DNA of 64,000 bases, taken from NCBI RefSeq assembly GCF_000974425.1, contig NZ_CP010429.1:2914001-2978000 (forward strand), given 5' to 3'. Below are positions 1-64,000 of this stretch, piece after piece. How positions within the stretch are numbered: position 1 is the first letter of the stretch; each line of letters opens with the position of its first letter. The notes below the pieces were generated by a model. It saw nothing but the letters and a program-made list of their open reading frames with translations. It did no database searches and was not told the origin of the DNA. The position numbers were made by a program, and so were the translations under genes. The stretch is from Spirosoma radiotolerans. GTDB lineage: Bacteria > Bacteroidota > Bacteroidia > Cytophagales > Spirosomataceae.

Positions 1-202
1 AACGTCTGCTGGTTCGGCAGTGTATGCATACGTATGCTTCTAGCTAGAATTGACAGATAGCAAAACCACTGTCTCACAATTCGCTCCCAAGTGAGACGAG
101 GGAACGTTCATGTGTCTGATTCTTAAACTGGGCCTTTCGAGAGACAGCTAGTTTTAAGGCCTGTCAATTATAATCTGTAACATACGACGTGTAAAACTTT
201 AC
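1..202. other. Left-edge intergenic region with a degenerate repeat
   Basis: No gene is visible. Positions 79-150 hold a stretch (CACTGTCTCACAAT ... TGAGACG ... GGAACGTTC ... TTTCGAGA) that partly matches the sequences at 15725-15757 and 18905-18990, so it looks like a degenerate dispersed repeat downstream of the cupin gene. The rest is AT-rich spacer. Confidence 0.35.
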
Positions 203-739
203 TTATTTTTTGCTGTACTCCGCATCCGTGACGGGCTGTAGCCACGTGACAATGCCTTTTTCGGTATTCGGGATAATATACAGGTGAGTCATCTTACTAC
301 CGGGGCTGGCTCCGTGCCAGTGCACCAAACCGGGCGGGCATTTAACGACGTCGCCTTTTCGAATCACTTGCCTGGGCTCCCCTTTGATCTGATGATACCC
401 AATCCCGTCCGTAACAATGAGGATCTGCCCGGCCGGATGAGAATGCCAGTGCGAGCGGGCACCCTTCTCGAAAGCGACACTGCCCGAAATAGTCGTAAAG
501 ATCGAGTCATTTGGAATCAGGCTTGTGACCCAAACGGTCCCCGTAAACGTGTCAGCAGGTCCTCTCGTCGCTGCCTGCGGACCTGTCACAGTGTTAGCCG
601 TCTGGCCTAAAGCTAAACTTGGCATAGCGACTGAGAGGGTGAGTACGAACCGCAAATTGAATGCCAGGCCGGTAAGCAGCGGTCTGGCTACCGGACGACC
701 GGTGGAGTAAGTTGTGTGGTTGTCGGCTGATTTCTTCAT
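203..739 (-). CDS. Exported cupin-domain protein
   Basis: This is a 178-residue single-domain cupin preceded by a signal peptide (hydrophobic segment about residues 28-44, probable cleavage after Ala-Leu-Gly near residue 45). The metal-binding first cupin motif shows as Gly93...His97-x-His99-x-His101 and the second as Pro-Pro-Gly...His140-Trp-His142. Family members (carboxymuconolactone-type or mandelonitrile-lyase-like small cupins) bind one divalent metal and act on small organic molecules; the substrate here cannot be told. It is the last gene of the aldehyde oxidoreductase operon, 31 bp after the acetyltransferase, and resembles the cytoplasmic cupin two genes upstream, so one probably arose by duplication. 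Export would place it with the periplasmic oxidoreductase (inference). Confidence 0.85.
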   Translation of the reverse strand: MKKSADNHTTYSTGRPVARPLLTGLAFNLRFVLTLSVAMPSLALGQTANTVTGPQAATRGPADTFTGTVWVTSLIPNDSIFTTISGSVAFEKGARSHWHSHPAGQILIVTDGIGYHQIKGEPRQVIRKGDVVKCPPGLVHWHGASPGSKMTHLYIIPNTEKGIVTWLQPVTDAEYSKK

Positions 740-770
740 GATCGTTTCGTTCGTCTTTCTGTTGCGCCAA

Positions 771-1358
771 TTACAGTGTCTTTACCACTTTTGCCGGAAC
801 CCCGGCAACGACCGTATTGGGCGGGACGTCACGGCTTACCACCGCACCCGCTGCCACCACCGAATTTTCACCGACCGTAACGCCCGGTAAAATGGTAGCT
901 CCTGCACCAATCCAGGCATTCCGTTTGATTAGAATGGATTGGAGCAGAACTGTTTTACGGTCAGTGGGGTCTAGCGGGTGATTTTCGGACGTGAGCTTGA
1001 CGCTGGGACCGATCTGGACATCGTCTTCTATAGTAATCCCACCAATATCTAGAAACGAGCAATTATGGTTGATAAAGGCGTTTTTGCCTAGGCGAATAAA
1101 CTGGCCAAAGTTGGTATAAAACGGAGGGAAAATCGTTGTCGATTCGTCGATTTCCGTACCAATGATTTCACTTAACTGGCTGCGGACCTGGTCCAGCTCG
1201 GTGGCCGTGGTGTTCATCTGGACGCATAACCGAATGGTACGGGCCACGACCTCGCTAAACTGGGCATAGTCAGGATCATCTTTCCGGAGCGGTTCACCAG
1301 CCCGCATCCGTTGAAAAATTGTTGTCATGTTGGTGTCAACTTGCGTACTCACGCTCAC
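771..1358 (-). CDS. Sugar O-acetyltransferase-like, left-handed beta-helix protein
   Basis: This is a 195-residue hexapeptide-repeat acyltransferase of the maltose/galactoside acetyltransferase (LacA/Maa/NodL) type, which moves an acetyl group from acetyl-CoA to a hydroxyl group. Hexapeptide-like turns run from about residue 85 to the C-terminus. The catalytic His is expected in the NHNCSF stretch or the later ENHPLDP segment, and [27 protein letters not shown] is the typical CoA-binding end. A GTG start at 1358 overlaps the upstream cupin by 23 bp; an ATG at 1328 would remove the overlap and shorten it to 185 residues. It is translationally packed into the oxidoreductase operon. An acetyltransferase in such an operon is unusual, and its acceptor is unknown. 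Confidence 0.85.
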
Positions 1359-1731
1359 TTACTTTCTCCAGCCAGGTTACTACCTCACCGTTTACTTCCT
1401 CCTGAATGGCAATATGACTCATGGCCTTCGTTGGCGAAGCACCGTGCCAATGCTTTTCGTTGGGTTCAAACCAGACGACGTCGCCGGGATGAATTTCTTC
1501 GATAGGGCCTCCTTCACGCTGTACCCAACCCATTCCCGAGATAACAAGGAGCGTTTGACCCGCCGGATGGGTGTGCCAAGCCGTTCGGGCACCCGGCTCA
1601 AAGGTGACTAGGGCTCCTGCCCCTTTAGTTGCTTCTTTTTTGGCGAACAACGGGTCGATGCGTACGGCTCCCGTAAACCAGGCTTCCGGGCCTTTGACCG
1701 AAGCCTGCATTCCGTTTTTGCTGATTTCCAT
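1336..1731 (-). CDS. Cytoplasmic cupin-domain protein
   Basis: This 131-residue cupin has no signal peptide. The double HxH-type motif is clear: AWHTHPAGQ and later EKHWHGASP, with the intervening Gly-rich strand [10 protein letters not shown]. It is of the carboxymuconolactone-associated cupin kind often found beside oxidoreductases. It begins 1 bp after the stop of the molybdenum subunit and overlaps the acetyltransferase, so it is co-transcribed and probably co-translated. Its C-terminal [13 protein letters not shown] closely parallels IVTWLQPVTDAEY in the exported cupin at 203-739, evidence that the two are paralogues within one operon. The reaction is unknown; a role in handling the oxidoreductase product is inference. 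Confidence 0.87.
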
Positions 1732-1732
1732 G

Positions 1733-3973
1733 CTACATCCGTTTTTGCATTACTTTATCCGGGGTAATCGGCAGGTCACGAACGCGCTGACCAGTGGCGT
1801 TGAAAACGGCGTTGGCCACTGCTCCGGCAAACCCGATCAGGGCAATTTCGCCCATGCCTTTGGCACCCATCGGATTGATGATCGGGTCCGGTTTGTCGAT
1901 CATGATCGCTTCAATGGCGGGTACATCGGCGTGAACCGCTACGTGATAATCGGCCAGGTTGTTATTCACAAACCGCCCGAATCGGTGGTCAATAATCGCT
2001 TCTTCGGTCAGGGCCATGCCAATGCCACCAGCTACTCCGCCAATCATCTGACTGGCCGCCGTTTTAGGGCTCACGATACGGCCCGAATCGGCTACGCTGA
2101 CGGCTTTAGCGACGCGCACCACGCCCGTTAGCGGATTGACTCGCACTTGCACGAAATGCACCGAAAACGAATACATTGAATACTTCTCTTGTTCCGGGCT
2201 GCCCTTCGAATCCTTCGTTTTGTCGATCACGGTCAGCTTATTGACCTGCATCAAGTCGCTGACGGACACCTTTTTCTTCGGATCTGTTGATACCGACAGT
2301 ACACCATCAGCCAGCGTCAATTCATCGGCCTGTCGACCAGCTAGCGGAGCTCCCGCTTTGAGGGCTAGCTCCATCAGTTCGTGTTTGATGCTGGTGCAAG
2401 CATCAAACACCGCCGACCCTACCGCCGAGACAATGGCTGACCCGCCTTGTGTAGGTGCCTTGGGCAATGATGTATCGCCGTACTCGATCTTGATGCGGTT
2501 CATGGGAACGCCCAGCACGTTATGGGCTATCATTGTCAGAGCCGTTCCAGTGCCCGGCCCAATGTCAGTCACAGCACTTTGAATGGTCAGTGACCCATCC
2601 GCTTGTAGGAAGGCGCGGGCGCTGGCCTCCCAGCGGAAGGCGCTAAATACGCCCGTACTCATGCCGTAGCCAATCAGCCAGTCGCCGTCGCGGGTGCTAC
2701 CTGGCTGGTTCTTGCGCTCTTTCCAGCCAATGGCGTCGGCCCCACGTTGATACGCTTCTTTCAAATTTTTGCTCGAATAGGGTCGGTTTCGTTCCGGATC
2801 GGTTTCGCTGTAGTTACGCAGGCGAAATTCGATAGGGTCTAGGTTCAGCTTATGGGCCATCTCGTCCATGGCTGACTCCAGCGCAAAGGCACCCGTAGCT
2901 TCGCCGGGCCCCCGCATCCAGATCGGTACGCTCCGGTCTAGCCGCACAATGCGGTAGCGGGTGCTCACGTTGGGGCAGGCATACATGAACTTGGTCATGT
3001 TGACGGTCGCTTCCGTGAAATCTTCGTAGCTGGCCGTTTCAGCCGTAGCCGCGTGGGCAATCCCGATTAGTTTTCCGTCCTGGTCGGCACCCATATTGAT
3101 CGTTTGTACCGTATACGGCCGGTGACCCACCAGGGTAAACATCTGGCTCCGGTTTATCACCAGTTTCAGGGGCCGCCCAATTTTACGGGCAATGGCTACC
3201 ACCGCCGTTTCCTGAGGCCACGTACGCAGCCCCATCCCAAAACCACCTCCCATGAACTCCGTGTGCACATGAATAGTCGAAGGGTCCAGTTTAAAGGCTT
3301 GCGCCATGGCGTTTTGCGTAGCGTTCACACCCTGTGTTTTGGCGTAGATCATTAACGTATCTGTACCGGTCCAGTGGGCCAGGATGCCGTGCAGTTCCAT
3401 GGGGTTGTGCACTTCCACCGGAATCGTGTAGTTGGCTTCCAGAGTGACCGGAGCGTTTTTATAACCGTCGGCTGTTCCCCGCAAATAGTTACCACCATCG
3501 GCTCCCCTTGGCGCAATGCCATCCGACACATGTTTCTGGAGATCGGTACGAGCGGCTTGTTTGGTATACCTTGCTTTGACGAGCGAAGCCGCATAGGTGG
3601 CCCGTTCGTAGGTATCGGCAACCACGATAGCAATAGGCTGACCATCGAACAGGATTTTGGGGCTACTTAAAATCCGGTAGGTCTCCTCCGTTTTCGGCTT
3701 GGGCGCTGGCCCGTCCGCTTCCCCACCAACGGGAGCGTCCCAGCCCGGAATAGGTGGCATATTCTGGTGCGTAAACACACCCAATACGCCGGGTGCGCCC
3801 TGGGCTTTTTTAGTATCGAGGCTAGCGATAGATCCTTTGGCAATCTCGCTGCCAACGATAACGCAATATGCCGTATTCGGCAACTCAAAATCGGCGAAGT
3901 ACTTGGCTCCGCCGGTCACTTTCATCCGTCCGTCGATTCGATCAATCGGCGGATTTTTTGTATTATTCGTCAT
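1733..3973 (-). CDS. Molybdenum-cofactor subunit of aldehyde oxidoreductase (PaoC/YagR-like)
   Basis: This 746-residue protein is the catalytic large subunit of a xanthine-oxidase-family enzyme that hydroxylates aldehydes or N-heterocycles with water as oxygen donor. Visible family marks are the cofactor-binding GGGFGMG segment, the [14 protein letters not shown] stretch, and the C-terminal GMGE motif whose Glu709 is the expected catalytic base. The N-terminal aldehyde oxidase a/b hammerhead domain spans about residues 10-140. Length and gene order (Fe-S, FAD, Mo) fit PaoABC of Escherichia coli rather than long eukaryotic xanthine dehydrogenases. It starts 2 bp after the FAD subunit. No own export signal is seen; transport with the Tat-targeted small subunit is expected from PaoABC. 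The substrate is unproven. Confidence 0.92.
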
Positions 3974-3975
3974 GA

Positions 3976-4995
3976 TCAGGCGGTTTTAGTGGCGGCTTTC
4001 AACGCGTCAACAATTGAGTTAGGGGCCAGCGTCAGTTTGAAATCGTTTTCGCCGTAGCCTTTCGCACCTTGCATGGCCAGCATAGCGGCCTGTTTAAAGT
4101 TGGCTTCCGTGGCGGGTTTCCCTTTGAGAAACTCCTCAGCCGCTGTCAGTCGCCAGGGTTTATGGGCCACACCACCCATCGCCAGCCGAACGTCCTGAAT
4201 CGTGCCCCGCTTCATGTCAAGTCCGACACCCACCGATATTAGTGCGAAGGCATACGAGGCCCGATCCCTCACTTTCAGGTAGTGCGAATGTTCCGCGAAC
4301 CGGTTCGTGGGTAGATCAACCGACATAATCAGTTCACCGGGCTGCAGGGTAGTATCTTTCTGCGGCTGGTCGCCAGGTAGCCGGTGGAACTCGCTGAACG
4401 GAATTTTACGGTCGCCCTTGGGTCCCGTCACATTCACCGTCACATCCAGTGCTACGAGCGCAATGCACATATCGCTCGGGTGAACGGCGATGCATTTCGT
4501 AGACGCTCCAAATATGGCGTGCATCCGGTTGTGACCGCCAATAGCTCCGCAACCGGTCGGCCCGTTGGCCTGTCCTTTGTCGGGGCCAGCCTGAACTGGG
4601 CTACGTTTGTTGCAGGGCATTGATGTATCGTAGAAATACGGGCAACGGGTACGTTGCATCATGTTGCCGCCCACCGTAGCCATGTTCCGAAGTTGCGCCG
4701 AAGCGCCCGCGTTCAGCGCCTGCGATAACAGCGGAAAGTGTTTCTTCACCAGCTCATTATCGGCCACAGTAGAGTTTTTTGCCATGGCCCCGATCCGTAG
4801 ACCAGTGGCCGTTTTTTCAATCGTGGCCAGGGGGAGCTTGTTGATGTCGACCAGCCGTTCAGGAATGATGACCTCGCGTTTCATCAGGTCGATGAGGTTA
4901 GTGCCGCCCGCCAGAAAGTAGATGCCGTTTTCTTTTGTAATCGCCGAAATGGCTCCTTTAGGCGTTGTAACCCGCGTAAACTGAAATGGATTCAT
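3976..4995 (-). CDS. FAD/[4Fe-4S] subunit of aldehyde oxidoreductase (PaoB/YagS-like)
   Basis: This 339-residue medium subunit passes electrons from the Fe-S subunit to an acceptor through FAD. The FAD-binding motif FLAGGTNLIDLMK lies near residues 28-40, followed by ATVGGNMMQ. Between them and the second half is a cysteine-rich insertion (RCPYFYDTSMPCNK, TGCGAIGG, KCIAVHPSDMC) that matches the [4Fe-4S]-binding insertion known in PaoB and 4-hydroxybenzoyl-CoA reductase. The C-terminal CO-dehydrogenase-flavoprotein domain covers about residues 230-330. Its start codon overlaps the stop of the 2Fe-2S gene by 4 bp, implying coupled translation. The insertion argues for a PaoABC-type enzyme, not a plain xanthine dehydrogenase. 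Confidence 0.92.
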   Translation of the reverse strand: MNPFQFTRVTTPKGAISAITKENGIYFLAGGTNLIDLMKREVIIPERLVDINKLPLATIEKTATGLRIGAMAKNSTVADNELVKKHFPLLSQALNAGASAQLRNMATVGGNMMQRTRCPYFYDTSMPCNKRSPVQAGPDKGQANGPTGCGAIGGHNRMHAIFGASTKCIAVHPSDMCIALVALDVTVNVTGPKGDRKIPFSEFHRLPGDQPQKDTTLQPGELIMSVDLPTNRFAEHSHYLKVRDRASYAFALISVGVGLDMKRGTIQDVRLAMGGVAHKPWRLTAAEEFLKGKPATEANFKQAAMLAMQGAKGYGENDFKLTLAPNSIVDALKAATKTA

Positions 4996-5639
4996 ACCCT
5001 GGCTCCTCCCTTTTTTACATCCATAATCGCATCGACAATATTGGCATAGGCTCCGCAGCGGCAGATGTTACCACTCATGTATTCGCGGACCTCTTCCGGC
5101 GTGTTGGCGTGTCCTTCGCGAATACAGGCCACTGCCGACATGATCTGGCCGGGTGTGCAGTATCCACATTGAAAACCGTCGTGTTTGATAAAGGCCTCCT
5201 GCATGGGGTGTAAAGGGGCCGTAGCCGGGTCGCCAACCGTCAGACCTTCAATGGTCGTTACCGTGCAGCCTTCCGTCGTCATGGCCAGGGTCAGACATGA
5301 GTTGACCCGCGCCCCGTCGACATGGACCGTGCAGGCTCCGCATTGGCCGTGGTCACAGCCTTTCTTGGTGCCAGTCAGGTTGAGTTGTTCCCGGAGCAGG
5401 TCGAGTAGTGTAACCCGGGGTTCGATGCTGAGCTGCTGGACGTTCCCATTGATGGTCAGTCGTAGCGGCATCTGCTCAAGGGCAGTAGCTATTTTTTCCT
5501 GGATACCATTGTTAACGGCGGTAATAGCCGTTGGAGGAGTCACAGCCAATGCTGCCAGCGCAGAGGATTGCTTTAAAAAAATCCGTCGGGATGACGTTGA
5601 GTTACCTAACTCGCTGTCCAGATATTCCGTATCATTCAT
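4992..5639 (-). CDS. Tat-exported [2Fe-2S] subunit of aldehyde oxidoreductase (PaoA/YagT-like)
   Basis: This 215-residue small subunit carries two [2Fe-2S] clusters. An N-terminal twin-arginine signal (SSRRIFLKQSSALAALAV, about residues 16-34) directs the folded complex across the inner membrane. The plant-ferredoxin cluster motif is KKGCDHGQCGACTVHVDGARVNSC; the second, helical-domain cluster is FQCGYCTPGQ plus NICRCGAY. It is the first gene of the six-gene operon, so the promoter should lie in the 5640-5740 spacer. Maturation would need molybdopterin cytosine dinucleotide and a PaoD/XdhC chaperone, neither of which is in the window. Confidence 0.93.
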   Translation of the reverse strand: MNDTEYLDSELGNSTSSRRIFLKQSSALAALAVTPPTAITAVNNGIQEKIATALEQMPLRLTINGNVQQLSIEPRVTLLDLLREQLNLTGTKKGCDHGQCGACTVHVDGARVNSCLTLAMTTEGCTVTTIEGLTVGDPATAPLHPMQEAFIKHDGFQCGYCTPGQIMSAVACIREGHANTPEEVREYMSGNICRCGAYANIVDAIMDVKKGGARV

Positions 5640-5739
5640 ATAGCAAAGTTTTAACGTGAGTAAATTATCCTCTATGCTTGAACGCAGTTGTTACCGTTTA
5701 GGTCAAGGCGGCTCGAAACGAACAGTGACAATACCCTAT

Positions 5740-5868
5740 CCCAATGTTTGTTGCAGGCCAGTCGGGTTTTCGATCTGACCCTGTCTGGTGTAGCTATAGC
5801 TTGTCGTGAACAACTTGTAACCGAGCACCAATATAGTGAACCCACACAGCATTAGATCACCGGTATTA
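5740..5868 (-). pseudogene. Remnant of a cyclophilin-like lipoprotein gene
   Basis: Conceptual minus-strand translation gives INTGDLMLCGFTILVLGY, then KLFTTSYSYTRQGQIENPTG. This aligns without gaps to IQAGDLMLYGSSTLVLFY and the following segment near the C-terminus of the intact lipoprotein at 7061-7558. No start codon, signal peptide or N-terminal half is present. The identity is about half over some 40 residues, so the copy is old or was a diverged paralogue before it decayed. It sits head to head with an AraC remnant, as the intact lipoprotein does with an intact AraC gene. Confidence 0.75.
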
Positions 5869-5900
5869 ATCGTTCTCGAAACGGTTTACTAAAAAAGCAT

Positions 5901-6110
5901 AACGGTCAGCCCATTAGTACGCTTATCAAAAAGCGCTTAGTCGAAGAAAGTAATGCACTCCTGATTCTGACCGATTGGATCTTGCAACCAACCAGTTAGA
6001 TTGTCGACTTTGCGGATCAGCCTAATTTCAGCCAGTTCTTTAACTAGTAGGTGGATATAACCCCTAATGACTTCTGGCGTTCACCGGTCGCACCAGCTTA
6101 TGAGGACTGA
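5901..6110 (+). pseudogene. Remnant of an AraC-family regulator (C-terminal HTH)
   Basis: The plus-strand frame reads ISTLIKKRLVEESNALLILTD, stop (5997), IVDFADQPNFSQFFN, two stops (6045 and 6048), VDITPNDFWRSP. That is the second half of an AraC/XylS DNA-binding domain (…RIAYELGF…FFK…GVSPxEYR) broken by three in-frame TAG codons. The sensing domain and first helix-turn-helix are absent. It aligns with the end of the intact AraC gene at 7780-8667. It cannot make a working regulator. Confidence 0.8.
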
Positions 6111-6185
6111 GGCTACGCCGTGAAGAAGGTAAGCGTCCATGATAGTTTGTACCGATCAACATATCGGCAGCATGAAGGGTATATA

Positions 6186-6932
6186 TTAAAGTTCCTGAGA
6201 TGTTGGCCGGAAGATAATCTCATTAATGTCAACATCATCTGGCTGGCTGATGGCAAACGCAACCACCCGGGCAAAACTGTCCGGACTAATTCCTACTTCG
6301 CCTACGTACTCTTGGTTGGCTTGCAGGATGTCTGCTTCGGTTATGTGTTCCAGCAATTCGGTTTTAACCGCGCCTGGACAAACGATGGTTGTCCGGATAT
6401 TGTAAGGCTTTACCTCCATTCGCAGGCCCTCCGTCAAGGCACGTACCGCAAATTTGGTCGCCGAATAGACCGCCGAGCCGGTAAATACTTTATGCCCCGC
6501 CACCGAAGAGGTGTTTATAATCTGACCTGACTGCTGGGCTTTCATATAAGGAAGTACGGCCGCAATCCCATTAAGCACCCCTTTGATGTTCACATCGATC
6601 ATCGTATCCCACTCGGCCACATTCAGGCGGTCCATCGGCGACAAGGGCATCACACCGGCATTATTCAGGATCACGTCTACCTGCCCAAATCGGTCAACCG
6701 TTAAATCGACCAGCTTCTTGACCTGATCCCGCTGGGTTACATCCATCGCCATCGCCAGCGCTTTTCCACCCTGGTCCAGTATCTCTTTGGCTAGCTTTTC
6801 AATTCTATCCGTTCTTCTGGCACCCAGAACAACCGTTGCCCCAAGCCCTGACAAGTGCCTGGCGGCCGCTTCGCCCAGACCACTGCTAGCGCCGGTAATG
6901 ACAATCACTTTCCCGTTAATGTTATTTTCCAT
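6186..6932 (-). CDS. SDR-family NAD(P)-dependent oxidoreductase
   Basis: This 248-residue classical short-chain dehydrogenase has the cofactor motif TGASSGLG (about residues 14-21), the structural NNAGV motif near 90, and the catalytic set Ser (TSSVAG) with Tyr-x3-Lys (YSATK) near 156-160. GARRTDR after the second beta strand suggests NADP preference. Members of this branch (YdfG-like) reduce small hydroxy/keto acids or aldehydes; the substrate is unknown. It lies between the regulator fossil and the lipoprotein, on the minus strand, apparently as a single gene. A second SDR lies at 9841-10644, but the two are not close paralogues. Confidence 0.9.
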
Positions 6933-7060
6933 ACTTCAATAGTAGTTATTCATTGATGCTAAGCATTTATTGACTGAATGCCAGTCTCACGATCGGTAGA
7001 TAGACAAGCATTCGGATGATTAGTCATTTCTTTGGTTTGCAGTTAGGGGAACGAATAGGC

Positions 7061-7558
7061 TTATTCCAACTCGAAGGTGATGGGTACACTGGCTCTGCCC
7101 AAGGCCGTTGCCAGTCCCGTTGGGTTGTCGATCCGGCCAAGCCTGGTGTAACGAAACGAGGTCTGGAACGTTTCGTAAAAGAGCACTAGGGTGCTGGAAC
7201 CGTAGAGCATCAGATCCCCCGCCTGAATGGTGCCGGGATTGGAGGCACCAGTGGGCAAACTGGCGGGCATATCCACAAACTTTTCGTTGCCGTTCAGCTC
7301 CTTCATAACGATCGTCAGGGGTAACCGCGCTTTGAAGGCTGTAACGGACGGGTTGTCTAATAGGCTCACCGTGAACGTGCCCGTGCCAATCCGAACACGT
7401 AACCGATTGGAGTAAGTAGGGTTGCTGGGGTTGGCAGCCGCTGTATTGCCGGCTGGCGGAATGGAGTTCTCCTGGGTCATCGGATCGTCGGTTTTGCAAG
7501 CCAGACTACTGAGGAAAACCAGCATTAATGGCAGTAGCAGCATCTGGGTTGGCTTCAT
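7061..7558 (-). CDS. Cyclophilin-like-fold lipoprotein
   Basis: The ATG at 7558 gives 165 residues beginning MKPTQMLLLPLMLVFLSSLAC, a lipoprotein signal with the lipobox Cys near residue 21; the longer reading from 7615 would bury this signal. The mature part has a Pro/Asn-rich linker and a domain with RLRVRIGTGTFTVSLLDNPSV, RLPLTIVM and IDNPTG, which fits the bacterial cyclophilin-like (Cyclophil_like2) fold. That fold lacks proven prolyl isomerase activity in these proteins, so function is unknown. It is transcribed away from an AraC gene at 7780, with a dyad-symmetric site in between. A decayed paralogue sits at 5740-5868. Confidence 0.8.
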   Translation of the reverse strand: MKPTQMLLLPLMLVFLSSLACKTDDPMTQENSIPPAGNTAAANPSNPTYSNRLRVRIGTGTFTVSLLDNPSVTAFKARLPLTIVMKELNGNEKFVDMPASLPTGASNPGTIQAGDLMLYGSSTLVLFYETFQTSFRYTRLGRIDNPTGLATALGRASVPITFELE

Positions 7559-7702
7559 AGCGTTGGATAGGATGATGGTTCCTAAACGAACTGTCAACTC
7601 ACCCGGTAGCCTCATCGATATGGGTTTGCGAAACAGTTTTAATCAGTACGGTGCAAAGATACCCTGTGCCAACGTGCGCTGTTTTATACATTTTACGGTT
7701 TT

Positions 7703-7725
7703 GCCTACCACTTTTACTGGTAGGC
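7703..7725. promoter_or_regulatory. Dyad between divergent lipoprotein and AraC genes
   Basis: A perfect 8-bp inverted repeat GCCTACCA / TGGTAGGC with a 7-bp spacer lies in the divergent region, 55 bp before the AraC start. Its position and symmetry suggest an operator; the bound protein is not known. Confidence 0.45.
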
Positions 7726-7779
7726 GATAGGCGCACAATTTTCATCTTTAGATTTGACCAAAACAGCGCCCATGCACCC

Positions 7780-8667
7780 ATGATCCACTACGATACGATC
7801 AAAAAATATGCGGATAGGTTCAACAATCGAACCCAGCATCCGCTCATCAGTCTGGTTGATTTTAATCAGTCGAAGCCCCTTCTCCGGGAGAAGTTTACGC
7901 TCAGCTTTTACGCCATTATCATCAAAGAGACGAATTGTGGTGATCTGCGGTATGGCAACCAGTATTATGATTATGCCGAAGGAACGATGGTTTTTTTTGG
8001 GCCTGGGCAGATCATAACCAATGAGCCGGAAAATGAACCCCATCAACCGTATGGGAAGGCCTTGGTCTTTCATCCCGACCTGATTAAAGGCACCAGTCTG
8101 GGTAAACAAATTCACGATTATTCATTTTTCAGTTACCAGTCTCATGAGGCTTTGCATCTTTCCGACAAAGAAAAAGCCGTCGTGACAACTTGCTTTGATA
8201 ATATAACCAGCGAAGTCAGCCAAAACATTGATCGCCACAGTAAGCAGCTGATCGTGGCGAACCTGGAATTGCTCTTAAAGTACTGTCTGCGCTTCTATGA
8301 TCGACAATTCATCACCCGGGAGCACGCGAATCACGGCATCCTGGAGCAGTTCGAAGCGAAACTAAACGAGTACTTATTCGGCGAAAAATTGAGTACAGAG
8401 GGCGTGCCCACCGTTGCCTACTTCGCCCAGGTGCTGAACCTTTCGCCCAATTACTTCGGCGATCTAATCAAGAAGGAAACGGGGAAGTCGGCCCTGGAAT
8501 TTATCCAACTGCATCTGATTGACCTGGCAAAAGAGCGGTTGTTCGACACCAGTAAATCGGTGAGCAGAATAGCCTATGAACTAGGGTTTAAGTACCCTCA
8601 ACATTTTGCCCGGTTCTTCAAACAAAAAGTGGGGGTTTCGCCGATTGAGTATCGAGGTTTGAACTAA
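7780..8667 (+). CDS. AraC-family transcriptional regulator
   Basis: The chosen ATG at 7780 gives 295 residues starting MIHYDTIKKYADRF; the upstream in-frame extension to 7651 runs through the likely promoter and reads as non-protein. The N-terminal sensing region (about 1-180) has cupin-like strands, and the C-terminal AraC domain (about 195-293) shows both helix-turn-helix units: VPTVAYFAQVLNLSPNYFGDLIKKETG and SVSRIAYELGFKYPQHFARFFKQKVGVSPIEYR. It is clearly paralogous to the convergent AraC at 8794-9726 (shared RFYxRQFITREHANH region). It probably controls the divergent lipoprotein or the neighbouring SDR gene, as such regulators usually sit beside their targets. Confidence 0.9.
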   Translation: MIHYDTIKKYADRFNNRTQHPLISLVDFNQSKPLLREKFTLSFYAIIIKETNCGDLRYGNQYYDYAEGTMVFFGPGQIITNEPENEPHQPYGKALVFHPDLIKGTSLGKQIHDYSFFSYQSHEALHLSDKEKAVVTTCFDNITSEVSQNIDRHSKQLIVANLELLLKYCLRFYDRQFITREHANHGILEQFEAKLNEYLFGEKLSTEGVPTVAYFAQVLNLSPNYFGDLIKKETGKSALEFIQLHLIDLAKERLFDTSKSVSRIAYELGFKYPQHFARFFKQKVGVSPIEYRGLN

Positions 8668-8793
8668 AATTGCATGTCTCGCCAAACGCTCTTATTGAGG
8701 AATAGACAGCATTTATATATGCTATGCACTCAACTCTTTTTAAGTTACGCCTGAGGTATCTACTTCATCAAGTAAACTTAACTGCAACGCTGC

Positions 8794-9726
8794 TTACCGA
8801 AAGGAGGCTCGAAAGGCCAATGGAGTTTGGGTCGTTTTGGCTTTGAAAAGCTTACTAAACGAGGGCAGATGTTCGAAGCCTAACTCATAGGCGATCTCAC
8901 TGATGCTTAACTCGGTAGTCGACAGCTTTTCTTTGGCCTGCTCGATCAGCTTATCATGAATATGCTGCTGGGCCGTTTGACCAGTGAGCACTTTGAGCAA
9001 ACTGCTCAAGTATTTGGGGGATACATGTAAGGCCTCGGCAAGGTAGCCCACCGTAGGCAAGCCGTTAGCCCGTAGATCCCGCTGGCTAAACGAATCGCTT
9101 AACACACGTTCCATCCGTTCCAGAAGCTGATGATTGGCCTTCTCCCGGGTGATAAACTGCCGATGGTAAAATCGATCAGCATAGTTCAGTAGTGTTTCCA
9201 GATGCGAGAGGATAATGCGTTTACTAAAGGTATCCAGGTTGGCACAACACTCGTGCTGAATCGTTTGCAGAATCGTAGCCAACACGGCCTCTTCCGCTTC
9301 GGAGAGAAATAAGGCTTCGTGCACCGAGTAGTCCCAGAAATCATAGTGGCTGATGGAATTGGCCAAGGAGGTGTTCCACAGAAAATCGGGGTGGATTAGA
9401 AGCATCCACCCTGATTGTTTGAGTTGTACCGCGTCCGGATCCAGGGAAAGACTCAACACCTGGTTAGGGGCCACGAAGGATAAAATACCCTCATCATAAT
9501 CAAACGTTTGCTGACCGTATTTGACCTTGATTTGCTGGACATTAGCGACGTGTTTGAGGCCTATGGCATAGAAATCGTAGCACCAGGAAGCCGGTTCACT
9601 CAGCCTTGAGCGCTCAACTGACTCCAGCCTGAAAACGCTGATCAGCGGATGACCAGGTTTGGGCAGTTGGCGAAATTGGAGCAACTCGCTGATGGTCTTA
9701 AAGCGTTTCATCGACTCAGTCTTCAT
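8794..9726 (-). CDS. AraC-family transcriptional regulator (second paralogue)
   Basis: This 310-residue regulator has the same plan as the gene at 7780: a sensing domain with LPKPGHPLISVFRLE and DFWDYSVHEALFLSEAEE, then an AraC DNA-binding domain from about residue 215 with LPTVGYLAEALHVSPKYLSSLLK and SISEIAYELGFEHLPSFSKLFK. The two genes converge, ending 126 bp apart. It starts 114 bp after the SDR gene at 9841-10644 on the same strand, so SDR and regulator may form a unit in which the regulator controls the SDR. Ligand unknown. Confidence 0.9.
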   Translation of the reverse strand: MKTESMKRFKTISELLQFRQLPKPGHPLISVFRLESVERSRLSEPASWCYDFYAIGLKHVANVQQIKVKYGQQTFDYDEGILSFVAPNQVLSLSLDPDAVQLKQSGWMLLIHPDFLWNTSLANSISHYDFWDYSVHEALFLSEAEEAVLATILQTIQHECCANLDTFSKRIILSHLETLLNYADRFYHRQFITREKANHQLLERMERVLSDSFSQRDLRANGLPTVGYLAEALHVSPKYLSSLLKVLTGQTAQQHIHDKLIEQAKEKLSTTELSISEIAYELGFEHLPSFSKLFKAKTTQTPLAFRASFR

Positions 9727-9840
9727 GTGTTATGTCCGGCACGAGCTCACCCCGTACGTTTTTGATTTTTCGCTGCCCTTATTCATGAGTTGTGTAAGCC
9801 TGTCCAGGGAGGAAGCATACGGTTCATCCATTCATCAACT

Positions 9841-10644
9841 TTATACCACTGGCACAGTACCCCCATCAATCAAATAGTTAGCGCCGGTCAAGTAGGACGC
9901 TGCTGGTGAAACCAGATAATGAACCAGCGAAGCGACTTCCTCCGGTTCCGCCATTCGACCCATTGGAATGCCGCCAGCTTGCGTGGCCATTCGTTGAAAG
10001 GCTTCCTCAGCACTTAGTCCGGAAGTGGCCGCAAAATTCTGGATGAGTTGCTGCATCAGTGGCGTATTGGTTGCCCCTGGCGATACGGTCAGCACGCGTA
10101 CGCCTTTGGGAGCAAGTTCATTCGACAGGGCTTTGCTATAAGCATTTAGTCCCGCTTTTGAGACGGCATACGCCAAATTGTGATACCATACGGGCTTTAC
10201 ACCAGCCACCGACGAAACGTGAATAATCACCCCGCTTTTTTTCTGGATCATGTTGGGTAACAGCGCTCGATCCAGCCGAATGGCAGTCAGCAAGTTAAAT
10301 TGCAACTCGCTCTCCCAGTGTTGGTCCGTTAGGCTACTAAATCCACCACCGGGCGCAGTCACTCCGCCAACATTGTTGATAAGCATATCCAGGCCCCCAA
10401 ATGTTTCGTTGATGGTTTGGGCCAGCTTGTCTACCTGTTGAGGCTGGGTGATATCGGCTTCAATAAAATGATTGGCCAAATTGGTCTCCCCGGGGTGATG
10501 CCGGGCTGTAATAAGAACCTGGGCACCTGCTTGCCTTAACTTATCCGCAATGGCTTTGCCAATGCCTTTGGTACCGCCCGTTACTAAAGCCGTTTTACCG
10601 GCCAGATCCTGGTCCTGATATTGGTTGCTTTCCATCTGATTCAT
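9841..10644 (-). CDS. SDR-family oxidoreductase
   Basis: This 267-residue short-chain dehydrogenase carries [16 protein letters not shown] at the cofactor site (about 21-36), INNVGG near 95, Ser in VSSVAGV and Tyr-x3-Lys in YAVSKAG. The C-terminal [16 protein letters not shown]...[13 protein letters not shown] is typical of 3-oxoacyl-reductase-like classical SDRs. Where most family members have NNAG this one has NNVG. It may be co-transcribed with the AraC gene downstream. The pairing of AraC and SDR genes is common in Spirosoma-like genomes and is usually linked to detoxifying carbonyls (general knowledge, not shown here). Confidence 0.9.
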
Positions 10645-10993
10645 AAGCCTGAATGAATTGATTCAAACGTTGTGCTCAATCCTGTTTATGACTGAGTGTT
10701 TGTTTGTGCAAAGGTGGGCCTGGCTATCGAAACGGATTTAGCCGAATTTCGGATTAGTTTAGTCAAAACTCACCCAGGCATCTTCAGGTGTCGATGGTAC
10801 GCAATGGATCAGAAGAATTCAAGCGGCTAGTTTGTCGTTACAACGGATTGTAAGCTCTTATAGGCGTAAAGTTGTTCTGTCATCTCAGAAAAGGCTTCTT
10901 ACAAGCGTTACCAAATTCTCAGCAACGAACAGAATGACGAAGTGAATAACACAATAGGCCATCCTCACGTCATCAGTCGTGTGATGAATATCC
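10645..10993. other. Intergenic region, no gene seen
   Basis: This 349-bp spacer lies upstream of the SDR gene and downstream of the GH43 gene. On the minus strand CACCTTTGC (around 10713-10720) resembles a -7 element for the SDR gene, but no good -33 partner was found. No gene or repeat is evident. Confidence 0.4.
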
Positions 10994-12436
10994 TTAGTGA
11001 GCCCGGAAATTCCATTTCGAATTATCGCTGTTAAAGTCAAATTCTGCCAAGGTCGGTGTGCTGTCTCCGGAAGATACCAGCACTAACTTCTTTGCCGAGT
11101 TCGGTATGATCTTGGGCATTATTCGGTAGGTGCCATCCGTCAATTGATCGATTCGCCATAATTGTTCGGGGGTGCCGGTGAATGCCGGTACGGTGAGTAC
11201 TTCTGCATCGGGAGTGGCCGCTAATGCCCGATCGGTTCCGGCAAGTACAATTTTATAATAGGGTCCACCTAAATAGCCGGTCGTATCAGCCGCATCTGTA
11301 ATCGTCCATTTTTGGTGGGGACGGGACATGTAGTCACCTATTCTCAACTTAATAGGACCGGTTGGCCAGTTTTTCACTACATCGTCTAATTGTTGAGCCT
11401 GAACGGGTTTTATAGGGTCATTGTTGGGCTGACCAAACCCCCGTGGCCCAACGGCCATTCTAGTAAAATCAACGGCCAACTCTAGTCCATATCCTCTTCG
11501 TACGGATTCGATTTCATACGTACCTTCTTTAAACTTTTCACCTCCAACAGGCCAGCCATTTTTCCAAACCACCGGCAGGATGCCCAATACGCTTCGCCCA
11601 CCCTGCTCTAAATCGGCTTCATAATGGATAGACATTTTTTCAACGCCATTCTCTAATATGATGTGTCCAAAATGCCCGGGGCCTATTAATCCTCCCCGGG
11701 TAGCCACCACCAGCTTACCACCCCCTTCCAACATGCTTCTGCCTACATTATCCAGGTAAGGACCGGTTATCTTTTTAGATCGACCCACCACCACATTGTA
11801 GGTAGAGTTGGCCCCATCGCAACAACTGCCATGCGTGGCAAGTAAGTAGTACCAACCGTCGCGGTAGACTAACGTGCTGGCTTCACAAACTATAGCTACA
11901 TCCACGGGTTTGTTGCCGGCCTTGAGTTTTCCTGTTTTAGGATCTAATTCAATCAGGCGCGTGTAGCCAAAATAGGTGCCATAGGTTAGCCAAAGGCGTC
12001 CGGTAGTAGGATCTAACAGGACACCAGGGTCTATGGCGTCATTCTCTTCATAGCCATCCGAGGTAGCCACCACAACCGGTTCAGAATACTTAAAATCGGG
12101 AGATTTTGGATCTAATGTCTTGTTCCACATGGTAAGAATAGCTCCTTTGTGGTTGCCTGCACCACCGGTTGCTCCATAAACGACCAGGTAACGATCCCCA
12201 ATTTTGAGAACATCAGGAGCCGCTCCACCACCCGGTCTCACCCCACCACCATGCCATGTCCAGCCATCTTCGGATATTAATCCGCCACCGCCTGTGCCGA
12301 AGGTGTAATACTTGCCGTCACATTCGGCGATCGTTGAGGGATCATGGATAAATGGTCTTCCGATCTGGGCTAGTACGGTCTGTGTTATCAATAAAACTAG
12401 TAAACTTGTCAGGCCAGTTACGTTCAGTGGATTCAT
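10994..12436 (-). CDS. Secreted GH43-family arabinan/xylan hydrolase
   Basis: This 480-residue protein has a signal peptide (residues 1-23, ending LAQ) and a five-bladed GH43 domain to about residue 310. The catalytic triad of the family is visible: Asp in RPFIHDPS (base), Asp in ENDAIDPG (pKa modulator) and Glu in VCEASTLVY (acid). GH43 enzymes of this layout are endo-1,5-alpha-L-arabinanases or arabinofuranosidases. The remaining about 150 residues contain PEQLWRIDQLTDGTYRIMPK, a QxW-like pattern suggesting a beta-trefoil carbohydrate-binding domain. The following secreted gene at 12478-13236 is 41 bp upstream on the same strand, so both are probably expressed together. Precise substrate not determinable. 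Confidence 0.88.
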   Translation of the reverse strand: MNPLNVTGLTSLLVLLITQTVLAQIGRPFIHDPSTIAECDGKYYTFGTGGGGLISEDGWTWHGGGVRPGGGAAPDVLKIGDRYLVVYGATGGAGNHKGAILTMWNKTLDPKSPDFKYSEPVVVATSDGYEENDAIDPGVLLDPTTGRLWLTYGTYFGYTRLIELDPKTGKLKAGNKPVDVAIVCEASTLVYRDGWYYLLATHGSCCDGANSTYNVVVGRSKKITGPYLDNVGRSMLEGGGKLVVATRGGLIGPGHFGHIILENGVEKMSIHYEADLEQGGRSVLGILPVVWKNGWPVGGEKFKEGTYEIESVRRGYGLELAVDFTRMAVGPRGFGQPNNDPIKPVQAQQLDDVVKNWPTGPIKLRIGDYMSRPHQKWTITDAADTTGYLGGPYYKIVLAGTDRALAATPDAEVLTVPAFTGTPEQLWRIDQLTDGTYRIMPKIIPNSAKKLVLVSSGDSTPTLAEFDFNSDNSKWNFRAH

Positions 12437-12477
12437 GGACTAATTTATTTTAATCAGCTTAAACAGACTACTACCTA

Positions 12478-13236
12478 TTACTCGTAACGAATACTGAGAT
12501 TTTTTACGGGCGATCCGTTTTCATCTAAAAAACGAACACAGAAGTTAGCCATGCCCGGTCCGTTTATGACGGCCCCTCGGATAATGTTTCTTCCCTTCTT
12601 AAGCGTTAAACGTGCCGATGTACAATTATCGGCAATCATATCTCTGTCACCGGACAGCATCAAGGCTTCTTGACCATTCAACCACCACATGCTTCCGGAA
12701 TTACATCCGGCAGCCATCCTGACGTTTTTGATTTCTTCAGGACAATCGATGACCGTGACGAGCCAGACCAGTATTCCAAATTTTGGCTTATTAATGGCGT
12801 AGGTAAAGTGGTATAAATTGAGGTTGAAGGCCTTGCTGTCCAAGGCATACCACTTCAGCTCCTGGTTTCCCACGTTTACCGTTTGGCCATTTTTGGGAAC
12901 TGTGTTGTAATCGCTGGAAAAATTATTGGCCGAAAAGGTTGTTCTGAGGTAGTTATCAGTGAAAATGTTATTCCTGACAATATCTTTCTTTACAGGTTCC
13001 AGCACAAGCCAACGTTGAATAAAGCCCTTGGTATCCGGTGCTTTTTTTGCTGCAGAAGCCATTATAAAGTGTTTGGATAGGGTATGTGTCGTATCGCCTT
13101 TTATAGGTATAGGAGGGAGGGGTGGTCTTTGTGCCGGACCCGGTCCCTGGGCAAAGGCGGTAAGGCCACTTATTTGTGAGGCTGATAAAATGGCAAAAGC
13201 TATAACCGGCAACAAGGGTTTGCATTTTCTGTTCAT
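12478..13236 (-). CDS. Secreted protein of unknown function beside GH43
   Basis: This 252-residue protein has a signal peptide (residues 1-29, ending AFAQ), a Pro-rich linker (GPGPAQRPPLPPIPIKG), then a single beta-rich domain. Its second half (GSMWWLNGQEALMLSG, then RLTLKKGRNIIRGAVINGPG) looks like a galactose-binding-type domain of the kind that measures a small limb of carbohydrate, as in C-terminal parts of secreted glycosidases and esterases; no catalytic motif is recognised. It is the first gene of a probable two-gene unit with the GH43 enzyme. It could help bind arabinan-like polymers (inference). The family was not identified. Confidence 0.75.
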   Translation of the reverse strand: MNRKCKPLLPVIAFAILSASQISGLTAFAQGPGPAQRPPLPPIPIKGDTTHTLSKHFIMASAAKKAPDTKGFIQRWLVLEPVKKDIVRNNIFTDNYLRTTFSANNFSSDYNTVPKNGQTVNVGNQELKWYALDSKAFNLNLYHFTYAINKPKFGILVWLVTVIDCPEEIKNVRMAAGCNSGSMWWLNGQEALMLSGDRDMIADNCTSARLTLKKGRNIIRGAVINGPGMANFCVRFLDENGSPVKNLSIRYE

Positions 13237-13392
13237 AGCAGATTTCCTGAGTAAGGAAGCGTGTTTCTACATGAAGCGTAGTTTAGACAAACCTACTCAA
13301 AGAAGCAATAATGGCTTACCTATGTGGCCTGATTATATTACGCTTAACCCAGCAGGTATAACATATGTAGGAATCTCGAATAGAGCTCCAAA

Positions 13393-13476
13393 GTGAGACG
13401 AAATATTCAAATCGCTTCCTACCTGGATATTACCCCTGAGTTCCTGAGCGAAATACGGAAGGACATCGCTTCATGA
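13393..13476 (+). pseudogene. Fragment of a Crp/Fnr-family regulator C-terminus
   Basis: The frame reads QIASYLDITPEFLSEIRK then DIAS and a stop. This is the recognition-helix end of Bacteroidota Crp/Fnr regulators, whose usual form is QIASYLGITPEFLSRIRK. A stop codon (13381-13383) closes the frame just upstream, and neither the cyclic-nucleotide-type domain nor the first HTH helix is present. It is a truncated fossil lying upstream of the NADP-binding gene. Confidence 0.6.
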
Positions 13477-13554
13477 TGTCGCGACCGGAACGCCAAGTGT
13501 TGGCCCAGCGGTCTGATCTTAAACTAGTTTAAGCCAATTTCTTACGATAGTTTA

Positions 13555-13586
13555 TTGGAGTGCCCCAGCATTCCAACGGACCTTTG
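13555..13586 (+). promoter_or_regulatory. Candidate Bacteroidota promoter of the F420-reductase-like gene
   Basis: TTG at 13555-13557 and GACCTTTG at 13579-13586 are 21 bp apart, close to the TTTG / TAnnTTTG pattern used by Bacteroidota sigma factors, 24 bp before the ATG at 13610. The first two bases of the -7 element deviate. Confidence 0.4.
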
Positions 13587-13609
13587 CAGGGTCAGTAATT
13601 AAAAAAGCC

Positions 13610-14266
13610 ATGTCAAATACTTCAAATTTAAAAGTCGCTGTGATCGGCTTAGGCACTATTGGCCAAGTCGTGGCCACCAATCTAACCAAGGGCAATCGGT
13701 CAGTTATTCTGGCCGACCGTGTGTTATCAAAAGCAAAAAGTCTCGCTGAAAAACTAGGAAGCTTGGCACAGTCTAAGACAATCGAAGCCGCCCTTGAAGA
13801 TGCCGACATTGTTGTTTTGACCATTTGGTTTTCAGCCATCAAAGAGCTTTTAAATCAATATACTTCTCAGTTAGAGGGCAAAATTATTATCGATCCGTCC
13901 AACCCGATTACGCTGGACGAAAAGGGTGGTTTTGTTAAAGTCATTGACGAATCCGAATCCGCTGGTCAAATTAATGCCTCGTTTCTACCGAAAGGCGCTA
14001 AGCTGGCGAAAGCGTTCGGCACCCTGGGTGCGGCTTCACTGGCTAAGGCGTCGGGACAGAGCCCCGATCAAGCTGTTCTGTTCTATGCGACCGACGATCA
14101 GAGCATCAATGCGGCTGTTGAAGAACTGATTGTCGATGCTGGTTTTGAACCCCTGCGTGTCGGTGCGCTTGATCAATCCATTCGCTTAGAAGTGTTCGGC
14201 GAGCTACATGAATTTGGCGCATTAGGCAAAACGGTCACGTTAGCCGAGGCAAAAGGAAAAATTTAA
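13610..14266 (+). CDS. F420-dependent NADP reductase-like NAD(P)-binding protein
   Basis: This 218-residue protein has an N-terminal Rossmann motif KVAVIGLGTIGQVVATNL (residues 7-24) and the dinucleotide-binding neighbours ILADRV and IVVLTIWFSA typical of the NADPH:F420 oxidoreductase/NAD-binding superfamily. KIIIDPSNPITLDEKGG and KAFGTLGA are family positions. Bacteroidota generally lack coenzyme F420, so the real partner may be another flavin or quinone (inference from known family spread). It appears as a single gene, preceded by a fossil Crp/Fnr gene that may once have regulated it. Confidence 0.85.
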   Translation: MSNTSNLKVAVIGLGTIGQVVATNLTKGNRSVILADRVLSKAKSLAEKLGSLAQSKTIEAALEDADIVVLTIWFSAIKELLNQYTSQLEGKIIIDPSNPITLDEKGGFVKVIDESESAGQINASFLPKGAKLAKAFGTLGAASLAKASGQSPDQAVLFYATDDQSINAAVEELIVDAGFEPLRVGALDQSIRLEVFGELHEFGALGKTVTLAEAKGKI

Positions 14267-14290
14267 TCTGAGCAAACTTCAACTCAGACC

Positions 14291-14455
14291 ATGAAAATCA
14301 ACCCGTTTCTATTGGCTCTTTGCCTTCTGCTGAATGGCCTTTCGTAGAACGGTGCTAATACCAACTGCCAGTCGGTGAAGTCTTTGGTCTTAGGGACATT
14401 ATAAAAGCATACCAATGGACAGAAGGTAAGTAAAGTACTAGTAAATTGGTCGTTT
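14291..14455 (+). pseudogene. Possible remnant of an exported protein gene
   Basis: ATG at 14291 opens MKINPFLLALCLLLNGLS and then a stop. Further reading gives NGANTNCQSVKSLVLGTL, stop, and in other frames KAYQWTEGK and VLVNWSFFPTKYGD. The first 18 residues look like a signal peptide. Stops and frame changes follow immediately. The family is not recognised, so this remains a weak call. Confidence 0.3.
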
Positions 14456-14682
14456 TTCCCTACCAAATACGGCGACCAAGTTTAGACTGGTAACCAATCC
14501 GTCCATCTATGTAAGCCGGGATTGTATCGCTTAAAGCGTAGTCGTGTTCAGCTACAAAGGTCAGTTTATAAGTGAACACTTATTTTTACCGCATATTGAC
14601 CGGATACCGCAAAGTGTTTAAACTTATCTAAAGTAGACTAAGCATTTTCATCAGATGCGGGTGTTGTATAAGTGCTGTGACG

Positions 14683-14760
14683 GTTGCAAAAGTCTAAGCC
14701 CCTTGGCCAGAAAATAGCAAAAAAACTCGTTTTGTTAATCCGCTTTTGGGCTTTTGCAAC
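14683..14760. repeat. Short element with 10-bp terminal inverted repeats
   Basis: GTTGCAAAAG (14683-14692) and CTTTTGCAAC (14751-14760) are perfect inverted copies 58 bp apart; imperfect matching continues outward. Ends of the type GGCTGTTGCAAAAG are common in insertion sequences, so this may be a MITE or a deleted IS. No transposase is present and no clear target duplication was found. Confidence 0.4.
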
Positions 14761-15365
14761 AGCCACCGATGTTATGTTAACCTGGGAGAAAAATTAGACA
14801 AAACTCTGTTTTGTTTAACAAGTGAGATTGCGTTTTTTACCGAATAAAACCTGGCTGTCAGATTTACAATCCGTTTTCATGGCCGAAACGTGTTCAGCAT
14901 AATGGACACTACGCCTTCGTCAAAAAATACTATTAAACTTTTGCTTAATTTAGGACAGTACAAAGGGGAGACTCCTGCAATAACACAACTTTAAATGCTA
15001 ATTCATTTGATCATGAAAACGCTTGACCGAATGTACACGATGTGTTGATCAGAGCTGTAGCTTGACTCTTGCTTCTGATAACTGAAATCGTTCACGAAAA
15101 GGTTGCCTCTTATGAACGTTCACTACAAAAAGTACGAAATTCTGAAATAGGGAAGGTGTAACGTATCCTTGCTGCTGTTTCGTGATAAAATACAATTTTG
15201 AACCAAATTTACATTGGCTATTGGCCCTTGATAAGTACTACCGTTCACCAGTTGAGGGACCCTTGTTGGTTAAGTAAACTAAAAACAAAATGCCTTTGGG
15301 GAGTCTAATAAGTAATTGACTACTGGCGCTCGTTTCTGGCCCCTACGATTGGGGGCACAGCAATA

Positions 15366-15632
15366 TTAGCGCACCGTCAGTTCCCAGCTGAACGTCAGGG
15401 GATACCCCTCAGGGGTCAACCCCTGAACGCCGAGTCGCAACCGAGTCGGCGTATCATTGAGTGGACATACACACCGCCCCAAACTGTCCGGATTAAGGAC
15501 GAAACCCGTAAAGTGAACGTCGATGTCATGTTGCCGGCAGCCAATTAATAACATGAGCAGGTTATCGCCACCGGCAGACCCAATTTCACCACGTGCAGAC
15601 GCTTTCGGTGCTCCAGCAGTGCGATTGAACTA
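15366..15632 (-). pseudogene. Coding-like fragment of unknown family
   Basis: A minus-strand frame stays open for about 88 codons from just after a stop near 15632 to the stop at 15366. The only ATG is internal (15554), leaving 62 residues. The end (TRLRLGVQGLTPEGYPLTFSWELTVR) has protein-like composition. It could be the C-terminus of a truncated gene; I do not recognise it. Confidence 0.25.
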
Positions 15633-15947
15633 CCTATTTATAAAGTTGCCTGACAGGTACATCGTTCAATTTTACTTTTTGTATAATCGACATCAGTTAT
15701 CCGTATGCCGCTAACTAAAAGCACTGTCTTACAATGCGTTCCTCCTTGAGACGGCCAGGAGATTCGCCTGTCTTCACCTGGGTCGATTAATGTGAAATTA
15801 TAACCACTTATAGGTGGATATGCTTGGCCTGATATGTTTTTTTTGAACAACCACCTAACACAGTACGTTACTTCAAGCTATTTTAGCACACGATAAGGTA
15901 AGTGTCTGACAGTTCTTGACCTACCTTTTACTTAGCAGCTTCCTGTA

Positions 15948-18854
15948 ATGAACGGTGATCAAAAACCACTTGAGTCGATTCAGAATTTATCCGAACAACT
16001 TGATGTCCAGTTTGCTTTACAGGCCACCGGGCTTGGTATCTGGGAATTTGACCCCTCCACTAAGCAAGTACTATGGGACGACCGATGCCGACAGCTATTT
16101 GGGCTGGCCACCGACAATAAGCTACCCTACGAACAGGCCATCCAATATGTCCATCCACTAGATGTAGACCTCGTCAGTCAGGCTGTCCAGCAAGTATTAA
16201 CAGGCCAGTCAAACGGAACCTACGATCAAACTTACCGCACCATCGGGGCCGATGATGGCCAGCTGCGATGGGTACGCTTCTATGGCAAGGCTTATTTTAC
16301 CCCGGCCGGTGAGCTGTACCGCTTTGCGGGGGTGGCCCAGGAGGTCACCCAGCAGGTAATGAGCCAGCAACAGGAAGTGGCCACCCGCCAGCAGGCTCAA
16401 CGCCAGCAGCGGATCTACGAAGCCATTGCCAGCAGCACCCCGGATCTGATGTATGTGTTTGATCTTTCCTACCGATTTACCTATGCCAATCAGGCGCTGC
16501 TGACTATGTGGGGCAAAAGCTGGGAGGACGCCATCGGCAAAAGCTTGTTGGAGAATGGCTATGAGCCCTGGCATGCTCAAATGCACGAGCGGGAAATCGA
16601 TCAGGTGGTGGCCACTAAACAACCGATCCGGGGCGAAGTGTCGTTTCCTCACGCTACCTTAGGTACACGAATTTATGACTATGTGTTTGCCCCTGTTTTT
16701 AACGACAAGGGGGAGGTGGAGGCAATAGCCGGTACAACTCGTGACATCACCGAGATGAAGCAGGCCGAAGAGACGGTACGGGAGTCGGAGACTAACAACC
16801 GCCTGCTGTTTGAGGCCATGCAGGAGGGCTACACCGTTTGTGAGGCCATTCGCGATGGCAGCCAAACGTTGATCAATTACCGCTTCCAGCAGGTCAACCC
16901 GGCCTTTAGTCAGCTCACGGGACTGGATGCCGCGCAAACTCTGGGCCGAACGGCCTGGGAGGTGTTGCCCGGCCTCGATCCTAAGTGGTATGCCTTCTAT
17001 CAGCAGGTCCTGGATACCCGCCAGCCGATGCGGGCCGAGGAGTATATTCCCCTGCTCAATGAGTGGTACGAGCTGACCGCATTCTGGTTTGCGGGTGACC
17101 AATTTGCCGTGCTGTTTGATCGAATCACCGAGCGTAAACGGCAAGAGCTGAACCTGGCCTTTTTAGCCCAGGTCAGTCAGGAGCTGGTCGGACTAACGGA
17201 CATTGACGAGACGATCACCTCGCTGGGAGCCAAGATTGGCCAGCATTTCGGCTTGTCGCGGTGTCTGTTTGTTGAGATTGATGAGGCCCAGCAGGTCTGC
17301 TGGGTCAGCTACGGCTGGGGACGGGAAGGTGCTGTGGCCATTCCGGGCAAACACCGGATTGCCGACTTCATCAGTCCCCAGTTTCAGCAGGCCTCGCGGG
17401 CGGGGGAAACGGTCGTGATTGACGACGTATTTGCTGACCCCCGTACGGATGGTGAGCAGTATGCCGCCTTTCAGATTGGGGCGATGGTAACCGTGCCGTT
17501 GCTGCGGGAGGGCGAATGGTATTTCCTGTTGGGCTTCTATGACACCCAGCCGCGTCATTGGCGGGAAGACGAGCTGGCGCTGATGCGGGAGTTGACCATG
17601 CGCATCTGGACGCGCGTGGAGCGGGCCCGGGCCGAAGCCGCCCTGAAGGAAAGTGAACAACGCTTCCGCCTGTTGGCTGATGCCTTGCCGCAGGCCATCT
17701 GGGTGACCGATCCGGCGGGGAATACCGAGTTTATGAACAAGTGGTGGGCCGACTACAGCGGCATTGACTATGAACCCAATACAGCCTGGCAAGTGGCGGC
17801 CACGAGTGTACATCCCGAGGACGCCCCCCAGCTGACGGCTACCTTCCAGCAGGCCATACAATCAGAGAAAGGCTTTGCCCTTGAGCAGCGTAACCGGTCA
17901 GCTTCGGGGGAATACCGCTGGTTTTTAAACGTAGGTGTACCCTACCGCGATCCGAAAACGGGTCAAATCACCAAATGGGTTGGTATGGGTATCGACATTG
18001 ATGAGCGCAAGCGGGCGCAGCAGGCCCTGGCCGACAGTGAGAACCGATACCGAAGTTTAGCCGCTGACTTAGAACAGCGCGTGGCGGAGCGGACACAGGC
18101 GCTACAACAAGTCAATCAAGATCTAACCCGCTCGAATGCCAATTTACAACAATTTGCCTATGCCGCCAGCCATGACTTGCAGGAGCCCTTACGCAAGATA
18201 CAGTCGTTTAGTGCCCTGTTGGCCGATCAACTGGATGATCAGTTAACCGAGTCAAGCCGTAGTTACTTGCAACGCATCACGGCCGCTGGTTCTCGGATGT
18301 CGATGCTCATTAAAGACTTGTTAGCTTATTCACGCATAGCAACCCGTCAGCAGACGTTTGGCCCTGTTTCGTTGAATGCCATTGTGAAGGGGGTGCTCTC
18401 TACACTGGATTGGGAGATCCAGCAAGCCCAGGCTCAGATTCAGGTTGATGACTTGCCCGTTGTCAATGGAGATGAATCGCAGTTAGGCCAACTGTTTCAA
18501 AACTTATTGACCAACGCCATAAAGTTTGTGGGACCGAAGCAGCTTCCCCTTATTCACATTCAGTATGTTCAGTGCTCGCCGAGTGATTTGCCGGGTGATG
18601 TACGGCCGGGAATAAAAGCCCCGTTTTATCATCAGATCAACGTGGTGGATCAGGGGGTAGGCTTTGATGAAAAGTTTCGGGATCGCATCTTTCAAGTTTT
18701 TCAGCGATTACATGGCAAGAACGAGTATCCGGGTAGTGGGGTTGGGCTGGCGATTTGCCTGCGGGTAGTGGAAAACCATGGCGGTGGTATCACGGCTATC
18801 AGTGAGCCGGGGCATGGGGCTACTTTCTGCGTGTATTTACCCGCTTACGTTTGA
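15948..18854 (+). CDS. Multi-PAS/GAF sensor histidine kinase
   Basis: This 968-residue kinase has, in order, a PAS domain (about 15-135), a second PAS with PAC (150-275), a third PAS (285-395), a GAF domain (400-555), a fourth PAS/PAC (565-695), a coiled linker, HisKA with the phospho-acceptor His742 in AYAASHDLQEPLRKI, and HATPase_c (about 825-968) with LLTNAIKFVG (N box), DQGVGFDE (G1) and GSGVGLAI (G2). No transmembrane segment is seen, so it senses in the cytoplasm. The FAYAASHDLQEPLRK motif places it in the group of phytochrome-like kinases lacking a photosensory domain. No response regulator lies next to it, so its partner is elsewhere. The start at 15948 follows a gene desert. Confidence 0.93.
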   Translation: MNGDQKPLESIQNLSEQLDVQFALQATGLGIWEFDPSTKQVLWDDRCRQLFGLATDNKLPYEQAIQYVHPLDVDLVSQAVQQVLTGQSNGTYDQTYRTIGADDGQLRWVRFYGKAYFTPAGELYRFAGVAQEVTQQVMSQQQEVATRQQAQRQQRIYEAIASSTPDLMYVFDLSYRFTYANQALLTMWGKSWEDAIGKSLLENGYEPWHAQMHEREIDQVVATKQPIRGEVSFPHATLGTRIYDYVFAPVFNDKGEVEAIAGTTRDITEMKQAEETVRESETNNRLLFEAMQEGYTVCEAIRDGSQTLINYRFQQVNPAFSQLTGLDAAQTLGRTAWEVLPGLDPKWYAFYQQVLDTRQPMRAEEYIPLLNEWYELTAFWFAGDQFAVLFDRITERKRQELNLAFLAQVSQELVGLTDIDETITSLGAKIGQHFGLSRCLFVEIDEAQQVCWVSYGWGREGAVAIPGKHRIADFISPQFQQASRAGETVVIDDVFADPRTDGEQYAAFQIGAMVTVPLLREGEWYFLLGFYDTQPRHWREDELALMRELTMRIWTRVERARAEAALKESEQRFRLLADALPQAIWVTDPAGNTEFMNKWWADYSGIDYEPNTAWQVAATSVHPEDAPQLTATFQQAIQSEKGFALEQRNRSASGEYRWFLNVGVPYRDPKTGQITKWVGMGIDIDERKRAQQALADSENRYRSLAADLEQRVAERTQALQQVNQDLTRSNANLQQFAYAASHDLQEPLRKIQSFSALLADQLDDQLTESSRSYLQRITAAGSRMSMLIKDLLAYSRIATRQQTFGPVSLNAIVKGVLSTLDWEIQQAQAQIQVDDLPVVNGDESQLGQLFQNLLTNAIKFVGPKQLPLIHIQYVQCSPSDLPGDVRPGIKAPFYHQINVVDQGVGFDEKFRDRIFQVFQRLHGKNEYPGSGVGLAICLRVVENHGGGITAISEPGHGATFCVYLPAYV

Positions 18855-18904
18855 AAATTTGGGTATAAACCGAGTTAAGGCCTACGAATTCCTTGACTCA
18901 ATTA

Positions 18905-18990
18905 ACGCTCCCCTCTGAGCCGTAGGAACGTTCCTGGATCTGCCACTTATCCGGAGGTTTCGAGAAACAATTAAGCTACTAGTTTGCAGC
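18905..18990. repeat. Copy of a degenerate dispersed repeat
   Basis: CGCTCCC...TGAG.CG..GGAACGTTC and, further on, TTTCGAGAAACA...TAGTTT match the left-edge stretch at 92-150 in the same order. A weaker match lies at 15725-15757 (CACTGTCTTACAAT...TTGAGACG). The copies are diverged and not flanked by clear ends. They sit downstream or upstream of genes, never inside one here. Confidence 0.35.
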
Positions 18991-19080
18991 TTGAAGTTTC
19001 CTGCCTTGACCAAGTTCAATGAGTTACTATCACATTTAATCTAACCCTTTCCACATACTAAACCGTGCCTGTTATAAATG

Positions 19081-19123
19081 ATAAAAGCCTAACCAATTGA
19101 CTAGCAATCGATTAGGCTTTTAT
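19081..19123. terminator. Hairpin terminator after the tRNA gene
   Basis: ATAAAAGCCTAA and TTAGGCTTTTAT form a perfect 12-bp stem around a 19-nt loop. The A/T-rich base works in both directions, ending tRNA transcription (minus) and any read-through from the kinase side (plus). Confidence 0.7.
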
Positions 19124-19127
19124 GTTG

Positions 19128-19201
19128 TAGCGGGGAGCAGGATCGAACTGCCGACCTTAGGGTTATGAATCCTACGCTCTAACCATCTGAGCTACCCCGC
19201 C
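19128..19201 (-). tRNA. tRNA-Met (anticodon CAU)
   Basis: The 74-nt gene folds fully: acceptor GGCGGGG/CCCCGCT, D-arm GCTC/GAGC, anticodon stem TAGGA/CCCTA with loop TTCATAA, TPsiC stem GGCAG/CTGCT with loop TTCGATC, discriminator A. CCA is not encoded. The anticodon CAU could be elongator Met or, if lysidine-modified, Ile2; the sequence pattern fits an elongator Met better. One A-C mismatch closes the anticodon loop. Confidence 0.93.
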
Positions 19202-19251
19202 GTTTCGTTTCACAAAAGTAAGGAAAAATAGACTCGAAGCAAAAAAAGTCG

Positions 19252-19283
19252 TTGACTTTCGCAAAAAAAATCGTTTACCTTTG
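19252..19283 (+). promoter_or_regulatory. Strong Bacteroidota-type promoter of the START-like gene
   Basis: TTG at 19252-19254 and TACCTTTG at 19276-19283 match the TTTG / TAnnTTTG consensus with a 21-bp spacer. Transcription would start near 19290, which excludes a start codon at 19281 and supports ATG 19317. The promoter is divergent from the tRNA gene. Confidence 0.65.
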
Positions 19284-19316
19284 CCAAGGCCCCCCCTTGA
19301 ATCAGGCGAAGATATT

Positions 19317-19709
19317 ATGGAGAAATTTAAGTTTATTGCCGAATACGAACTTCGGGCATCTCCCAAAATGCTGTTCCCTTACATCAGCACAGCATCCGGC
19401 TTATCGCAGTGGTTTGCCAGCAAGGTAAATACAATGCCTGAGCAACGATACGATTTTCAATGGGACAACGAAAGCCACATTGCCAGGCAGGTATCCATGC
19501 GGCAGAATAAGGGGGTGCGTTTTGAATTTCTGGAAACCGCCGAAAATGGCTCCGACAATAACTATGTTGACTTCCGGGTCGACCAGAGCGAATTGACACA
19601 ATCAACGTTTCTGCGAATTACTGATTATTCAACAACAACTGACGAAGAGGAACTACAGGATCTCTGGGATGGCTTGATGTATAAACTTAAAGAAATCGTA
19701 GGAAGTTAA
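19317..19709 (+). CDS. START-like (SRPBCC) domain protein
   Basis: From ATG 19317 the protein has 130 residues (MEKFKFIAEYELRASPKMLF). It is a compact START/Bet v1-like fold of the AHSA1 kind, with the N-terminal strand-helix PYISTASGLSQWFASKVN, central strands and the C-terminal helix EEELQDLWDGLMYKLKEIVG. Homologues are short, widely conserved in Bacteroidota and of unknown ligand. The promoter just upstream fixes the start. It precedes the LptF/G-type permease but 140 bp apart, so they may be separate units. Confidence 0.88.
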   Translation: MEKFKFIAEYELRASPKMLFPYISTASGLSQWFASKVNTMPEQRYDFQWDNESHIARQVSMRQNKGVRFEFLETAENGSDNNYVDFRVDQSELTQSTFLRITDYSTTTDEEELQDLWDGLMYKLKEIVGS

Positions 19710-19849
19710 AATTAGTTAACTGGGAGCGTAAATGAACTATGAAAGGCCCAAAATACGTAATACATTTAGTGTATTGTATATAAACCAGATCGAATCAGCA
19801 CTCCTGCTCTGTATCTGTACATTCGGGCCCGCCTGCGCGGCATAGTAGA

Positions 19850-21334
19850 ATGAAAAAGATAGATAAGTTAGTACTCGGCTCATTTTGGGGGCCGTTTTTT
19901 TTGACACTTGGCGTCGTCATCTTTATCTTCCTGATGAGGCTGCTGATGTTTTACATCGACGAGTTCGTCTCTAAAGACCTCGACATGGCCACCTTCGGCC
20001 GTCTGCTTTTTTACTTTGCTTTATTGACCATCCCTACAGCATTGCCGTTAGCCGTGCTTCTGTCATCGTTAATGACGTTTGGGAATCTGGGCGAATTTTT
20101 TGAACTGACAGCGCTCAAAAGTGCGGGGATATCACTCACCCGGGCCATGCGCCCTTTACTGGTTGTCGCTACGTTTATCAGCGCGTTCTCATTCTGGTTC
20201 AATAATTCGGTAGCACCCTGGGCTAATCTGAAAGGATATAGTTTGCTCTATGATATAAAAACAGCCAAAGCCACACTAAACTTAAAAGAAGGTATTTTCT
20301 ACAACGATTTGCCGGGCTACAGTATCAAGGTTGACCATAAAGTAAAAGCAGGTAAAAATAGTGCCACCGGCGATCTGCTGAAAGGATTGGTTATTTATAA
20401 GCACTCCGCAAGTGGTATCGAGTCGGGTAATCGCGAAATTATCCTGGCCGATTCCGGGCGGATGTACACCGATAAAGATCGGACATACCTCGTGTTTCAG
20501 CTTTTCAACGGCAACGATTACCAGGAGTATTCAGACAACAGTGTTAGTTATGCCAGCAACGGATCGGCGGCTCAGGGGGCTCAGTTCATGCGAAACGGGT
20601 TTAAGGACTATCGGCTTGTGATTAGTCTGGAGTCGTTTGGCATCAAGCGTACCGACGAAAACCAGTTTGAGTACCACGAGTACATGAAAGATCTCAAGCA
20701 GTTGTCAGCGTTGACGGACTCCCTGCGAAGAGATTATACCAACACCAGTCTGACTGTTGCGGGTACCTCCCGCCAGTATTATACCTATCAGTTCAAGGCC
20801 GATGCTGTATTGAAACAGAAGCAGGTGAGGGACGGGAAATGGGTGGACTCGCTCCTTCGAAAACAAACCATCGCAACGCAAGATCTAGCCCAAATGGCGC
20901 TGAATCAGGCTCAGAATATTTTGTCATACTCCACCTCGAACGTTACGTACCTGAATGAAAAGGAAAAGAACGTATGGCGGTATGAGTTAGAAAGTCATCA
21001 TAAGTTCACCCAGGCCGTGTCGGTCTTTGTCATGTTTCTGATTGGTGCGTCGATGGGAGCCATTATTAAAAAGGGCGGATTTGGGTTGCCCGTGCTGATT
21101 GCCATCGTGTTCTTTATATTTCTATACATATTGACCATTGCGGGCGACAAGTACGCCAAGGACGGTTTGGTATGGGTGCCGATTGGTGCCTGGATGGCTA
21201 ACCTGGTTCTATTTCCACTTGGGCTACTGCTTATGCAACGCGCCCGGCACGACTCCCGTCTGTTCGATAAAGATGTGTATCTGATTGCCTGGGAGAAGTT
21301 GAAAAACCGTACGTTGATTCGTAATAAGGCGTAA
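19850..21334 (+). CDS. LptF/LptG (YjgP/YjgQ) family permease
   Basis: This 494-residue inner-membrane protein belongs to the permease pair that extracts lipopolysaccharide and pushes it along the Lpt bridge with LptB. Three hydrophobic segments near the N-terminus (about 12-38, 52-82 and 98-122) and three near the C-terminus (about 380-400, 408-428 and 440-460) flank a large periplasmic beta-jellyroll region. The N-terminal MKKIDKLVLGSFWGPFFLTL is the usual Bacteroidota form. Bacteroidota often have one or two such genes unlinked to lptB; no lptB is here. Whether this is LptF or LptG cannot be fixed from sequence alone. Confidence 0.9.
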   Translation: MKKIDKLVLGSFWGPFFLTLGVVIFIFLMRLLMFYIDEFVSKDLDMATFGRLLFYFALLTIPTALPLAVLLSSLMTFGNLGEFFELTALKSAGISLTRAMRPLLVVATFISAFSFWFNNSVAPWANLKGYSLLYDIKTAKATLNLKEGIFYNDLPGYSIKVDHKVKAGKNSATGDLLKGLVIYKHSASGIESGNREIILADSGRMYTDKDRTYLVFQLFNGNDYQEYSDNSVSYASNGSAAQGAQFMRNGFKDYRLVISLESFGIKRTDENQFEYHEYMKDLKQLSALTDSLRRDYTNTSLTVAGTSRQYYTYQFKADAVLKQKQVRDGKWVDSLLRKQTIATQDLAQMALNQAQNILSYSTSNVTYLNEKEKNVWRYELESHHKFTQAVSVFVMFLIGASMGAIIKKGGFGLPVLIAIVFFIFLYILTIAGDKYAKDGLVWVPIGAWMANLVLFPLGLLLMQRARHDSRLFDKDVYLIAWEKLKNRTLIRNKA

Positions 21335-21469
21335 GCGCGGTTCCTTGTTCGAACGGATCGCTCCGGCCGACGGCTCATTAACTTACGATGGTTACGTATC
21401 GACTTACCACTTTTTTTCCTTATCTTTGCACCCGAATTCATTATTTTCAATTTAATTAGCTGTCTGAAG

Positions 21470-21745
21470 ATGTATCTAACGACCGAAAAAAAACAGGAGA
21501 TCTTCTCCACCTCGGGTTATGCCAAAAGCGCCACTGACACCGGGTCGGCCGAATCCCAGATCGCGCTTTTTACCTATCGGATCAGTCATTTGACTGCTCA
21601 CCTGAAAGTTCATAAGCACGATTACGGCACTCAACTGGGTTTGTTAAAATTGGTTGGTAAGCGCCGGCGTTTGCTGAACTATCTCCTCAAAAAGGACATT
21701 ACGCGGTACCGGGCTATCCTGGTCGCACTGGGACTCCGAAAGTAA
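21470..21745 (+). CDS. rpsO: 30S ribosomal protein S15
   Basis: This is the complete 91-residue S15. Family-typical positions are the [15 protein letters not shown] and [32 protein letters not shown] segments, which bind the three-way junction of 16S rRNA and help bind S6:S18. A -7-like TATCTTTG lies at 21421-21428 upstream. A hairpin terminator follows (21766-21795), so pnp has its own leader, though the classic rpsO-pnp order is kept. Confidence 0.97.
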
Positions 21746-21765
21746 TTTGGGCCTCCCCACAAAAA

Positions 21766-21798
21766 GGGAATCTGCTAAACAGTAGATTCCCTCATTTT
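21766..21798 (+). terminator. Rho-independent terminator of rpsO
   Basis: GGGAATCTGCT (21766-21776), loop AAAC, AGTAGATTCCC (21781-21791) form an 11-bp stem with one G-T pair, followed by TCATTTTTG. It lies 20 bp after the rpsO stop. Confidence 0.8.
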
Positions 21799-21905
21799 TG
21801 TTGTTTCTATTCGTAAACATTGCACCCAAGTAAGCGTAAAAAGGTTAGTTGGGCAGGCTGCCGAGCGGTTTAAAGCTGTAAGAGGACGTATTCAAAATCT
21901 GTTGT

Positions 21906-24032
21906 ATGTTTGAAATCACCACGCAATCCGTTGCGCTGCCCGACGGGCGGGAAATTACCATCGAAACCGGCAAACTGGCCCGTCAGGCCGACGGAGCGGT
22001 GGTTGTACGGTTGGGCGACACAATGCTGTTAGCCACCGTTGTATCCAGTAAAGAAGCCAAAGAAGGCGTTGACTTTCTTCCCTTATCCGTTGATTATCAA
22101 GAAAAATTTGCGTCGGCTGGCCGGATTCCGGGTAGCTTCCAACGGCGTGAAGGTCGCCTGGGTGATCACGAAATTCTGATTAGTCGTTTAGTTGACCGCG
22201 CCCTGCGGCCAATATTTCCCGATAATTACCATGCCGATACGCAGGTAATGATCACCCTGATTTCGGCAGATCCTGAAGTTCAGCCTGATGCACTGGCTGC
22301 ACTGGCTGCCTCGTCGGCACTGGCCGTATCCAACATCCCCTTTAACGGACCGATCTCTGAAGTACGCGTCGCGAAAATCGACGGTCAGTACAAGATTAAC
22401 CCGAAAACCTCCGAGCTGGAACGGGCTACCATCGACCTGATCGTAGCGGCTACAGACAAAGATATTTGTATGGTGGAAGGCGAAATGGACGAATGTTCAG
22501 AAGCCGAAGTCGTGGAAGCCCTAAAGGTTGCGCACGAAGCTATCAAGGTACAATGCCAGGCCCAGAAGGAACTGGAAGCTAAAGTTGGCAAAACAGAAAA
22601 GCGGGAATACAATCACGAAACGCACGACGAAGACCTTCGTGCTGCTGTTCGTGCCGCTACCTACGATAAAATTTATGCCGTTGCCCAACAGCAGAACCCT
22701 AGCAAAAAAGGCCGTTCGGATGGTTTCAGAGCCGTTCGTGACGAATATTTAGCGTCGTTTCCAGAAGGAGCCGAGGTGAATGTAGGCTTGATCAAAACCT
22801 ATTTACATGATTTGGAATGGGAAGCGTCCCGTCGTTTAGTGCTTGACGAGCGCACCCGTCTGGATGGCCGGAAACTGGACCAGATTCGTCAGATCTCAGC
22901 CGAAACCGGTTACCTGCCTGGTCCCCACGGCTCAGCGCTCTTTACCCGGGGCGAAACCCAGTCACTGACGACTGTAACGCTCGGTACGAAAACGGATGAA
23001 CAGATTGTCGACCAGACAATGTACCAGGGATACAGCAAATTCCTCTTGCATTATAACTTCCCCGGTTTTTCAACGGGCGAAGTAAAACCGAATCGGGGTG
23101 CTGGCCGCCGTGAAATCGGGCATGGTAACCTGGCCCACCGGTCGTTGAAAAAGGTATTACCACCGGCTGAAGAAAATCCATATACAATTCGCATTGTTTC
23201 TGATATTCTCGAGTCGAATGGTTCGTCGTCGATGGCCACCGTCTGTGCCGGAACAATGGCCCTGATGGATGCCGGTATCAAAATCAAAGCGCCTGTAGCG
23301 GGTATTGCCATGGGATTGATTTCGGACGGCGATAAGTATGCGGTTCTGTCCGACATTCTTGGAGACGAAGATCACCTCGGTGATATGGACTTCAAGGTCA
23401 CGGGTACTGAAAAAGGAATCGTGGCTTGTCAGATGGACCTGAAAGTTGATGGATTATCCTACGAAGTGCTGGCGCAGGCACTGGAGCAGGCTCGTGTAGG
23501 CCGGCTGCATATCCTGGGTGAAATGAAAAAAGGCATTGCCGATGTTCGTTCGGATTTGAAACCACATGCACCCCGTGCGATGGTCATCAAAATCGACACT
23601 AACCAGATCGGAGCCGTTATTGGACCCGGTGGTAAAGTTGTTCAGGACATCCAGAAAGATTCAGGTGCTGTCGTTAACATCGACGAACATGACAATGCCG
23701 GTTGGGTTAGCATCTTTGCCACCAGCAAAGAAAGCATGGACAAAGCCGTGTCTCGTGTGAAAGGAATCGTGGCCGTACCGGAAGTTGGCGAAACCTACGT
23801 TGGTAAAGTGAAAACGATTCAACCCTTCGGTGCCTTCGTTGAATTCATGCCAGGCAAAGATGGTCTTTTGCACATTTCCGAGATTAAGTGGGAGCGTCTG
23901 GAGACCATGGACGGGGTCTTACAAGTAGGGGAGGAAGTAACAGTGAAGTTGATCGACGTTGATAAAAAGACAGGAAAGTACCGTTTATCGCGTAAAGTTT
24001 TGCTGCCAAAGCCAGAGAACAAAAATGCGTAA
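21906..24032 (+). CDS. pnp: Polyribonucleotide nucleotidyltransferase (PNPase)
   Basis: This 708-residue enzyme degrades RNA 3' to 5' with phosphate. It has two RNase PH domains (about 12-225 and 315-545), the alpha-helical linker between them, a KH domain with [16 protein letters not shown] (about 560-615) and an S1 RNA-binding domain (about 625-695) with [27 protein letters not shown]. Catalytic-site features such as the [20 protein letters not shown] region and [29 protein letters not shown] are intact. It lies between rpsO and the primary sigma factor gene. E. coli PNPase autoregulates through its own leader; a leader role here is not shown. Confidence 0.98.
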
Positions 24033-24107
24033 GTCATTGTTACTTTTTTGTGTAATGCAACGTCAAACGATAGCGTTATATAGTCACTCCACCGGGGACA
24101 ACGGATT

Positions 24108-24971
24108 ATGAGACAGCTAAAAATTTCAAAACAGATAACCAACCGCGAGAGCCAGTCGTTAGACAAGTACTTGCAGGAGATTGGTAAAGTGGACTTGCTT
24201 ACCCCTGACGAGGAGGTAACGTTGGCCCAGAAAATACGGGAAGGTGACCAGTTGTCGCTGGAGCGATTAACGAAAGCAAACCTACGCTTTGTGGTGTCGG
24301 TTGCTAAGCAATATCAAAATCAGGGCCTTTCTTTAGGTGACCTGATCAACGAAGGAAACCTGGGTCTGATTAAAGCTGCCCAACGGTTTGATGAAACGCG
24401 TGGATTTAAATTTATTTCGTACGCCGTTTGGTGGATTCGTCAGTCTATTCTTCAGGCCTTGGCCGAACAGTCCCGGATCGTGCGGCTGCCCCTTAACCGG
24501 GTTGGTTCGCTGAACAAGATCTCAAAGACATTCTCTGACCTTGAGCAGAAATTTGAACGGGAACCATCGCCGGAAGAACTGGCGGCTGTCCTCGAAATTT
24601 CTGCCGCTGAAGTTGTTGATACCCTGAAAATTTCGGGTCGTCACGTGTCGATGGATGCTCCGTTCGTACAGGGCGAAGAAAATAGTTTACTCGATGTACT
24701 GGAAAATGACGGTGAAGACAAACCTGACTCCGGGTTGATCAATGATTCGTTGCGCAAAGAAGTGCAACGGGCACTGTCAACCTTAACGCAACGGGAAGCA
24801 GATGTTATCACACTCTACTTTGGTCTGAATGGCGAACATGCCATGACGCTTGAAGAGATCGGCGAGAAATTTAACCTGACCCGCGAGCGGGTTCGGCAAA
24901 TAAAAGAAAAAGCCATTCGTCGCCTGCGCCACACCTCACGGTCGAAAGCGCTAAAGACGTACTTGGGTTGA
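24108..24971 (+). CDS. rpoD: Primary RNA polymerase sigma factor (RpoD/SigA type)
   Basis: This 287-residue sigma-70 is the short primary form of Bacteroidota, lacking region 1.1. Visible parts are region 1.2 ([20 protein letters not shown]), region 2 with [30 protein letters not shown] and [15 protein letters not shown], region 3 and region 4 with [17 protein letters not shown] and the recognition helix [17 protein letters not shown]. The wide -7 motif TAnnTTTG seen at several genes here fits this sigma type. It follows pnp by 75 bp and ends at a hairpin terminator. Confidence 0.96.
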
Positions 24972-24994
24972 GATTCCTGTTTGTATGTGTGCAG

Positions 24995-25030
24995 AACGGT
25001 TCCTTCGAAAGTGGGAGCCGTTTTTGTTTT
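24995..25030 (+). terminator. Terminator of the sigma factor gene
   Basis: AACGGTTCC (24995-25003) pairs with GGAGCCGTT (25014-25022), with one G-T pair, followed by TTTTGTTTT. It lies 23 bp after the stop codon. Confidence 0.75.
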
Positions 25031-25102
25031 AAGGTTTTTGATTCTAAAATTAAATAACATTCGTGAAGCTATCTGGTAATACATTACGTGAAGCCACCAG
25101 CA

Positions 25103-25134
25103 AAAACGGACAGCCTATCGAGGCTGTCCGTTTT
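25103..25134. terminator. Bidirectional terminator between convergent genes
   Basis: A perfect 14-bp stem AAAACGGACAGCCT / AGGCTGTCCGTTTT with loop ATCG. It serves the convergent sigma gene (plus) and the HU/SPOR gene (minus), whose stop is at 25155. Confidence 0.85.
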
Positions 25135-25154
25135 ATTAGTTAAGATGGAAATTC

Positions 25155-26327
25155 TTAATTCTTATAAAGCCAGGCAGTTGACCCAGCCAATTCGCTGACG
25201 GCGGCCATACTTGTTACGGCTTCGTCACGGTCGGCTGAACCAGCAGCGGCAACTTTGTACCGAAGCACTTTCTGGCCACGTTCAGGCATGATGACAAACG
25301 CATCGGCATACCCCGCTTTCCGTAATTGCCGTTTCAGGCGAAGTGCATTTCGCTTGCTCAGAAAAACACCAGCAATAACCGTATAATAAGGCGTTGTACG
25401 AACCGCCTTAACTGCAACAGCGGAAGCTTTAGTGGCTAATTCAGGTTTGGCTGCTTCTGAAGCTGGCTTAACAGCAGGCGTGGGTTCAAGTTTTACTTTA
25501 CTTACGTCAGGTGTTGTTGCTGCTGGTTCAGTTGGTACTGGATTAGAAGCTGCTGGTGTTCCAGCCGGTGTAGCTACCGGTTGTTCGTCAACGGCAGCGG
25601 GGGCTGGAACAGATACCGAAACAGGTTTTGGTACATCGCTATCCACTTTCTTGCGCTCGAAATAGGAGGCAGAGGTGCGGAAGAGATTAGCCGGGTCGAG
25701 GCTACTTTGAAAAGGTTGCCCCGGATTGATAACCGAAAAATAACTGAATACTCCGAGTGAGCCAATTAGGAGCGCGGCTGCTGCCACCCGCCAGTAAGGA
25801 CGTGCCGGGCGATAGGGCGTCAGAGTCGTGTCTTCATCCCGAACCAATACTGGACCGAGTGCTGTGACGGGTACAGCATCCAGAATCGTCTCAAGTTTTG
25901 GTTGATGATCAACAAATTGAGCTGACAACGCACTCATGCCATAGGCTTCGCCAAAAAAATTGTGTCGAAGGCTAGGGTCGAACTGTAATCGGCCTTCTTC
26001 GTTATGCGTAAACGTTCCGATACCGTCAATTTCGAACCGACCGGCTGCGCTGACCTGCTGCCGTAAGTCGTTGACGAATTGGCTAATGTACTTCTGAGCA
26101 CCGTCGCGCGTGACTGGCTCATGAAGCATGATGTAATTGGCCAGGATGCCATCGTCGAAACGAAGCGCTTCGTTGAACGCAACTCGTTTGCGGGGGGGCA
26201 GATACAAGCCGCTGGTTTCTGTAAAGGCTGCTGGCTGGTAGTGTGTGAGGAAAGCTCCCAATTCGGGAACAACCACACAGTCGTACTGATACAGCAACTT
26301 TTTGAGATAGTCTTTAACAGCAGCCAT
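25155..26327 (-). CDS. CCDC81-like HU domain and SPOR domain membrane protein
   Basis: This 390-residue protein starts with two CCDC81-like prokaryotic HU domains (about 1-75 and 75-130; LYQYDCVVVPELGAFLTHYQPA), followed by a single membrane segment (YWRVAAAALLIGSLGVFSYFSVI, about 180-202), a long Pro/Ala/Thr-rich periplasmic linker (205-310) and a C-terminal SPOR domain (about 312-388; YYTVIAGVFLSKRNALRLKRQL). SPOR domains bind denuded septal peptidoglycan, so the protein may link the cell wall with a cytoplasmic DNA or protein partner; that link is inference. The family is conserved in Bacteroidota and not well described. It is the last gene of a three-gene minus-strand cluster, 20 bp after the barrel. 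Confidence 0.88.
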   Translation of the reverse strand: MAAVKDYLKKLLYQYDCVVVPELGAFLTHYQPAAFTETSGLYLPPRKRVAFNEALRFDDGILANYIMLHEPVTRDGAQKYISQFVNDLRQQVSAAGRFEIDGIGTFTHNEEGRLQFDPSLRHNFFGEAYGMSALSAQFVDHQPKLETILDAVPVTALGPVLVRDEDTTLTPYRPARPYWRVAAAALLIGSLGVFSYFSVINPGQPFQSSLDPANLFRTSASYFERKKVDSDVPKPVSVSVPAPAAVDEQPVATPAGTPAASNPVPTEPAATTPDVSKVKLEPTPAVKPASEAAKPELATKASAVAVKAVRTTPYYTVIAGVFLSKRNALRLKRQLRKAGYADAFVIMPERGQKVLRYKVAAAGSADRDEAVTSMAAVSELAGSTAWLYKN

Positions 26328-26347
26328 AATGTGCGTCGGTGGAGCGT

Positions 26348-28030
26348 TTAGAACGAATAACTGATTCCTCCAAGAAAGTTAAGCCCTTGTGTTTGATAAT
26401 ACAAATACCGCTGGTAATTCTGACTAAAGATATTATTTAACGAGACAAAGGCAGAGATCTGCTTGCCCAGGAAATAGTCAATTTTTAGATTGGCGTCGTA
26501 GATCGGTTTGAGGGTATACACCACGCCAGAGGTGAAGTTCTTGTTCTTGATACCCTGATAAAAATACAAATCCGCCGTGACGAATAACTTTTTATTTAAC
26601 GTATACGAGTTACTCCAGGCTGCCGCTACCTGAGGACGGCCCCAGGCTTGTTCGAGTCGGTCGAGACTATAGTTGAAGTAATCCGCCTTTAGCGATGAAC
26701 GAAATTTGTCTTTCCGGGCATAGGCCAACTGACCTGAAATCGTCAGCACATTGGAGATACCACCATCGTAAAGGACGAAGAATTTTGTCGTATCCGTCGT
26801 GCTATTATTGAAGGTCGAGAAGTTCCGGTAGCGGGCATAGGATACTTTACCCTCATAGGAAAACCCACCGCCAATCGTTCCTTTCGAGCCACCATAAATA
26901 TCCCATGACTTAACAGTGTTAACCAATAGCACTTGTGGGCCAAGCCACTTATTCTCAGCTAATAACGAGCGAAGCGTGTTTCGGTTAATATCGCCATCGA
27001 CGCCCGCGAAGATGTGGATATTCGTCAGTGGAGCTACGTCAATATCCACCACTGGAAAGGCGCGTGTGTCGTTGATTCCCTGTCGCTGATCGGTTTGGTT
27101 GACGGCATTGATTCCCGCCGTAATGGTAAACAGGGGTGAGGTATACTTGAATGTAGGCTTTACCCGAAACAGATTCCGGTTGTCGACGATAGACCCGTCG
27201 GAGCGTTGCGTTACGTAGGCATCGGCGGCTACCAGCGCGAATACATTGTCTGTAATGCCGATCGACGCATTTAAATTGGTTCCCCAATCCGTTTCAGTAG
27301 CGTTGAACCGGTCGCTCAGGGAAGTAATTCCCGTACGAAGGGAGTAGTCGATTGCGTTTTCTGACTTGGCATTTTCAATACCGAGTTTGAAATTTACCGT
27401 ATTCAGTCGCTGCTTGATCAAATCCGGATTGAAGGAGGGCTGGGCAGCATACTCGCGGCTGTAACCGTAGAAATTATACGTATTTCGATCAAAGCCAAGA
27501 TCCGCCTGTACCTTAAACGCGTCGGCCAGATACTTACCCGTAACCCGTATCCGGGTGTCGCTCTGGGCTGAGTTCTTACCATCAACGGGACCAATGGCCG
27601 ACGATAAATGCCGAATCGACCCTTCCAGTGCCAGGTTCGACAGGTTATTGATGCCAAAGAAACCTTCTCCCAGGAATGAACTGTAGTTCCCGGCCCCAAG
27701 CTTCACGTAGTTGTTATACGCCGGGGTGTCGTCGGGTTGCGTAGTGGACGGCGCCAGAACGCCGGGCGTAATTTTGGGGTCGCCGATGGTTAACTTTCGA
27801 TCCTCGAATTCGTAAGTCAGTTTTCGTTGTTCAGCCGATTGCTTGACTGACGGGATCTTGTTGAAAATCCGGTTGGCAGGGGGCAATTCTATTTTCCGAC
27901 TTTTTTCAACCGTTATTTCCTGATTATCCACTTCGCCTTCTTTTACGGGGCGCGTTGGCTTCGTCTGCTGGGCAATAAGCACCGTAGACCAGGAAAGCAG
28001 GGTAAGGGTAAGTAGGGGACGTACGATCAT
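26348..28030 (-). CDS. TonB-dependent-receptor-like outer membrane beta-barrel
   Basis: This 560-residue protein has a signal peptide (residues 1-20, ending LIAQ), a short charged N-terminus (about 30-75: EVDNQEITVEKSRKIELPPANRIFNK) and then alternating strands to a C-terminal aromatic (GGISYSF), typical of outer membrane barrels. It lacks a recognisable plug, so it is not a full TonB-dependent receptor; family assignment is by barrel similarity only. The gene lies 104 bp after the TPR gene, with a strong inverted repeat between, and 20 bp before the HU/SPOR gene. The order TPR, barrel, HU/SPOR suggests an envelope-spanning set. Confidence 0.8.
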   Translation of the reverse strand: MIVRPLLTLTLLSWSTVLIAQQTKPTRPVKEGEVDNQEITVEKSRKIELPPANRIFNKIPSVKQSAEQRKLTYEFEDRKLTIGDPKITPGVLAPSTTQPDDTPAYNNYVKLGAGNYSSFLGEGFFGINNLSNLALEGSIRHLSSAIGPVDGKNSAQSDTRIRVTGKYLADAFKVQADLGFDRNTYNFYGYSREYAAQPSFNPDLIKQRLNTVNFKLGIENAKSENAIDYSLRTGITSLSDRFNATETDWGTNLNASIGITDNVFALVAADAYVTQRSDGSIVDNRNLFRVKPTFKYTSPLFTITAGINAVNQTDQRQGINDTRAFPVVDIDVAPLTNIHIFAGVDGDINRNTLRSLLAENKWLGPQVLLVNTVKSWDIYGGSKGTIGGGFSYEGKVSYARYRNFSTFNNSTTDTTKFFVLYDGGISNVLTISGQLAYARKDKFRSSLKADYFNYSLDRLEQAWGRPQVAAAWSNSYTLNKKLFVTADLYFYQGIKNKNFTSGVVYTLKPIYDANLKIDYFLGKQISAFVSLNNIFSQNYQRYLYYQTQGLNFLGGISYSF

Positions 28031-28041
28031 AGTGAATGTAC

Positions 28042-28132
28042 GATGAATGATGAATAATGAATGTTAAATGATGAATGAGTACAAACGAAGCCAACTCACA
28101 CATTACTTATCATTCATCTTTCATCATTCATC
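28042..28132. repeat. Inverted repeat of ATGAATG units after the TPR gene
   Basis: Two 22-nt arms (28042-28063 and 28111-28132) built of GATGAATGATGAA-type units are inverted copies with two mismatches, 47 bp apart. One arm touches the TPR stop codon (28134). It could fold as an mRNA hairpin that adjusts expression between the TPR and barrel genes, or be a simple-sequence duplication. Confidence 0.7.
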
Positions 28133-28133
28133 A

Positions 28134-31100
28134 TTATTTTGACTCCAGCGCTGTCAGCTTTTCTTTGGCTTCGGCAACGATGGTTTGGTCGGATGAGTTT
28201 TCGATGATTGAGTTGAGAACCGCTTTGGCCTGGGCAGGTTCATCCAGGGCGACGTTATTGTCGGAGACCAGGATAAAGGCTTTGCCTTTCCAGTATTCAA
28301 AATCGCTGAACTGCTCGTTGAACTTCAGCAAGGTGGCTACCGACTCTTTGTATTTTTTCTGCCGGTAAAGAATTTCGCCCAGAAAATATTGCGCTTCGGC
28401 TCCACTAACATCTTTGGCCAAGGCAATGGTTTTCTCAAAGTCAGCCTGTGCTGTTTTGTAGTCGTTTTTAGCCAGCGCTACTTTGCCCAACATCAACTGC
28501 GCCCGGTTCTGCGCACCCGCCACCACATTTCCACCGGCCACAACCTCACGGGCGATAGCGGCTGCTGAATCGAGTTTTGGGTAAACAAAATAGGTATCCA
28601 TCAGGCCTAACTGAGCCGTAACCTGCTCAGCCTTGCTGTTGGCCCGGCTTTGGATGATCTGGTAGTTGCGAATGGCACGCGGATAATTTTTCTGTTTCGC
28701 TTCCAGATCAGCCGCCCGGCTGGCGGCCCGAATCAGAAAATCAGATTTATTGTCGGCAATCACCAGGTTATAATAGCGAAGGGCATTTGCAACATCATTG
28801 GTTTGGCGATACGATTCGGCCAGATAATACCGGGCTTCATTGGTGCCGGGGCTGGCGGGATATTCCTGCATAAACGCCAGAAACGACTGAATGGCCTGCT
28901 CGTATTTACCGGTCGAATAGATGTTTTTGGCGTTATCAAACTGAACCCGTTCGACATCTGTACTTCCCGGATTCCCTTTTTTATACTGGCCCAGAACCTG
29001 GGAAAACTCTTCTGGCCGACCAGCATCGTTCAACGTATTCTGAATACCTAGCAAAGCACTTTGCGCCTGATCGGAGTCACCGTAATTATCCAGAATCCGT
29101 TTGTAGTCCGCTACGGCCGGATCATACTGTTGCAGGTTACCGTAGGCAATGGCCCGCTTCAAGAGGGCTGCCGGAACGAGCGAACTGTTGGGTTTATCCT
29201 GAATCAGCTTGGTAAATTCCTGAATGGCCACTTGGTAGGCCCCTTTTTCGAAATCGACATTTGCTTTCTGGAACAACGACTCATCGACAAAGCGCGAATT
29301 CGGATACTGCCGTTGCACCTGATCGAATTGGGCCTTTGCTTCCGCGTCGCGGCCGACGTAGCTTAGAATGACCGCTTTTTGGTAAGAAGCATAATCTTTA
29401 TCCGGAGCATTCTGTGCAATGGCCTGATCGTAAGCACGTAGTGCATTTTCGTACTGCTTCGTGGCAAAATAGCTGTCGGCAAGGCGGATGGTAGCATCCT
29501 GTACCTGAACGCCACCATCGGCACTTGCGCCCTTACTCACAAAATCCCGGAAATAGGGCAGCGCGCGGGCGTAATCCTTTTTATTGTAATACGCGTAGCC
29601 CAGGCCATACAAGCTCTTGGTGGAGTAATCGCCAGCGCCCGATTTTATACTGGCATAAAGAGGAATTGCCGTATCATACTGCTTCCCGGCGGAGTAGGCT
29701 TCGGCTTTCCAGAACTGAGCGGCCTGCTGTAGCTCGTTGTCGACGGGAAACTTCAACGACTTATCCAGATTGGCAACGGCTTGTTGGTAGCGTTCGGCAT
29801 TGAAATCGTTAACGCCCTGATTGAAGGTTAGCCGCTGGTAGGTTGCGTTAATTTTAGGCGTCCGGCGTTTCAAACCTTCAATGTAGGCAATCGCTGCCGG
29901 GTAGTTGTTGGACGCATAGTACGCTTCGCCGACCAACTCGTTGGCTTCATTCTCGAACTTGCTGTCGGGGTATTGCTTCAGAAAAGCAGTCAGTTCCTTT
30001 ACGGCATCGGCGCCATTATTCTGATCGAGTTGCAGCTTGGCGTGGTTGAATCGGGCTTCCTCCTGAATCTCCCGATTGAACGATAGCCGTCCCGCCTGAT
30101 CGAAAGCATTCAACGCGTAGGTTGGGTTCTGAGTTTGCAGGTAGCTGACCCCAAGCGTGTAGGCCGCATACTGGGCCGTTGTGTCTTTGCCACCCGCCAG
30201 CGATTTGAGTTGCGTGATGGCGTCATTGTAGGCACCCGTGCGGAATAAGGACTGGCCGTACCGGAACTTAACTGCGCCCGGTGCTTTGGCACCCGTCGCG
30301 TTGATGTACTGTTTGTAATACGGAATTGCTCTGGCGAACTGGTTTTGCTGATAAAAGACTTCCGCTGTAAACAGGGCCACTTCATTCATGCCCGCCCCAT
30401 TGTTGCGCTTAAGTAACGGTTCGGTATAGGTCAGCAGATCATCGAACCGACGTTGCCGATAAAGCGCCTGGGCAATCCAGTTGGGTACCTGATTCTGATA
30501 GATTGGGTTGTTCTCCACCCGTCGGAAGTCGGCCACCGCTTCGTTGTAATTGCGATTGCGGAAATTGATAACCCCGGCATAATAGGAGGCCGCAGGCGCA
30601 TCGGGCGAGCCCGGATCGAGTTTGACCTCATTGAGCAATGGCAACGCCTTCTTCAAATCCTGCGTATTGTAGTAGGAAAGGGCCAACTGATATTTATAGC
30701 CGGTTTGCTGCGTGGCGCTACCACCCTGAGCCACGGCTTTCTCCAGAAAATCGATGGCCTTCGTGTAATCCTGCCGGGTGTAATAGTAAGTGCCTAAATC
30801 GCCATAAAGCTGCCCGGCTTTGGGGTGCTGGCTGTGGTTTTTAACGAAGCGGTCCACAAGCAGTTCGGCTCCCGGCTCGTCGATGTACAGGCTGGTGAGC
30901 GCAATGTAATATTCGGCCTCGACCAGATTCTGATCGCCGGTGTTCAGTAGTGTTTGGGAGCCATCTCCCCGACGCGGTTCGACGTATTGCCGAAACTCAT
31001 ACCGGGCAGCCGCATAGTTGGCTTTCTCGAAAAGTTCAAGTCCGTTCCGGTAATGGTAATCAGGTTCAGCATAACTCTGGGTTCGCTGGGCCAGTGCCGA

Positions 31101-31199
31101 CAGGCTGACAAACAACCCAAGGGTTAGGCAGATGAGCCACCGGCTGCTGTTGATACGGAGCGAATGGTATTGACCCGATTGGGCGGTTGAATAGGGCAT
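28134..31199 (-). CDS. Large exported tetratricopeptide-repeat protein
   Basis: This 1021-residue protein has an N-terminal signal-anchor-like segment (about 19-38, SSRWLICLTLGLFVSLSALAQ) and then about 20 or more TPR units across its whole length, recognisable by A-x3-Y / P-x-S pattern such as DYTKAIDFLEKAVAQGG and YQVAIQEFTKLIQDKPN. TPR arrays are scaffolds for protein complexes. The likely signal peptide and adjacent barrel point to the periplasm or outer membrane. Related Bacteroidota TPR/barrel pairs are common, but the job of this one is not known. The first gene of the TPR-barrel-HU/SPOR cluster; the divergent M61 gene lies 210 bp away. Confidence 0.88.
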   Translation of the reverse strand: MPYSTAQSGQYHSLRINSSRWLICLTLGLFVSLSALAQRTQSYAEPDYHYRNGLELFEKANYAAARYEFRQYVEPRRGDGSQTLLNTGDQNLVEAEYYIALTSLYIDEPGAELLVDRFVKNHSQHPKAGQLYGDLGTYYYTRQDYTKAIDFLEKAVAQGGSATQQTGYKYQLALSYYNTQDLKKALPLLNEVKLDPGSPDAPAASYYAGVINFRNRNYNEAVADFRRVENNPIYQNQVPNWIAQALYRQRRFDDLLTYTEPLLKRNNGAGMNEVALFTAEVFYQQNQFARAIPYYKQYINATGAKAPGAVKFRYGQSLFRTGAYNDAITQLKSLAGGKDTTAQYAAYTLGVSYLQTQNPTYALNAFDQAGRLSFNREIQEEARFNHAKLQLDQNNGADAVKELTAFLKQYPDSKFENEANELVGEAYYASNNYPAAIAYIEGLKRRTPKINATYQRLTFNQGVNDFNAERYQQAVANLDKSLKFPVDNELQQAAQFWKAEAYSAGKQYDTAIPLYASIKSGAGDYSTKSLYGLGYAYYNKKDYARALPYFRDFVSKGASADGGVQVQDATIRLADSYFATKQYENALRAYDQAIAQNAPDKDYASYQKAVILSYVGRDAEAKAQFDQVQRQYPNSRFVDESLFQKANVDFEKGAYQVAIQEFTKLIQDKPNSSLVPAALLKRAIAYGNLQQYDPAVADYKRILDNYGDSDQAQSALLGIQNTLNDAGRPEEFSQVLGQYKKGNPGSTDVERVQFDNAKNIYSTGKYEQAIQSFLAFMQEYPASPGTNEARYYLAESYRQTNDVANALRYYNLVIADNKSDFLIRAASRAADLEAKQKNYPRAIRNYQIIQSRANSKAEQVTAQLGLMDTYFVYPKLDSAAAIAREVVAGGNVVAGAQNRAQLMLGKVALAKNDYKTAQADFEKTIALAKDVSGAEAQYFLGEILYRQKKYKESVATLLKFNEQFSDFEYWKGKAFILVSDNNVALDEPAQAKAVLNSIIENSSDQTIVAEAKEKLTALESK

Positions 31200-31410
31200 A
31201 GAAAAAATGTAAGTTCAGTGTGTCTGGTGTCAGGTTGTTCCGATCCGACGTAGGCGTGTCAAGTTTGCCGAACCTGGAAATCGCTGCGGCAACCCGGCCG
31301 AAAGTTTGAACCTGAGACTACCATTTAAGACGATTGCGTCGTAGTTTCGCTGCTAATTGACAAATATCACGTCTATTCTGGACAAAAAACGAAGGTATTC
31401 CTGTTTCCGT

Positions 31411-33267
31411 ATGAAAAAAAACGCCCGGCTTCTGTATTTACTTACTGTCTGGACATTTTTTATTCCATTTTCATCAACTGCTAGTCCTAAACTTACCGAT
31501 GAGGAAACCCCTCCGGCTGTCTCGCCTGGTGTCACGTATGTGCTCTCGATGCCCGAACCACAAACGCACTATTTTGAGGTAGAAATGCAATTGAAAAATG
31601 TGGCCGCTGCTACGAATGCGAAGAAAAATGGCTATCTGGACATCAAAATGCCGGTCTGGACACCGGGCTCTTATCTGATTCGCGAATATGCCAAAAATGT
31701 AGAGGCCTTCACGGCGTCGGCGGGTGGCAAGCCCGTTGCCAGTGAGAAGATCCGCAAAAATGCCTGGCGAGTGTATACCGCTGACGATAACCTGACCATT
31801 CGCTATCGGGTGTACGCCAATGAACTGACCGTCCGGACTAGTTTCGTGGACGCCGACCACGGCTATGTGACGCCCGCCGGTATGTTCATGTACCATGATG
31901 CGCTGAAAAACATACCACTCCGTGTGGTTGTACAACCGTATAAAGCCTGGAAAAACGTCGCTACCGGCCTCGAACCGATCAGTGGTCAGAACTATACGTA
32001 CGAAGCGGCTGACTTTGATCTGCTGGTTGATTCGCCCATCGAGATTGGAAATCATCATACATTCAACTTTACAGCCGCCAATATTCCGCATACGGTGGCT
32101 ATGTTTGGCGATGTAGACTATAACGAACAGCGCTTAGCGGCTGATTATAAGCGCGTTTGTGAAGCGGCTGCCACGGTAGTAGGGGAACATCCCTGTAAAC
32201 AGTATACATTTATTGTGCATCACATTCCACCGGGCGGGGGTGGTCTTGAACACCTTAATTCGACAACCCTCGAAACGACTCGCAATGCTTACGCCACTGA
32301 AGCCAACTATAAACGGTTTCTGTCGCTGGTAGCCCATGAGTATTTCCACCTTTGGAATGTTAAGCGTATTCGGCCGGTAGCGTTGGGGCCGTTTGATTAC
32401 GAGAACGAGAACTATACGCACATGCTCTGGCTGTCAGAGGGTTGTACGTCCTTCTACCAGGAGTATATTCTACGCCGGGCGGGATTTCATACGCCGGAAG
32501 CTTACCTGGCGCTTGTGGCCAGCAGCATTACGGAGATAGAGAATCAGCCGGGTACACGAGTACAGTCGGCAGCAGAATCGAGCTGGGATGCCTGGATCAA
32601 AGGGTACCGGCCTAATGAAAACTCGGCCAACACCACCATATCCTATTACAGCAAAGGGAGTGTACTTGGAAGTCTGCTAAATCTGGCGATTCTGTCGGCC
32701 AGCAACGGCGAACGCAATATGGACGATTTGTTACGGCTCCTGTACGCTGAATACTACAAAAAGCAGAAGCGTGGGTTTACGGATGATGAATTTCGGAAGG
32801 CGGCCGAACAGGTAGCGGGCCGCAAACTTGATGATTTCTTCAACATCGGTGTCAATACGGCCGACCCCATAAATTATAATGCTTATTTTGAGCCCGTGGG
32901 CATGAAGCTGGTCAATGTGGCTGCTAAACTACAGGATGGTTTTCTGGGGGCAGCCACAACGGTAGCTAATGGAAAATCAACCATTTCCAGTGTTCGGCGC
33001 GGGTCAGCAGCGTATACGGATGGCCTCAACGTGGGCGATGAAATCATTTCGATTGACGGCGTACGGGTGGGTGATGATCTGCTGCGTCAGGTTAGTGGTC
33101 GGCGGGTGGGCGACAAAATCAATGTGCTGGTAAACCGGGCGGGTCTTCTTCGCGAGATACCGGTTACCCTGTCGCAGAATCCCCTGGTGAGTTACCGGCT
33201 GGAGCCTGTAGACAACCAAACGGCTACACAAAAGGCGTTATATGCCAAGTGGCTCTATATTAAGTGA
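31411..33267 (+). CDS. M61-family glycyl-aminopeptidase-like metallopeptidase with PDZ domain
   Basis: From ATG 31411 the protein has 618 residues with a signal peptide (KKNARLLYLLTVWTFFIPFSSTAS); the TTG-initiated extension from 31357 is less likely because the signal would be internal. It contains the M61 N-terminal beta domain, the zinc motif HEYFH (LVAHEYFHLWNVKRI) with the downstream Glu in LSEGCTSFYQEY, and a C-terminal PDZ domain (about 510-595; ISSVRRGSAAYTDGLNVGDEIISIDG). M61 enzymes cleave N-terminal Gly or Ala from peptides. It probably acts in the periplasm. Appears as a single gene. Confidence 0.93.
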   Translation: MKKNARLLYLLTVWTFFIPFSSTASPKLTDEETPPAVSPGVTYVLSMPEPQTHYFEVEMQLKNVAAATNAKKNGYLDIKMPVWTPGSYLIREYAKNVEAFTASAGGKPVASEKIRKNAWRVYTADDNLTIRYRVYANELTVRTSFVDADHGYVTPAGMFMYHDALKNIPLRVVVQPYKAWKNVATGLEPISGQNYTYEAADFDLLVDSPIEIGNHHTFNFTAANIPHTVAMFGDVDYNEQRLAADYKRVCEAAATVVGEHPCKQYTFIVHHIPPGGGGLEHLNSTTLETTRNAYATEANYKRFLSLVAHEYFHLWNVKRIRPVALGPFDYENENYTHMLWLSEGCTSFYQEYILRRAGFHTPEAYLALVASSITEIENQPGTRVQSAAESSWDAWIKGYRPNENSANTTISYYSKGSVLGSLLNLAILSASNGERNMDDLLRLLYAEYYKKQKRGFTDDEFRKAAEQVAGRKLDDFFNIGVNTADPINYNAYFEPVGMKLVNVAAKLQDGFLGAATTVANGKSTISSVRRGSAAYTDGLNVGDEIISIDGVRVGDDLLRQVSGRRVGDKINVLVNRAGLLREIPVTLSQNPLVSYRLEPVDNQTATQKALYAKWLYIK

Positions 33268-33363
33268 TTTGAGGTTATTTTATTTTATTAAAAAACGCAA
33301 AGCCTGCTAAACAACCGGGCCTGTATCATTTTATAGTTTGCCGCCATATACAAAGAAACTGCT

Positions 33364-34578
33364 ATGATTCAGCCACAGACGGTACCTATTTCATCGGCAC
33401 GGCCACTTAGCGTAGCCAATCGGGTAGACGCTATTGACATACTGCGGGCCCTGACGATGATCCTAATGATTTTCGTCAATGATCTATGGTCGTTAACGAA
33501 CATTCCAGCCTGGTTGGAACACGTACCCCGTGGGGTCGATGGAATTGGCTTGGCCGACGTAGTATTTCCGGCCTTTCTATTCATTGTGGGCATGTCGCTC
33601 CCGTTTGCCGTCAACGCCCGACGTCAGAAAGGGGATACCGATCGTGTGATTATCGGCCATGTGCTGATGCGTTCGGTGGCGCTGCTGGTCATGGGCGTTT
33701 TTCTGGTCAATGGCGAATCCATTGATGAAACCGCCACGGGATTATCCCGGCATGTCTGGAATGTACTGGCTTGTATTTGTTTTATTCGGCTTTGGGGTGT
33801 GTACCCAAAAACCGCAGACAAGTGGAATAAATTAATCGCCAAACTCGTCGTTGTTGGCCTGTTGATCACTCTGGCTATGGTATACCGAGGGGAAAACAAT
33901 AGCCGGTTTGCTCCACACTGGTGGGGAATTCTGGGCCTGATTGGCTGGTCATATCTGGGCGCAGCGCTTGTGACGGTTTTTGCCCGAAACCGGATACTGA
34001 TTCTACTAACCGCTTGGGTTGGCTTTGCCGTGTTAAGCATGCTGGCTGCTGCACAGGTACTGCCCCAAGCCATCTCCATTATCCCCAATGCGATCAGTGG
34101 CGGAACGCTCGTGGGCCTTACGATGGGGGGCGTAGTAATCTCAACCCTGTTTCAACAATACCGGCAGCAAGGGGAGAATAGACGAATGACGCTCATTTTT
34201 ATCGTGGCATCCGTTGTGCTGATTGCTCTTTCTGTTTATACGCGGACATTCTGGGGATTAAGCAAACTGGCCGCTACCCCCGCCTGGTTGTTTTTGTGCA
34301 GTGCATTTACCATTCTGGCGTTTACGGCCATCTACTGGCTGGTGGATGTGAGTGGTAAAGCACAGTGGTTTGAATCGATCCGACCCGCTGGCACCGATAC
34401 ACTCCTGTGTTACCTGATTCCGTATTTCGCCTATGCCTTTACCACCTTACTCAACCTGCATCTGCCCGACGTCCTGCTAACGGGTGGTGTAGGTCTGTTG
34501 AAATCCGTGTTGTTTGCCTTATTGTGTGTCTGGATCACAGGTCGTTTGAATAAGGTCGGAGTTCGTCTCAAGCTATAG
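33364..34578 (+). CDS. DUF5009/heparan-acetyltransferase-like membrane acyltransferase
   Basis: This 404-residue polytopic protein has about ten to eleven membrane segments. The start (RVDAIDILRALTMILMIFVNDLWS) and VVFPAFLFIVGMSLPFAVNARR match the HGSNAT/DUF5009/YeiB-like group. These transfer acyl groups to sugars across membranes in studied members, but the bacterial function is largely unknown. A start with only a weak upstream promoter (TATAGTTTG near 33335) is seen. The next gene, sugar-phosphate isomerase, starts 120 bp later on the same strand, which may reflect a shared carbohydrate role. Confidence 0.85.
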   Translation: MIQPQTVPISSARPLSVANRVDAIDILRALTMILMIFVNDLWSLTNIPAWLEHVPRGVDGIGLADVVFPAFLFIVGMSLPFAVNARRQKGDTDRVIIGHVLMRSVALLVMGVFLVNGESIDETATGLSRHVWNVLACICFIRLWGVYPKTADKWNKLIAKLVVVGLLITLAMVYRGENNSRFAPHWWGILGLIGWSYLGAALVTVFARNRILILLTAWVGFAVLSMLAAAQVLPQAISIIPNAISGGTLVGLTMGGVVISTLFQQYRQQGENRRMTLIFIVASVVLIALSVYTRTFWGLSKLAATPAWLFLCSAFTILAFTAIYWLVDVSGKAQWFESIRPAGTDTLLCYLIPYFAYAFTTLLNLHLPDVLLTGGVGLLKSVLFALLCVWITGRLNKVGVRLKL

Positions 34579-34697
34579 GCGAGTGCTCAATCAGCACTAA
34601 GTAAGTAGCAATCAGGCCGGATAAACTTTAGCCCATGAACGGCCGGATGGCCAAATCATCCGTATGCGCTGGTATACCTATCCCGAGTCTGATCGTT

Positions 34698-35579
34698 ATG
34701 GCTTCAATTGACCGAAAAACCTTTCTTCAGGAAATTTCCCTCCTGACAGGAGCCGCCTTTTTTGCGGGTCCGGCCTTTGCCGCTAAACTGACCACCGACA
34801 AATCTGCTATCAAGCTGGGTTTCGTTACGTATTTGTGGGGAAAGGACTGGGATTTGCCGACGCTGATCAAGAATTGTGCGGAGACAAACATCGGCGGTGT
34901 CGAACTGCGCGTTGAACACGCCCACAATGTGATGCCTGATCTGACGGCTGCCCAACGATTGGCCGTTAAAAAGCGATTCGCCGATAGCCCCGTTAAGCTT
35001 GTTGGGCTGGGTACAAACCAGCAATACGATTATGTGGACCAAAGCCAGCTGAAAGCTTCCATCGAGCGGACGAAGGAATTCATTCGGTTAAGCGCCGATG
35101 TGGGTGGAACGGGTGTGAAAGTGAAACCCAATGCGCTTCATAAAGAGGTCTCTACCGAAAAAACACTAACCCAGATTGGCGAATCCCTGAATGAGCTGGC
35201 TAAATACGGTGCGGATCTGGGCCAGCAGATCCGGCTGGAAGTACACGGGGAAGCCACGCAGGAACTACCGGCGATTAAGCAAATTATGGACGTTGCCACC
35301 CATCCCAATGCAACCATCTGCTGGAACTGCAACCCGCAGGACCTGAACGGCAACGGGTTTCAGGCTAATTTCAATTTAGTCAAATCTCGCTTTGGGGCTA
35401 CCTGCCATGTCCGGGAACTGGACCGGACGGATTACCCGTATCAGGCGCTGCTGACCAACCTGGTCAACATGAATTACAAGGGCTGGGTCCTGCTGGAATG
35501 TCATACGAACCCGGCTGATAAACTAGCGTCTATGAAGGCCCAGCGAGCCGTTTTCGATCAGATGATTGGCAAAGCGTAG
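34698..35579 (+). CDS. Exported sugar phosphate isomerase/epimerase-like TIM barrel
   Basis: The ATG at 34698 gives 293 residues beginning MASIDRKTFLQEISLLTGAAFFAGPAFA, a Tat/Sec-like signal with a weak RK pair; an ATG at 34635 would add 21 residues. The rest is a xylose-isomerase-like TIM barrel (AP endonuclease 2 family) with LRVEHAHNVMPDLT, KVKPNALHKE, RLEVHGEAT, CWNCNPQD and HTNPAD, in which Glu/His/Asp bind the metal ion. Secreted members of this family are abundant in Spirosoma-like bacteria and act on unknown sugars or polyols. It ends 14 bp before the convergent NmrA-like gene. Confidence 0.88.
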   Translation: MASIDRKTFLQEISLLTGAAFFAGPAFAAKLTTDKSAIKLGFVTYLWGKDWDLPTLIKNCAETNIGGVELRVEHAHNVMPDLTAAQRLAVKKRFADSPVKLVGLGTNQQYDYVDQSQLKASIERTKEFIRLSADVGGTGVKVKPNALHKEVSTEKTLTQIGESLNELAKYGADLGQQIRLEVHGEATQELPAIKQIMDVATHPNATICWNCNPQDLNGNGFQANFNLVKSRFGATCHVRELDRTDYPYQALLTNLVNMNYKGWVLLECHTNPADKLASMKAQRAVFDQMIGKA

Positions 35580-35593
35580 CCCCGCCCAGATCC

Positions 35594-36487
35594 TTACCGG
35601 CGAGTGGCCAGTAATTCCCGAACGCTTGTCCAGGTTATATCCGGGTATCGGTCGTTATCGAGTGGGTTGTTCTGAACGCTGAACATGCTGTGTATATACT
35701 GACTCCGTTGCCAGTTTGGATACACGTCCTGCTCGCCTTCGGGGTGAGCTGTCCGCTCACGCTGATTGTAGGCGGCCAATTCGTCGCGGCTACCCAGCCG
35801 AACAACCTCAAACGATTGGTGCATTACGTCTTCAGCAATGGGGGCCAGTTCGTTGGCGCTAATCTGAAAGCTGGCAATACGCAAAATTCGCGGGCTGGAC
35901 ACGTCCAGGGCGACAGCCGCCGTATAAGCCGCTGTGTTGTCCATCGTTGTGAAATCGACCCGCCAGTCGGCACTCTCCCAATAGCCAATCTGCTTCTTTT
36001 TGAAATCGAGAAACGGAATACTATAGGTCAGCAACTCGGCGAAGGCACCATTGAGAATGGACGTGGCGGCAATGCCTGCTTTCGTATCGAGATGTTGGTT
36101 GAAGGATCGGCGCAGGTCAAAATTTCGGTTATATCCAACGGGTAACTGGGTGTAATCGCTCGAAAAATCGGACGGAATAAAACGGGGCACGCCAGCTGCG
36201 AGGGCCGCATCGAGTAAAGTAGACTGCCCATCGATGATGACGTCGCCCAGGCCCTGAAGAGCGGAAACCACGCAGGATACGCCCGTACAGGCCTGCGTCA
36301 GCCCCGGCACATCTGACAAATCGGCCCGGACGATCGTTACGCCCCGTTGCTCCAGTTTTGCTACTTTGGCGGCATCCGTACCTGGGCGAACAAGCGCCCG
36401 TACATTGGCTCCCCTCTCCAGCAGGGCATTGATAATGCGTCCACCCAGATCACCCGTTGCACCCGCTATCAGAATTGTCATTGTCAT
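35594..36487 (-). CDS. NmrA/isoflavone-reductase-like NAD(P)H-binding protein
   Basis: This 297-residue atypical SDR of the PCBER/isoflavone-reductase group has ILIAGATGDLGGRIINAL as the N-terminal GxxGxxG motif, an Arg-rich cofactor-phosphate region (RALVRPGTDAAK) and CVVSALQGLGD further on. Catalytic Lys positions in this family vary; YNRNFDLRRSFNQHLDTKAG supports the assignment. Start is the MTMTILIAG at 36487 or, two codons later, 36481. It could reduce aromatic or quinone-type substrates. A perfect hairpin at 36524-36550 lies upstream, between it and the small HTH gene on the same strand. Confidence 0.85.
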   Translation of the reverse strand: MTMTILIAGATGDLGGRIINALLERGANVRALVRPGTDAAKVAKLEQRGVTIVRADLSDVPGLTQACTGVSCVVSALQGLGDVIIDGQSTLLDAALAAGVPRFIPSDFSSDYTQLPVGYNRNFDLRRSFNQHLDTKAGIAATSILNGAFAELLTYSIPFLDFKKKQIGYWESADWRVDFTTMDNTAAYTAAVALDVSSPRILRIASFQISANELAPIAEDVMHQSFEVVRLGSRDELAAYNQRERTAHPEGEQDVYPNWQRSQYIHSMFSVQNNPLDNDRYPDITWTSVRELLATRR

Positions 36488-36523
36488 ATATGGTTACGTC
36501 AGTTATGTTGTCACAAAGTCTGA

Positions 36524-36550
36524 CTAGGCCACTTCGTTGAAGTGGCCTAG
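36524..36550. promoter_or_regulatory. Perfect 12-bp hairpin upstream of the NmrA-like gene
   Basis: CTAGGCCACTTC, loop GTT, GAAGTGGCCTAG forms a perfect stem. No T tract follows on the minus strand, so it is more an operator or RNA hairpin than a typical terminator. Confidence 0.5.
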
Positions 36551-36640
36551 CGCTACCGGGTAAGCGGTAATCCACCGGAATGGTTTAGAACGCCTGGCGG
36601 GGATTTGGGCGATGCGCTGTTTTGGTCGTACAAAACCAGC

Positions 36641-36823
36641 TTAGTTGCGCTTCGCCTGATACGCTCGTAAGGTTTGTTCCCGGATCAATTCTCTCCGGCC
36701 AATCCGTTCGCTGGTCAATCGGCTTTGATCCAAATAGCTTTTTAACCGGCCAACCGTTATGTGCAATTCTTGGGCCGCTTCTGAAATCGTATAGAATAAG
36801 GCCCCTTCGATTGATTTAGGCAT
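36641..36823 (-). CDS. Small helix-turn-helix (excisionase/MerR-like) protein
   Basis: The 60-residue product is MPKSIEGALF then a single HTH_17-like domain (YTISEAAQELHITVGRLKSYL), with a basic wing (ERIGRRELIREQTL). Such proteins act as DNA-binding excisionases or regulators. No phage or integrase genes accompany it, so a stand-alone regulator is more likely than an excisionase. It lies 153 bp upstream of the NmrA-like gene on the same strand and may regulate it. Confidence 0.65.
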   Translation of the reverse strand: MPKSIEGALFYTISEAAQELHITVGRLKSYLDQSRLTSERIGRRELIREQTLRAYQAKRN

Positions 36824-36914
36824 AACTCATTGAGTTTATGACTTCCGCCCACCTGATATGAGGCAGGTAGTATACTAAGAGCTTGTGGAAAAATTTTGTT
36901 CTACAGAATGCCTC

Positions 36915-37022
36915 ATGGCCAAAGTGAGAGGGAACAGCACCGTTGATCGGAATAACCAACAAAGCACACCCAAACGGGTTTACGCCTATAGCAGACCATT
37001 CAAAAAGGAGTTATGGCAGTAA
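36915..37022 (+). CDS. Possible small upstream ORF before the GH3-type gene
   Basis: ATG 36915 opens a 35-residue, basic-rich frame (MAKVRGNSTVDRNNQQ...) whose TAA overlaps the start codon of the GH3-type gene at 37013 by frame-shifted overlap. This could couple translation. It is short and unrecognised, so it may not be a gene. Confidence 0.2.
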   Translation: MAKVRGNSTVDRNNQQSTPKRVYAYSRPFKKELWQ

Positions 37023-38536
37023 TTGGAGAATTGATTAAAAAAGCAATTGATGTATACGGCTTTGTAGCCGCAGAGACTGATCCGGCAAAGGCTCAACAAG
37101 AGGTACTGAAAAACCTGCTCACAAAAGCCAGGTTAACCGCCTTCGGTAAAAAACACACCTTCAGCGACTTGCTCAACAGTGACGATGTCATTGCTGCTTT
37201 TCAGCAGGAAGTTCCTATTCATGATTATGATAAATTGTATACGGACTGGTGGCATTATCTTCTGGAAGGCCATCAGAATGTGACCTGGCCAGGTGGGCAG
37301 CGTTATTTTGCCCTCAGCAGCGGTACCACCAGCACGAGTAAATCCATCCCGGTAACGGACGACATGATTGACTCCATTCGAAAATCCGGCATTCAGCAGG
37401 TGATGAGCCTGAAAAACTTCGACCTGCCATCCGACTTCTTTGAAAAGCAGATCATGATGCTGGGCAGTAGCGTAAACCTCATTGAAAAAGACGATCATCA
37501 GGAAGGCGAAATCAGCGGCATCAGTGCGGCCAATATTCCGGCCTGGTTCAGAGGATATTACAAACCAGGAATCGAGATCGCTTCGATGACCGATTGGGAT
37601 CAGAAAGTACGGCAGATTGCCAAAGAAGCACCGACCTGGGATATTGGCAGCCTGAGCGGTATTCCGTCCTGGGTCGAAATGATGCTCAAAGAAGTCATTT
37701 CCTACAACCGGATTCAGACCATTCACGACATCTGGCCGAACTTACAGGTGTATACCACTGGGGGCGTGGCATTTGAACCCTACCGGAAAAGCCTAGAAGC
37801 CTTAATGGCCAGACCCCTGACCTACATTGATACCTACCTGACTTCGGAAGGTTACCTGGCGACTCAAAAACGACCAGATACATCGTCGATGGCGCTGATT
37901 GTCGACAATGGCATCTTCTTTGAGTTTGTCCCGTTTCTGGAGGAGAATATGGACGAGGAAGGGCGGGTAAAACAAGACGCTACCGTTCATTCGCTGGAGC
38001 AGGCCGAAGAAAATATCGATTATGTTCTCCTGATTTCGACGGTTTCGGGCACCTGGCGCTACATGATTGGTGATACGGTCATGATTACCGATAAGAAACG
38101 GGCGGAAATAAAAATTACGGGCCGAACCAAACACTTCCTGAATGTCGTGGGGGAACAACTGTCTGTTCATCAGATGAATAAGGCCATGCAGGCCATGCAG
38201 AAACGCTTCGATCTAGAGATTAAAGAGTTTGTGGTGTCGGCTATTCGCAAAAATGGCGAGTACATCAACAAGTGGTATATCGGCTCGAACAAGCTGGTCG
38301 ATAATCAGGAGATGGCTGCTTCGCTGGATAATGAGTTACGCGAAACGAACAAGAATTATAACGTCGCCCGGACAAAGTCGTTGAAAGGTGTGGAAGCGGA
38401 AGTGGTTCCCGTCGACCATTTTTACCGATGGAGCGAAGAACACAAAAAGCTTGGCGGCCAAACCAAGATTCCCCGCGTGATGAAGGAGGAGGATTTCCTG
38501 GACTTTGAAAAGTATATCAGCGAGCTGGCTGGATGA
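37013..38536 (+). CDS. GH3-family acyl-adenylating enzyme
   Basis: This 507-residue protein is of the GH3/JAR1 adenylate-forming family, which in plants couples amino acids to plant hormones and in bacteria is mostly uncharacterised. Adenylation motifs visible are FALSSGTTSTSKSIPV (phosphate-binding, about 103-118), TTGGVAFEPYR (about 246-256), and YMIGDTVMITD with TGRTKHFLNVVGE (about 356-390). The C-terminal domain extends to 507. AAAGGAG lies just 2 bases from the ATG, too near for optimal pairing. Possible acyl substrate and amine are unknown. A hairpin terminator follows. Confidence 0.92.
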   Translation: MAVIGELIKKAIDVYGFVAAETDPAKAQQEVLKNLLTKARLTAFGKKHTFSDLLNSDDVIAAFQQEVPIHDYDKLYTDWWHYLLEGHQNVTWPGGQRYFALSSGTTSTSKSIPVTDDMIDSIRKSGIQQVMSLKNFDLPSDFFEKQIMMLGSSVNLIEKDDHQEGEISGISAANIPAWFRGYYKPGIEIASMTDWDQKVRQIAKEAPTWDIGSLSGIPSWVEMMLKEVISYNRIQTIHDIWPNLQVYTTGGVAFEPYRKSLEALMARPLTYIDTYLTSEGYLATQKRPDTSSMALIVDNGIFFEFVPFLEENMDEEGRVKQDATVHSLEQAEENIDYVLLISTVSGTWRYMIGDTVMITDKKRAEIKITGRTKHFLNVVGEQLSVHQMNKAMQAMQKRFDLEIKEFVVSAIRKNGEYINKWYIGSNKLVDNQEMAASLDNELRETNKNYNVARTKSLKGVEAEVVPVDHFYRWSEEHKKLGGQTKIPRVMKEEDFLDFEKYISELAG

Positions 38537-38858
38537 AATGAGGAGGTTTTTTTGTCATCCCGACCTATCCGCCGGTGCGGCAGGAGGGATGACAAAAACG
38601 GCTATCCATTATTCACGTTGAATAATTACACAGGTGTAACTATAAAATAGTACAAAAACAGTCATGGGTTGACAGTGAGATAGTTATCTCAGTTAACTAT
38701 TTTATAATCAATTCTGGGAAGTGACCCACATTAGTAGGAAATGGTCCATGAAATAATTTTCACAAAGCCAAACGTCTAATAATGGGCGTTCGTTTGAGAC
38801 ATGAATTTTTGAGTCGTGACGGTTTGTGTACGATTTTTAAAACGCACCCTTACACGTC
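38537..38858. other. Convergent intergenic region
   Basis: This 322-bp spacer holds the strong GTCATCCC / GGGATGAC hairpin at 38549-38598 and AT-rich sequence with no gene. A related arm at 46698-46724 (GCATTCCGGCAG...GGAATGAC) suggests a dispersed repeat. Confidence 0.6.
38549..38598. terminator. Bidirectional terminator hairpin between GH3 and peptidase genes
   Basis: TTTTTGTCATCCC (38549-38561) pairs with GGGATGACAAAAA (38586-38598); inside it GCCG/CGGC at 38571-38581 makes a second stem. Runs of A or T on both ends suit two converging genes. The GTCATCCC arm also matches a widespread intergenic hairpin pattern. Confidence 0.7.
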
Positions 38859-39494
38859 TTACAAAGCCCTTTTTTGCATTTCCAGCTTTTGTTCTTCTAA
38901 CGTTCTGACCTGTTCTGTTATCTCTTCGGGCGACACGTAGAGCCGGGCAATCTTATCTTTATAGGCCTGCGGAAGTTCCGCATGATCGAGGATAAACCGC
39001 TTTGTGTGAATTAAATACTGGCCTAGTCCGTGCGTAACCGCGTACTGATCGGCAATGCGTTCCACCTTTTTTACGTAGGCCGCCGAAAAAACATAACCCA
39101 ACCCAAACCCAACCATTTCCAGGTTCGTCCGGCTTTCGTAGTCCATGATATGGCCCAGTTCATGACCAATCCAGCCAATCATAATGGCATCGGGAAGTTG
39201 ATGAATCGGAATGGCCGTATGGGTCAGCTTGAACAGCGCACTGATATTAATGCGATAGGCCCGCTTGTTCCGGCTGGCGAGCAAACTACTGAACACAGGC
39301 TGCGCCTGCATGACCGATGATTTTATCGCTTGCTTGAAGACAAAATGGATAGACGTGTCGGTCAGTTCCGGATAAAACGACAGGGCCGTCAGGACGTTCT
39401 TCTCGAGAATCGCCGGTATCGTTTTATTCGTTCGAAACCGGGAGAGTTCAGGCGGGATGTCATTCGTTTGCGAATTGATTCCGGATGTCAGCAT
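38859..39494 (-). CDS. HExxH metallopeptidase-like protein
   Basis: This 211-residue protein shows HELGHIMDYESRTNLEMVG, a zinc-peptidase HExxH motif (about residue 120) followed by KVERIADQYAV, where Glu and Asp are the usual third ligand and helper positions of gluzincins. No signal peptide or membrane segment is seen. It was not assigned to a named family. The start ATG (39494) sits two bases from a perfect 16-bp inverted repeat; a downstream start was not obvious. Tail is Lys/Glu-rich. Convergent to the GH3 gene and followed (upstream) by the M81 gene. Confidence 0.75.
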   Translation of the reverse strand: MLTSGINSQTNDIPPELSRFRTNKTIPAILEKNVLTALSFYPELTDTSIHFVFKQAIKSSVMQAQPVFSSLLASRNKRAYRINISALFKLTHTAIPIHQLPDAIMIGWIGHELGHIMDYESRTNLEMVGFGLGYVFSAAYVKKVERIADQYAVTHGLGQYLIHTKRFILDHAELPQAYKDKIARLYVSPEEITEQVRTLEEQKLEMQKRAL

Positions 39495-39496
39495 AA

Positions 39497-39541
39497 GCGC
39501 GTTAAGAAAATAAATGTAGCCTACCTATTTTCTTAACGCGC
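39497..39541. promoter_or_regulatory. Perfect 16-bp inverted repeat at the peptidase start codon
   Basis: GCGCGTTAAGAAAATA (39497-39512) and TATTTTCTTAACGCGC (39526-39541) with 13 bp between. It begins two bases from the start codon (39494). In mRNA it would form a stable stem right before AUG, or as DNA serve as an operator. Confidence 0.7.
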
Positions 39542-39570
39542 CAGCCAGCCATTGGTTTACATCTGGCCGA

Positions 39571-41154
39571 TTATTTGGTTTCCCCGGACAGGGGTACAAA
39601 CTGAGCCGAGAGGTTGGGCTGTTTCATGTCGGTATCGAACGGAAACATGGGCCGTTTGATGCGCTTGTAAGGCAATCGGGCCAGATCCTGATTGACTCCG
39701 CCGGGCGTCAGGGCCATGATCCAGTCGGCCTGCATGGCATACAGTTCGGGTTCCAGATACCCAATTTTCACGACAACGATGTCTGATTTTCTTGGATTAA
39801 GGTTCAGCCGGGTAAAATCAATTTCCTTGTGATACGGCTTACGCTTTTGCGTGACAATGACGTGTACGCTTCCAACCTTTACCACCACTTCGACTTCAGC
39901 ATCTTTGTCGCCGTTAACAATCGACTCCACAGTTCCTTTCAGCTTGACCGGTGGGGCAAATCGAGCATCGACGCGGGCACCCGCCACGCCCTCCACCGAT
40001 CCGCCAACGCCCGCAGCAATGGCCTTTTTAACCAGTTCCGGGTCTGGAATAGAAGCATAGATCAGGGAAGGGCCATCCTCGCGCTGAAATTCCGGGCGAG
40101 CCAGAATCTGGGTAAGCGTCCAGGTGACATCACCGGCGCCACCGGCAGTCGGGTTATCGCCCGTATCACTGATGAAAAACGGGTGTTTTTTGCTGGCCAG
40201 CGCATTCGCTAGGCATTGTTCGAGCGTGCCGGTAGGAGCCACAAAGCCAAACTGATTTCTGACAGTCCAGAAGGCAAGGGCTAGTTTTTCGGCAGCCTGC
40301 GCTACCTTGGCTTTATCATCGCCCGTCACCATCACAACGGCATGATTACGAGGCTCATCCGCCCAGGCGTAGCCAATCCAGATTGCCGCGTCGATGATGC
40401 CATTGCCATGATCGGCTATGGGTTCTACCTGACTATACAGGCTCTTGCCCGGCTCGATTCGCGTACTTGTTTTTTCGCCCGGCAACAGAATCGGCACCGG
40501 AATCCAGGCTTTATAGGCCGGTTTACCTTTCCCGTTCTTGATGCGTTCAAGTAAGTTTACAACTGCCCGTTCCTTGGTCTGCATGGCATCTTCGTGAGGA
40601 GCCATGCGATAACAGGTAATCAAATCAGCGTTCTGAGCCAACCGCCACGATACATTGCCGTGTAAATCCATGGAGGTGGAAACGAGCGTCTTATAACCAA
40701 TTACCTGTCTGATCCGGGTAATGAAATCGCCCTCCGGATCGTCCAGGCCGACTACACTCATGGCGCCATGTATATCAAAATACAGCCCATCATAAGGTCC
40801 GTATTTCCTGAGTGAATCCAGCGTTTTGTTAACCAGCGACTCATAGGCTTCCCGGGTGACGGCTCCGCCCGGCAGCGATTTGCCCACGATGGCGGGGAGC
40901 CAGATGGCCTGTTTCCGAAGAGGGGAAACGGGCATCATGAACGGATAGGCATTAAACACCTCAGGACCATATCGGGCATGAAATGCTTCTTCTTGGGTTA
41001 GGGCTGGAGAAAATGTGCTGGATTCTATACCGAGTCCAGCAATGGCTATTCGGGGTAAGGCGGTTGATTTAGTCGGTGTCGTCGATTGTGCCAGGCCATA
41101 GCTGACACTGAGCAGACAAGTCGCAAGCCCAAAGAGGATGTGTTTCATGCCCAC
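39571..41154 (-). CDS. M81-family (MlrC-like) metallopeptidase
   Basis: This 527-residue protein has a signal peptide (to about residue 22, ending GLAQ) and the MlrC family layout: ESSTFSP near the N-terminus, the Asp/His set DIHGAMSV, MDLHGNV and YRMAPHED, and SDTGDNPTAGGAGDVTW. MlrC is named from microcystin degradation; most homologues have no link with microcystin. Here it is periplasmic (inference) with unknown peptide or amide substrate. Start at 41154 or the Met two codons later. Between it and the 38859 gene is the inverted repeat at 39497-39541. Confidence 0.88.
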   Translation of the reverse strand: MGMKHILFGLATCLLSVSYGLAQSTTPTKSTALPRIAIAGLGIESSTFSPALTQEEAFHARYGPEVFNAYPFMMPVSPLRKQAIWLPAIVGKSLPGGAVTREAYESLVNKTLDSLRKYGPYDGLYFDIHGAMSVVGLDDPEGDFITRIRQVIGYKTLVSTSMDLHGNVSWRLAQNADLITCYRMAPHEDAMQTKERAVVNLLERIKNGKGKPAYKAWIPVPILLPGEKTSTRIEPGKSLYSQVEPIADHGNGIIDAAIWIGYAWADEPRNHAVVMVTGDDKAKVAQAAEKLALAFWTVRNQFGFVAPTGTLEQCLANALASKKHPFFISDTGDNPTAGGAGDVTWTLTQILARPEFQREDGPSLIYASIPDPELVKKAIAAGVGGSVEGVAGARVDARFAPPVKLKGTVESIVNGDKDAEVEVVVKVGSVHVIVTQKRKPYHKEIDFTRLNLNPRKSDIVVVKIGYLEPELYAMQADWIMALTPGGVNQDLARLPYKRIKRPMFPFDTDMKQPNLSAQFVPLSGETK

Positions 41155-41211
41155 AAGTTAAAGCATTCCACAGAGTCGGCAAGTCGGTTTGACCGATTCA
41201 TTTTGGGATGG

Positions 41212-41700
41212 CTACAGGGCAGAAGGCCTATCCTGATCGTGCCAAAGCCTATGCTCGATCGGGAAGGGCTCCTGCTTAATGATCTGCACCTTCGCAAAGT
41301 CGGGATGGGCCGGATGAAGCAGGTAATTAGACGACATGGGCACGACTACCGATGGGACAGCTGCCACCAAGGTAGCTGAATTCGTCAGCCAATCGCGGAG
41401 AATCCATTGGGTGCGCTCGTAACGCTCATCATTCCAGTAAGGAGGGAGTTCGTCTGGTGAGAAAGCAGTTATCGCATCATCGGGCACCGACAAGGTAAAT
41501 AAAACCAGTTTTGGTAGTTTTTCATACGGAACCCGAGGCTGATGGACTAATGATTCAACTAAGGCCAGAGCCGGCGACGATGTGGTATAGAGCAAGGGGT
41601 AACCCTTTGGGTTCCAGCGGCCACCAAATAACCGGGCGCCTTCAGTAGCCAGCGGTTCGTGGGTGTATTTAGCTTTTACGGTGCGGTAAACAGTCAGCAT
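41212..41700 (-). CDS. RES-domain toxin (NAD+ phosphorylase type)
   Basis: This 162-residue RES-domain protein (Res/MbcT type) degrades NAD+ by phosphorolysis or hydrolysis in studied systems. Conserved positions are Arg in FGGRWNPKG, Tyr-Ser region LYTTSSPALALVES with the Glu, and LPLY-like strands. Fully paired with the antitoxin just upstream (41719-42126), separated by 18 bp, so it is the second gene of a toxin-antitoxin operon. No transposon is near, so the pair is chromosomal. The motif identity rests on family knowledge. Confidence 0.88.
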   Translation of the reverse strand: MLTVYRTVKAKYTHEPLATEGARLFGGRWNPKGYPLLYTTSSPALALVESLVHQPRVPYEKLPKLVLFTLSVPDDAITAFSPDELPPYWNDERYERTQWILRDWLTNSATLVAAVPSVVVPMSSNYLLHPAHPDFAKVQIIKQEPFPIEHRLWHDQDRPSAL

Positions 41701-41718
41701 AGGCCGGTTGTGTAAGAA

Positions 41719-42126
41719 CTAACCAACGATGCCATGTTCGATGCGGCCCAGCACATCATCGACAAGGCCAAAACCGGTTGTCGTGTCTAATAAAAATAAG
41801 GGAGATTGACTGTTTAGCTCCCTGATTGGAGAGCGGAGCCACTCGGCCAGCGTCTCAGCATCGCCGTCGAATACGTCAAGGCCGTGCCGTAACAGATTGG
41901 TTAGTAACAACAAGCGCTCCGATGCGTCGCGGGCTAATTTATTATCGGCTTTGAGCCGGTGCAGATTTCGTATCGACATATTCAAAATGCGGGCTACTTC
42001 AATATCCGTTAAGCCAGCTAGCCCAGCTACGCGATCCGCTTCCGAACGTGGCATGCCCTGCCGCGATTTGTCTATGACGGTATAAGGCGTGTAAACCGGT
42101 GTTTGGGAAGAATGCGTCGGTTGCAT
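41719..42126 (-). CDS. Xre/MbcA/ParS-type antitoxin with DUF2384 toxin-binding domain
   Basis: From ATG 42126 this is 135 residues; an ATG at 42183 would add 19 residues that read as leader. The N-terminal Xre-like HTH (LTDIEVARILNMSIRNLHRLKAD, about 45-67) is followed by the MbcA/ParS/Xre toxin-binding domain ending in LRSPIRELNSQSPLFLLDTTTGFGLVDDVLGRIEHG. Antitoxins of this type block the RES active site and repress the operon. It lies divergently from the response regulator at 42311, with 184 bp between, so both may share control regions. Confidence 0.9.
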   Translation of the reverse strand: MQPTHSSQTPVYTPYTVIDKSRQGMPRSEADRVAGLAGLTDIEVARILNMSIRNLHRLKADNKLARDASERLLLLTNLLRHGLDVFDGDAETLAEWLRSPIRELNSQSPLFLLDTTTGFGLVDDVLGRIEHGIVG

Positions 42127-42310
42127 AATACAAATAGTGTCTTTTTTCACTTCTACAACGGCAATTTGCCAAAATCTGTTCAAGTGGACAAATCAGTACG
42201 AATAAACTAGTAAGAAATAGGTCAATTAGCGAGCGGCTATAGCCTAAAATCGCCCAGAAAGCCCATCTATTGGATTTATTCTATAAATTCGAATGAAGAA
42301 ATGGAGTACC

Positions 42311-42991
42311 ATGAGAATTCTGATTATTGAAGATGAGGTTAAAACGGTTCAAAGTATTAAACAAGGGCTTGAGGAACACCAGTGGGATGTTGATGTAGCC
42401 TATGACGGAACGATGGGGTTTCAACTAGCTACCCGGTCGTCCTACGCCCTGATCATAACCGATATCATTCTGCCCGGTATGAACGGCCTTGAGCTTTGCC
42501 AAAAGCTGCGGGAAGCCAACATAACGACGCCAATTTTGATGCTCACAGCCCTGGGTACTACTGAAGATAAAGTGGTCGGTTTGGATGCGGGAGCAGACGA
42601 TTACCTGATTAAGCCATTTGAATTTCGTGAACTGATGGCGCGGGTCAGGGCCCTGACCCGACGGAACAACAGTGTAGGGCAGTCGGCGAACCTGCTGAAA
42701 ATTGCTGATCTAGAATTAAATCCAGACACGAAACAAGTGGTGCGGGCGGGGAAAGAAATTTTGCTGACAGCCAAAGAGTTCCAACTGCTCGAATACTTCC
42801 TGCGTCATCAGGGGCGGGTGATCTCGAAAGTGGAACTGGCCGAAAAACTATGGGATCTGACCTTTGATACAGGCACCAACGTGATTGAGGTCTATATAAA
42901 TTTCCTTCGCAAGAAAATAGACAAGGACTTTGATCCCAAATTGCTTCATACGCAGATTGGCATGGGATATGTCGTAAAGTTATTGTCGTAA
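42311..42991 (+). CDS. OmpR/PhoB-family response regulator
   Basis: From ATG 42311 it has 226 residues (MRILIIEDEVKTVQSI); the upstream ATG at 42293 would add six. The receiver domain has acidic pocket EDE, the phosphorylated Asp in LIITDIILPGMNG (about residue 51), Thr in MLTALG and Lys in LIKPFEF. The winged-helix DNA-binding domain (about 128-224) ends LLHTQIGMGYVVK. Its stop overlaps the kinase start (TAATG), a coupled pair. The 11-bp-phased TTAAG boxes directly after the operon are a natural candidate binding site. Similar to CusR/CopR. Confidence 0.93.
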   Translation: MRILIIEDEVKTVQSIKQGLEEHQWDVDVAYDGTMGFQLATRSSYALIITDIILPGMNGLELCQKLREANITTPILMLTALGTTEDKVVGLDAGADDYLIKPFEFRELMARVRALTRRNNSVGQSANLLKIADLELNPDTKQVVRAGKEILLTAKEFQLLEYFLRHQGRVISKVELAEKLWDLTFDTGTNVIEVYINFLRKKIDKDFDPKLLHTQIGMGYVVKLLS

Positions 42992-44373
42992 TGATAAACA
43001 TCCGTACCCGGCTCACCTACCAATTTGTCTTCCTTGTAACCCTGGTTCTGTTGTTCTTCTCGCTCGGGGTTTACTTCTTCAGCAAACTTTATCTTGAAAA
43101 ACGCTTCTATAAGCGGCTTCAGGACCGGGCTATAACTACGACGACCCTCCTGTTTGATTTACGACAGACCGACAGTACCGTCTTACGGCTGATTGACGCG
43201 GCTGATAAAGAACCCCTGCTGAACGAGAACATCTCGGTGTATAATGAAAAAACGAAGCAGGTGCTGTTTTCCACCAACCCCGCCAATGCCCGGTTTCACG
43301 AGCAATTTATCCCGCAACTGGATTCAACCGCCCAGGCCTGGTACACCCGCCAAAATGAGTACCAAGTTGTGGCCATCCACCTGGCCGGAGGGAGCGGAGG
43401 TAACTGGGTAATTGTGAGCGGGATTGACCAGGCGGGGAAAGAAGCACTGGATGATCTGAAAAAGATCCTGATCGTCATGATTCTGGTGGCTATCCTGCTG
43501 CTGGGTATTTCGGGCTGGCTTTTCGCCGGCCGGGCGCTTGCTCCGATGTCCGGCATTATTCAGCAGGTCAATGCCATCTTTCCGGCCAATGTGGGGAAAC
43601 GGGTAGAGCATCCCAACCGATCAGATGAAATAGGGAGGCTGGTCACAACCTTTAACCAGCTACTCGACCGCATTGAGCAGGCCCTGAACACACAGAAGAT
43701 GTTCATTGCCAACGTGTCGCATGAATTGAAAAATCCGCTTACCAAGATCAATTCTCAGATTGATGTGGCCCTCATCCAGAAACGGAGCCCGGAGGTCTAT
43801 GAGCGGACGCTTCGATCGCTACAGGAAGATACCCGCTCATTGACACAGTTGACCAATGCCTTGCTGGAACTGGCTAATACATCGGTTCAGGCAGGTAGCC
43901 TGCTGGTTGAACCGGTACGAATGGATGAACTGCTGTGGGAGACGAAAACACAGTTGCAGAAATGGCAGGAAGGCTATCAGATTCAACTCAATTTTGCCGA
44001 TTTCCCGGACAATGAAGAGGACCTGATGACCGAGGGAAACCGGCCTGCCCTTCAGGTACTGCTCATGAATCTGATGGATAACGCCTGTAAATTCTCCCCG
44101 ACAAAAATGGCTGTTGTGACCTTCCGATCCAAACAAGGCAGAATAATCATTACTGTTTTTAACGAAGGGACACCCATCCGCCAGGCTGATCTGCCCCATA
44201 TCTTTCAGCCGTTCTTTCGGAGTGACTCAACCGCTCAATCGAGCAAAGGGCATGGCGTGGGGCTAGCCGTTGTGGCACAGGTCACCCAACTCCATAAAGG
44301 TGATATTGCCGTGCGTTCGACGCCCGAAGGCACTACGTTTACGCTGACACTGCCCAGTATCGCGGCAATTTAA
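42991..44373 (+). CDS. HAMP-domain membrane sensor histidine kinase
   Basis: This 460-residue kinase has two membrane segments (about 10-33 and 158-182) around a periplasmic sensor of about 125 residues, a HAMP domain (to about 240), HisKA with His in FIANVSHELKNPLTKINSQ, and HATPase_c with LLMNLMDNACKFS (N box), IFQPFFRSD (F box region) and HGVGLAV (G2). It pairs with the overlapping OmpR-type regulator and looks like a heavy-metal/envelope kinase of the CusS type; the ligand is not known. Its stop codon overlaps the first TTAAG box. Confidence 0.93.
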   Translation: MINIRTRLTYQFVFLVTLVLLFFSLGVYFFSKLYLEKRFYKRLQDRAITTTTLLFDLRQTDSTVLRLIDAADKEPLLNENISVYNEKTKQVLFSTNPANARFHEQFIPQLDSTAQAWYTRQNEYQVVAIHLAGGSGGNWVIVSGIDQAGKEALDDLKKILIVMILVAILLLGISGWLFAGRALAPMSGIIQQVNAIFPANVGKRVEHPNRSDEIGRLVTTFNQLLDRIEQALNTQKMFIANVSHELKNPLTKINSQIDVALIQKRSPEVYERTLRSLQEDTRSLTQLTNALLELANTSVQAGSLLVEPVRMDELLWETKTQLQKWQEGYQIQLNFADFPDNEEDLMTEGNRPALQVLLMNLMDNACKFSPTKMAVVTFRSKQGRIIITVFNEGTPIRQADLPHIFQPFFRSDSTAQSSKGHGVGLAVVAQVTQLHKGDIAVRSTPEGTTFTLTLPSIAAI

Positions 44374-44407
44374 GGTAAATTTAAGGTGAGCTTAAGTCGT
44401 GCTTAAG
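44370..44407 (+). promoter_or_regulatory. Four TTAAG direct repeats at an 11-bp period
   Basis: TTAAG occurs at 44370, 44381, 44392 and 44403, spaced exactly 11 bp. Eleven-base direct repeats are the binding pattern of OmpR/PhoB regulators. The array lies between the two-component operon and the next gene; a -7-like TTGCTTTG follows at 44418-44425 before the ATG at 44448. Confidence 0.65.
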
Positions 44408-44447
44408 TTCGATGTCGTTGCTTTGTCATGAATCATCAAACCGGATA

Positions 44448-45398
44448 ATGGAAGCAGACGTAGCCAATGAAAAGCAGGGTGTGCTGAACATAACCATGGG
44501 TGCCCTGCTGGGAGTGCTGGCGTTGCTGGCCTATTTATTCCTTGGGTCTCGCAATGAGACGCTGGAAGTTCAGAAATTACTGACCGCCAAAGTAGAGCAA
44601 TTTGCCTCCACACAAATCAAGCTTGATTCCATCTCAAACGTGCTGGACGCCAAGATCATCGAGGTGCGTCAGCTTGGCGGTAGCGTCACCGAACTGGAGC
44701 GAATCAAACGGCAGCTGATAATCGACAAGAAGCGGCTCAAGTATGATCTGACTTTCTCCATGCAGCAGTACAGCCTGAAAATCAGGGATTACAAAAATTT
44801 CCTGGCGCAAAACGAAGCGAATGTCCACGCGCTTAAGGCCGAAAACGGCTCACTGCTTAGCCAGACACGGGCGCTCGAAGAAGAAAAAGAAAGCATCCTG
44901 AGCGAAAATACGGGCTTAAAGTATGAACGGGCCGCATTAGCCAAAGCGGTCGTTGATTATTCGCTGAAGAATGCCGACTTAACGAACAAAGTAACGCTTG
45001 CTTCAGCCATGAAGGCCATCAACGTAGAGGTGATGGCGGTTGCTGATAACGGAAAAGAGCGCCGGGGCGGCACGTACAAAGCATCGCGCATTGACCGCCT
45101 GAAAATAGACTTTGTTTTACTCGCCAATCCGTTAGCATCGGCCACCAGCAAAGATGTTTATGTACGTATACTGGATGCGAACGGGGCTGTTGTTAGCGAA
45201 AGCGGCATTGGTGGCGTTATGCTTTTTGACGGCCATGAGCTTGGCTACAGCACGCATCAGACCGTACCGTTTGACGGTGATGACCAACGGGTCGATATTC
45301 TTTTCCGCAGGGAGGCTCCCTACAGGCCCGGCACCTATACCGTCGAATTATACACGGAAGGCTCCCGAATCGGCGATGCCCATTTCGTTGTAAAATAG
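44448..45398 (+). CDS. Membrane-anchored coiled-coil protein of unknown function
   Basis: From ATG 44448 the protein has 316 residues (MEADVANEKQG...); the ATG at 44412 is disfavoured because the boxes and -7 motif lie around it. One membrane segment (about 14-34, NITMGALLGVLALLAYLFLG) is followed by a long coiled coil (about 40-190) and a C-terminal beta domain (about 200-316; VMAVADNGKERRGGTYKASRIDRLKIDFVLLAN). The family is unrecognised. Its placement right after the two-component system behind the TTAAG boxes suggests it is a target (inference). Confidence 0.8.
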   Translation: MEADVANEKQGVLNITMGALLGVLALLAYLFLGSRNETLEVQKLLTAKVEQFASTQIKLDSISNVLDAKIIEVRQLGGSVTELERIKRQLIIDKKRLKYDLTFSMQQYSLKIRDYKNFLAQNEANVHALKAENGSLLSQTRALEEEKESILSENTGLKYERAALAKAVVDYSLKNADLTNKVTLASAMKAINVEVMAVADNGKERRGGTYKASRIDRLKIDFVLLANPLASATSKDVYVRILDANGAVVSESGIGGVMLFDGHELGYSTHQTVPFDGDDQRVDILFRREAPYRPGTYTVELYTEGSRIGDAHFVVK

Positions 45399-45445
45399 CC
45401 TGGGCTGCCCCAGTAGTCCGTGTAATTGATCTCAACGTTCTCGTA

Positions 45446-46627
45446 ATGTTACCATATAAAAAAATCATCCATCAATTGTCCGTTACCTTTCAGCCTCTGC
45501 TGGAAACGCTGAATAGCGAAAGACGGGTGTTCGTCGGTAGATACCGGCGTTTTCCGGTGGCTTACACGGCACTCAGCTACCTCTTTGTGTCTATGGCATT
45601 CTGCTATTATCCAATTGTCAACCATTGGCTATCGGGTTTCATCATGATGAGCTTACCGCTAGCCATCCTCCTGGGGTTGGCCGCCTGCATTTATCTGTTT
45701 TGTCAACAGCAGAAAATGATTGCCACAGCGGGTATTATCTGGGTCTTGTTCTCGTTTGTGGTCGTTAAAAGGCTGGTGGGTATACAAGACGGAGATCGTG
45801 ATCTAAGCCAGGCACAAACCCTCAATGTGTTGAGTTTCAACAGCGAAACGTTCCCGGTAACGGGTAGAAGTAAGATCGATGCTTCGCTGCTAAAGGCGGA
45901 TATTGCCTGTTTTCAGGAGTATTCGCCCAACGCTCAGCTAGAGCGTCAGTACACCGATAAGCTTCTGAAGTTGACCTGTTTTGACGAAGACCGGGAAATA
46001 GGACTGGCCTTATTTTCCAAATACCCGATTGTGAACCAGTACAGCCGAATCTGGAACCGGGAGAAGGCCCCGAATATCAATGGTTTCCTATGCGCCGACA
46101 TCGCGTACGGAGCCGATACCATTCGGGTCGTTAATGTGCATTTGTGGTCGATGGGTGTGCGAACCGAACAGGCATTGAAGGCGCTTAAAGCGGGTCATTT
46201 GGGCCGCTTTTCCCTCGAATTACTCGACACATTTCAGCGGATGAAAGAGGGGTTCGAGCACCGAAGTGAACAGCTTCAGGAGGTTGAATCCTATGTAGCG
46301 GGCAGCCGATATCCGGTCATTATTTGTGGCGACTTCAACGAAACACCCATTAGCTATTCTTACGGAAAACTCAGCCAGAACTTCAGGAATGCCTTTGAGG
46401 AGGCCGGACAGGGGCTTGGCTTTACGCTGAACCGACACCCGTATTGCGTGCGAATTGACCAGCAGTTTTTCAGCGCCGACTGGCACATCAAAACCTGCCA
46501 GACATTATCGGGCGTTTCCTTCTCCGATCACTTTCCGGTATTGGCCCAGTACGTACTTAAAAAGTCGTTAGTGGTACCCACCGATGTTCTGGCACAGCAC
46601 CAGCCAACTCGCCCAGCCGCCAATTGA
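45446..46627 (+). CDS. Membrane-anchored endonuclease/exonuclease/phosphatase-family protein
   Basis: This 393-residue protein starts with two to three membrane segments (about 40-130) and then an EEP domain: FNSETFPV..., DIACFQEYSPN, VVNVHLWSMGV, ICGDFNETP and SDHFPVLAQY. Asp/His of GDFN and SDH and the Glu of FQEY are the expected metal and catalytic residues. Such proteins include nucleases, phosphodiesterases and sphingomyelinase-like enzymes. It follows the coiled-coil gene by 47 bp and could be in the same unit. A short hairpin follows at 46672. Confidence 0.88.
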   Translation: MLPYKKIIHQLSVTFQPLLETLNSERRVFVGRYRRFPVAYTALSYLFVSMAFCYYPIVNHWLSGFIMMSLPLAILLGLAACIYLFCQQQKMIATAGIIWVLFSFVVVKRLVGIQDGDRDLSQAQTLNVLSFNSETFPVTGRSKIDASLLKADIACFQEYSPNAQLERQYTDKLLKLTCFDEDREIGLALFSKYPIVNQYSRIWNREKAPNINGFLCADIAYGADTIRVVNVHLWSMGVRTEQALKALKAGHLGRFSLELLDTFQRMKEGFEHRSEQLQEVESYVAGSRYPVIICGDFNETPISYSYGKLSQNFRNAFEEAGQGLGFTLNRHPYCVRIDQQFFSADWHIKTCQTLSGVSFSDHFPVLAQYVLKKSLVVPTDVLAQHQPTRPAAN

Positions 46628-46671
46628 CATGCGGACTAATTCGGTAAAAAAGCTGTTTAAACTCTCGTTTT

Positions 46672-46689
46672 AAAGACCAGGGTCTTTTT
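46672..46689 (+). terminator. Short terminator hairpin after the EEP gene
   Basis: AAAGAC (46672-46677), loop CAGG, GTCTTT (46682-46687) followed by TT. The stem is short, and a separate CATTCC/GGAATG arm pair follows. Confidence 0.45.
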
Positions 46690-46841
46690 AGCATTCCGGC
46701 AGTAGGAGGAATGACAAAGGCAGTTGGAAGGAGCTCGATTTTAAACGCTTCAACCATTTCGTCGAAGTGTTTTGCATTCTCTGTAAATATTGTTGAGCTT
46801 AAGGCTATTTAAGCAGGTCAACGTATAGAGTATAGAAATGT

Positions 46842-48491
46842 ATGGATGCAGACGTTATTATTGTCGGTGCCGGGTTGGCTGGTTTAGTAGCCGCTGCTGA
46901 GTTAGCTGATGCTGGAAGAAAGGTGATCATTGTCGATCAGGAACCCGAACAGAACATGGGCGGCCAGGCTTTCTGGTCATTTGGCGGGCTTTTTTTAGTT
47001 GATTCCCCCGAACAACGGCGTTTGCGTATCCGCGATTCCTATGCGCTAGCCCTGGAAGACTGGATGGGCTCGGCTAACTTTGATCGACCCGACGATTTCT
47101 GGCCCCGCCAATGGGCCGAAGCGTATGTGGGCTTTGCCGCTGGCGAAAAGCGTGACTGGCTGCGCCAGCAGGGAATAAAATTCTTTCCCGTTGTTGGCTG
47201 GGCCGAACGTGGTGGCTACGGAGCCGTTGGCCACGGCAATTCGGTACCCCGTTTTCACGTCACCTGGGGAACGGGCCCCGGCGTTGTCGCCCCCTTTGAA
47301 CGGCGTGTTCGTGAGGCCGTTCAGAAAGGCTTGATTACACTCCGATTCCGCCATCGCGTAAACGAACTCATCCAGACCAATGGCATCGTTGAGGGCGTAC
47401 AGGGAGACAGGCTGGAGCCAAGCCAGGTAAAGCGCGGAGAGAAAAGCTCCCGTGTTGTCGTTGGTGATTTTACCCTTCGGGCGCAGGCTGTTATAGTTAC
47501 ATCGGGTGGAATTGGGGGCAATCACGATCTGGTTCGGCAGAACTGGCCCGAGCGGTTGGGCAAGGCCCCTCAGCACATGCTTTCCGGTGTTCCTGATCAT
47601 GTGGATGGCCGGATGCTGGCCATTACCAGACAGGCCGGGGGCAACCTGATTAATTCGGACCGGATGTGGCACTACACAGAAGGAATTAAAAACTGGAATC
47701 CAATTTGGCCCAGGCATGGCATTCGTATTTTGCCAGGGCCATCTTCTTTATGGTTTGACGCACGCGGCAGTCGGTTACCCGTACCGCTATTTCCTGGATT
47801 TGACACCTTAGGCACGTTAAAATATATTCGACAAACGGGGTATGATTACACTTGGTTTGTGTTAACGCAAAAAATTATCCGTCACGAGTTTGCCTTGTCG
47901 GGTTCGGAGCAGAATCCGGATTTGACCGGAAAAAGCTGGCCACAAACACTAAAGCGCGCCTGGGGAAAAGGCGCTCCCGGCCCGGTCGAGGATTTCAAAG
48001 ACAAAGGCGAGGATTTTATCGTTCGGGATAATCTGGCCGATCTGGTCAAAGGCATGAATGAACTGACGGGCGAATCGCTGATTGACCTGGCCTCCCTCGA
48101 ACGTGAAATAACGGCCCGCGACCGTCAAATCGATAATCCCTTTGGCAAGGATATGCAGATCAACGCCATTCGGGCCGCCCGGCACTACCTGGGCGACAAA
48201 CTGATTCGAACGGCCAAACCGCACAAGCTCCTCGACCCGGCCATGGGACCGCTCATTGCTGTCCGCCTGCACATTATTACGCGGAAGAGCTTAGGGGGTG
48301 TGCAAACGAACCTCTCCGGGCAGGTCCTGAATGCCGCGGGTCAACCGATTCCGGGTCTATATGCTGCGGGCGAGGTGGCAGGTTTTGGCGGAGGAGGCAT
48401 GCATGGCTACCGGGCGCTGGAAGGCACCTTTCTGGGCGGATGCCTCTTCTCCGGCCGAACCGCCGGTCGGGCGGTTGCCGCCAATGTGTAG
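46842..48491 (+). CDS. FAD-binding dehydrogenase (KstD/fumarate-reductase-like)
   Basis: This 549-residue flavoprotein has the N-terminal dinucleotide motif VIIVGAGLAGLVAAAEL (about 4-20), NMGGQAFWSFGGLFL next, and a C-terminal FAD-contact region IPGLYAAGEVAGFGGGGMHGYRALEGTFLGG. It belongs to the COG3573 FAD-binding dehydrogenases, distant from 3-ketosteroid-delta1-dehydrogenase and succinate dehydrogenase. The substrate is unknown. It appears as a single gene. Two TTAAG-like boxes (46799, 46809) lie upstream, 10 bp apart. Confidence 0.9.
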   Translation: MDADVIIVGAGLAGLVAAAELADAGRKVIIVDQEPEQNMGGQAFWSFGGLFLVDSPEQRRLRIRDSYALALEDWMGSANFDRPDDFWPRQWAEAYVGFAAGEKRDWLRQQGIKFFPVVGWAERGGYGAVGHGNSVPRFHVTWGTGPGVVAPFERRVREAVQKGLITLRFRHRVNELIQTNGIVEGVQGDRLEPSQVKRGEKSSRVVVGDFTLRAQAVIVTSGGIGGNHDLVRQNWPERLGKAPQHMLSGVPDHVDGRMLAITRQAGGNLINSDRMWHYTEGIKNWNPIWPRHGIRILPGPSSLWFDARGSRLPVPLFPGFDTLGTLKYIRQTGYDYTWFVLTQKIIRHEFALSGSEQNPDLTGKSWPQTLKRAWGKGAPGPVEDFKDKGEDFIVRDNLADLVKGMNELTGESLIDLASLEREITARDRQIDNPFGKDMQINAIRAARHYLGDKLIRTAKPHKLLDPAMGPLIAVRLHIITRKSLGGVQTNLSGQVLNAAGQPIPGLYAAGEVAGFGGGGMHGYRALEGTFLGGCLFSGRTAGRAVAANV

Positions 48492-48538
48492 GGTTCCTTA
48501 TTAAAAAGAAACGCAGAAAATGCCTTAAAACGGACAGA

Positions 48539-49246
48539 TTAAGCCTTGTCTGCTTCGGCCAACAGTTTCTCGGCCAGTTGCGTCAGGCCTATTGTGGCGG
48601 GTTCGGCAATAAAGGTAACGTTGTCTTTCTTGTGCATATCGGGAATATTAGGGTCCACCACATAAACGGGTACACCATCCCGAACGACATAGACCAGTCC
48701 GGCGGCTGGGTAAACGTTTAAGGAAGTGCCGACAACAATGAAAATGTCGGCCTGATCGGCAATCTCCAGCGCGATGTCCATCATTGGAACGGCTTCGCCA
48801 AACCACACGATATGAGGCCTCAACGGCGATCCTTTTTCGCAACGGTCTTCCGCTTTGATCTCCCAGCCCTCAATGTCGTAAATCAGCGACTCATCAACCG
48901 ATGAGCGGGATTTGAATAGCTCGCCATGCAGATGAATCACGTTTGAAGAGCCCGCTTTTTCATGCAGGTTATCGACGTTCTGCGTAATGACGGTCACGTC
49001 GAATTTGTCTTCCAGCTTGACGAGGGCCAGATGACCCGCATTCGGTTGAACGCTCAGGGCTTGTTTGCGTCGCTGGTTATAGAAATCCTGCACCAGCGCG
49101 GGATTTCGTTTCCAGGCTTCGGGCGTGGCCACATCCTCAATACGATGGTTTTCCCACAGGCCGTCCGACGCCCGAAAGGTTGGAATGCCACTCTCCGCAC
49201 TGATCCCTGCGCCGGAAAGAACGACGATTTTTTTTCGTGTTTTCAT
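48539..49246 (-). CDS. cobB: Sir2-family NAD-dependent protein deacylase lacking the zinc cysteine set
   Basis: This 235-residue sirtuin has GAGISAESGIPTFRASDGLW, TQNVDNLHEKAG and the catalytic His in HLHGEL (about residue 107). Where E. coli CobB has Cys pairs to hold zinc, this protein has SRSSVDES (no Cys) and DRCEKGSP (one Cys), so the zinc tetrad is missing. This loss is known for Bacteroidota sirtuins. LRPHIVWFGE and VGTSLNVYPAAGLV are typical. It is convergent with the dehydrogenase (47 bp apart). Enzyme activity is expected from family, not shown. Confidence 0.9.
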   Translation of the reverse strand: MKTRKKIVVLSGAGISAESGIPTFRASDGLWENHRIEDVATPEAWKRNPALVQDFYNQRRKQALSVQPNAGHLALVKLEDKFDVTVITQNVDNLHEKAGSSNVIHLHGELFKSRSSVDESLIYDIEGWEIKAEDRCEKGSPLRPHIVWFGEAVPMMDIALEIADQADIFIVVGTSLNVYPAAGLVYVVRDGVPVYVVDPNIPDMHKKDNVTFIAEPATIGLTQLAEKLLAEADKA

Positions 49247-49302
49247 AAGAGCTAAGATACGATTTTTTGTGGTGGTGGAGTAACGTGGATCAGAGGTCTA
49301 CC

Positions 49303-51600
49303 TTACTCCACCACCACTTCGTCGGTCGCAAGCCAGGTTTTCGCGCCTGCATTGGGATGCCCAGCCGGACAAACTCCCGCGTTTTTGGCCCGAATTCGAA
49401 CGTAACGAGCGCGTGCGGTTTTGAAGTCGGCTACAACGGGTAAAATAGCCCAGGGACCGTTTAGGTCGTACGTAACGGGTTGAGTGATAGCGTCTTTAAA
49501 ATCACTCTCATCCTTCGATAGCGCGATTTCGACAGCGGTAGGCGGGAATCCCTTTTCCAGAATAATCTTCAGGAAGTTGAGCGACACTTTCGTTACGCTG
49601 GTTATATCGCCCAGGTCCAGTGTCAGGTCCATATCGGAGCCGTAAAAACTTACCCATTCGCGACGGCTGCGCGGTGTGTCGCCCCGAACGCCATCGGTTA
49701 GCTTCGCCGATGTAGGGTCGCTGCTCTGGTCAGGAGCAAGGGCATAAGTGTACGGTTTGTTTTTGCCTTTGTGCAGCGTAAACGTCTGGGTAAGCTGACC
49801 ACCCGTAGGCGCCCCTCCAGTCCGGGTCATAGCGCGGATCGTTGTCGTTTTGGTAAGGGTAATGGGGCCGATGTATTCGGTGCTGCGCTCATTAGGCTCT
49901 TTGCCATTGAGCGTGTAGAAAATCTGACTGTCGGTGTCGAGTTTCTTCAGTACCACCTGAATCTGTCCCTGCTCATTGGGCTGGGTGCTGGCTGTTATAT
50001 CGAACAACCGTTTCGCGTAGTTAACGCCGGTAAGTTTGGGCAGGTGATTCTTAAGTCGTTGGGCGAAATCCTCAAAGTTGTGCGGCCCCGGTTGCATCCA
50101 GCCAAGTTCAGCCAGAGCAATGGCCCGCGGAAAGGCCATATATTCTACCGATTCAGGAGTTGGCATGTATTCCGTCCAGATATTTCCCTGTACACCCAGA
50201 ATGTATTTCTGGTCGGCGGCTGCCAGTTCGTTCGGCATCGGTTCATAAGCGTATACCTGATCGAGTGGGAGGTAGCCGCCAATGGCCAGTGGTTCGGTGG
50301 CGGGATTGCCTTGATATTGATCGAGATAACAGGTTGCGCCGGGCGTCATAATAACGGCGTGTTTCTGTTTGGCAGCGGCAATACCGCCCTCGGTTCCCCG
50401 CCAGCTCATCACAGCCGCGTTCGGTGCTAGTCCCCCTTCTAAAATCTCATCCCAGCCGATGATCGAACGGCCTTTGCTGTTGAGAAACTTCTCAATGCGT
50501 CGAATGAAATAACTTTGCAGCTCATTTTCGTCTTTTAAGTTGTTTTTCTTCATCAACTCCTGACAGAACGCGCTATTTTTCCAGGCTGTTTTCGGGCATT
50601 CGTCGCCCCCAATGTGAATGTACTTTCCGGGAAAGAGGGCGATGACTTCGGTCAACACATCCTGAAGGAAGCCAAACGTCTTTTCCGACGGGCAGTACAC
50701 ATCCTCCGAAACGCCCCATTTGGTGTAAACCTGATAGCCTTTGGCGGGATCGCAGCCCAGCTCCGGATAAGCCGCCAGGGCCGCCTGGGCATGCCCCGGC
50801 ATTTCAATTTCGGGAACGATGGTCACAAATCGGGTTTGGGCGTAACGGACTACATCTTTGATTTCTTCCTGCGTGTAAAACCCACCGACGGGCTTCCCAT
50901 CAAATTGCTGGGGGTAATTTTGGTAGTACTGACCCACAATCGACTCGGCTCGTTTGCTACCGATCTGGGTGAGTTTCGGGTATTTTTTGATGTCGATCCG
51001 CCAGCCCTGATCGTCGGTTAAGTGCCAGTGAAAAGTATTTTGCTTGTGCAGCGCCATCAGATCAATGAACTTCTTGACAAAGGGTACTGGCATAAAATGC
51101 CGACCCACATCGAGCATCAGGCCCCGATAGCCAAAGCGGGGTTTGTCGGTAATGGCACAGGCGGGCAGGCTTACCGTGGCTGATTTTCCGGCGGGCAGTA
51201 ATTGTCGAATGGTCTGGGCGGCATAAAACAGTCCTTTGGATGTGGCGGCTTCGGCCAGTACTTTGCCGGGCGTAACGGTCAGTTTGTAGCCTTCGTCGCC
51301 CAGATTCAGCTTCTTATTCAGTGCGAAAAAAATATGCGCTCCTTTGGCCAGCGCCGGACTGGTTGGCGCTACAGCGAGAGACAGGTCGTTGGCGGCTTTG
51401 AGCTGATTAACGAACGTCTGTGCCACCGCCCGAACCGTGGCATCCGTTGCCGGAGAAGTGATCACCCGTGTGCTGGCTGAGATGCTGAACTGTCCGTTCT
51501 GACCCGAAAACCGGGCCGGAAAAGGAATTAAATTGTATTGATTATCGGATTGGGCAAGTACGGTGCTGGATAGGAAAAGACAAAAAAACAGGTATTTCAT
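49303..51600 (-). CDS. Secreted beta-N-acetylhexosaminidase (GH20)
   Basis: ATG 51600 gives 765 residues with a signal peptide MKYLFFCLFLSSTVLAQ; the ATG at 51615 would put five residues before it. Domains: GH20b N-terminal alpha/beta (about 30-155), TIM barrel (about 160-510) with catalytic pair Asp-Glu in IGGDECPKTAW, a chitobiase C-terminal-like domain (TLNGKEPNERSTEY) and a final discoidin/F5-8-like galactose-binding module (about 630-765). It cleaves terminal GlcNAc or GalNAc from glycans in the periplasm or outside. Transcribed after topA; a hairpin lies between. Confidence 0.93.
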   Translation of the reverse strand: MKYLFFCLFLSSTVLAQSDNQYNLIPFPARFSGQNGQFSISASTRVITSPATDATVRAVAQTFVNQLKAANDLSLAVAPTSPALAKGAHIFFALNKKLNLGDEGYKLTVTPGKVLAEAATSKGLFYAAQTIRQLLPAGKSATVSLPACAITDKPRFGYRGLMLDVGRHFMPVPFVKKFIDLMALHKQNTFHWHLTDDQGWRIDIKKYPKLTQIGSKRAESIVGQYYQNYPQQFDGKPVGGFYTQEEIKDVVRYAQTRFVTIVPEIEMPGHAQAALAAYPELGCDPAKGYQVYTKWGVSEDVYCPSEKTFGFLQDVLTEVIALFPGKYIHIGGDECPKTAWKNSAFCQELMKKNNLKDENELQSYFIRRIEKFLNSKGRSIIGWDEILEGGLAPNAAVMSWRGTEGGIAAAKQKHAVIMTPGATCYLDQYQGNPATEPLAIGGYLPLDQVYAYEPMPNELAAADQKYILGVQGNIWTEYMPTPESVEYMAFPRAIALAELGWMQPGPHNFEDFAQRLKNHLPKLTGVNYAKRLFDITASTQPNEQGQIQVVLKKLDTDSQIFYTLNGKEPNERSTEYIGPITLTKTTTIRAMTRTGGAPTGGQLTQTFTLHKGKNKPYTYALAPDQSSDPTSAKLTDGVRGDTPRSRREWVSFYGSDMDLTLDLGDITSVTKVSLNFLKIILEKGFPPTAVEIALSKDESDFKDAITQPVTYDLNGPWAILPVVADFKTARARYVRIRAKNAGVCPAGHPNAGAKTWLATDEVVVE

Positions 51601-51673
51601 GCAGTAAGGCGGCAACGATGCGTTGGTTTAGCTGGCAAAATAACAATGATTTTGGTGAAAGGGGCCAAAAGCA

Positions 51674-51701
51674 AAAAACCTTCCGGAAGTAGAAGGTTTT
51701 T
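51674..51701. terminator. Hairpin upstream of the GH20 gene
   Basis: AAAAACCTTC (51674-51683) and GAAGGTTTTT (51692-51701) with an 8-nt loop; A/T runs on both ends. It lies 74 bp before the GH20 ATG, so it may end topA read-through. Confidence 0.65.
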
Positions 51702-51789
51702 AATTGAATTATCCGGCCATTCTTTAGGGACAGCGAATCTCGCTACAAGCTTGTTCCTATAAGCGTCAGGTAAAGAGGAAATAGACGGC

Positions 51790-51882
51790 ATTTCCACGGT
51801 CCGTGGGGACACGGACCGTTCATGTACTAGCCAAAGTTTGCCTACTGGACGTGCGGCCCGTGAGGACACGGACCGTGGAAAT
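51790..51882. repeat. Intergenic repeat with perfect 16-bp inverted ends
   Basis: ATTTCCACGGTCCGTG (51790-51805) and CACGGACCGTGGAAAT (51867-51882) are exact inverted copies. The left end also forms its own 9-bp hairpin (CGGTCCGTG/CACGGACCG, 51797-51818). Between them CATGTACTAGCCAAAG resembles the core of repeats at 58046-58062 and 63878-63892, and ACACGGACC recurs at 63840. Confidence 0.75.
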
Positions 51883-51896
51883 AGCGCAAAAACAAA

Positions 51897-51926
51897 GAAA
51901 CCCGAAACGGGCTCGCTTCGGGTTTC
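51897..51926 (-). terminator. Rho-independent terminator of topA
   Basis: On the minus strand GAAACCCGAA and TTCGGGTTTC form a 10-bp stem with a 10-nt loop, then TTTGTTTTTG. It is 6 bp after the topA stop. Confidence 0.8.
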
Positions 51927-51932
51927 TCATGT

Positions 51933-54599
51933 TTACTTTTTCGTAGTTACCTTTTTGGCCGTCGCAGCCGGTTTCTTGGCCGTTGTTGCCGTGGCTTTCG
52001 CTTTGGCGGGTGCTTTCGATGCAGCGGCCTTTTTGGCGGGTGCTTTGGCCGCGGCCGGATCATCGCCAGCCAGTTTCAGGCAGTCCTCCAGCGTCAGGGT
52101 GGCGGGGTCAACATCTTTAGGGATCTTGACATTTCGCTTACCAACCGCCAGGTACGGCCCATATTGGCCATTGACAACCTTGACGGCCGGATTTTCCGGA
52201 AACTCTTTGATGTATTTGTTTGCTTCTACAACCCGCTTCGCCTGGATTAATTCGATGGCTCGCTCCAGCGTCAGACCGGCCAGGGATTCATTTCGGGGCA
52301 GCGATATGTATTTATCCTCAAACTTGACATACGGACCAAAGCGACCTTTGCCCGTGCTCACCATCTTGCCTTCAAACTCGCCCAGCGCTTCGCTAACAGC
52401 TTCTGCCCGTTTTTGCTGGATGAGCTCAATAGCCCGGTCAGCATTAATCGTATACGGATCGTCGTCACGGGTCAGTGACACATATTTGTCGTCATGCTTC
52501 ACGTAAGGACCAAACTTGCCGATACCAATGATCATAGGCTTATCTTCGAAGAAGCCTACTTCGCGGGGGAGCGTGAATAGATTCAGCGCGTCGTCGAGCG
52601 AAATCGTCTCGATCAACTGCCCATCCCGCAGGTTGGCGTAACGGGGTTTTTCATCGTCGCTGGCTTCGCCAATCTGAACGTAGGCACCGTATTTTCCCAG
52701 TCGCGCTGAAACGGGTTTTCCGCTGGCCGGATCGGCTCCTAATACCCGCTCACCCGTTTTGAACGACACCCCCGACGAACCCTGGATTTCTTCGATGTTC
52801 TTGTGAAAATCGCCGTAAAAGCCCTGCAACATCGTTTGCCAGTTCATGCGGCCATCCGCAATCTCATCGAAGTCTTTCTCGACTGTGGCTGTAAACTTAT
52901 AATCGACGATATCAGGAAAGTATTCGAGCAGAAAATCGCTGACAACCACGCCCGTGTTGGTTGGAAAGAGCTTGGCTTTCTCGGACCCATAGGTCTCTTT
53001 GCCGCTCGTTTCGCTGATTTGATCCCGTTGAAGCGTATACTCAATGTATTTGCGTTCCAGGCCGGGTTTATCCTGTTTGGTCACGTACCCCCGGTTGATG
53101 ATCGTAGAAATGGTTGGCGCGTAGGTCGACGGACGGCCAATGCCCATTTCTTCGAGTTTTTTCACCAGCGAAGCTTCGGCATAACGTGGCTGCGGACGGG
53201 TAAATTTTTCCGTCGCTTTCATCTGGCCCAGGTTCAGCGTTTGGCCGATGGTGAGCGGAGGAAGCATGCCTTTGGCATCTTCATCGTCCTCGTCATCCTT
53301 CGATTCCAGATACACCCGAAGAAATCCATCGAATTTAATCACTTCGCCCTGAGCAATCAGTTCATTGGGGAGATTCCGGCTTTCGGTTTTCGGCGTGTCA
53401 ACGAATGGGCTGTCGTCTACGTTTGTCTGAACAGTCGTTGTCCGGCCATTTGCAAAGCGAATACCAATCGTTACGGTCGTTCGTTCGAGCTGAGCGTCAG
53501 CCATTTGCGAGGCAATGGCGCGTTTCCAGATCAGCTCATACAAACGCTTCTGATCCCGGTCGCCACCGGCATTGCGGTCATTGAAGTTTGTTGGGCGGAT
53601 GGCTTCGTGGGCTTCCTGCGCCGATTCGTTCTTGGTCTTGAATTGCCGTGTCTGAATGTATTTATCCCCAAACTCCGAACCAATTTCCGCTACTGCTTTC
53701 TCGATGGCTTCCTGAGAGAGGTTGGTCGAGTCGGTACGCATGTACGAAATTTTACCGGCTTCGTATAGGTTCTGGGCAATCCGCATGGTACGATCCACCG
53801 AATAGCTCAGCTTCCGGGAGGATTCCTGCTGGAGAGTCGATGTTGTAAACGGCGGTGCCGGTGTTTTCTTAGCCGGACGGGTCTCCAGGTTTTTAATGGT
53901 GAAGGTAGCCCCAACGCAGGCTTCAAGAAAACCGCGGGCTTCCCCGGCGGTAGCAAAGTTTTTAGCCAGCTCGGCATTCAGAACTTTGTTGCCATCGACA
54001 ATAAACTGCGCCGTGACCTTAAAGGAGGATTTGGCCGAGTGTTTGTCGATTTCCCGTTCGCGCTCAACAACCAGTCGCAACGCAACGGATTGCACCCGAC
54101 CCGCCGACAGACCAGTGCTGCCGCCTTTAATTTTGCGCCAAAGGACGGGCGATAATTCATAACCAACCAGCCGATCCAGCACACGCCGGGCCTGCTGGGC
54201 ATTCACTAAATCGACATCAATGGTGCGGGGCGACTTGATGGCGTTGAGGATTGCGTTCTTCGTGATTTCACGAAACACAATGCGTTTTGTATTGTCGCGC
54301 AACCCAAGCGCTTCTTTAAGGTGCCACGAAATGGCTTCGCCTTCGCGGTCATCATCTGTAGCCAGCCATACTTCATCTGCCGACTTGGCCAGTGTCTTTA
54401 ATTCACTAACAAGTTTCTTTTTATCGGGCGAAATTTCATAAGACGGTCTGAAGCCATTGGTCACATCGACGGCCAGCCCATCTTTGGGCAGATCACGGAC
54501 GTGACCGAAACTGGACTTCACCGTAAAGTCTTTTCCAAGATAGCCTTCAATGGTTTTCGCCTTCGCCGGCGACTCCACTATGACTAAGTTTTTCGACAT
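51933..54599 (-). CDS. topA: DNA topoisomerase I
   Basis: This 888-residue type IA topoisomerase relaxes negative supercoils. The toprim domain has VIVESPAKAKTIEGYLG (about 5-21) and DDDREGEAISWH; the active-site Tyr is in KISYMRTDSTNLS (about residue 290). The C-terminal part has no zinc-finger Cys set but four repeats of the kind GKFGPYVKHDDKYVSL, GRFGPYVKFEDKYISLP and GQYGPYLAVGKRN, then a Lys/Ala-rich tail (about 855-888). This repeat-type C-terminus is typical of Bacteroidota TopA. A TTG / TATATTTG promoter lies upstream, and terminator hairpin follows. Confidence 0.97.
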   Translation of the reverse strand: MSKNLVIVESPAKAKTIEGYLGKDFTVKSSFGHVRDLPKDGLAVDVTNGFRPSYEISPDKKKLVSELKTLAKSADEVWLATDDDREGEAISWHLKEALGLRDNTKRIVFREITKNAILNAIKSPRTIDVDLVNAQQARRVLDRLVGYELSPVLWRKIKGGSTGLSAGRVQSVALRLVVEREREIDKHSAKSSFKVTAQFIVDGNKVLNAELAKNFATAGEARGFLEACVGATFTIKNLETRPAKKTPAPPFTTSTLQQESSRKLSYSVDRTMRIAQNLYEAGKISYMRTDSTNLSQEAIEKAVAEIGSEFGDKYIQTRQFKTKNESAQEAHEAIRPTNFNDRNAGGDRDQKRLYELIWKRAIASQMADAQLERTTVTIGIRFANGRTTTVQTNVDDSPFVDTPKTESRNLPNELIAQGEVIKFDGFLRVYLESKDDEDDEDAKGMLPPLTIGQTLNLGQMKATEKFTRPQPRYAEASLVKKLEEMGIGRPSTYAPTISTIINRGYVTKQDKPGLERKYIEYTLQRDQISETSGKETYGSEKAKLFPTNTGVVVSDFLLEYFPDIVDYKFTATVEKDFDEIADGRMNWQTMLQGFYGDFHKNIEEIQGSSGVSFKTGERVLGADPASGKPVSARLGKYGAYVQIGEASDDEKPRYANLRDGQLIETISLDDALNLFTLPREVGFFEDKPMIIGIGKFGPYVKHDDKYVSLTRDDDPYTINADRAIELIQQKRAEAVSEALGEFEGKMVSTGKGRFGPYVKFEDKYISLPRNESLAGLTLERAIELIQAKRVVEANKYIKEFPENPAVKVVNGQYGPYLAVGKRNVKIPKDVDPATLTLEDCLKLAGDDPAAAKAPAKKAAASKAPAKAKATATTAKKPAATAKKVTTKK

Positions 54600-54651
54600 A
54601 ATCGATATTTAGATTGAAACTGTCTCCGCTACCTTTTACCACGAATCGAGC

Positions 54652-54684
54652 CAAATATAGACGCAAAAGCACTGACTTGTACAA
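54652..54684 (-). promoter_or_regulatory. Candidate promoter of topA
   Basis: On the minus strand TTG (complement of 54682-54684) and TATATTTG (complement of 54652-54659) are 22 bp apart, matching the TTTG / TAnnTTTG pattern. Start of transcription would be near 54645, 45 bp before the ATG. Confidence 0.5.
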
Positions 54685-54995
54685 GACAAGCTATCTACGA
54701 CGAAACAAAAGTGGAGGATTACCGGATTGCCGGAGCGGTTATATATATGTAACAGCACATATTAAGTTACAGTTCGGTGTTTGTCGGTAAAAGTCTTATA
54801 TATAAGCTAATAAAGCCCATTTTTTGGTGATTTCGCTTTTACTTCTGGTTGGTCAAAGAGGCTTAACCGACCACTTGATTTCCGTTAATATTTTTTTGTT
54901 CTTATACCTGATTGATTGCCGCTTACCCATTGAAGGCTGCTCTGATGTTTATTGTTATGGTTTTATCCTAATGGGTTTACCGAAGCCGGATTACC

Positions 54996-55039
54996 AAAAG
55001 AAAACAGCTCTACCCGTTTAGGCAGAGCTGTTTTCTTTT
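54996..55039 (-). terminator. Strong terminator of the CHRD gene
   Basis: AAAAGAAAACAGCTCT (54996-55011) and AGAGCTGTTTTCTTTT (55024-55039) form a perfect 16-bp stem with a 12-nt loop, 23 bp after the CHRD stop. Confidence 0.85.
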
Positions 55040-55062
55040 GTACGTCAGGTAAGACGCTCCGC

Positions 55063-55830
55063 TTAACGGACTTGAACTGTACCGCCGATTTCTCCATTTG
55101 GATAGGAGGCTGTACGGATATTAATACGATAGAGACCTCTTGACAGGCTGTCGGCGCGGCTTTGTGTCAACGTAACCGTGCCCGTTATTGGCGAGGCCGT
55201 TATTGTTCCTGCTCCTGTGCCCGTGCCAGTTCCACTACCTGGCGTTGTACTTGTGCCACTTCCAGGTGTCGTTGACGTACCGCTTCCTGGGTTGGTGGTT
55301 GTTCCACTGCCGGGAGTCGTTGACGTACCGCTGCCGGGTGTTGTCGTGGTCCCGCTGCCGGGTGTTGTTGTGGTCCCGCTTCCGGGTGTTGTTGACGTGC
55401 CGCTGCCAGGCGTCGTACTAGTGCCGCTTCCCGGACCAGTCGTTGTTGACGAAAATGAACCCGCCAATAAGATGCTGTTGCTGTAGTTCGAAGAACCCGT
55501 AGTCGTTGAGGTCGATGTTGGATCGAGGCTGATTGCGGTTGGCGTGATGCCCGAATACGTTACTGTGTAACTTAACACACTGGACCCCGTTCCAATACTA
55601 GTACCCGTTCCCGTACCCGTCCCTGTTGCGATACCAGAGCCCTGGCTCAGCGTACCTGCGAATGTGCCTGTGCCTGTTGAGGTTGTTGCCGAACTCCCTG
55701 TGTTGCCAAGCGTGGCTATAAACTGGGTCGGATTTAATGTGGTCGTGGTTGTTGGGTTTTCGTCGTCTTTACAGGCATACCCCAATATGCCCACCACAAG
55801 GACTACAGATGCGATGAATGCTTTTCTCAT
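55063..55830 (-). CDS. CHRD-domain lipoprotein interrupted by a tandem-repeat insert
   Basis: This 255-residue protein begins with a lipoprotein signal (VVLVVGILGYACKDDENP; Cys near residue 20). The CHRD domain is recognisable at both ends: TQFIATLGNTGSS...TFAGTLS and VLSYTVTYSGITPTAISLD at the front, ITGTVTLTQSRADSLSRGL and GEIGGTVQVR at the back. Between them lies a low-complexity Gly/Thr/Ser region with about nine copies of an 8-residue unit PGSGT(S/T)TT, absent from ordinary CHRD domains. CHRD was named from chordin; bacterial function unknown. Linker may be a flexible spacer at the cell surface. Confidence 0.85.
   Translation of the reverse strand: MRKAFIASVVLVVGILGYACKDDENPTTTTTLNPTQFIATLGNTGSSATTSTGTGTFAGTLSQGSGIATGTGTGTGTSIGTGSSVLSYTVTYSGITPTAISLDPTSTSTTTGSSNYSNSILLAGSFSSTTTGPGSGTSTTPGSGTSTTPGSGTTTTPGSGTTTTPGSGTSTTPGSGTTTNPGSGTSTTPGSGTSTTPGSGTGTGTGAGTITASPITGTVTLTQSRADSLSRGLYRINIRTASYPNGEIGGTVQVR
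55226..55436 (-). repeat. 24-bp tandem repeat encoding PGSGTSTT units
   Basis: About nine 24-bp units lie in frame in the CHRD gene. They differ mostly at third-codon positions but keep the protein nearly constant, so they have aged under selection on the amino acids rather than expanded recently. Copy number could vary among strains. Confidence 0.8.
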
Positions 55831-55982
55831 AACGTTGGTTAATTAATTTAACAGACTGTGATTCAATAGAAAAAGTATAGCTAGTATGTGTTGCTCTAAC
55901 TTTTGCCTATGAAGCTTCGTTTGCGGCTAATCTTAAGTTATGAGGAAATGGCCCGGTCGAAGAAGTAACGAGTAACGGGGCT

Positions 55983-56453
55983 TTATTTCAGCAGATTTAG
56001 GTCCGGCTGAGCATATTTATAGACTTTAAAGTAAAGTGTCGTCTTGGTCTGGTAGACACCGTCAATTGTGGAAATTTGGTTCACAAAATCGACCAGGTGG
56101 TTGTTACTGGGGCACATGACATCGACTTCCAGATCATAATCGCCCGATGTGCTGGCCAGAAAACTCACTTCCGGCTTAGCCGAAATCTCCTGCGCCACTT
56201 GCTCTTTTAATGTTGCCGGGCGAACATAGACTGCGATGTGCGCATAGGCACGAAAACCAACTTTATCCGGGTCGACCCGCCCCACAATACTGATGATCCC
56301 CTCCTCCAGTAAGCGGTTGAAGCGGGTTCGGGCCGTACCCACGGAAACCGTTAGCCGCTCGGCAATTTCGGTGAATGACATCCGCCCATCTTTTTGCAGA
56401 CACGACAAAATAGCAAAGTCCAAATCATCCAGCGTACTCTGATTCTTTTCCAT
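55983..56453 (-). CDS. Lrp/AsnC-family transcriptional regulator
   Basis: This 156-residue regulator has an N-terminal HTH (LDFAILSCLQKDGRMSFTEIAERLTVSVGTARTRFNRLLEEGII, about 10-55) and the C-terminal RAM/AsnC ligand-binding domain (about 70-150; VAQEISAKPEVSFLASTSGDYDLEVDVMC). It is divergent from the pyrimidine operon, with 109 bp between. Lrp/AsnC members respond to amino acids, so beta-alanine or a pathway product may be the effector (inference). The GTCAA...TTGAC dyad near the operon promoter could be its site. Confidence 0.9.
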   Translation of the reverse strand: MEKNQSTLDDLDFAILSCLQKDGRMSFTEIAERLTVSVGTARTRFNRLLEEGIISIVGRVDPDKVGFRAYAHIAVYVRPATLKEQVAQEISAKPEVSFLASTSGDYDLEVDVMCPSNNHLVDFVNQISTIDGVYQTKTTLYFKVYKYAQPDLNLLK

Positions 56454-56465
56454 TCACTTGGTTTT

Positions 56466-56519
56466 GTCAAGCAAAAATATGGCTATTATTTGACTCCTAT
56501 CTAAATTATTTTTAGTTTG
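56466..56519 (+). promoter_or_regulatory. Promoter and possible AsnC-type operator of the pyrimidine operon
   Basis: TTTG at 56489-56492 and TTAGTTTG at 56512-56519 are 19 bp apart, a good Bacteroidota promoter, 43 bp before the ATG at 56563. A GTCAA (56466-56470) / TTGAC (56490-56494) dyad overlaps the -33 region and could bind the AsnC-type regulator. Confidence 0.6.
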
Positions 56520-56562
56520 CACATCTTGGTTCTGCAAAAAATGCAGAAGAAGCTATGGATTC

Positions 56563-58020
56563 ATGAAGTACGCTCCCATTCAGAACTACATCAACGGCCG
56601 GTTTGTCGCAGCAACAACCGATCAAACACTGGCGGTTATTTCCCCCATCGATGGTACATCGTTATCATCAGTACCGCTGTCGACCGCTACCGATCTGGAT
56701 ACAGCGGTGGAAGCGGCAAAAGGGGCTTTTCCGATGTGGAGCCGTACAACCATTAAAGAAAGAGTGCAGGTTTTCTTTCGCTACAAAGCCCTGCTGGAAA
56801 AGAACCTGAAGGAATTGGCGTTGCTGGTTCAGGAAGAAAATGGCAAAACCTATGACGAGGCCGTTGCCGAAATTGAAAAAGGAGCGGAGCTGGCGGAATT
56901 TGCCTGTTCGCTCCCCCAAATCGTTACGGGTGAAATACTGGAAGTGAGTCGGGGAGTCGAATGCCGAACAGAGCATGTTCCGTTGGGCGTCGTTGCCAGC
57001 ATCGTCCCGTTTAACTTTCCGAGTATGGTGCCCAACTGGACCATTCCAAACGCGATTGCGCTGGGCAACTGCATGATTATCAAGCCATCTGAGAAAGTGC
57101 CGTTGAGTGTGGGCAGGCTCGCCGAGCTGTTGCAGGAAGCGGGCCTTCCAGCGGGTGTCTTCAATGTTGTTCACGGCGATAGGGCGGTTGTGGAGGCCAT
57201 TTGTGATCATCCGGGTATCGTAGCCGTTTCGTTTGTTGGCTCTACTAAAATTGCGAAGGCTGTCTATAAACGAGCAACCGGAAACTACAAGCGCTGTCTG
57301 GCGTTGGGCGGGGCAAAAAACCACCTCATTGTATTGCCCGATGCCATTCCGGGTATGACAGCCCAGAACATAACAGCCTCCATGGCGGGCTGTGCCGGTC
57401 AACGGTGCATGGCCGCTTCGGCTATGGTGGCCGTGGGGCCGGTGGACCACATCATCGAAAAGCTAATTGACGAAGCCCAGAAGATGGTGCCCGGTAAAAA
57501 CCTGGGGGCGGTGATCAACCGGGAAGCCAAAGAGCGCATCGAGCGATACATTACCGAAGCCGAAAGCCAAGGCGCGAAAGTGCTGGTTGACGGCCGTAAC
57601 CCGACCGTCGATGGGAAAGAGCAGGGTACGTATGTCGGGCCAACGGTCATTGATTATGTGACACCCGAGATGGCCATCGCGAAAGAAGAGGTTTTTGGGC
57701 CGGTGATCAGCATCATGCGAACGAATACCGTCGATGAAGCGCTGGCGATTGAAAATGCCAATCCATATGGCAATGCAGCCTCCGTTTTCACCCAGAACGG
57801 GGGCATGGCGCGCTACGTGATCGACAAAGCCAGTGCCGGCATGGTCGGCGTCAATGTAGGCGTACCCGTTCCGCGCGAACCGTTTTCGTTTGGTGGCTGG
57901 AACGACAGCCGGTTCGGCGTGGGCGACATCACCGGCAAAAGCTCCATCGAATTCTGGACGAAGCTCAAAAAAAGTACGACCAAGTGGAACCCCGAATCAG
58001 GAATAAACTGGATGAGTTAA
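56563..58020 (+). CDS. mmsA: CoA-acylating (methyl)malonate-semialdehyde dehydrogenase
   Basis: This 485-residue aldehyde dehydrogenase oxidises malonate or methylmalonate semialdehyde to acetyl- or propionyl-CoA with CO2 loss. Family marks are VVASIVPFNFPSMVPNWTIP, VSFVGSTKIAKAVYKRATG and the nucleophile Cys in CAGQRCMAASAMV (about residue 284). PFSFGGWNDSRFGVGD is typical of MmsA. As the first gene of the pyrimidine operon it fits the last step of beta-alanine breakdown. The inverted repeat at 58030-58098 separates it from the aminotransferase gene. Confidence 0.95.
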   Translation: MKYAPIQNYINGRFVAATTDQTLAVISPIDGTSLSSVPLSTATDLDTAVEAAKGAFPMWSRTTIKERVQVFFRYKALLEKNLKELALLVQEENGKTYDEAVAEIEKGAELAEFACSLPQIVTGEILEVSRGVECRTEHVPLGVVASIVPFNFPSMVPNWTIPNAIALGNCMIIKPSEKVPLSVGRLAELLQEAGLPAGVFNVVHGDRAVVEAICDHPGIVAVSFVGSTKIAKAVYKRATGNYKRCLALGGAKNHLIVLPDAIPGMTAQNITASMAGCAGQRCMAASAMVAVGPVDHIIEKLIDEAQKMVPGKNLGAVINREAKERIERYITEAESQGAKVLVDGRNPTVDGKEQGTYVGPTVIDYVTPEMAIAKEEVFGPVISIMRTNTVDEALAIENANPYGNAASVFTQNGGMARYVIDKASAGMVGVNVGVPVPREPFSFGGWNDSRFGVGDITGKSSIEFWTKLKKSTTKWNPESGINWMS

Positions 58021-58029
58021 ACAGGTTTA

Positions 58030-58098
58030 CGGTTTGTGGTTTACAGTTGGCTGGCGCATAAGTCGAGGGAGCGTCAGCCAAGTGTAAACCACAAACCG
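58030..58098. repeat. 28-bp-arm inverted repeat in the mmsA-aminotransferase spacer
   Basis: Left arm 58030-58057 (CGGTTTGTGGTTTACAGTTGG...) and right arm 58071-58098 match as inverted copies with three mismatches and a 13-nt loop. The right arm repeats on as ACCACAAACCACAAACTGTAAA to the ATG. Related sequence lies at 63792-63930. Confidence 0.85.
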
Positions 58099-58125
58099 AA
58101 TACCACAAACCACAAACTGTAAACC

Positions 58126-59472
58126 ATGCTTGAAACAACGACGCTTTCCGAAAGGCAGGAAGTGCTGCAGGATAGTTTTGATTACACCGTGTTTGCCTGG
58201 AGCAAACAAAAGAATATCTCGCCCATTGCCGTGAAATACGCCAAGGGGGTGTACCTGTATGACTACGACGATAAACGCTATATTGATTTTTCGTCGGGAC
58301 TGATGAACGTCAATATTGGGCATGGTAATCAGCGGATTACAGAGGCTGTTGTCAAGCAAATGCAGGAGGTGAGCTACGTGACGCCTTACTGTGTGACGAA
58401 AGTTCGGGGAGAGCTGGGCAAAAAACTGGCCGAAATCTGTCCCGGTGAGTTGAATAAGGCTTTCTTTACCTTATGCGGTGCCACATCGAATGAAGCAGCT
58501 ATTAAACTGGCTCGTCTATACACAGGACGACATAAAATTCTGAGCCGCTATCAGTCGTATCACGGGGCTACATACGGCACCTTATCAGTGGGTGGTGATC
58601 CGCGTAAATTGCCCGACGATTCGCAGCAGGCCCCTAATTTTGTGCATATCGACATCCCGTATCGCTATCGCTGGAACCACGACGAAGCAAGTATGCTGAC
58701 CGATTCGGTGGCGCAGTTGGAGCGGGTCATCGCCTACGAAGGGCCTGGTAACATTGCCGCTATCATGCTGGAAGGCGAGTCGGGCACATCGGGCTGTTTG
58801 CAGTATCCAGTAGGGTATTTAGCCGCGGTTCGGGACATCTGCGACAAGCACGGTATTCTACTGATTATCGACGAAGTAATGAGTGGATTTGGCCGGACGG
58901 GCAAATGGTTTGGTTTTGAAAATCACGGCATTGTGCCCGACCTGGTCACGATGGCCAAAGGCATTACCAGTGGCTACATTCCCTTCGGCTGTTTGATGGT
59001 GACGGATAAAATCGCGGCCCGTTTCGACGACACGGTCCTGGCAACGGGCATGACCTACGGGGCGCATCCGGTGGGCTGTGCAGCAGCCCTCGAAACTCTG
59101 AAAATCTACGAGGAGGAGAACCTGATCGAAAACACCGTTGAGATGGGGAAATACATGGATGAACAGGCTGCGTTGCTCAAGCAAAAGCATCCGTGTATCG
59201 GTGATTTCAGAAATACCGGTCTCCTGGGTTGTTTCGAACTGGTCAAAAACCGGACGACGAAAGAACCGATGGCACCGTTCAACGCGAAGCCGGAGGAAAT
59301 GGCCGTGATGAGTAAAGTGGCCGCCAAAATCAAGGAATTAGGCATGTACACCTTTGTCCGCTGGAGTTACGTATTCGTAGCTCCACCGCTCTGCGTCACG
59401 AAAGAACAGATTGACGAAGGGCTTGCGATCATTAGTGAAGCCCTGTCCATCGCAGACGAGCACGTGAGTTGA
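58126..59472 (+). CDS. Class III (omega) aminotransferase, probable beta-alanine aminotransferase
   Basis: This 448-residue PLP enzyme has the class III layout: YDYDDKRYIDFSSGLMNVNIGH near the N-terminus, SYHGATYGTLS, the acidic residue in LLIIDEVMSGFGRTGKW (about 240-256) and the PLP Lys in TMAKGITSGYIP (about residue 273). Neighbours suggest beta-alanine as amino donor, making malonate semialdehyde for MmsA. Alternative: a general omega-amino acid aminotransferase. The start codon follows directly on the repeat leader (TGTAAACC-ATG). Confidence 0.9.
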   Translation: MLETTTLSERQEVLQDSFDYTVFAWSKQKNISPIAVKYAKGVYLYDYDDKRYIDFSSGLMNVNIGHGNQRITEAVVKQMQEVSYVTPYCVTKVRGELGKKLAEICPGELNKAFFTLCGATSNEAAIKLARLYTGRHKILSRYQSYHGATYGTLSVGGDPRKLPDDSQQAPNFVHIDIPYRYRWNHDEASMLTDSVAQLERVIAYEGPGNIAAIMLEGESGTSGCLQYPVGYLAAVRDICDKHGILLIIDEVMSGFGRTGKWFGFENHGIVPDLVTMAKGITSGYIPFGCLMVTDKIAARFDDTVLATGMTYGAHPVGCAAALETLKIYEEENLIENTVEMGKYMDEQAALLKQKHPCIGDFRNTGLLGCFELVKNRTTKEPMAPFNAKPEEMAVMSKVAAKIKELGMYTFVRWSYVFVAPPLCVTKEQIDEGLAIISEALSIADEHVS

Positions 59473-59491
59473 GCAGTTAACAAGTTTGTGG

Positions 59492-59523
59492 TTTGTCGTA
59501 AGAGGCACACCCTGAACGACAAA
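59492..59523. repeat. Short TTTGTCGT / ACGACAAA inverted repeat
   Basis: TTTGTCGT (59492-59499) and ACGACAAA (59516-59523) flank AAGAGGCACACCCTGA. Preceding GTTTGTG matches the unit of the larger repeats, so this may be a reduced copy of the same family. Confidence 0.5.
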
Positions 59524-59551
59524 TAAGTAATCTCAAATACGATTGACAAGC

Positions 59552-60607
59552 ATGCGCGCCACAAGACGCTACTTTATTAAGACACTCACGGCCGGGTCGG
59601 CATCGGTTCTGCTACCGGCTATGGCCTTTGCGTCGTCGGGAGGAGAGAGTCGTCCAGCCGATCCGGTCAAACGGATTATTCTGGATACAGATACCGCTAC
59701 CGATGATGCGCTGGCCGTTCTGCTGGCCGTTACCTCGCCCAAACTAAAGGTAGAGGCTCTAACCATTACCTGCGGCAATGTGGGCTTTGAGCAGCAGACG
59801 AAAAACGCCTTATACACGCTTCAGGTAGCTGGAAAAAAAGGTCAGATTCCGGTTTATCAGGGATCGGCGCGGCCATTAGTACGTGAGGTACATGGGAGTG
59901 CCACGTATGTGCACGGCAGCGACGGGATGAGCGATTCATTTTTTCCTGATCCGCAGCAAAAACCCGAGAAGGAACACGCTGTCGATGCCATCATCCGGCT
60001 GGTCGGAATGTACCCAAATGAGGTGACCATTGTGGCCATCGGGCCGCTCACCAACATAGCTCTGGCATTGCTTCGGGAGCCATCCATCGCCAAAAAGATC
60101 AAAGGACTCTACTTCATGGGCGGGTTCTATAAATTTTACGGAAATATCAACCCCGGCGCAACCTACAATGCCTGGGTTGATCCCGAAGCGGCCCGCGTCG
60201 TTTTTCAATCCGGTATTCCCATCACGACGGTCGGATTCGATGTGAGTGTGAAGAGTTCGGTGTTTACGGATGAAGATTACGTCCGCGTGGAAAAACTAGG
60301 AACCCACTACGCTGACTTTTTCATGAAAATTAATCGCATCCGGCGGAAATATTGCAAAGAGCATCAGAAAATGAACGGGTCCAATCATCCCGATGCCATC
60401 ACAATAGCCGCTGTCATTGATCCGACGATTGTGACCCAATCCGTTTCGCGCTTTGTGGATGTGGAAACGCGTGGCGAGTTAACGCTGGGCGCTTTGGCGA
60501 TCGATGAACTGGGTGTTTGGGGTAAATCTCCCAATGCCACCATCTGCGTAGAAGCGGATGAGTTAAAGTTTAAAAAAATGGTATTCGATACGTTGAAAAT
60601 GAGTTAA
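59552..60607 (+). CDS. Exported inosine-uridine nucleoside hydrolase
   Basis: From ATG 59552 this has 351 residues and a Tat-like signal (RATRRYFIKTLTAGSASVLLPAMAFA). The family N-terminal calcium motif appears as LDTDTATDDALAV (DTDxxxDDA), and the later ATIGPLTN-like and HPDAITIA-type sites (SNHPDAITIAAV) follow. Nucleoside hydrolases free bases from ribonucleosides; here the periplasm would be the site (signal). In this operon it should supply uracil for the reductive pathway (context-based inference). Confidence 0.92.
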   Translation: MRATRRYFIKTLTAGSASVLLPAMAFASSGGESRPADPVKRIILDTDTATDDALAVLLAVTSPKLKVEALTITCGNVGFEQQTKNALYTLQVAGKKGQIPVYQGSARPLVREVHGSATYVHGSDGMSDSFFPDPQQKPEKEHAVDAIIRLVGMYPNEVTIVAIGPLTNIALALLREPSIAKKIKGLYFMGGFYKFYGNINPGATYNAWVDPEAARVVFQSGIPITTVGFDVSVKSSVFTDEDYVRVEKLGTHYADFFMKINRIRRKYCKEHQKMNGSNHPDAITIAAVIDPTIVTQSVSRFVDVETRGELTLGALAIDELGVWGKSPNATICVEADELKFKKMVFDTLKMS

Positions 60608-60742
60608 TTGGGTTTCGTTTTGGATTACTAAGGCTGATGTATAGCTGTGCTTGCTTTGTCGTAAAACGAACGGGTGCAGCCATGAACCATCACTTCGGCG
60701 ATCCCAGAATACCGCATACGCTAAACCCTGAACCGTGATTAA
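60608..60742. other. Spacer before the permease with a small dyad
   Basis: This 135-bp gap shows TTTGTCGT followed by ACGAAC and ends in TAAACCCTGAACCGTGATTAA before the ATG. It resembles the repeat leaders of neighbouring genes but weakly. No gene is seen. Confidence 0.35.
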
Positions 60743-62254
60743 ATGGAGCAACTGACTGAACAAGAAAGCCTTGTCGAATCGTCTGCATTATACAGCGACG
60801 ACCTGGCACCCATTCCCTCGTCCAGGCGGACGTGGAATACCTGGAATTATGCCGCCCTCTGGATCAGCATGAGCTTGTGTATTCCGACGTATATGATGGC
60901 CAGTTCGCTCATTCAGGGTGGTATGAACTGGTGGCAGGCTATTTTCACCATCTTTCTGGGAAACACAATCGTATTGATTCCCATGGTGTTGAACGGCCAT
61001 GCTGGTGCCAAATACGGAATTCCTTTTCCGGTCCTGGTGCGGTCCAGCTTTGGTACCCGTGGCGCCAATATCCCCGCGTTGTTACGCGCCATTGTTGCCT
61101 GTGGCTGGTTTGGTATCCAGACCTGGATTGGCGGGTTTTCCATATACCAGATGCTTCGGTTGTGGATTCCATCGCTGGAGAGATTGCCGGACGTTTTTCC
61201 GGCTTCGTTCGGGTTGCAAACGGGTCCGGCGATCTGTTTCTTACTGTTCTGGTTAGTGAATATGTATGTCGTGTATCTGGGTGTCGATAGCATTCGAAAA
61301 CTGCTGGTTTTCAAGGCTTTCTTTCTTCCAGTGGCCGCGCTGGCCTTGCTTTGGTGGGCCATCTCGGCCGGAAATGGCCTTGGACCGATTCTAGAGCAAC
61401 CGGCTAAATTCACGACATCCGCTGCGTTTTTCGCCTTTTTCTTTCCGGCCCTAACGGGGATGGTTGGTTTCTGGGCAACCTTATCCCTGAACATTCCTGA
61501 CTTTACGCGCTATGCCATCAGCCAGCGGGCTCAGGTAAAAGGGCAGGTCATTGGCCTGCCGCCCGCCATGACGCTTTTCTCCTTTATTGGTGTCGTGGTC
61601 ACCTCGGCAACGACCATTATCTACGGCACAACCATCTGGGACCCAATCGTTCTGGCCGGAAAATTCGACAGCAAACTACTCGTTAGCGTGGCGATGATTG
61701 CCGTGGCCATTTCAACGTTGGCGACCAATATTGCGGCTAACATTGTGAGCCCGGCCAATGATTTTGCGAACCTGGCTCCCTCAAAAATCGACTTCCGGAA
61801 AGGCGGCTACATTACCGGAGTTATTGGTATTCTGATAGTTCCCTGGAAATTGATTGCCGACCCAACAGGCTTTATTTTCACTTGGCTGGTTGGCTATTCG
61901 AGCCTGCTTGGGCCCGTCGGTGGCATCATGATCGCCGATTATTATTTCGTTCGGAAGCAGCAACTGAGTGTCCCTGATCTATACAATACCAGTGGCATGT
62001 ACCGCTTTAAAAATGGCTTCAATCAGGCCGCCATCATTGCCTTGCTGTTGGGTATACTCCCTAATATTCCAGGGTTTCTAACCACGATTAAAGTCATTTC
62101 TTCGGATAGTATTCCGGCCTGGATTTCAGACCTGTATAGCTACGCCTGGTTCGTTGGCTTTTTCGTCAGTGGCGGTATTTATTTGGCGTTGATGCGAAGA
62201 GACAGATTGCCTGTTTCTGACCAGCAAAAGCCAGAAAGGCTGACATTTTTATAG
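60743..62254 (+). CDS. NCS1-family nucleobase:cation symporter
   Basis: This 503-residue transporter has 12 probable membrane helices. NCS1 marks are RTWNTWNYAALWISMSLCIPTYMMASSLIQ, NTIVLIPMVLNGHAGAKYGIPFPVLVRSSFGTRGANIP and CGWFGIQTWIGG. Family members import uracil, cytosine, allantoin or hydantoin. It lies between nucleoside hydrolase and dihydropyrimidinase, so uracil or dihydrouracil is a likely cargo (inference). No signal peptide is needed. The spacing to the next gene is 109 bp. Confidence 0.92.
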   Translation: MEQLTEQESLVESSALYSDDLAPIPSSRRTWNTWNYAALWISMSLCIPTYMMASSLIQGGMNWWQAIFTIFLGNTIVLIPMVLNGHAGAKYGIPFPVLVRSSFGTRGANIPALLRAIVACGWFGIQTWIGGFSIYQMLRLWIPSLERLPDVFPASFGLQTGPAICFLLFWLVNMYVVYLGVDSIRKLLVFKAFFLPVAALALLWWAISAGNGLGPILEQPAKFTTSAAFFAFFFPALTGMVGFWATLSLNIPDFTRYAISQRAQVKGQVIGLPPAMTLFSFIGVVVTSATTIIYGTTIWDPIVLAGKFDSKLLVSVAMIAVAISTLATNIAANIVSPANDFANLAPSKIDFRKGGYITGVIGILIVPWKLIADPTGFIFTWLVGYSSLLGPVGGIMIADYYFVRKQQLSVPDLYNTSGMYRFKNGFNQAAIIALLLGILPNIPGFLTTIKVISSDSIPAWISDLYSYAWFVGFFVSGGIYLALMRRDRLPVSDQQKPERLTFL

Positions 62255-62363
62255 AAAAAGGAATCATTATAAATGTTGTTTGTGGAGTTGGTTACTTATA
62301 ACCGACTAGTGAGGTTTTGAGAAACTTTATTAGTCACATTTAAGAATCTGACTTCACTCAAGA

Positions 62364-63776
62364 ATGAAAGAAACGGTTGTTATGTCAATTAAAATCAAAA
62401 ACGGTCGCATCATAACGGCGACTGACGATTATATCGCCGATATTTTCGTGGATGGTGAAACCATAAAAGCCATCGGGAAAGATCTGCCTATTGACGCTGA
62501 TAGCACGATTGATGCGTCGGGTAAACTGGTTTTTCCGGGTGGTATTGATCCGCACGTTCACCTGGATATGCCGTTCATGGGTACGTTTTCGAGCGATACG
62601 CACGAAACGGGCACCCGAGCGGCCCTGTTTGGTGGCACAACGACCGTCATTGATTTCGTCCTGCAAAAGCAGGGGCACTCATTGAAAGAAGCCCTCGCCG
62701 AATGGAAGTCCAGGGCCACGGGAACGGCCGCCGGTGACTACAGTTTCCACATGGCCGTCACGGACTTTAATGACAATACGAAAGCGGAAATTCAGGAAAT
62801 GGTTGAGAACGAGGGGATTACTTCGTTCAAAACATTCATGGCGTACAAAGGGGCGTTGATGATCGACGACAGCCAGATGATTGGTCTGATGCAGGAAGTG
62901 AAAAAGCAGGGCGGGTTGGTTACGGTGCATGCCACCAACGGTGATGTGATCGATTTCCTGGTTGCCAAACACAAACGCGAAGGCAAGTTGTCTCCGCTCT
63001 ACCACTACCTCTCGCAACCTGAGGTGACTGAAGCGGAGGCCAGCGGGCGGTTTTCTGACATGGCCGATTACACAGATTGCCCCGGCTATATTGTCCATAT
63101 GACCTGCGAAGGGGCGCTAAACGCGGTTCGGAATGCCACCCGTCGGAATCAGAAAGTTTTCGTAGAAACCTGCATTCAATACCTGCTTCTCGATGCGTCG
63201 CTTTATGAAGCGGGAGGCTCCCTGGATTTTGAGGGAGCCAAGTGGGTCATGAGTCCGCCGTTGCGGCAGAAAAAAGATCAACAAACCCTCTGGGCGGGTA
63301 TCAACCAGGGACTTGTCCAAGTTGTGGCCACCGACCATTGTCCGTTTATGTGGGCGCAAAAACTGATGGGGAAAGATGATTTTTCGAAGATTCCGAATGG
63401 ACATCCGGCTATCGAAAATCGTATGGAATTACTATTTAGCGAAGGGGTTGGAAAGGGCAAAATTACGTTAAATAAATACGTGGAAGTAGCCTGCACAAAT
63501 GCGGCAAAAATCTTCGGGATGTTTCCCCGAAAAGGCACCCTTGCCGTGGGCAGCGATGCCGACATTGTCATTTTTGATCCTAATGAAAAACATACCCTTT
63601 CGGCCAAAACGCACCATATGAATGTCGATTATTCGGGTTACGAAGGGTGGGAGGTAACGGGGAAAGTGAAAACCGTTTTGCTGCGGGGAAACGTAGTGAT
63701 TGATGCAAATAAATGCCTGGTCGAAAAAGGAAATGGTCAATTCATAAAGCGAAATAAAGTCAGCGGAAAAATTTAG
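62364..63776 (+). CDS. hydA: Dihydropyrimidinase
   Basis: This 470-residue amidohydrolase opens dihydrouracil to N-carbamoyl-beta-alanine. Zinc ligands appear in GGIDPHVHLDMPFMG (two His), the carboxylated Lys in SFKTFMAYKGALM (about residue 158), His in VTVHATNGD and IVHMTCEG, and Asp in ATDHCPFMW. VSPPLRQKKDQ-like substrate contact is seen as MSPPLRQKKDQQTLW. Length matches D-hydantoinase/dihydropyrimidinase. ATG at 62364 (or Met7, 62382). Next gene begins the beta-ureidopropionase step. Confidence 0.95.
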   Translation: MKETVVMSIKIKNGRIITATDDYIADIFVDGETIKAIGKDLPIDADSTIDASGKLVFPGGIDPHVHLDMPFMGTFSSDTHETGTRAALFGGTTTVIDFVLQKQGHSLKEALAEWKSRATGTAAGDYSFHMAVTDFNDNTKAEIQEMVENEGITSFKTFMAYKGALMIDDSQMIGLMQEVKKQGGLVTVHATNGDVIDFLVAKHKREGKLSPLYHYLSQPEVTEAEASGRFSDMADYTDCPGYIVHMTCEGALNAVRNATRRNQKVFVETCIQYLLLDASLYEAGGSLDFEGAKWVMSPPLRQKKDQQTLWAGINQGLVQVVATDHCPFMWAQKLMGKDDFSKIPNGHPAIENRMELLFSEGVGKGKITLNKYVEVACTNAAKIFGMFPRKGTLAVGSDADIVIFDPNEKHTLSAKTHHMNVDYSGYEGWEVTGKVKTVLLRGNVVIDANKCLVEKGNGQFIKRNKVSGKI

Positions 63777-63791
63777 ATTGATAGATGCCAG

Positions 63792-63930
63792 CTGGTTTGT
63801 CGTTTACGGTTTGTAGTTGTGCCTCTGTGGTCTTTGCCGACACGGACCACGGACAAAAACAGGGCTCAGATGTGTTCATGCGCCAGCCAACCGTAAACCA
63901 CAAACCATAAACCACAAACTGTAAAAAATC
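63792..63930. repeat. Composite repeat leader before the ureidopropionase gene
   Basis: GTTTGTCGTTTACGGTTTG (63794-63812) and an inverted set of ACCGTAAACCACAAACCATAAACCACAAAC (to 63920) flank ACACGGACCACGG (63840-63852) and TCATGCGCCAGCCAACCG. The last core is also at 58046-58062 (complement) and 51820-51835 (changed). It reaches the ATG of the next gene. Confidence 0.75.
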
Positions 63931-64000
63931 ATGCCTCGACTTATTAAATCCGGATTGATACAAATGAGTTTGCCGATGACCGAAGGGGAAGGCACCATAG
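63931..64000 (+). CDS. N-terminus of a nitrilase-family beta-ureidopropionase (partial)
   Basis: ATG 63931 opens MPRLIKSGLIQMSLPMTEGEGTI, cut by the window end. The IKSGLIQMSLP start is typical of the nitrilase superfamily beta-ureidopropionases of Bacteroidota. With dihydropyrimidinase just upstream this gives the next step (N-carbamoyl-beta-alanine to beta-alanine). Only 23 residues are visible; catalytic Glu-Lys-Cys lie outside the window. Confidence 0.75.
   Translation, partial: MPRLIKSGLIQMSLPMTEGEGTI

Follow-up and report, generated by a model that had tools for sequence, protein, structure and literature searches.

Within the window, by which we mean the whole analysed stretch of 64,000 nucleotides of Spirosoma radiotolerans (the source contig is a single 7.03-Mb chromosome), genes for a response regulator and a sensor histidine kinase are followed by four TTAAG boxes, a predicted -7 element and two further genes, all on the forward strand (Table 1). 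The boxes form a genuine regulatory element, which is strongly conserved and precedes a predicted two-gene operon.

Table 1. Features of the two-component locus and its predicted target operon (positions are those of the window).
Feature	Coordinates	Strand	Basis and remarks
OmpR/PhoB-family response regulator (receiver and winged helix)	42311..42991	+	Pfam PF00072, PF00486
Sensor histidine kinase (HAMP, HisKA, HATPase_c)	42991..44373	+	Pfam PF00672, PF00512, PF02518
Box 1, TTAAG	44370..44374	+	Unchanged at all 24 orthologous loci; encloses the stop codon of the kinase gene, TAA (44371-44373)
Box 2, TTAAG	44381..44385	+	TTAAA in about half of the orthologs
Box 3, TTAAG	44392..44396	+	Invariant in 24 orthologs; predicted position, over the -33 region
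Box 4, TTAAG	44403..44407	+	CTAAG at the three divergent loci; predicted position, between -33 and -7
-7 element (predicted), TTGCTTTG	44418..44425	+	TTTG at 44422-44425; Bacteroidota consensus TAnnTTTG (PMC7366714)
Target gene 1 (predicted), membrane-anchored coiled-coil protein, 316 aa, C-terminal beta-sandwich	44448..45398	+	AlphaFold2; orthologs
Target gene 2 (predicted), endonuclease/exonuclease/phosphatase-family protein	45446..46627	+	PF03372

Both domains of the regulator scored above their cut-offs (PF00072, 98.3 bits; PF00486, the winged-helix Trans_reg_C domain, 79.9 bits), which places the protein in the OmpR/PhoB family and bears out the original description of an OmpR-type regulator encoded just upstream. 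Its best NCBIfam model was TIGR01387 (CzcR/SilR/CopR), for which its 246.5 bits fell short of the cut-off of 279.2, and it is not assigned to that family by that measure. The kinase scored 186.9 bits against TIGR01386, whose cut-off is 292.6. The regulator was likewise not identified as a PmrA ortholog, as it scored 173.4 bits on NF007928 versus a cut-off of 330, and the nearest solved DNA-binding domain was that of PcoR (2jzy).

No array was present in 20 aligned regions upstream of the regulator gene and autoregulation through such an array is not indicated for this locus. The 20 aligned orthologs do carry a conserved TTATTTC-TATA-ATTCGA block before the regulator start (42250-42310 of the window), without a YTAAN array, and this block may be a separate promoter. 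Just upstream, two minus-strand genes (41212-41700 and 41719-42183) probably form a toxin-antitoxin pair, as they encode a RES-domain protein and a partner of the Xre/MbcA/ParS antitoxin type.

The gene downstream of the array has a conserved start at 44448, and a mechanical list of open reading frames puts the start at 44412. Its product had no match in Pfam or NCBIfam, and the AlphaFold2 model (mean pLDDT 82, pTM 0.50) consists of an N-terminal membrane helix, a long coiled coil and a C-terminal beta-sandwich, in keeping with its earlier description as an unrecognised coiled-coil membrane protein. No function is assigned from the fold, since the matches in the PDB, which included the carbohydrate-binding domain of Wzt, parts of GH3 enzymes and immunoglobulin-like proteins, were to a generic beta-sandwich only, with TM scores of at most 0.27 over the query. 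The PF03372 gene begins 47 bp after the coiled-coil gene, in the same predicted operon. Orthologs of the coiled-coil protein directly 3' of the array are 69-76% identical, and the order of regulator, kinase, array, coiled-coil gene and PF03372 gene is kept at the orthologous Spirosoma loci and at four loci from other genera of the same family (L227, L230, L234 and L243). The kinase, coiled-coil or PF03372 gene was split over two frames at three loci (L074 in genome G032, L107 in genome G004, and L310), owing either to frameshift mutations or to sequencing errors.

The coiled-coil protein also has two paralogs elsewhere in its own genome (about 40-43% identity), and the stretches fetched around these two genes contained no match to the array pattern. 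At three loci (L142, L143 and L144) coiled-coil paralogs lie about 4-6 kb from a paralogous kinase-regulator pair, and these loci bear heavy-metal efflux genes, at least in some genomes.

The array itself had been described as TTAAG copies at 44370, 44381, 44392 and 44403, overlapping the kinase stop codon and phased at exactly 11 bp in a manner improbable by chance. All of these points stood: the four boxes start at those positions on the forward strand, at an exact 11-bp period, with the stop codon inside box 1. Given the frequency of TTAAG in the window (7.2e-4), a four-box array is expected analytically about 3e-8 times per window and about 4e-6 times in the 7.03-Mb genome, and a first-order Markov simulation of 300 windows produced no three-box or four-box array. 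Even the pair TTAAG-N6-TTAAG, expected 0.11 times from shuffled sequence, had four matches in the window, every one of them at the array (CTTAAG being a palindrome, one of them is read from the minus strand).

The conservation of the array was assessed in 36 Spirosoma genomes, 24 of which have an ortholog of the kinase (77-83% identity, plus three loci at about 55%). Lack of conservation of the phased boxes before the orthologous downstream gene in relatives had been set beforehand as a result that would refute the original prediction. The array passed this test: four boxes at 11-bp spacing were found in that position in each of the 24 genomes, and no array deviated at more than one of its 20 box positions. 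Information content was 1.92 bits per column in the boxes, 1.29 in the spacers and 1.76 in the -7 octamer, versus 0.64 in the upstream sequence and 0.35 in the leader. The strict pattern TTAAG-N6-TTAAR-N6-TTAAG-N6-YTAAG occurred exactly once in each of the 24 genomes and in none of the 12 that lack the kinase ortholog, and its reversed control had no match in the genus. In four genomes the kinase stop is separated from the array by 95, 114, 225 or 245 bp. Array, TTTG and gene nevertheless keep their order and spacing there, and the array is therefore part of the promoter downstream rather than of the kinase gene's end. The insertions responsible are at L055, L056, L060 and L074, and the one at L060 resembles a palindromic element (AGAACGCTGATTTTT ... 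AAAAATCAGCGTTCT).

These searches also defined the extent of the regulon that had been predicted. Since the strict four-box TTAAG pattern is present only once per genome, the predicted target is one operon, and a many-gene regulon of TTAAG arrays was rejected. Similar arrays elsewhere mostly belong to other, paralogous regulators.

A -7-like element had been reported to follow the array, and TTGCTTTG is present there, with a TTTG that is invariant in the 24 orthologs and a distance from box 4 to TTTG that is locked throughout the genus. The primary promoter of Bacteroidota, recognised by sigma-ABfr, has TAnnTTTG at -7 and TTTG at about -33 (PMC7366714). The array promoters share the invariant TTTG of the -7 element with this promoter; in contrast, the position of TA reads TT at the focal locus, and the boxes appear to replace the -33 element. 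Taking the TAnnTTTG consensus as a guide, transcription should start near 44430. Relative to this start, the four boxes would occupy approximately -60 to -56 (box 1), -49 to -45 (box 2), -38 to -34 (box 3) and -27 to -23 (box 4).

Weaker arrays elsewhere in the S. radiotolerans chromosome also stand at a constant distance from TTTG, and from them a general pattern was derived, of which the focal array is one instance, YTAA-N7-YTAA-N7-YTAA-N7-YTAA-N15-TTTG. This pattern had seven exact matches in the S. radiotolerans genome and 177 in the genus, where 34 of the 36 genomes had at least one; the reversed pattern had none in either. In the family it was identified in 156 of 201 genomes, which represent 29 of 36 genera (reversed, one match in total). 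In a sample of the phylum outside the family it was present in 24 of 216 genomes, with one or two matches each (reversed, four), indicating that the pattern is concentrated in the family to which Spirosoma belongs. When the gap to TTTG was left free between 5 and 30 in a search in which the first two boxes were TTAA, 129 matches were obtained, of which 87 had a gap of 15 and 15 a gap of 14, while the other 24 spacings together accounted for 27 (spacings were tallied by hand from match lengths). This peak, together with the absence of any match in the genus at a 10-bp or 12-bp period, shows that both the period and the distance to the -7 element are locked. Short half-sites repeated in the same orientation every 11 bp are characteristic of OmpR/PhoB-family sites, and the arrays conform to this arrangement, as originally proposed.

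Some arrays occur as diverging pairs about 50-60 bp apart (G001:C1:2729553-2729607 with 2729668-2729723, G007:C4:1228716-1228771 with 1228822-1228876, and G027:C3:245196-245251 with 245302-245356). Each pair has a TTAAA-type array with a gap of 15, which in the cases examined precedes a lone regulator gene, and an array with a gap of 14 that points in the opposite direction. Arrays of the gap-14 class are present in many genomes. In addition, seven genomes from distant Bacteroidota families (G236, G248, G283, G349, G385, G389 and G275) have mutually similar four-box arrays of the TTAAC/TTAAT type with the same geometry, the sequences suggesting a conserved regulator target outside the family of Spirosoma.

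The proposed link between the phased boxes and OmpR/PhoB-type regulators found support in the surroundings of the arrays. An OmpR-type regulator was encoded in 35 of 60 array regions of about 12-20 kb and in none of 20 random regions from the same genus (Fisher p 9.5e-7); three of the 60 had been picked for likeness to the focal array, and without them the count is 32 of 57. A related kinase was present in 30 of the 60 array regions versus one of the 20 random ones. The remaining 25 array regions had no OmpR regulator within about 7 kb, and thus some arrays must work with distant regulators. Three arrangements recurred: regulator, kinase, array and target as at the focal locus (e.g., L236, L241, L276, L280 and L294), an array upstream of a CzcA/CusA-type efflux operon, with the regulator and kinase genes after the operon (L269, L277 and L295), and an array directly 5' of a lone regulator gene (L270, L273, L287 and L291). 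Other targets, judged by eye from sequence, included OtsAB-like trehalose synthesis genes and TolC-like proteins. The recognition helices of the array-linked regulators were very similar (GTNVIEVYINFLRKKI and close variants), which fits the common YTAAN core of the boxes.

Several known systems resemble this arrangement in part. ArcA of E. coli is also an OmpR/PhoB-family regulator whose sites extend beyond one dimer, mostly as three to five direct repeats at mainly 11 bp centre to centre (PMC3798270); however, the number and spacing of ArcA repeats vary, whereas the Spirosoma array has exactly four YTAAN boxes and a single, invariable distance to the -7 element. The PmrA/BasR box of Klebsiella and Salmonella has nearly the same half-sites (CTTAAG, CTTAAT and CCTAAG), arranged head to tail 5 bp apart and so at an 11-bp period (PMC3973317), but it comprises two half-sites and not four, and the Spirosoma regulator is not PmrA, being closer to CopR/CzcR/PcoR. 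The SARP AfsR, an OmpR-type winged-helix protein, binds as a dimer to the two 11-bp direct repeats of the 22-bp afs box (-40 to -19), where it overlaps the -35 element and touches sigma region 4 (PMC10936776). The 3' repeat of that box is at a fixed distance from the -10 element and the position of the box coincides with that inferred for boxes 3 and 4; unlike the Spirosoma regulator, SARPs are not response regulators, and they act on two repeats at actinobacterial promoters. Lastly, the CzcR/SilR/CopR family gave the best NCBIfam model, and several of the other arrays stand before CzcA/CusA-type efflux operons that have regulator and kinase genes next to them, although the score is under the family cut-off and the focal target is not an efflux system. 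No title or abstract in the open-access literature searched described a direct-repeat motif for an OmpR regulator of Bacteroidota. Direct-repeat sites of the OmpR family are known, and we have moderate confidence that the four-box, promoter-locked architecture shared across paralogous systems, not found in that literature, is new.

Starting from what was observed in the analysis, namely the boxes, their phase and conservation, the promoter-locked spacing, the co-occurrence with the kinase and the general linkage to OmpR-type regulators, we consider it probable that the array is the binding site for two tandem OmpR/PhoB-family dimers, most likely of the regulator encoded at 42311, that activate a promoter with a -7 element only. 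Each monomer would set its recognition helix on one YTAAN half-site, the four half-sites being co-directional and presented one per 11-bp turn. One dimer would occupy boxes 3 and 4, which span the -33 region and the spacer leading up to the -7 element, with the second behind it on boxes 1 and 2. The phosphorylated regulator would then touch sigma, substituting for the missing -33 recognition, and transcription of the coiled-coil gene and the PF03372 gene would be switched on. Within this scheme we infer the binding itself, its dependence on phosphorylation, the identity of the binding regulator and activation over repression. It counts against this reading that array and two-component genes are physically linked, so that their co-occurrence could arise from gain and loss of one cassette instead of direct interaction, as do the 25 array regions without a nearby OmpR regulator and the lack of an array before the regulator gene.

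Three other explanations were weighed. The array may instead be bound by a paralogous OmpR-family regulator of the same genome, with the adjoining kinase-regulator pair a mere genomic neighbor. This is plausible to the extent that paralogous regulators with very similar recognition helices (GTNVIEVYINFLRKKI variants) adjoin similar arrays, so that cross-recognition could take place. We nevertheless regard it as unlikely, since the TTAAG four-box array tracks the kinase ortholog (24/24 versus 0/12), whereas the paralogs are present in all genomes. Moreover, at the four loci in other genera the array again follows a regulator and kinase that are 76-83% and 62-69% identical, respectively, to the focal pair.

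A repressor site, at which the regulator sits on the -33 region and keeps RNA polymerase out until it is released by a signal, would suit the overlap of boxes 3 and 4 with the predicted -33 region and spacer, but we judge it slightly less likely still than binding by a paralog. Simple steric blocking needs no locked spacing, yet over the 129 matches the distance to the -7 element was fixed to one or two values, as expected of contact between an activator and polymerase, and the proteins that bind comparable repeats, SARP and PmrA, are activators (PMC10936776, PMC3973317). That the array is no protein-binding site at all, but a tandem duplication, the end of a mobile repeat or a chance effect of the kinase stop codon, seems extremely improbable. 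Box 1 does overlap the stop codon and slippage can yield short tandem repeats. However, the six-base spacers (GTAAAT, GTGAGC and TCGTGC) are all different, so that the array is not a duplicated unit, the array is conserved in 24 genomes, including those in which it is detached from the stop codon, and the same fixed geometry recurs across the family in unrelated contexts with nothing at a 10-bp or 12-bp period. On these grounds both tandem duplication and a mobile repeat were ruled out.

Returning to activation by two tandem dimers, we think it somewhat favored that the arrays represent a promoter class, in Spirosoma, its family and sporadically in other Bacteroidota, in which four YTAAN boxes and two dimers replace the -33 element at a fixed distance from TTTG, and that a clade of paralogous two-component systems shares this geometry, its members differing only in half-site variants. 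If this is true, the target operons of many uncharacterised regulators would be readable directly from sequence. For environmental Bacteroidota, few regulatory targets of two-component systems are known, and the signature, with 177 matches in the genus versus none for three controls, allows operons to be assigned to OmpR-type regulators by sequence alone. At the focal locus, a conserved, uncharacterised coiled-coil membrane protein and a PF03372 protein become the single predicted output of a signalling system. More broadly, the signature points to a route by which promoters without a -33 element may be activated.
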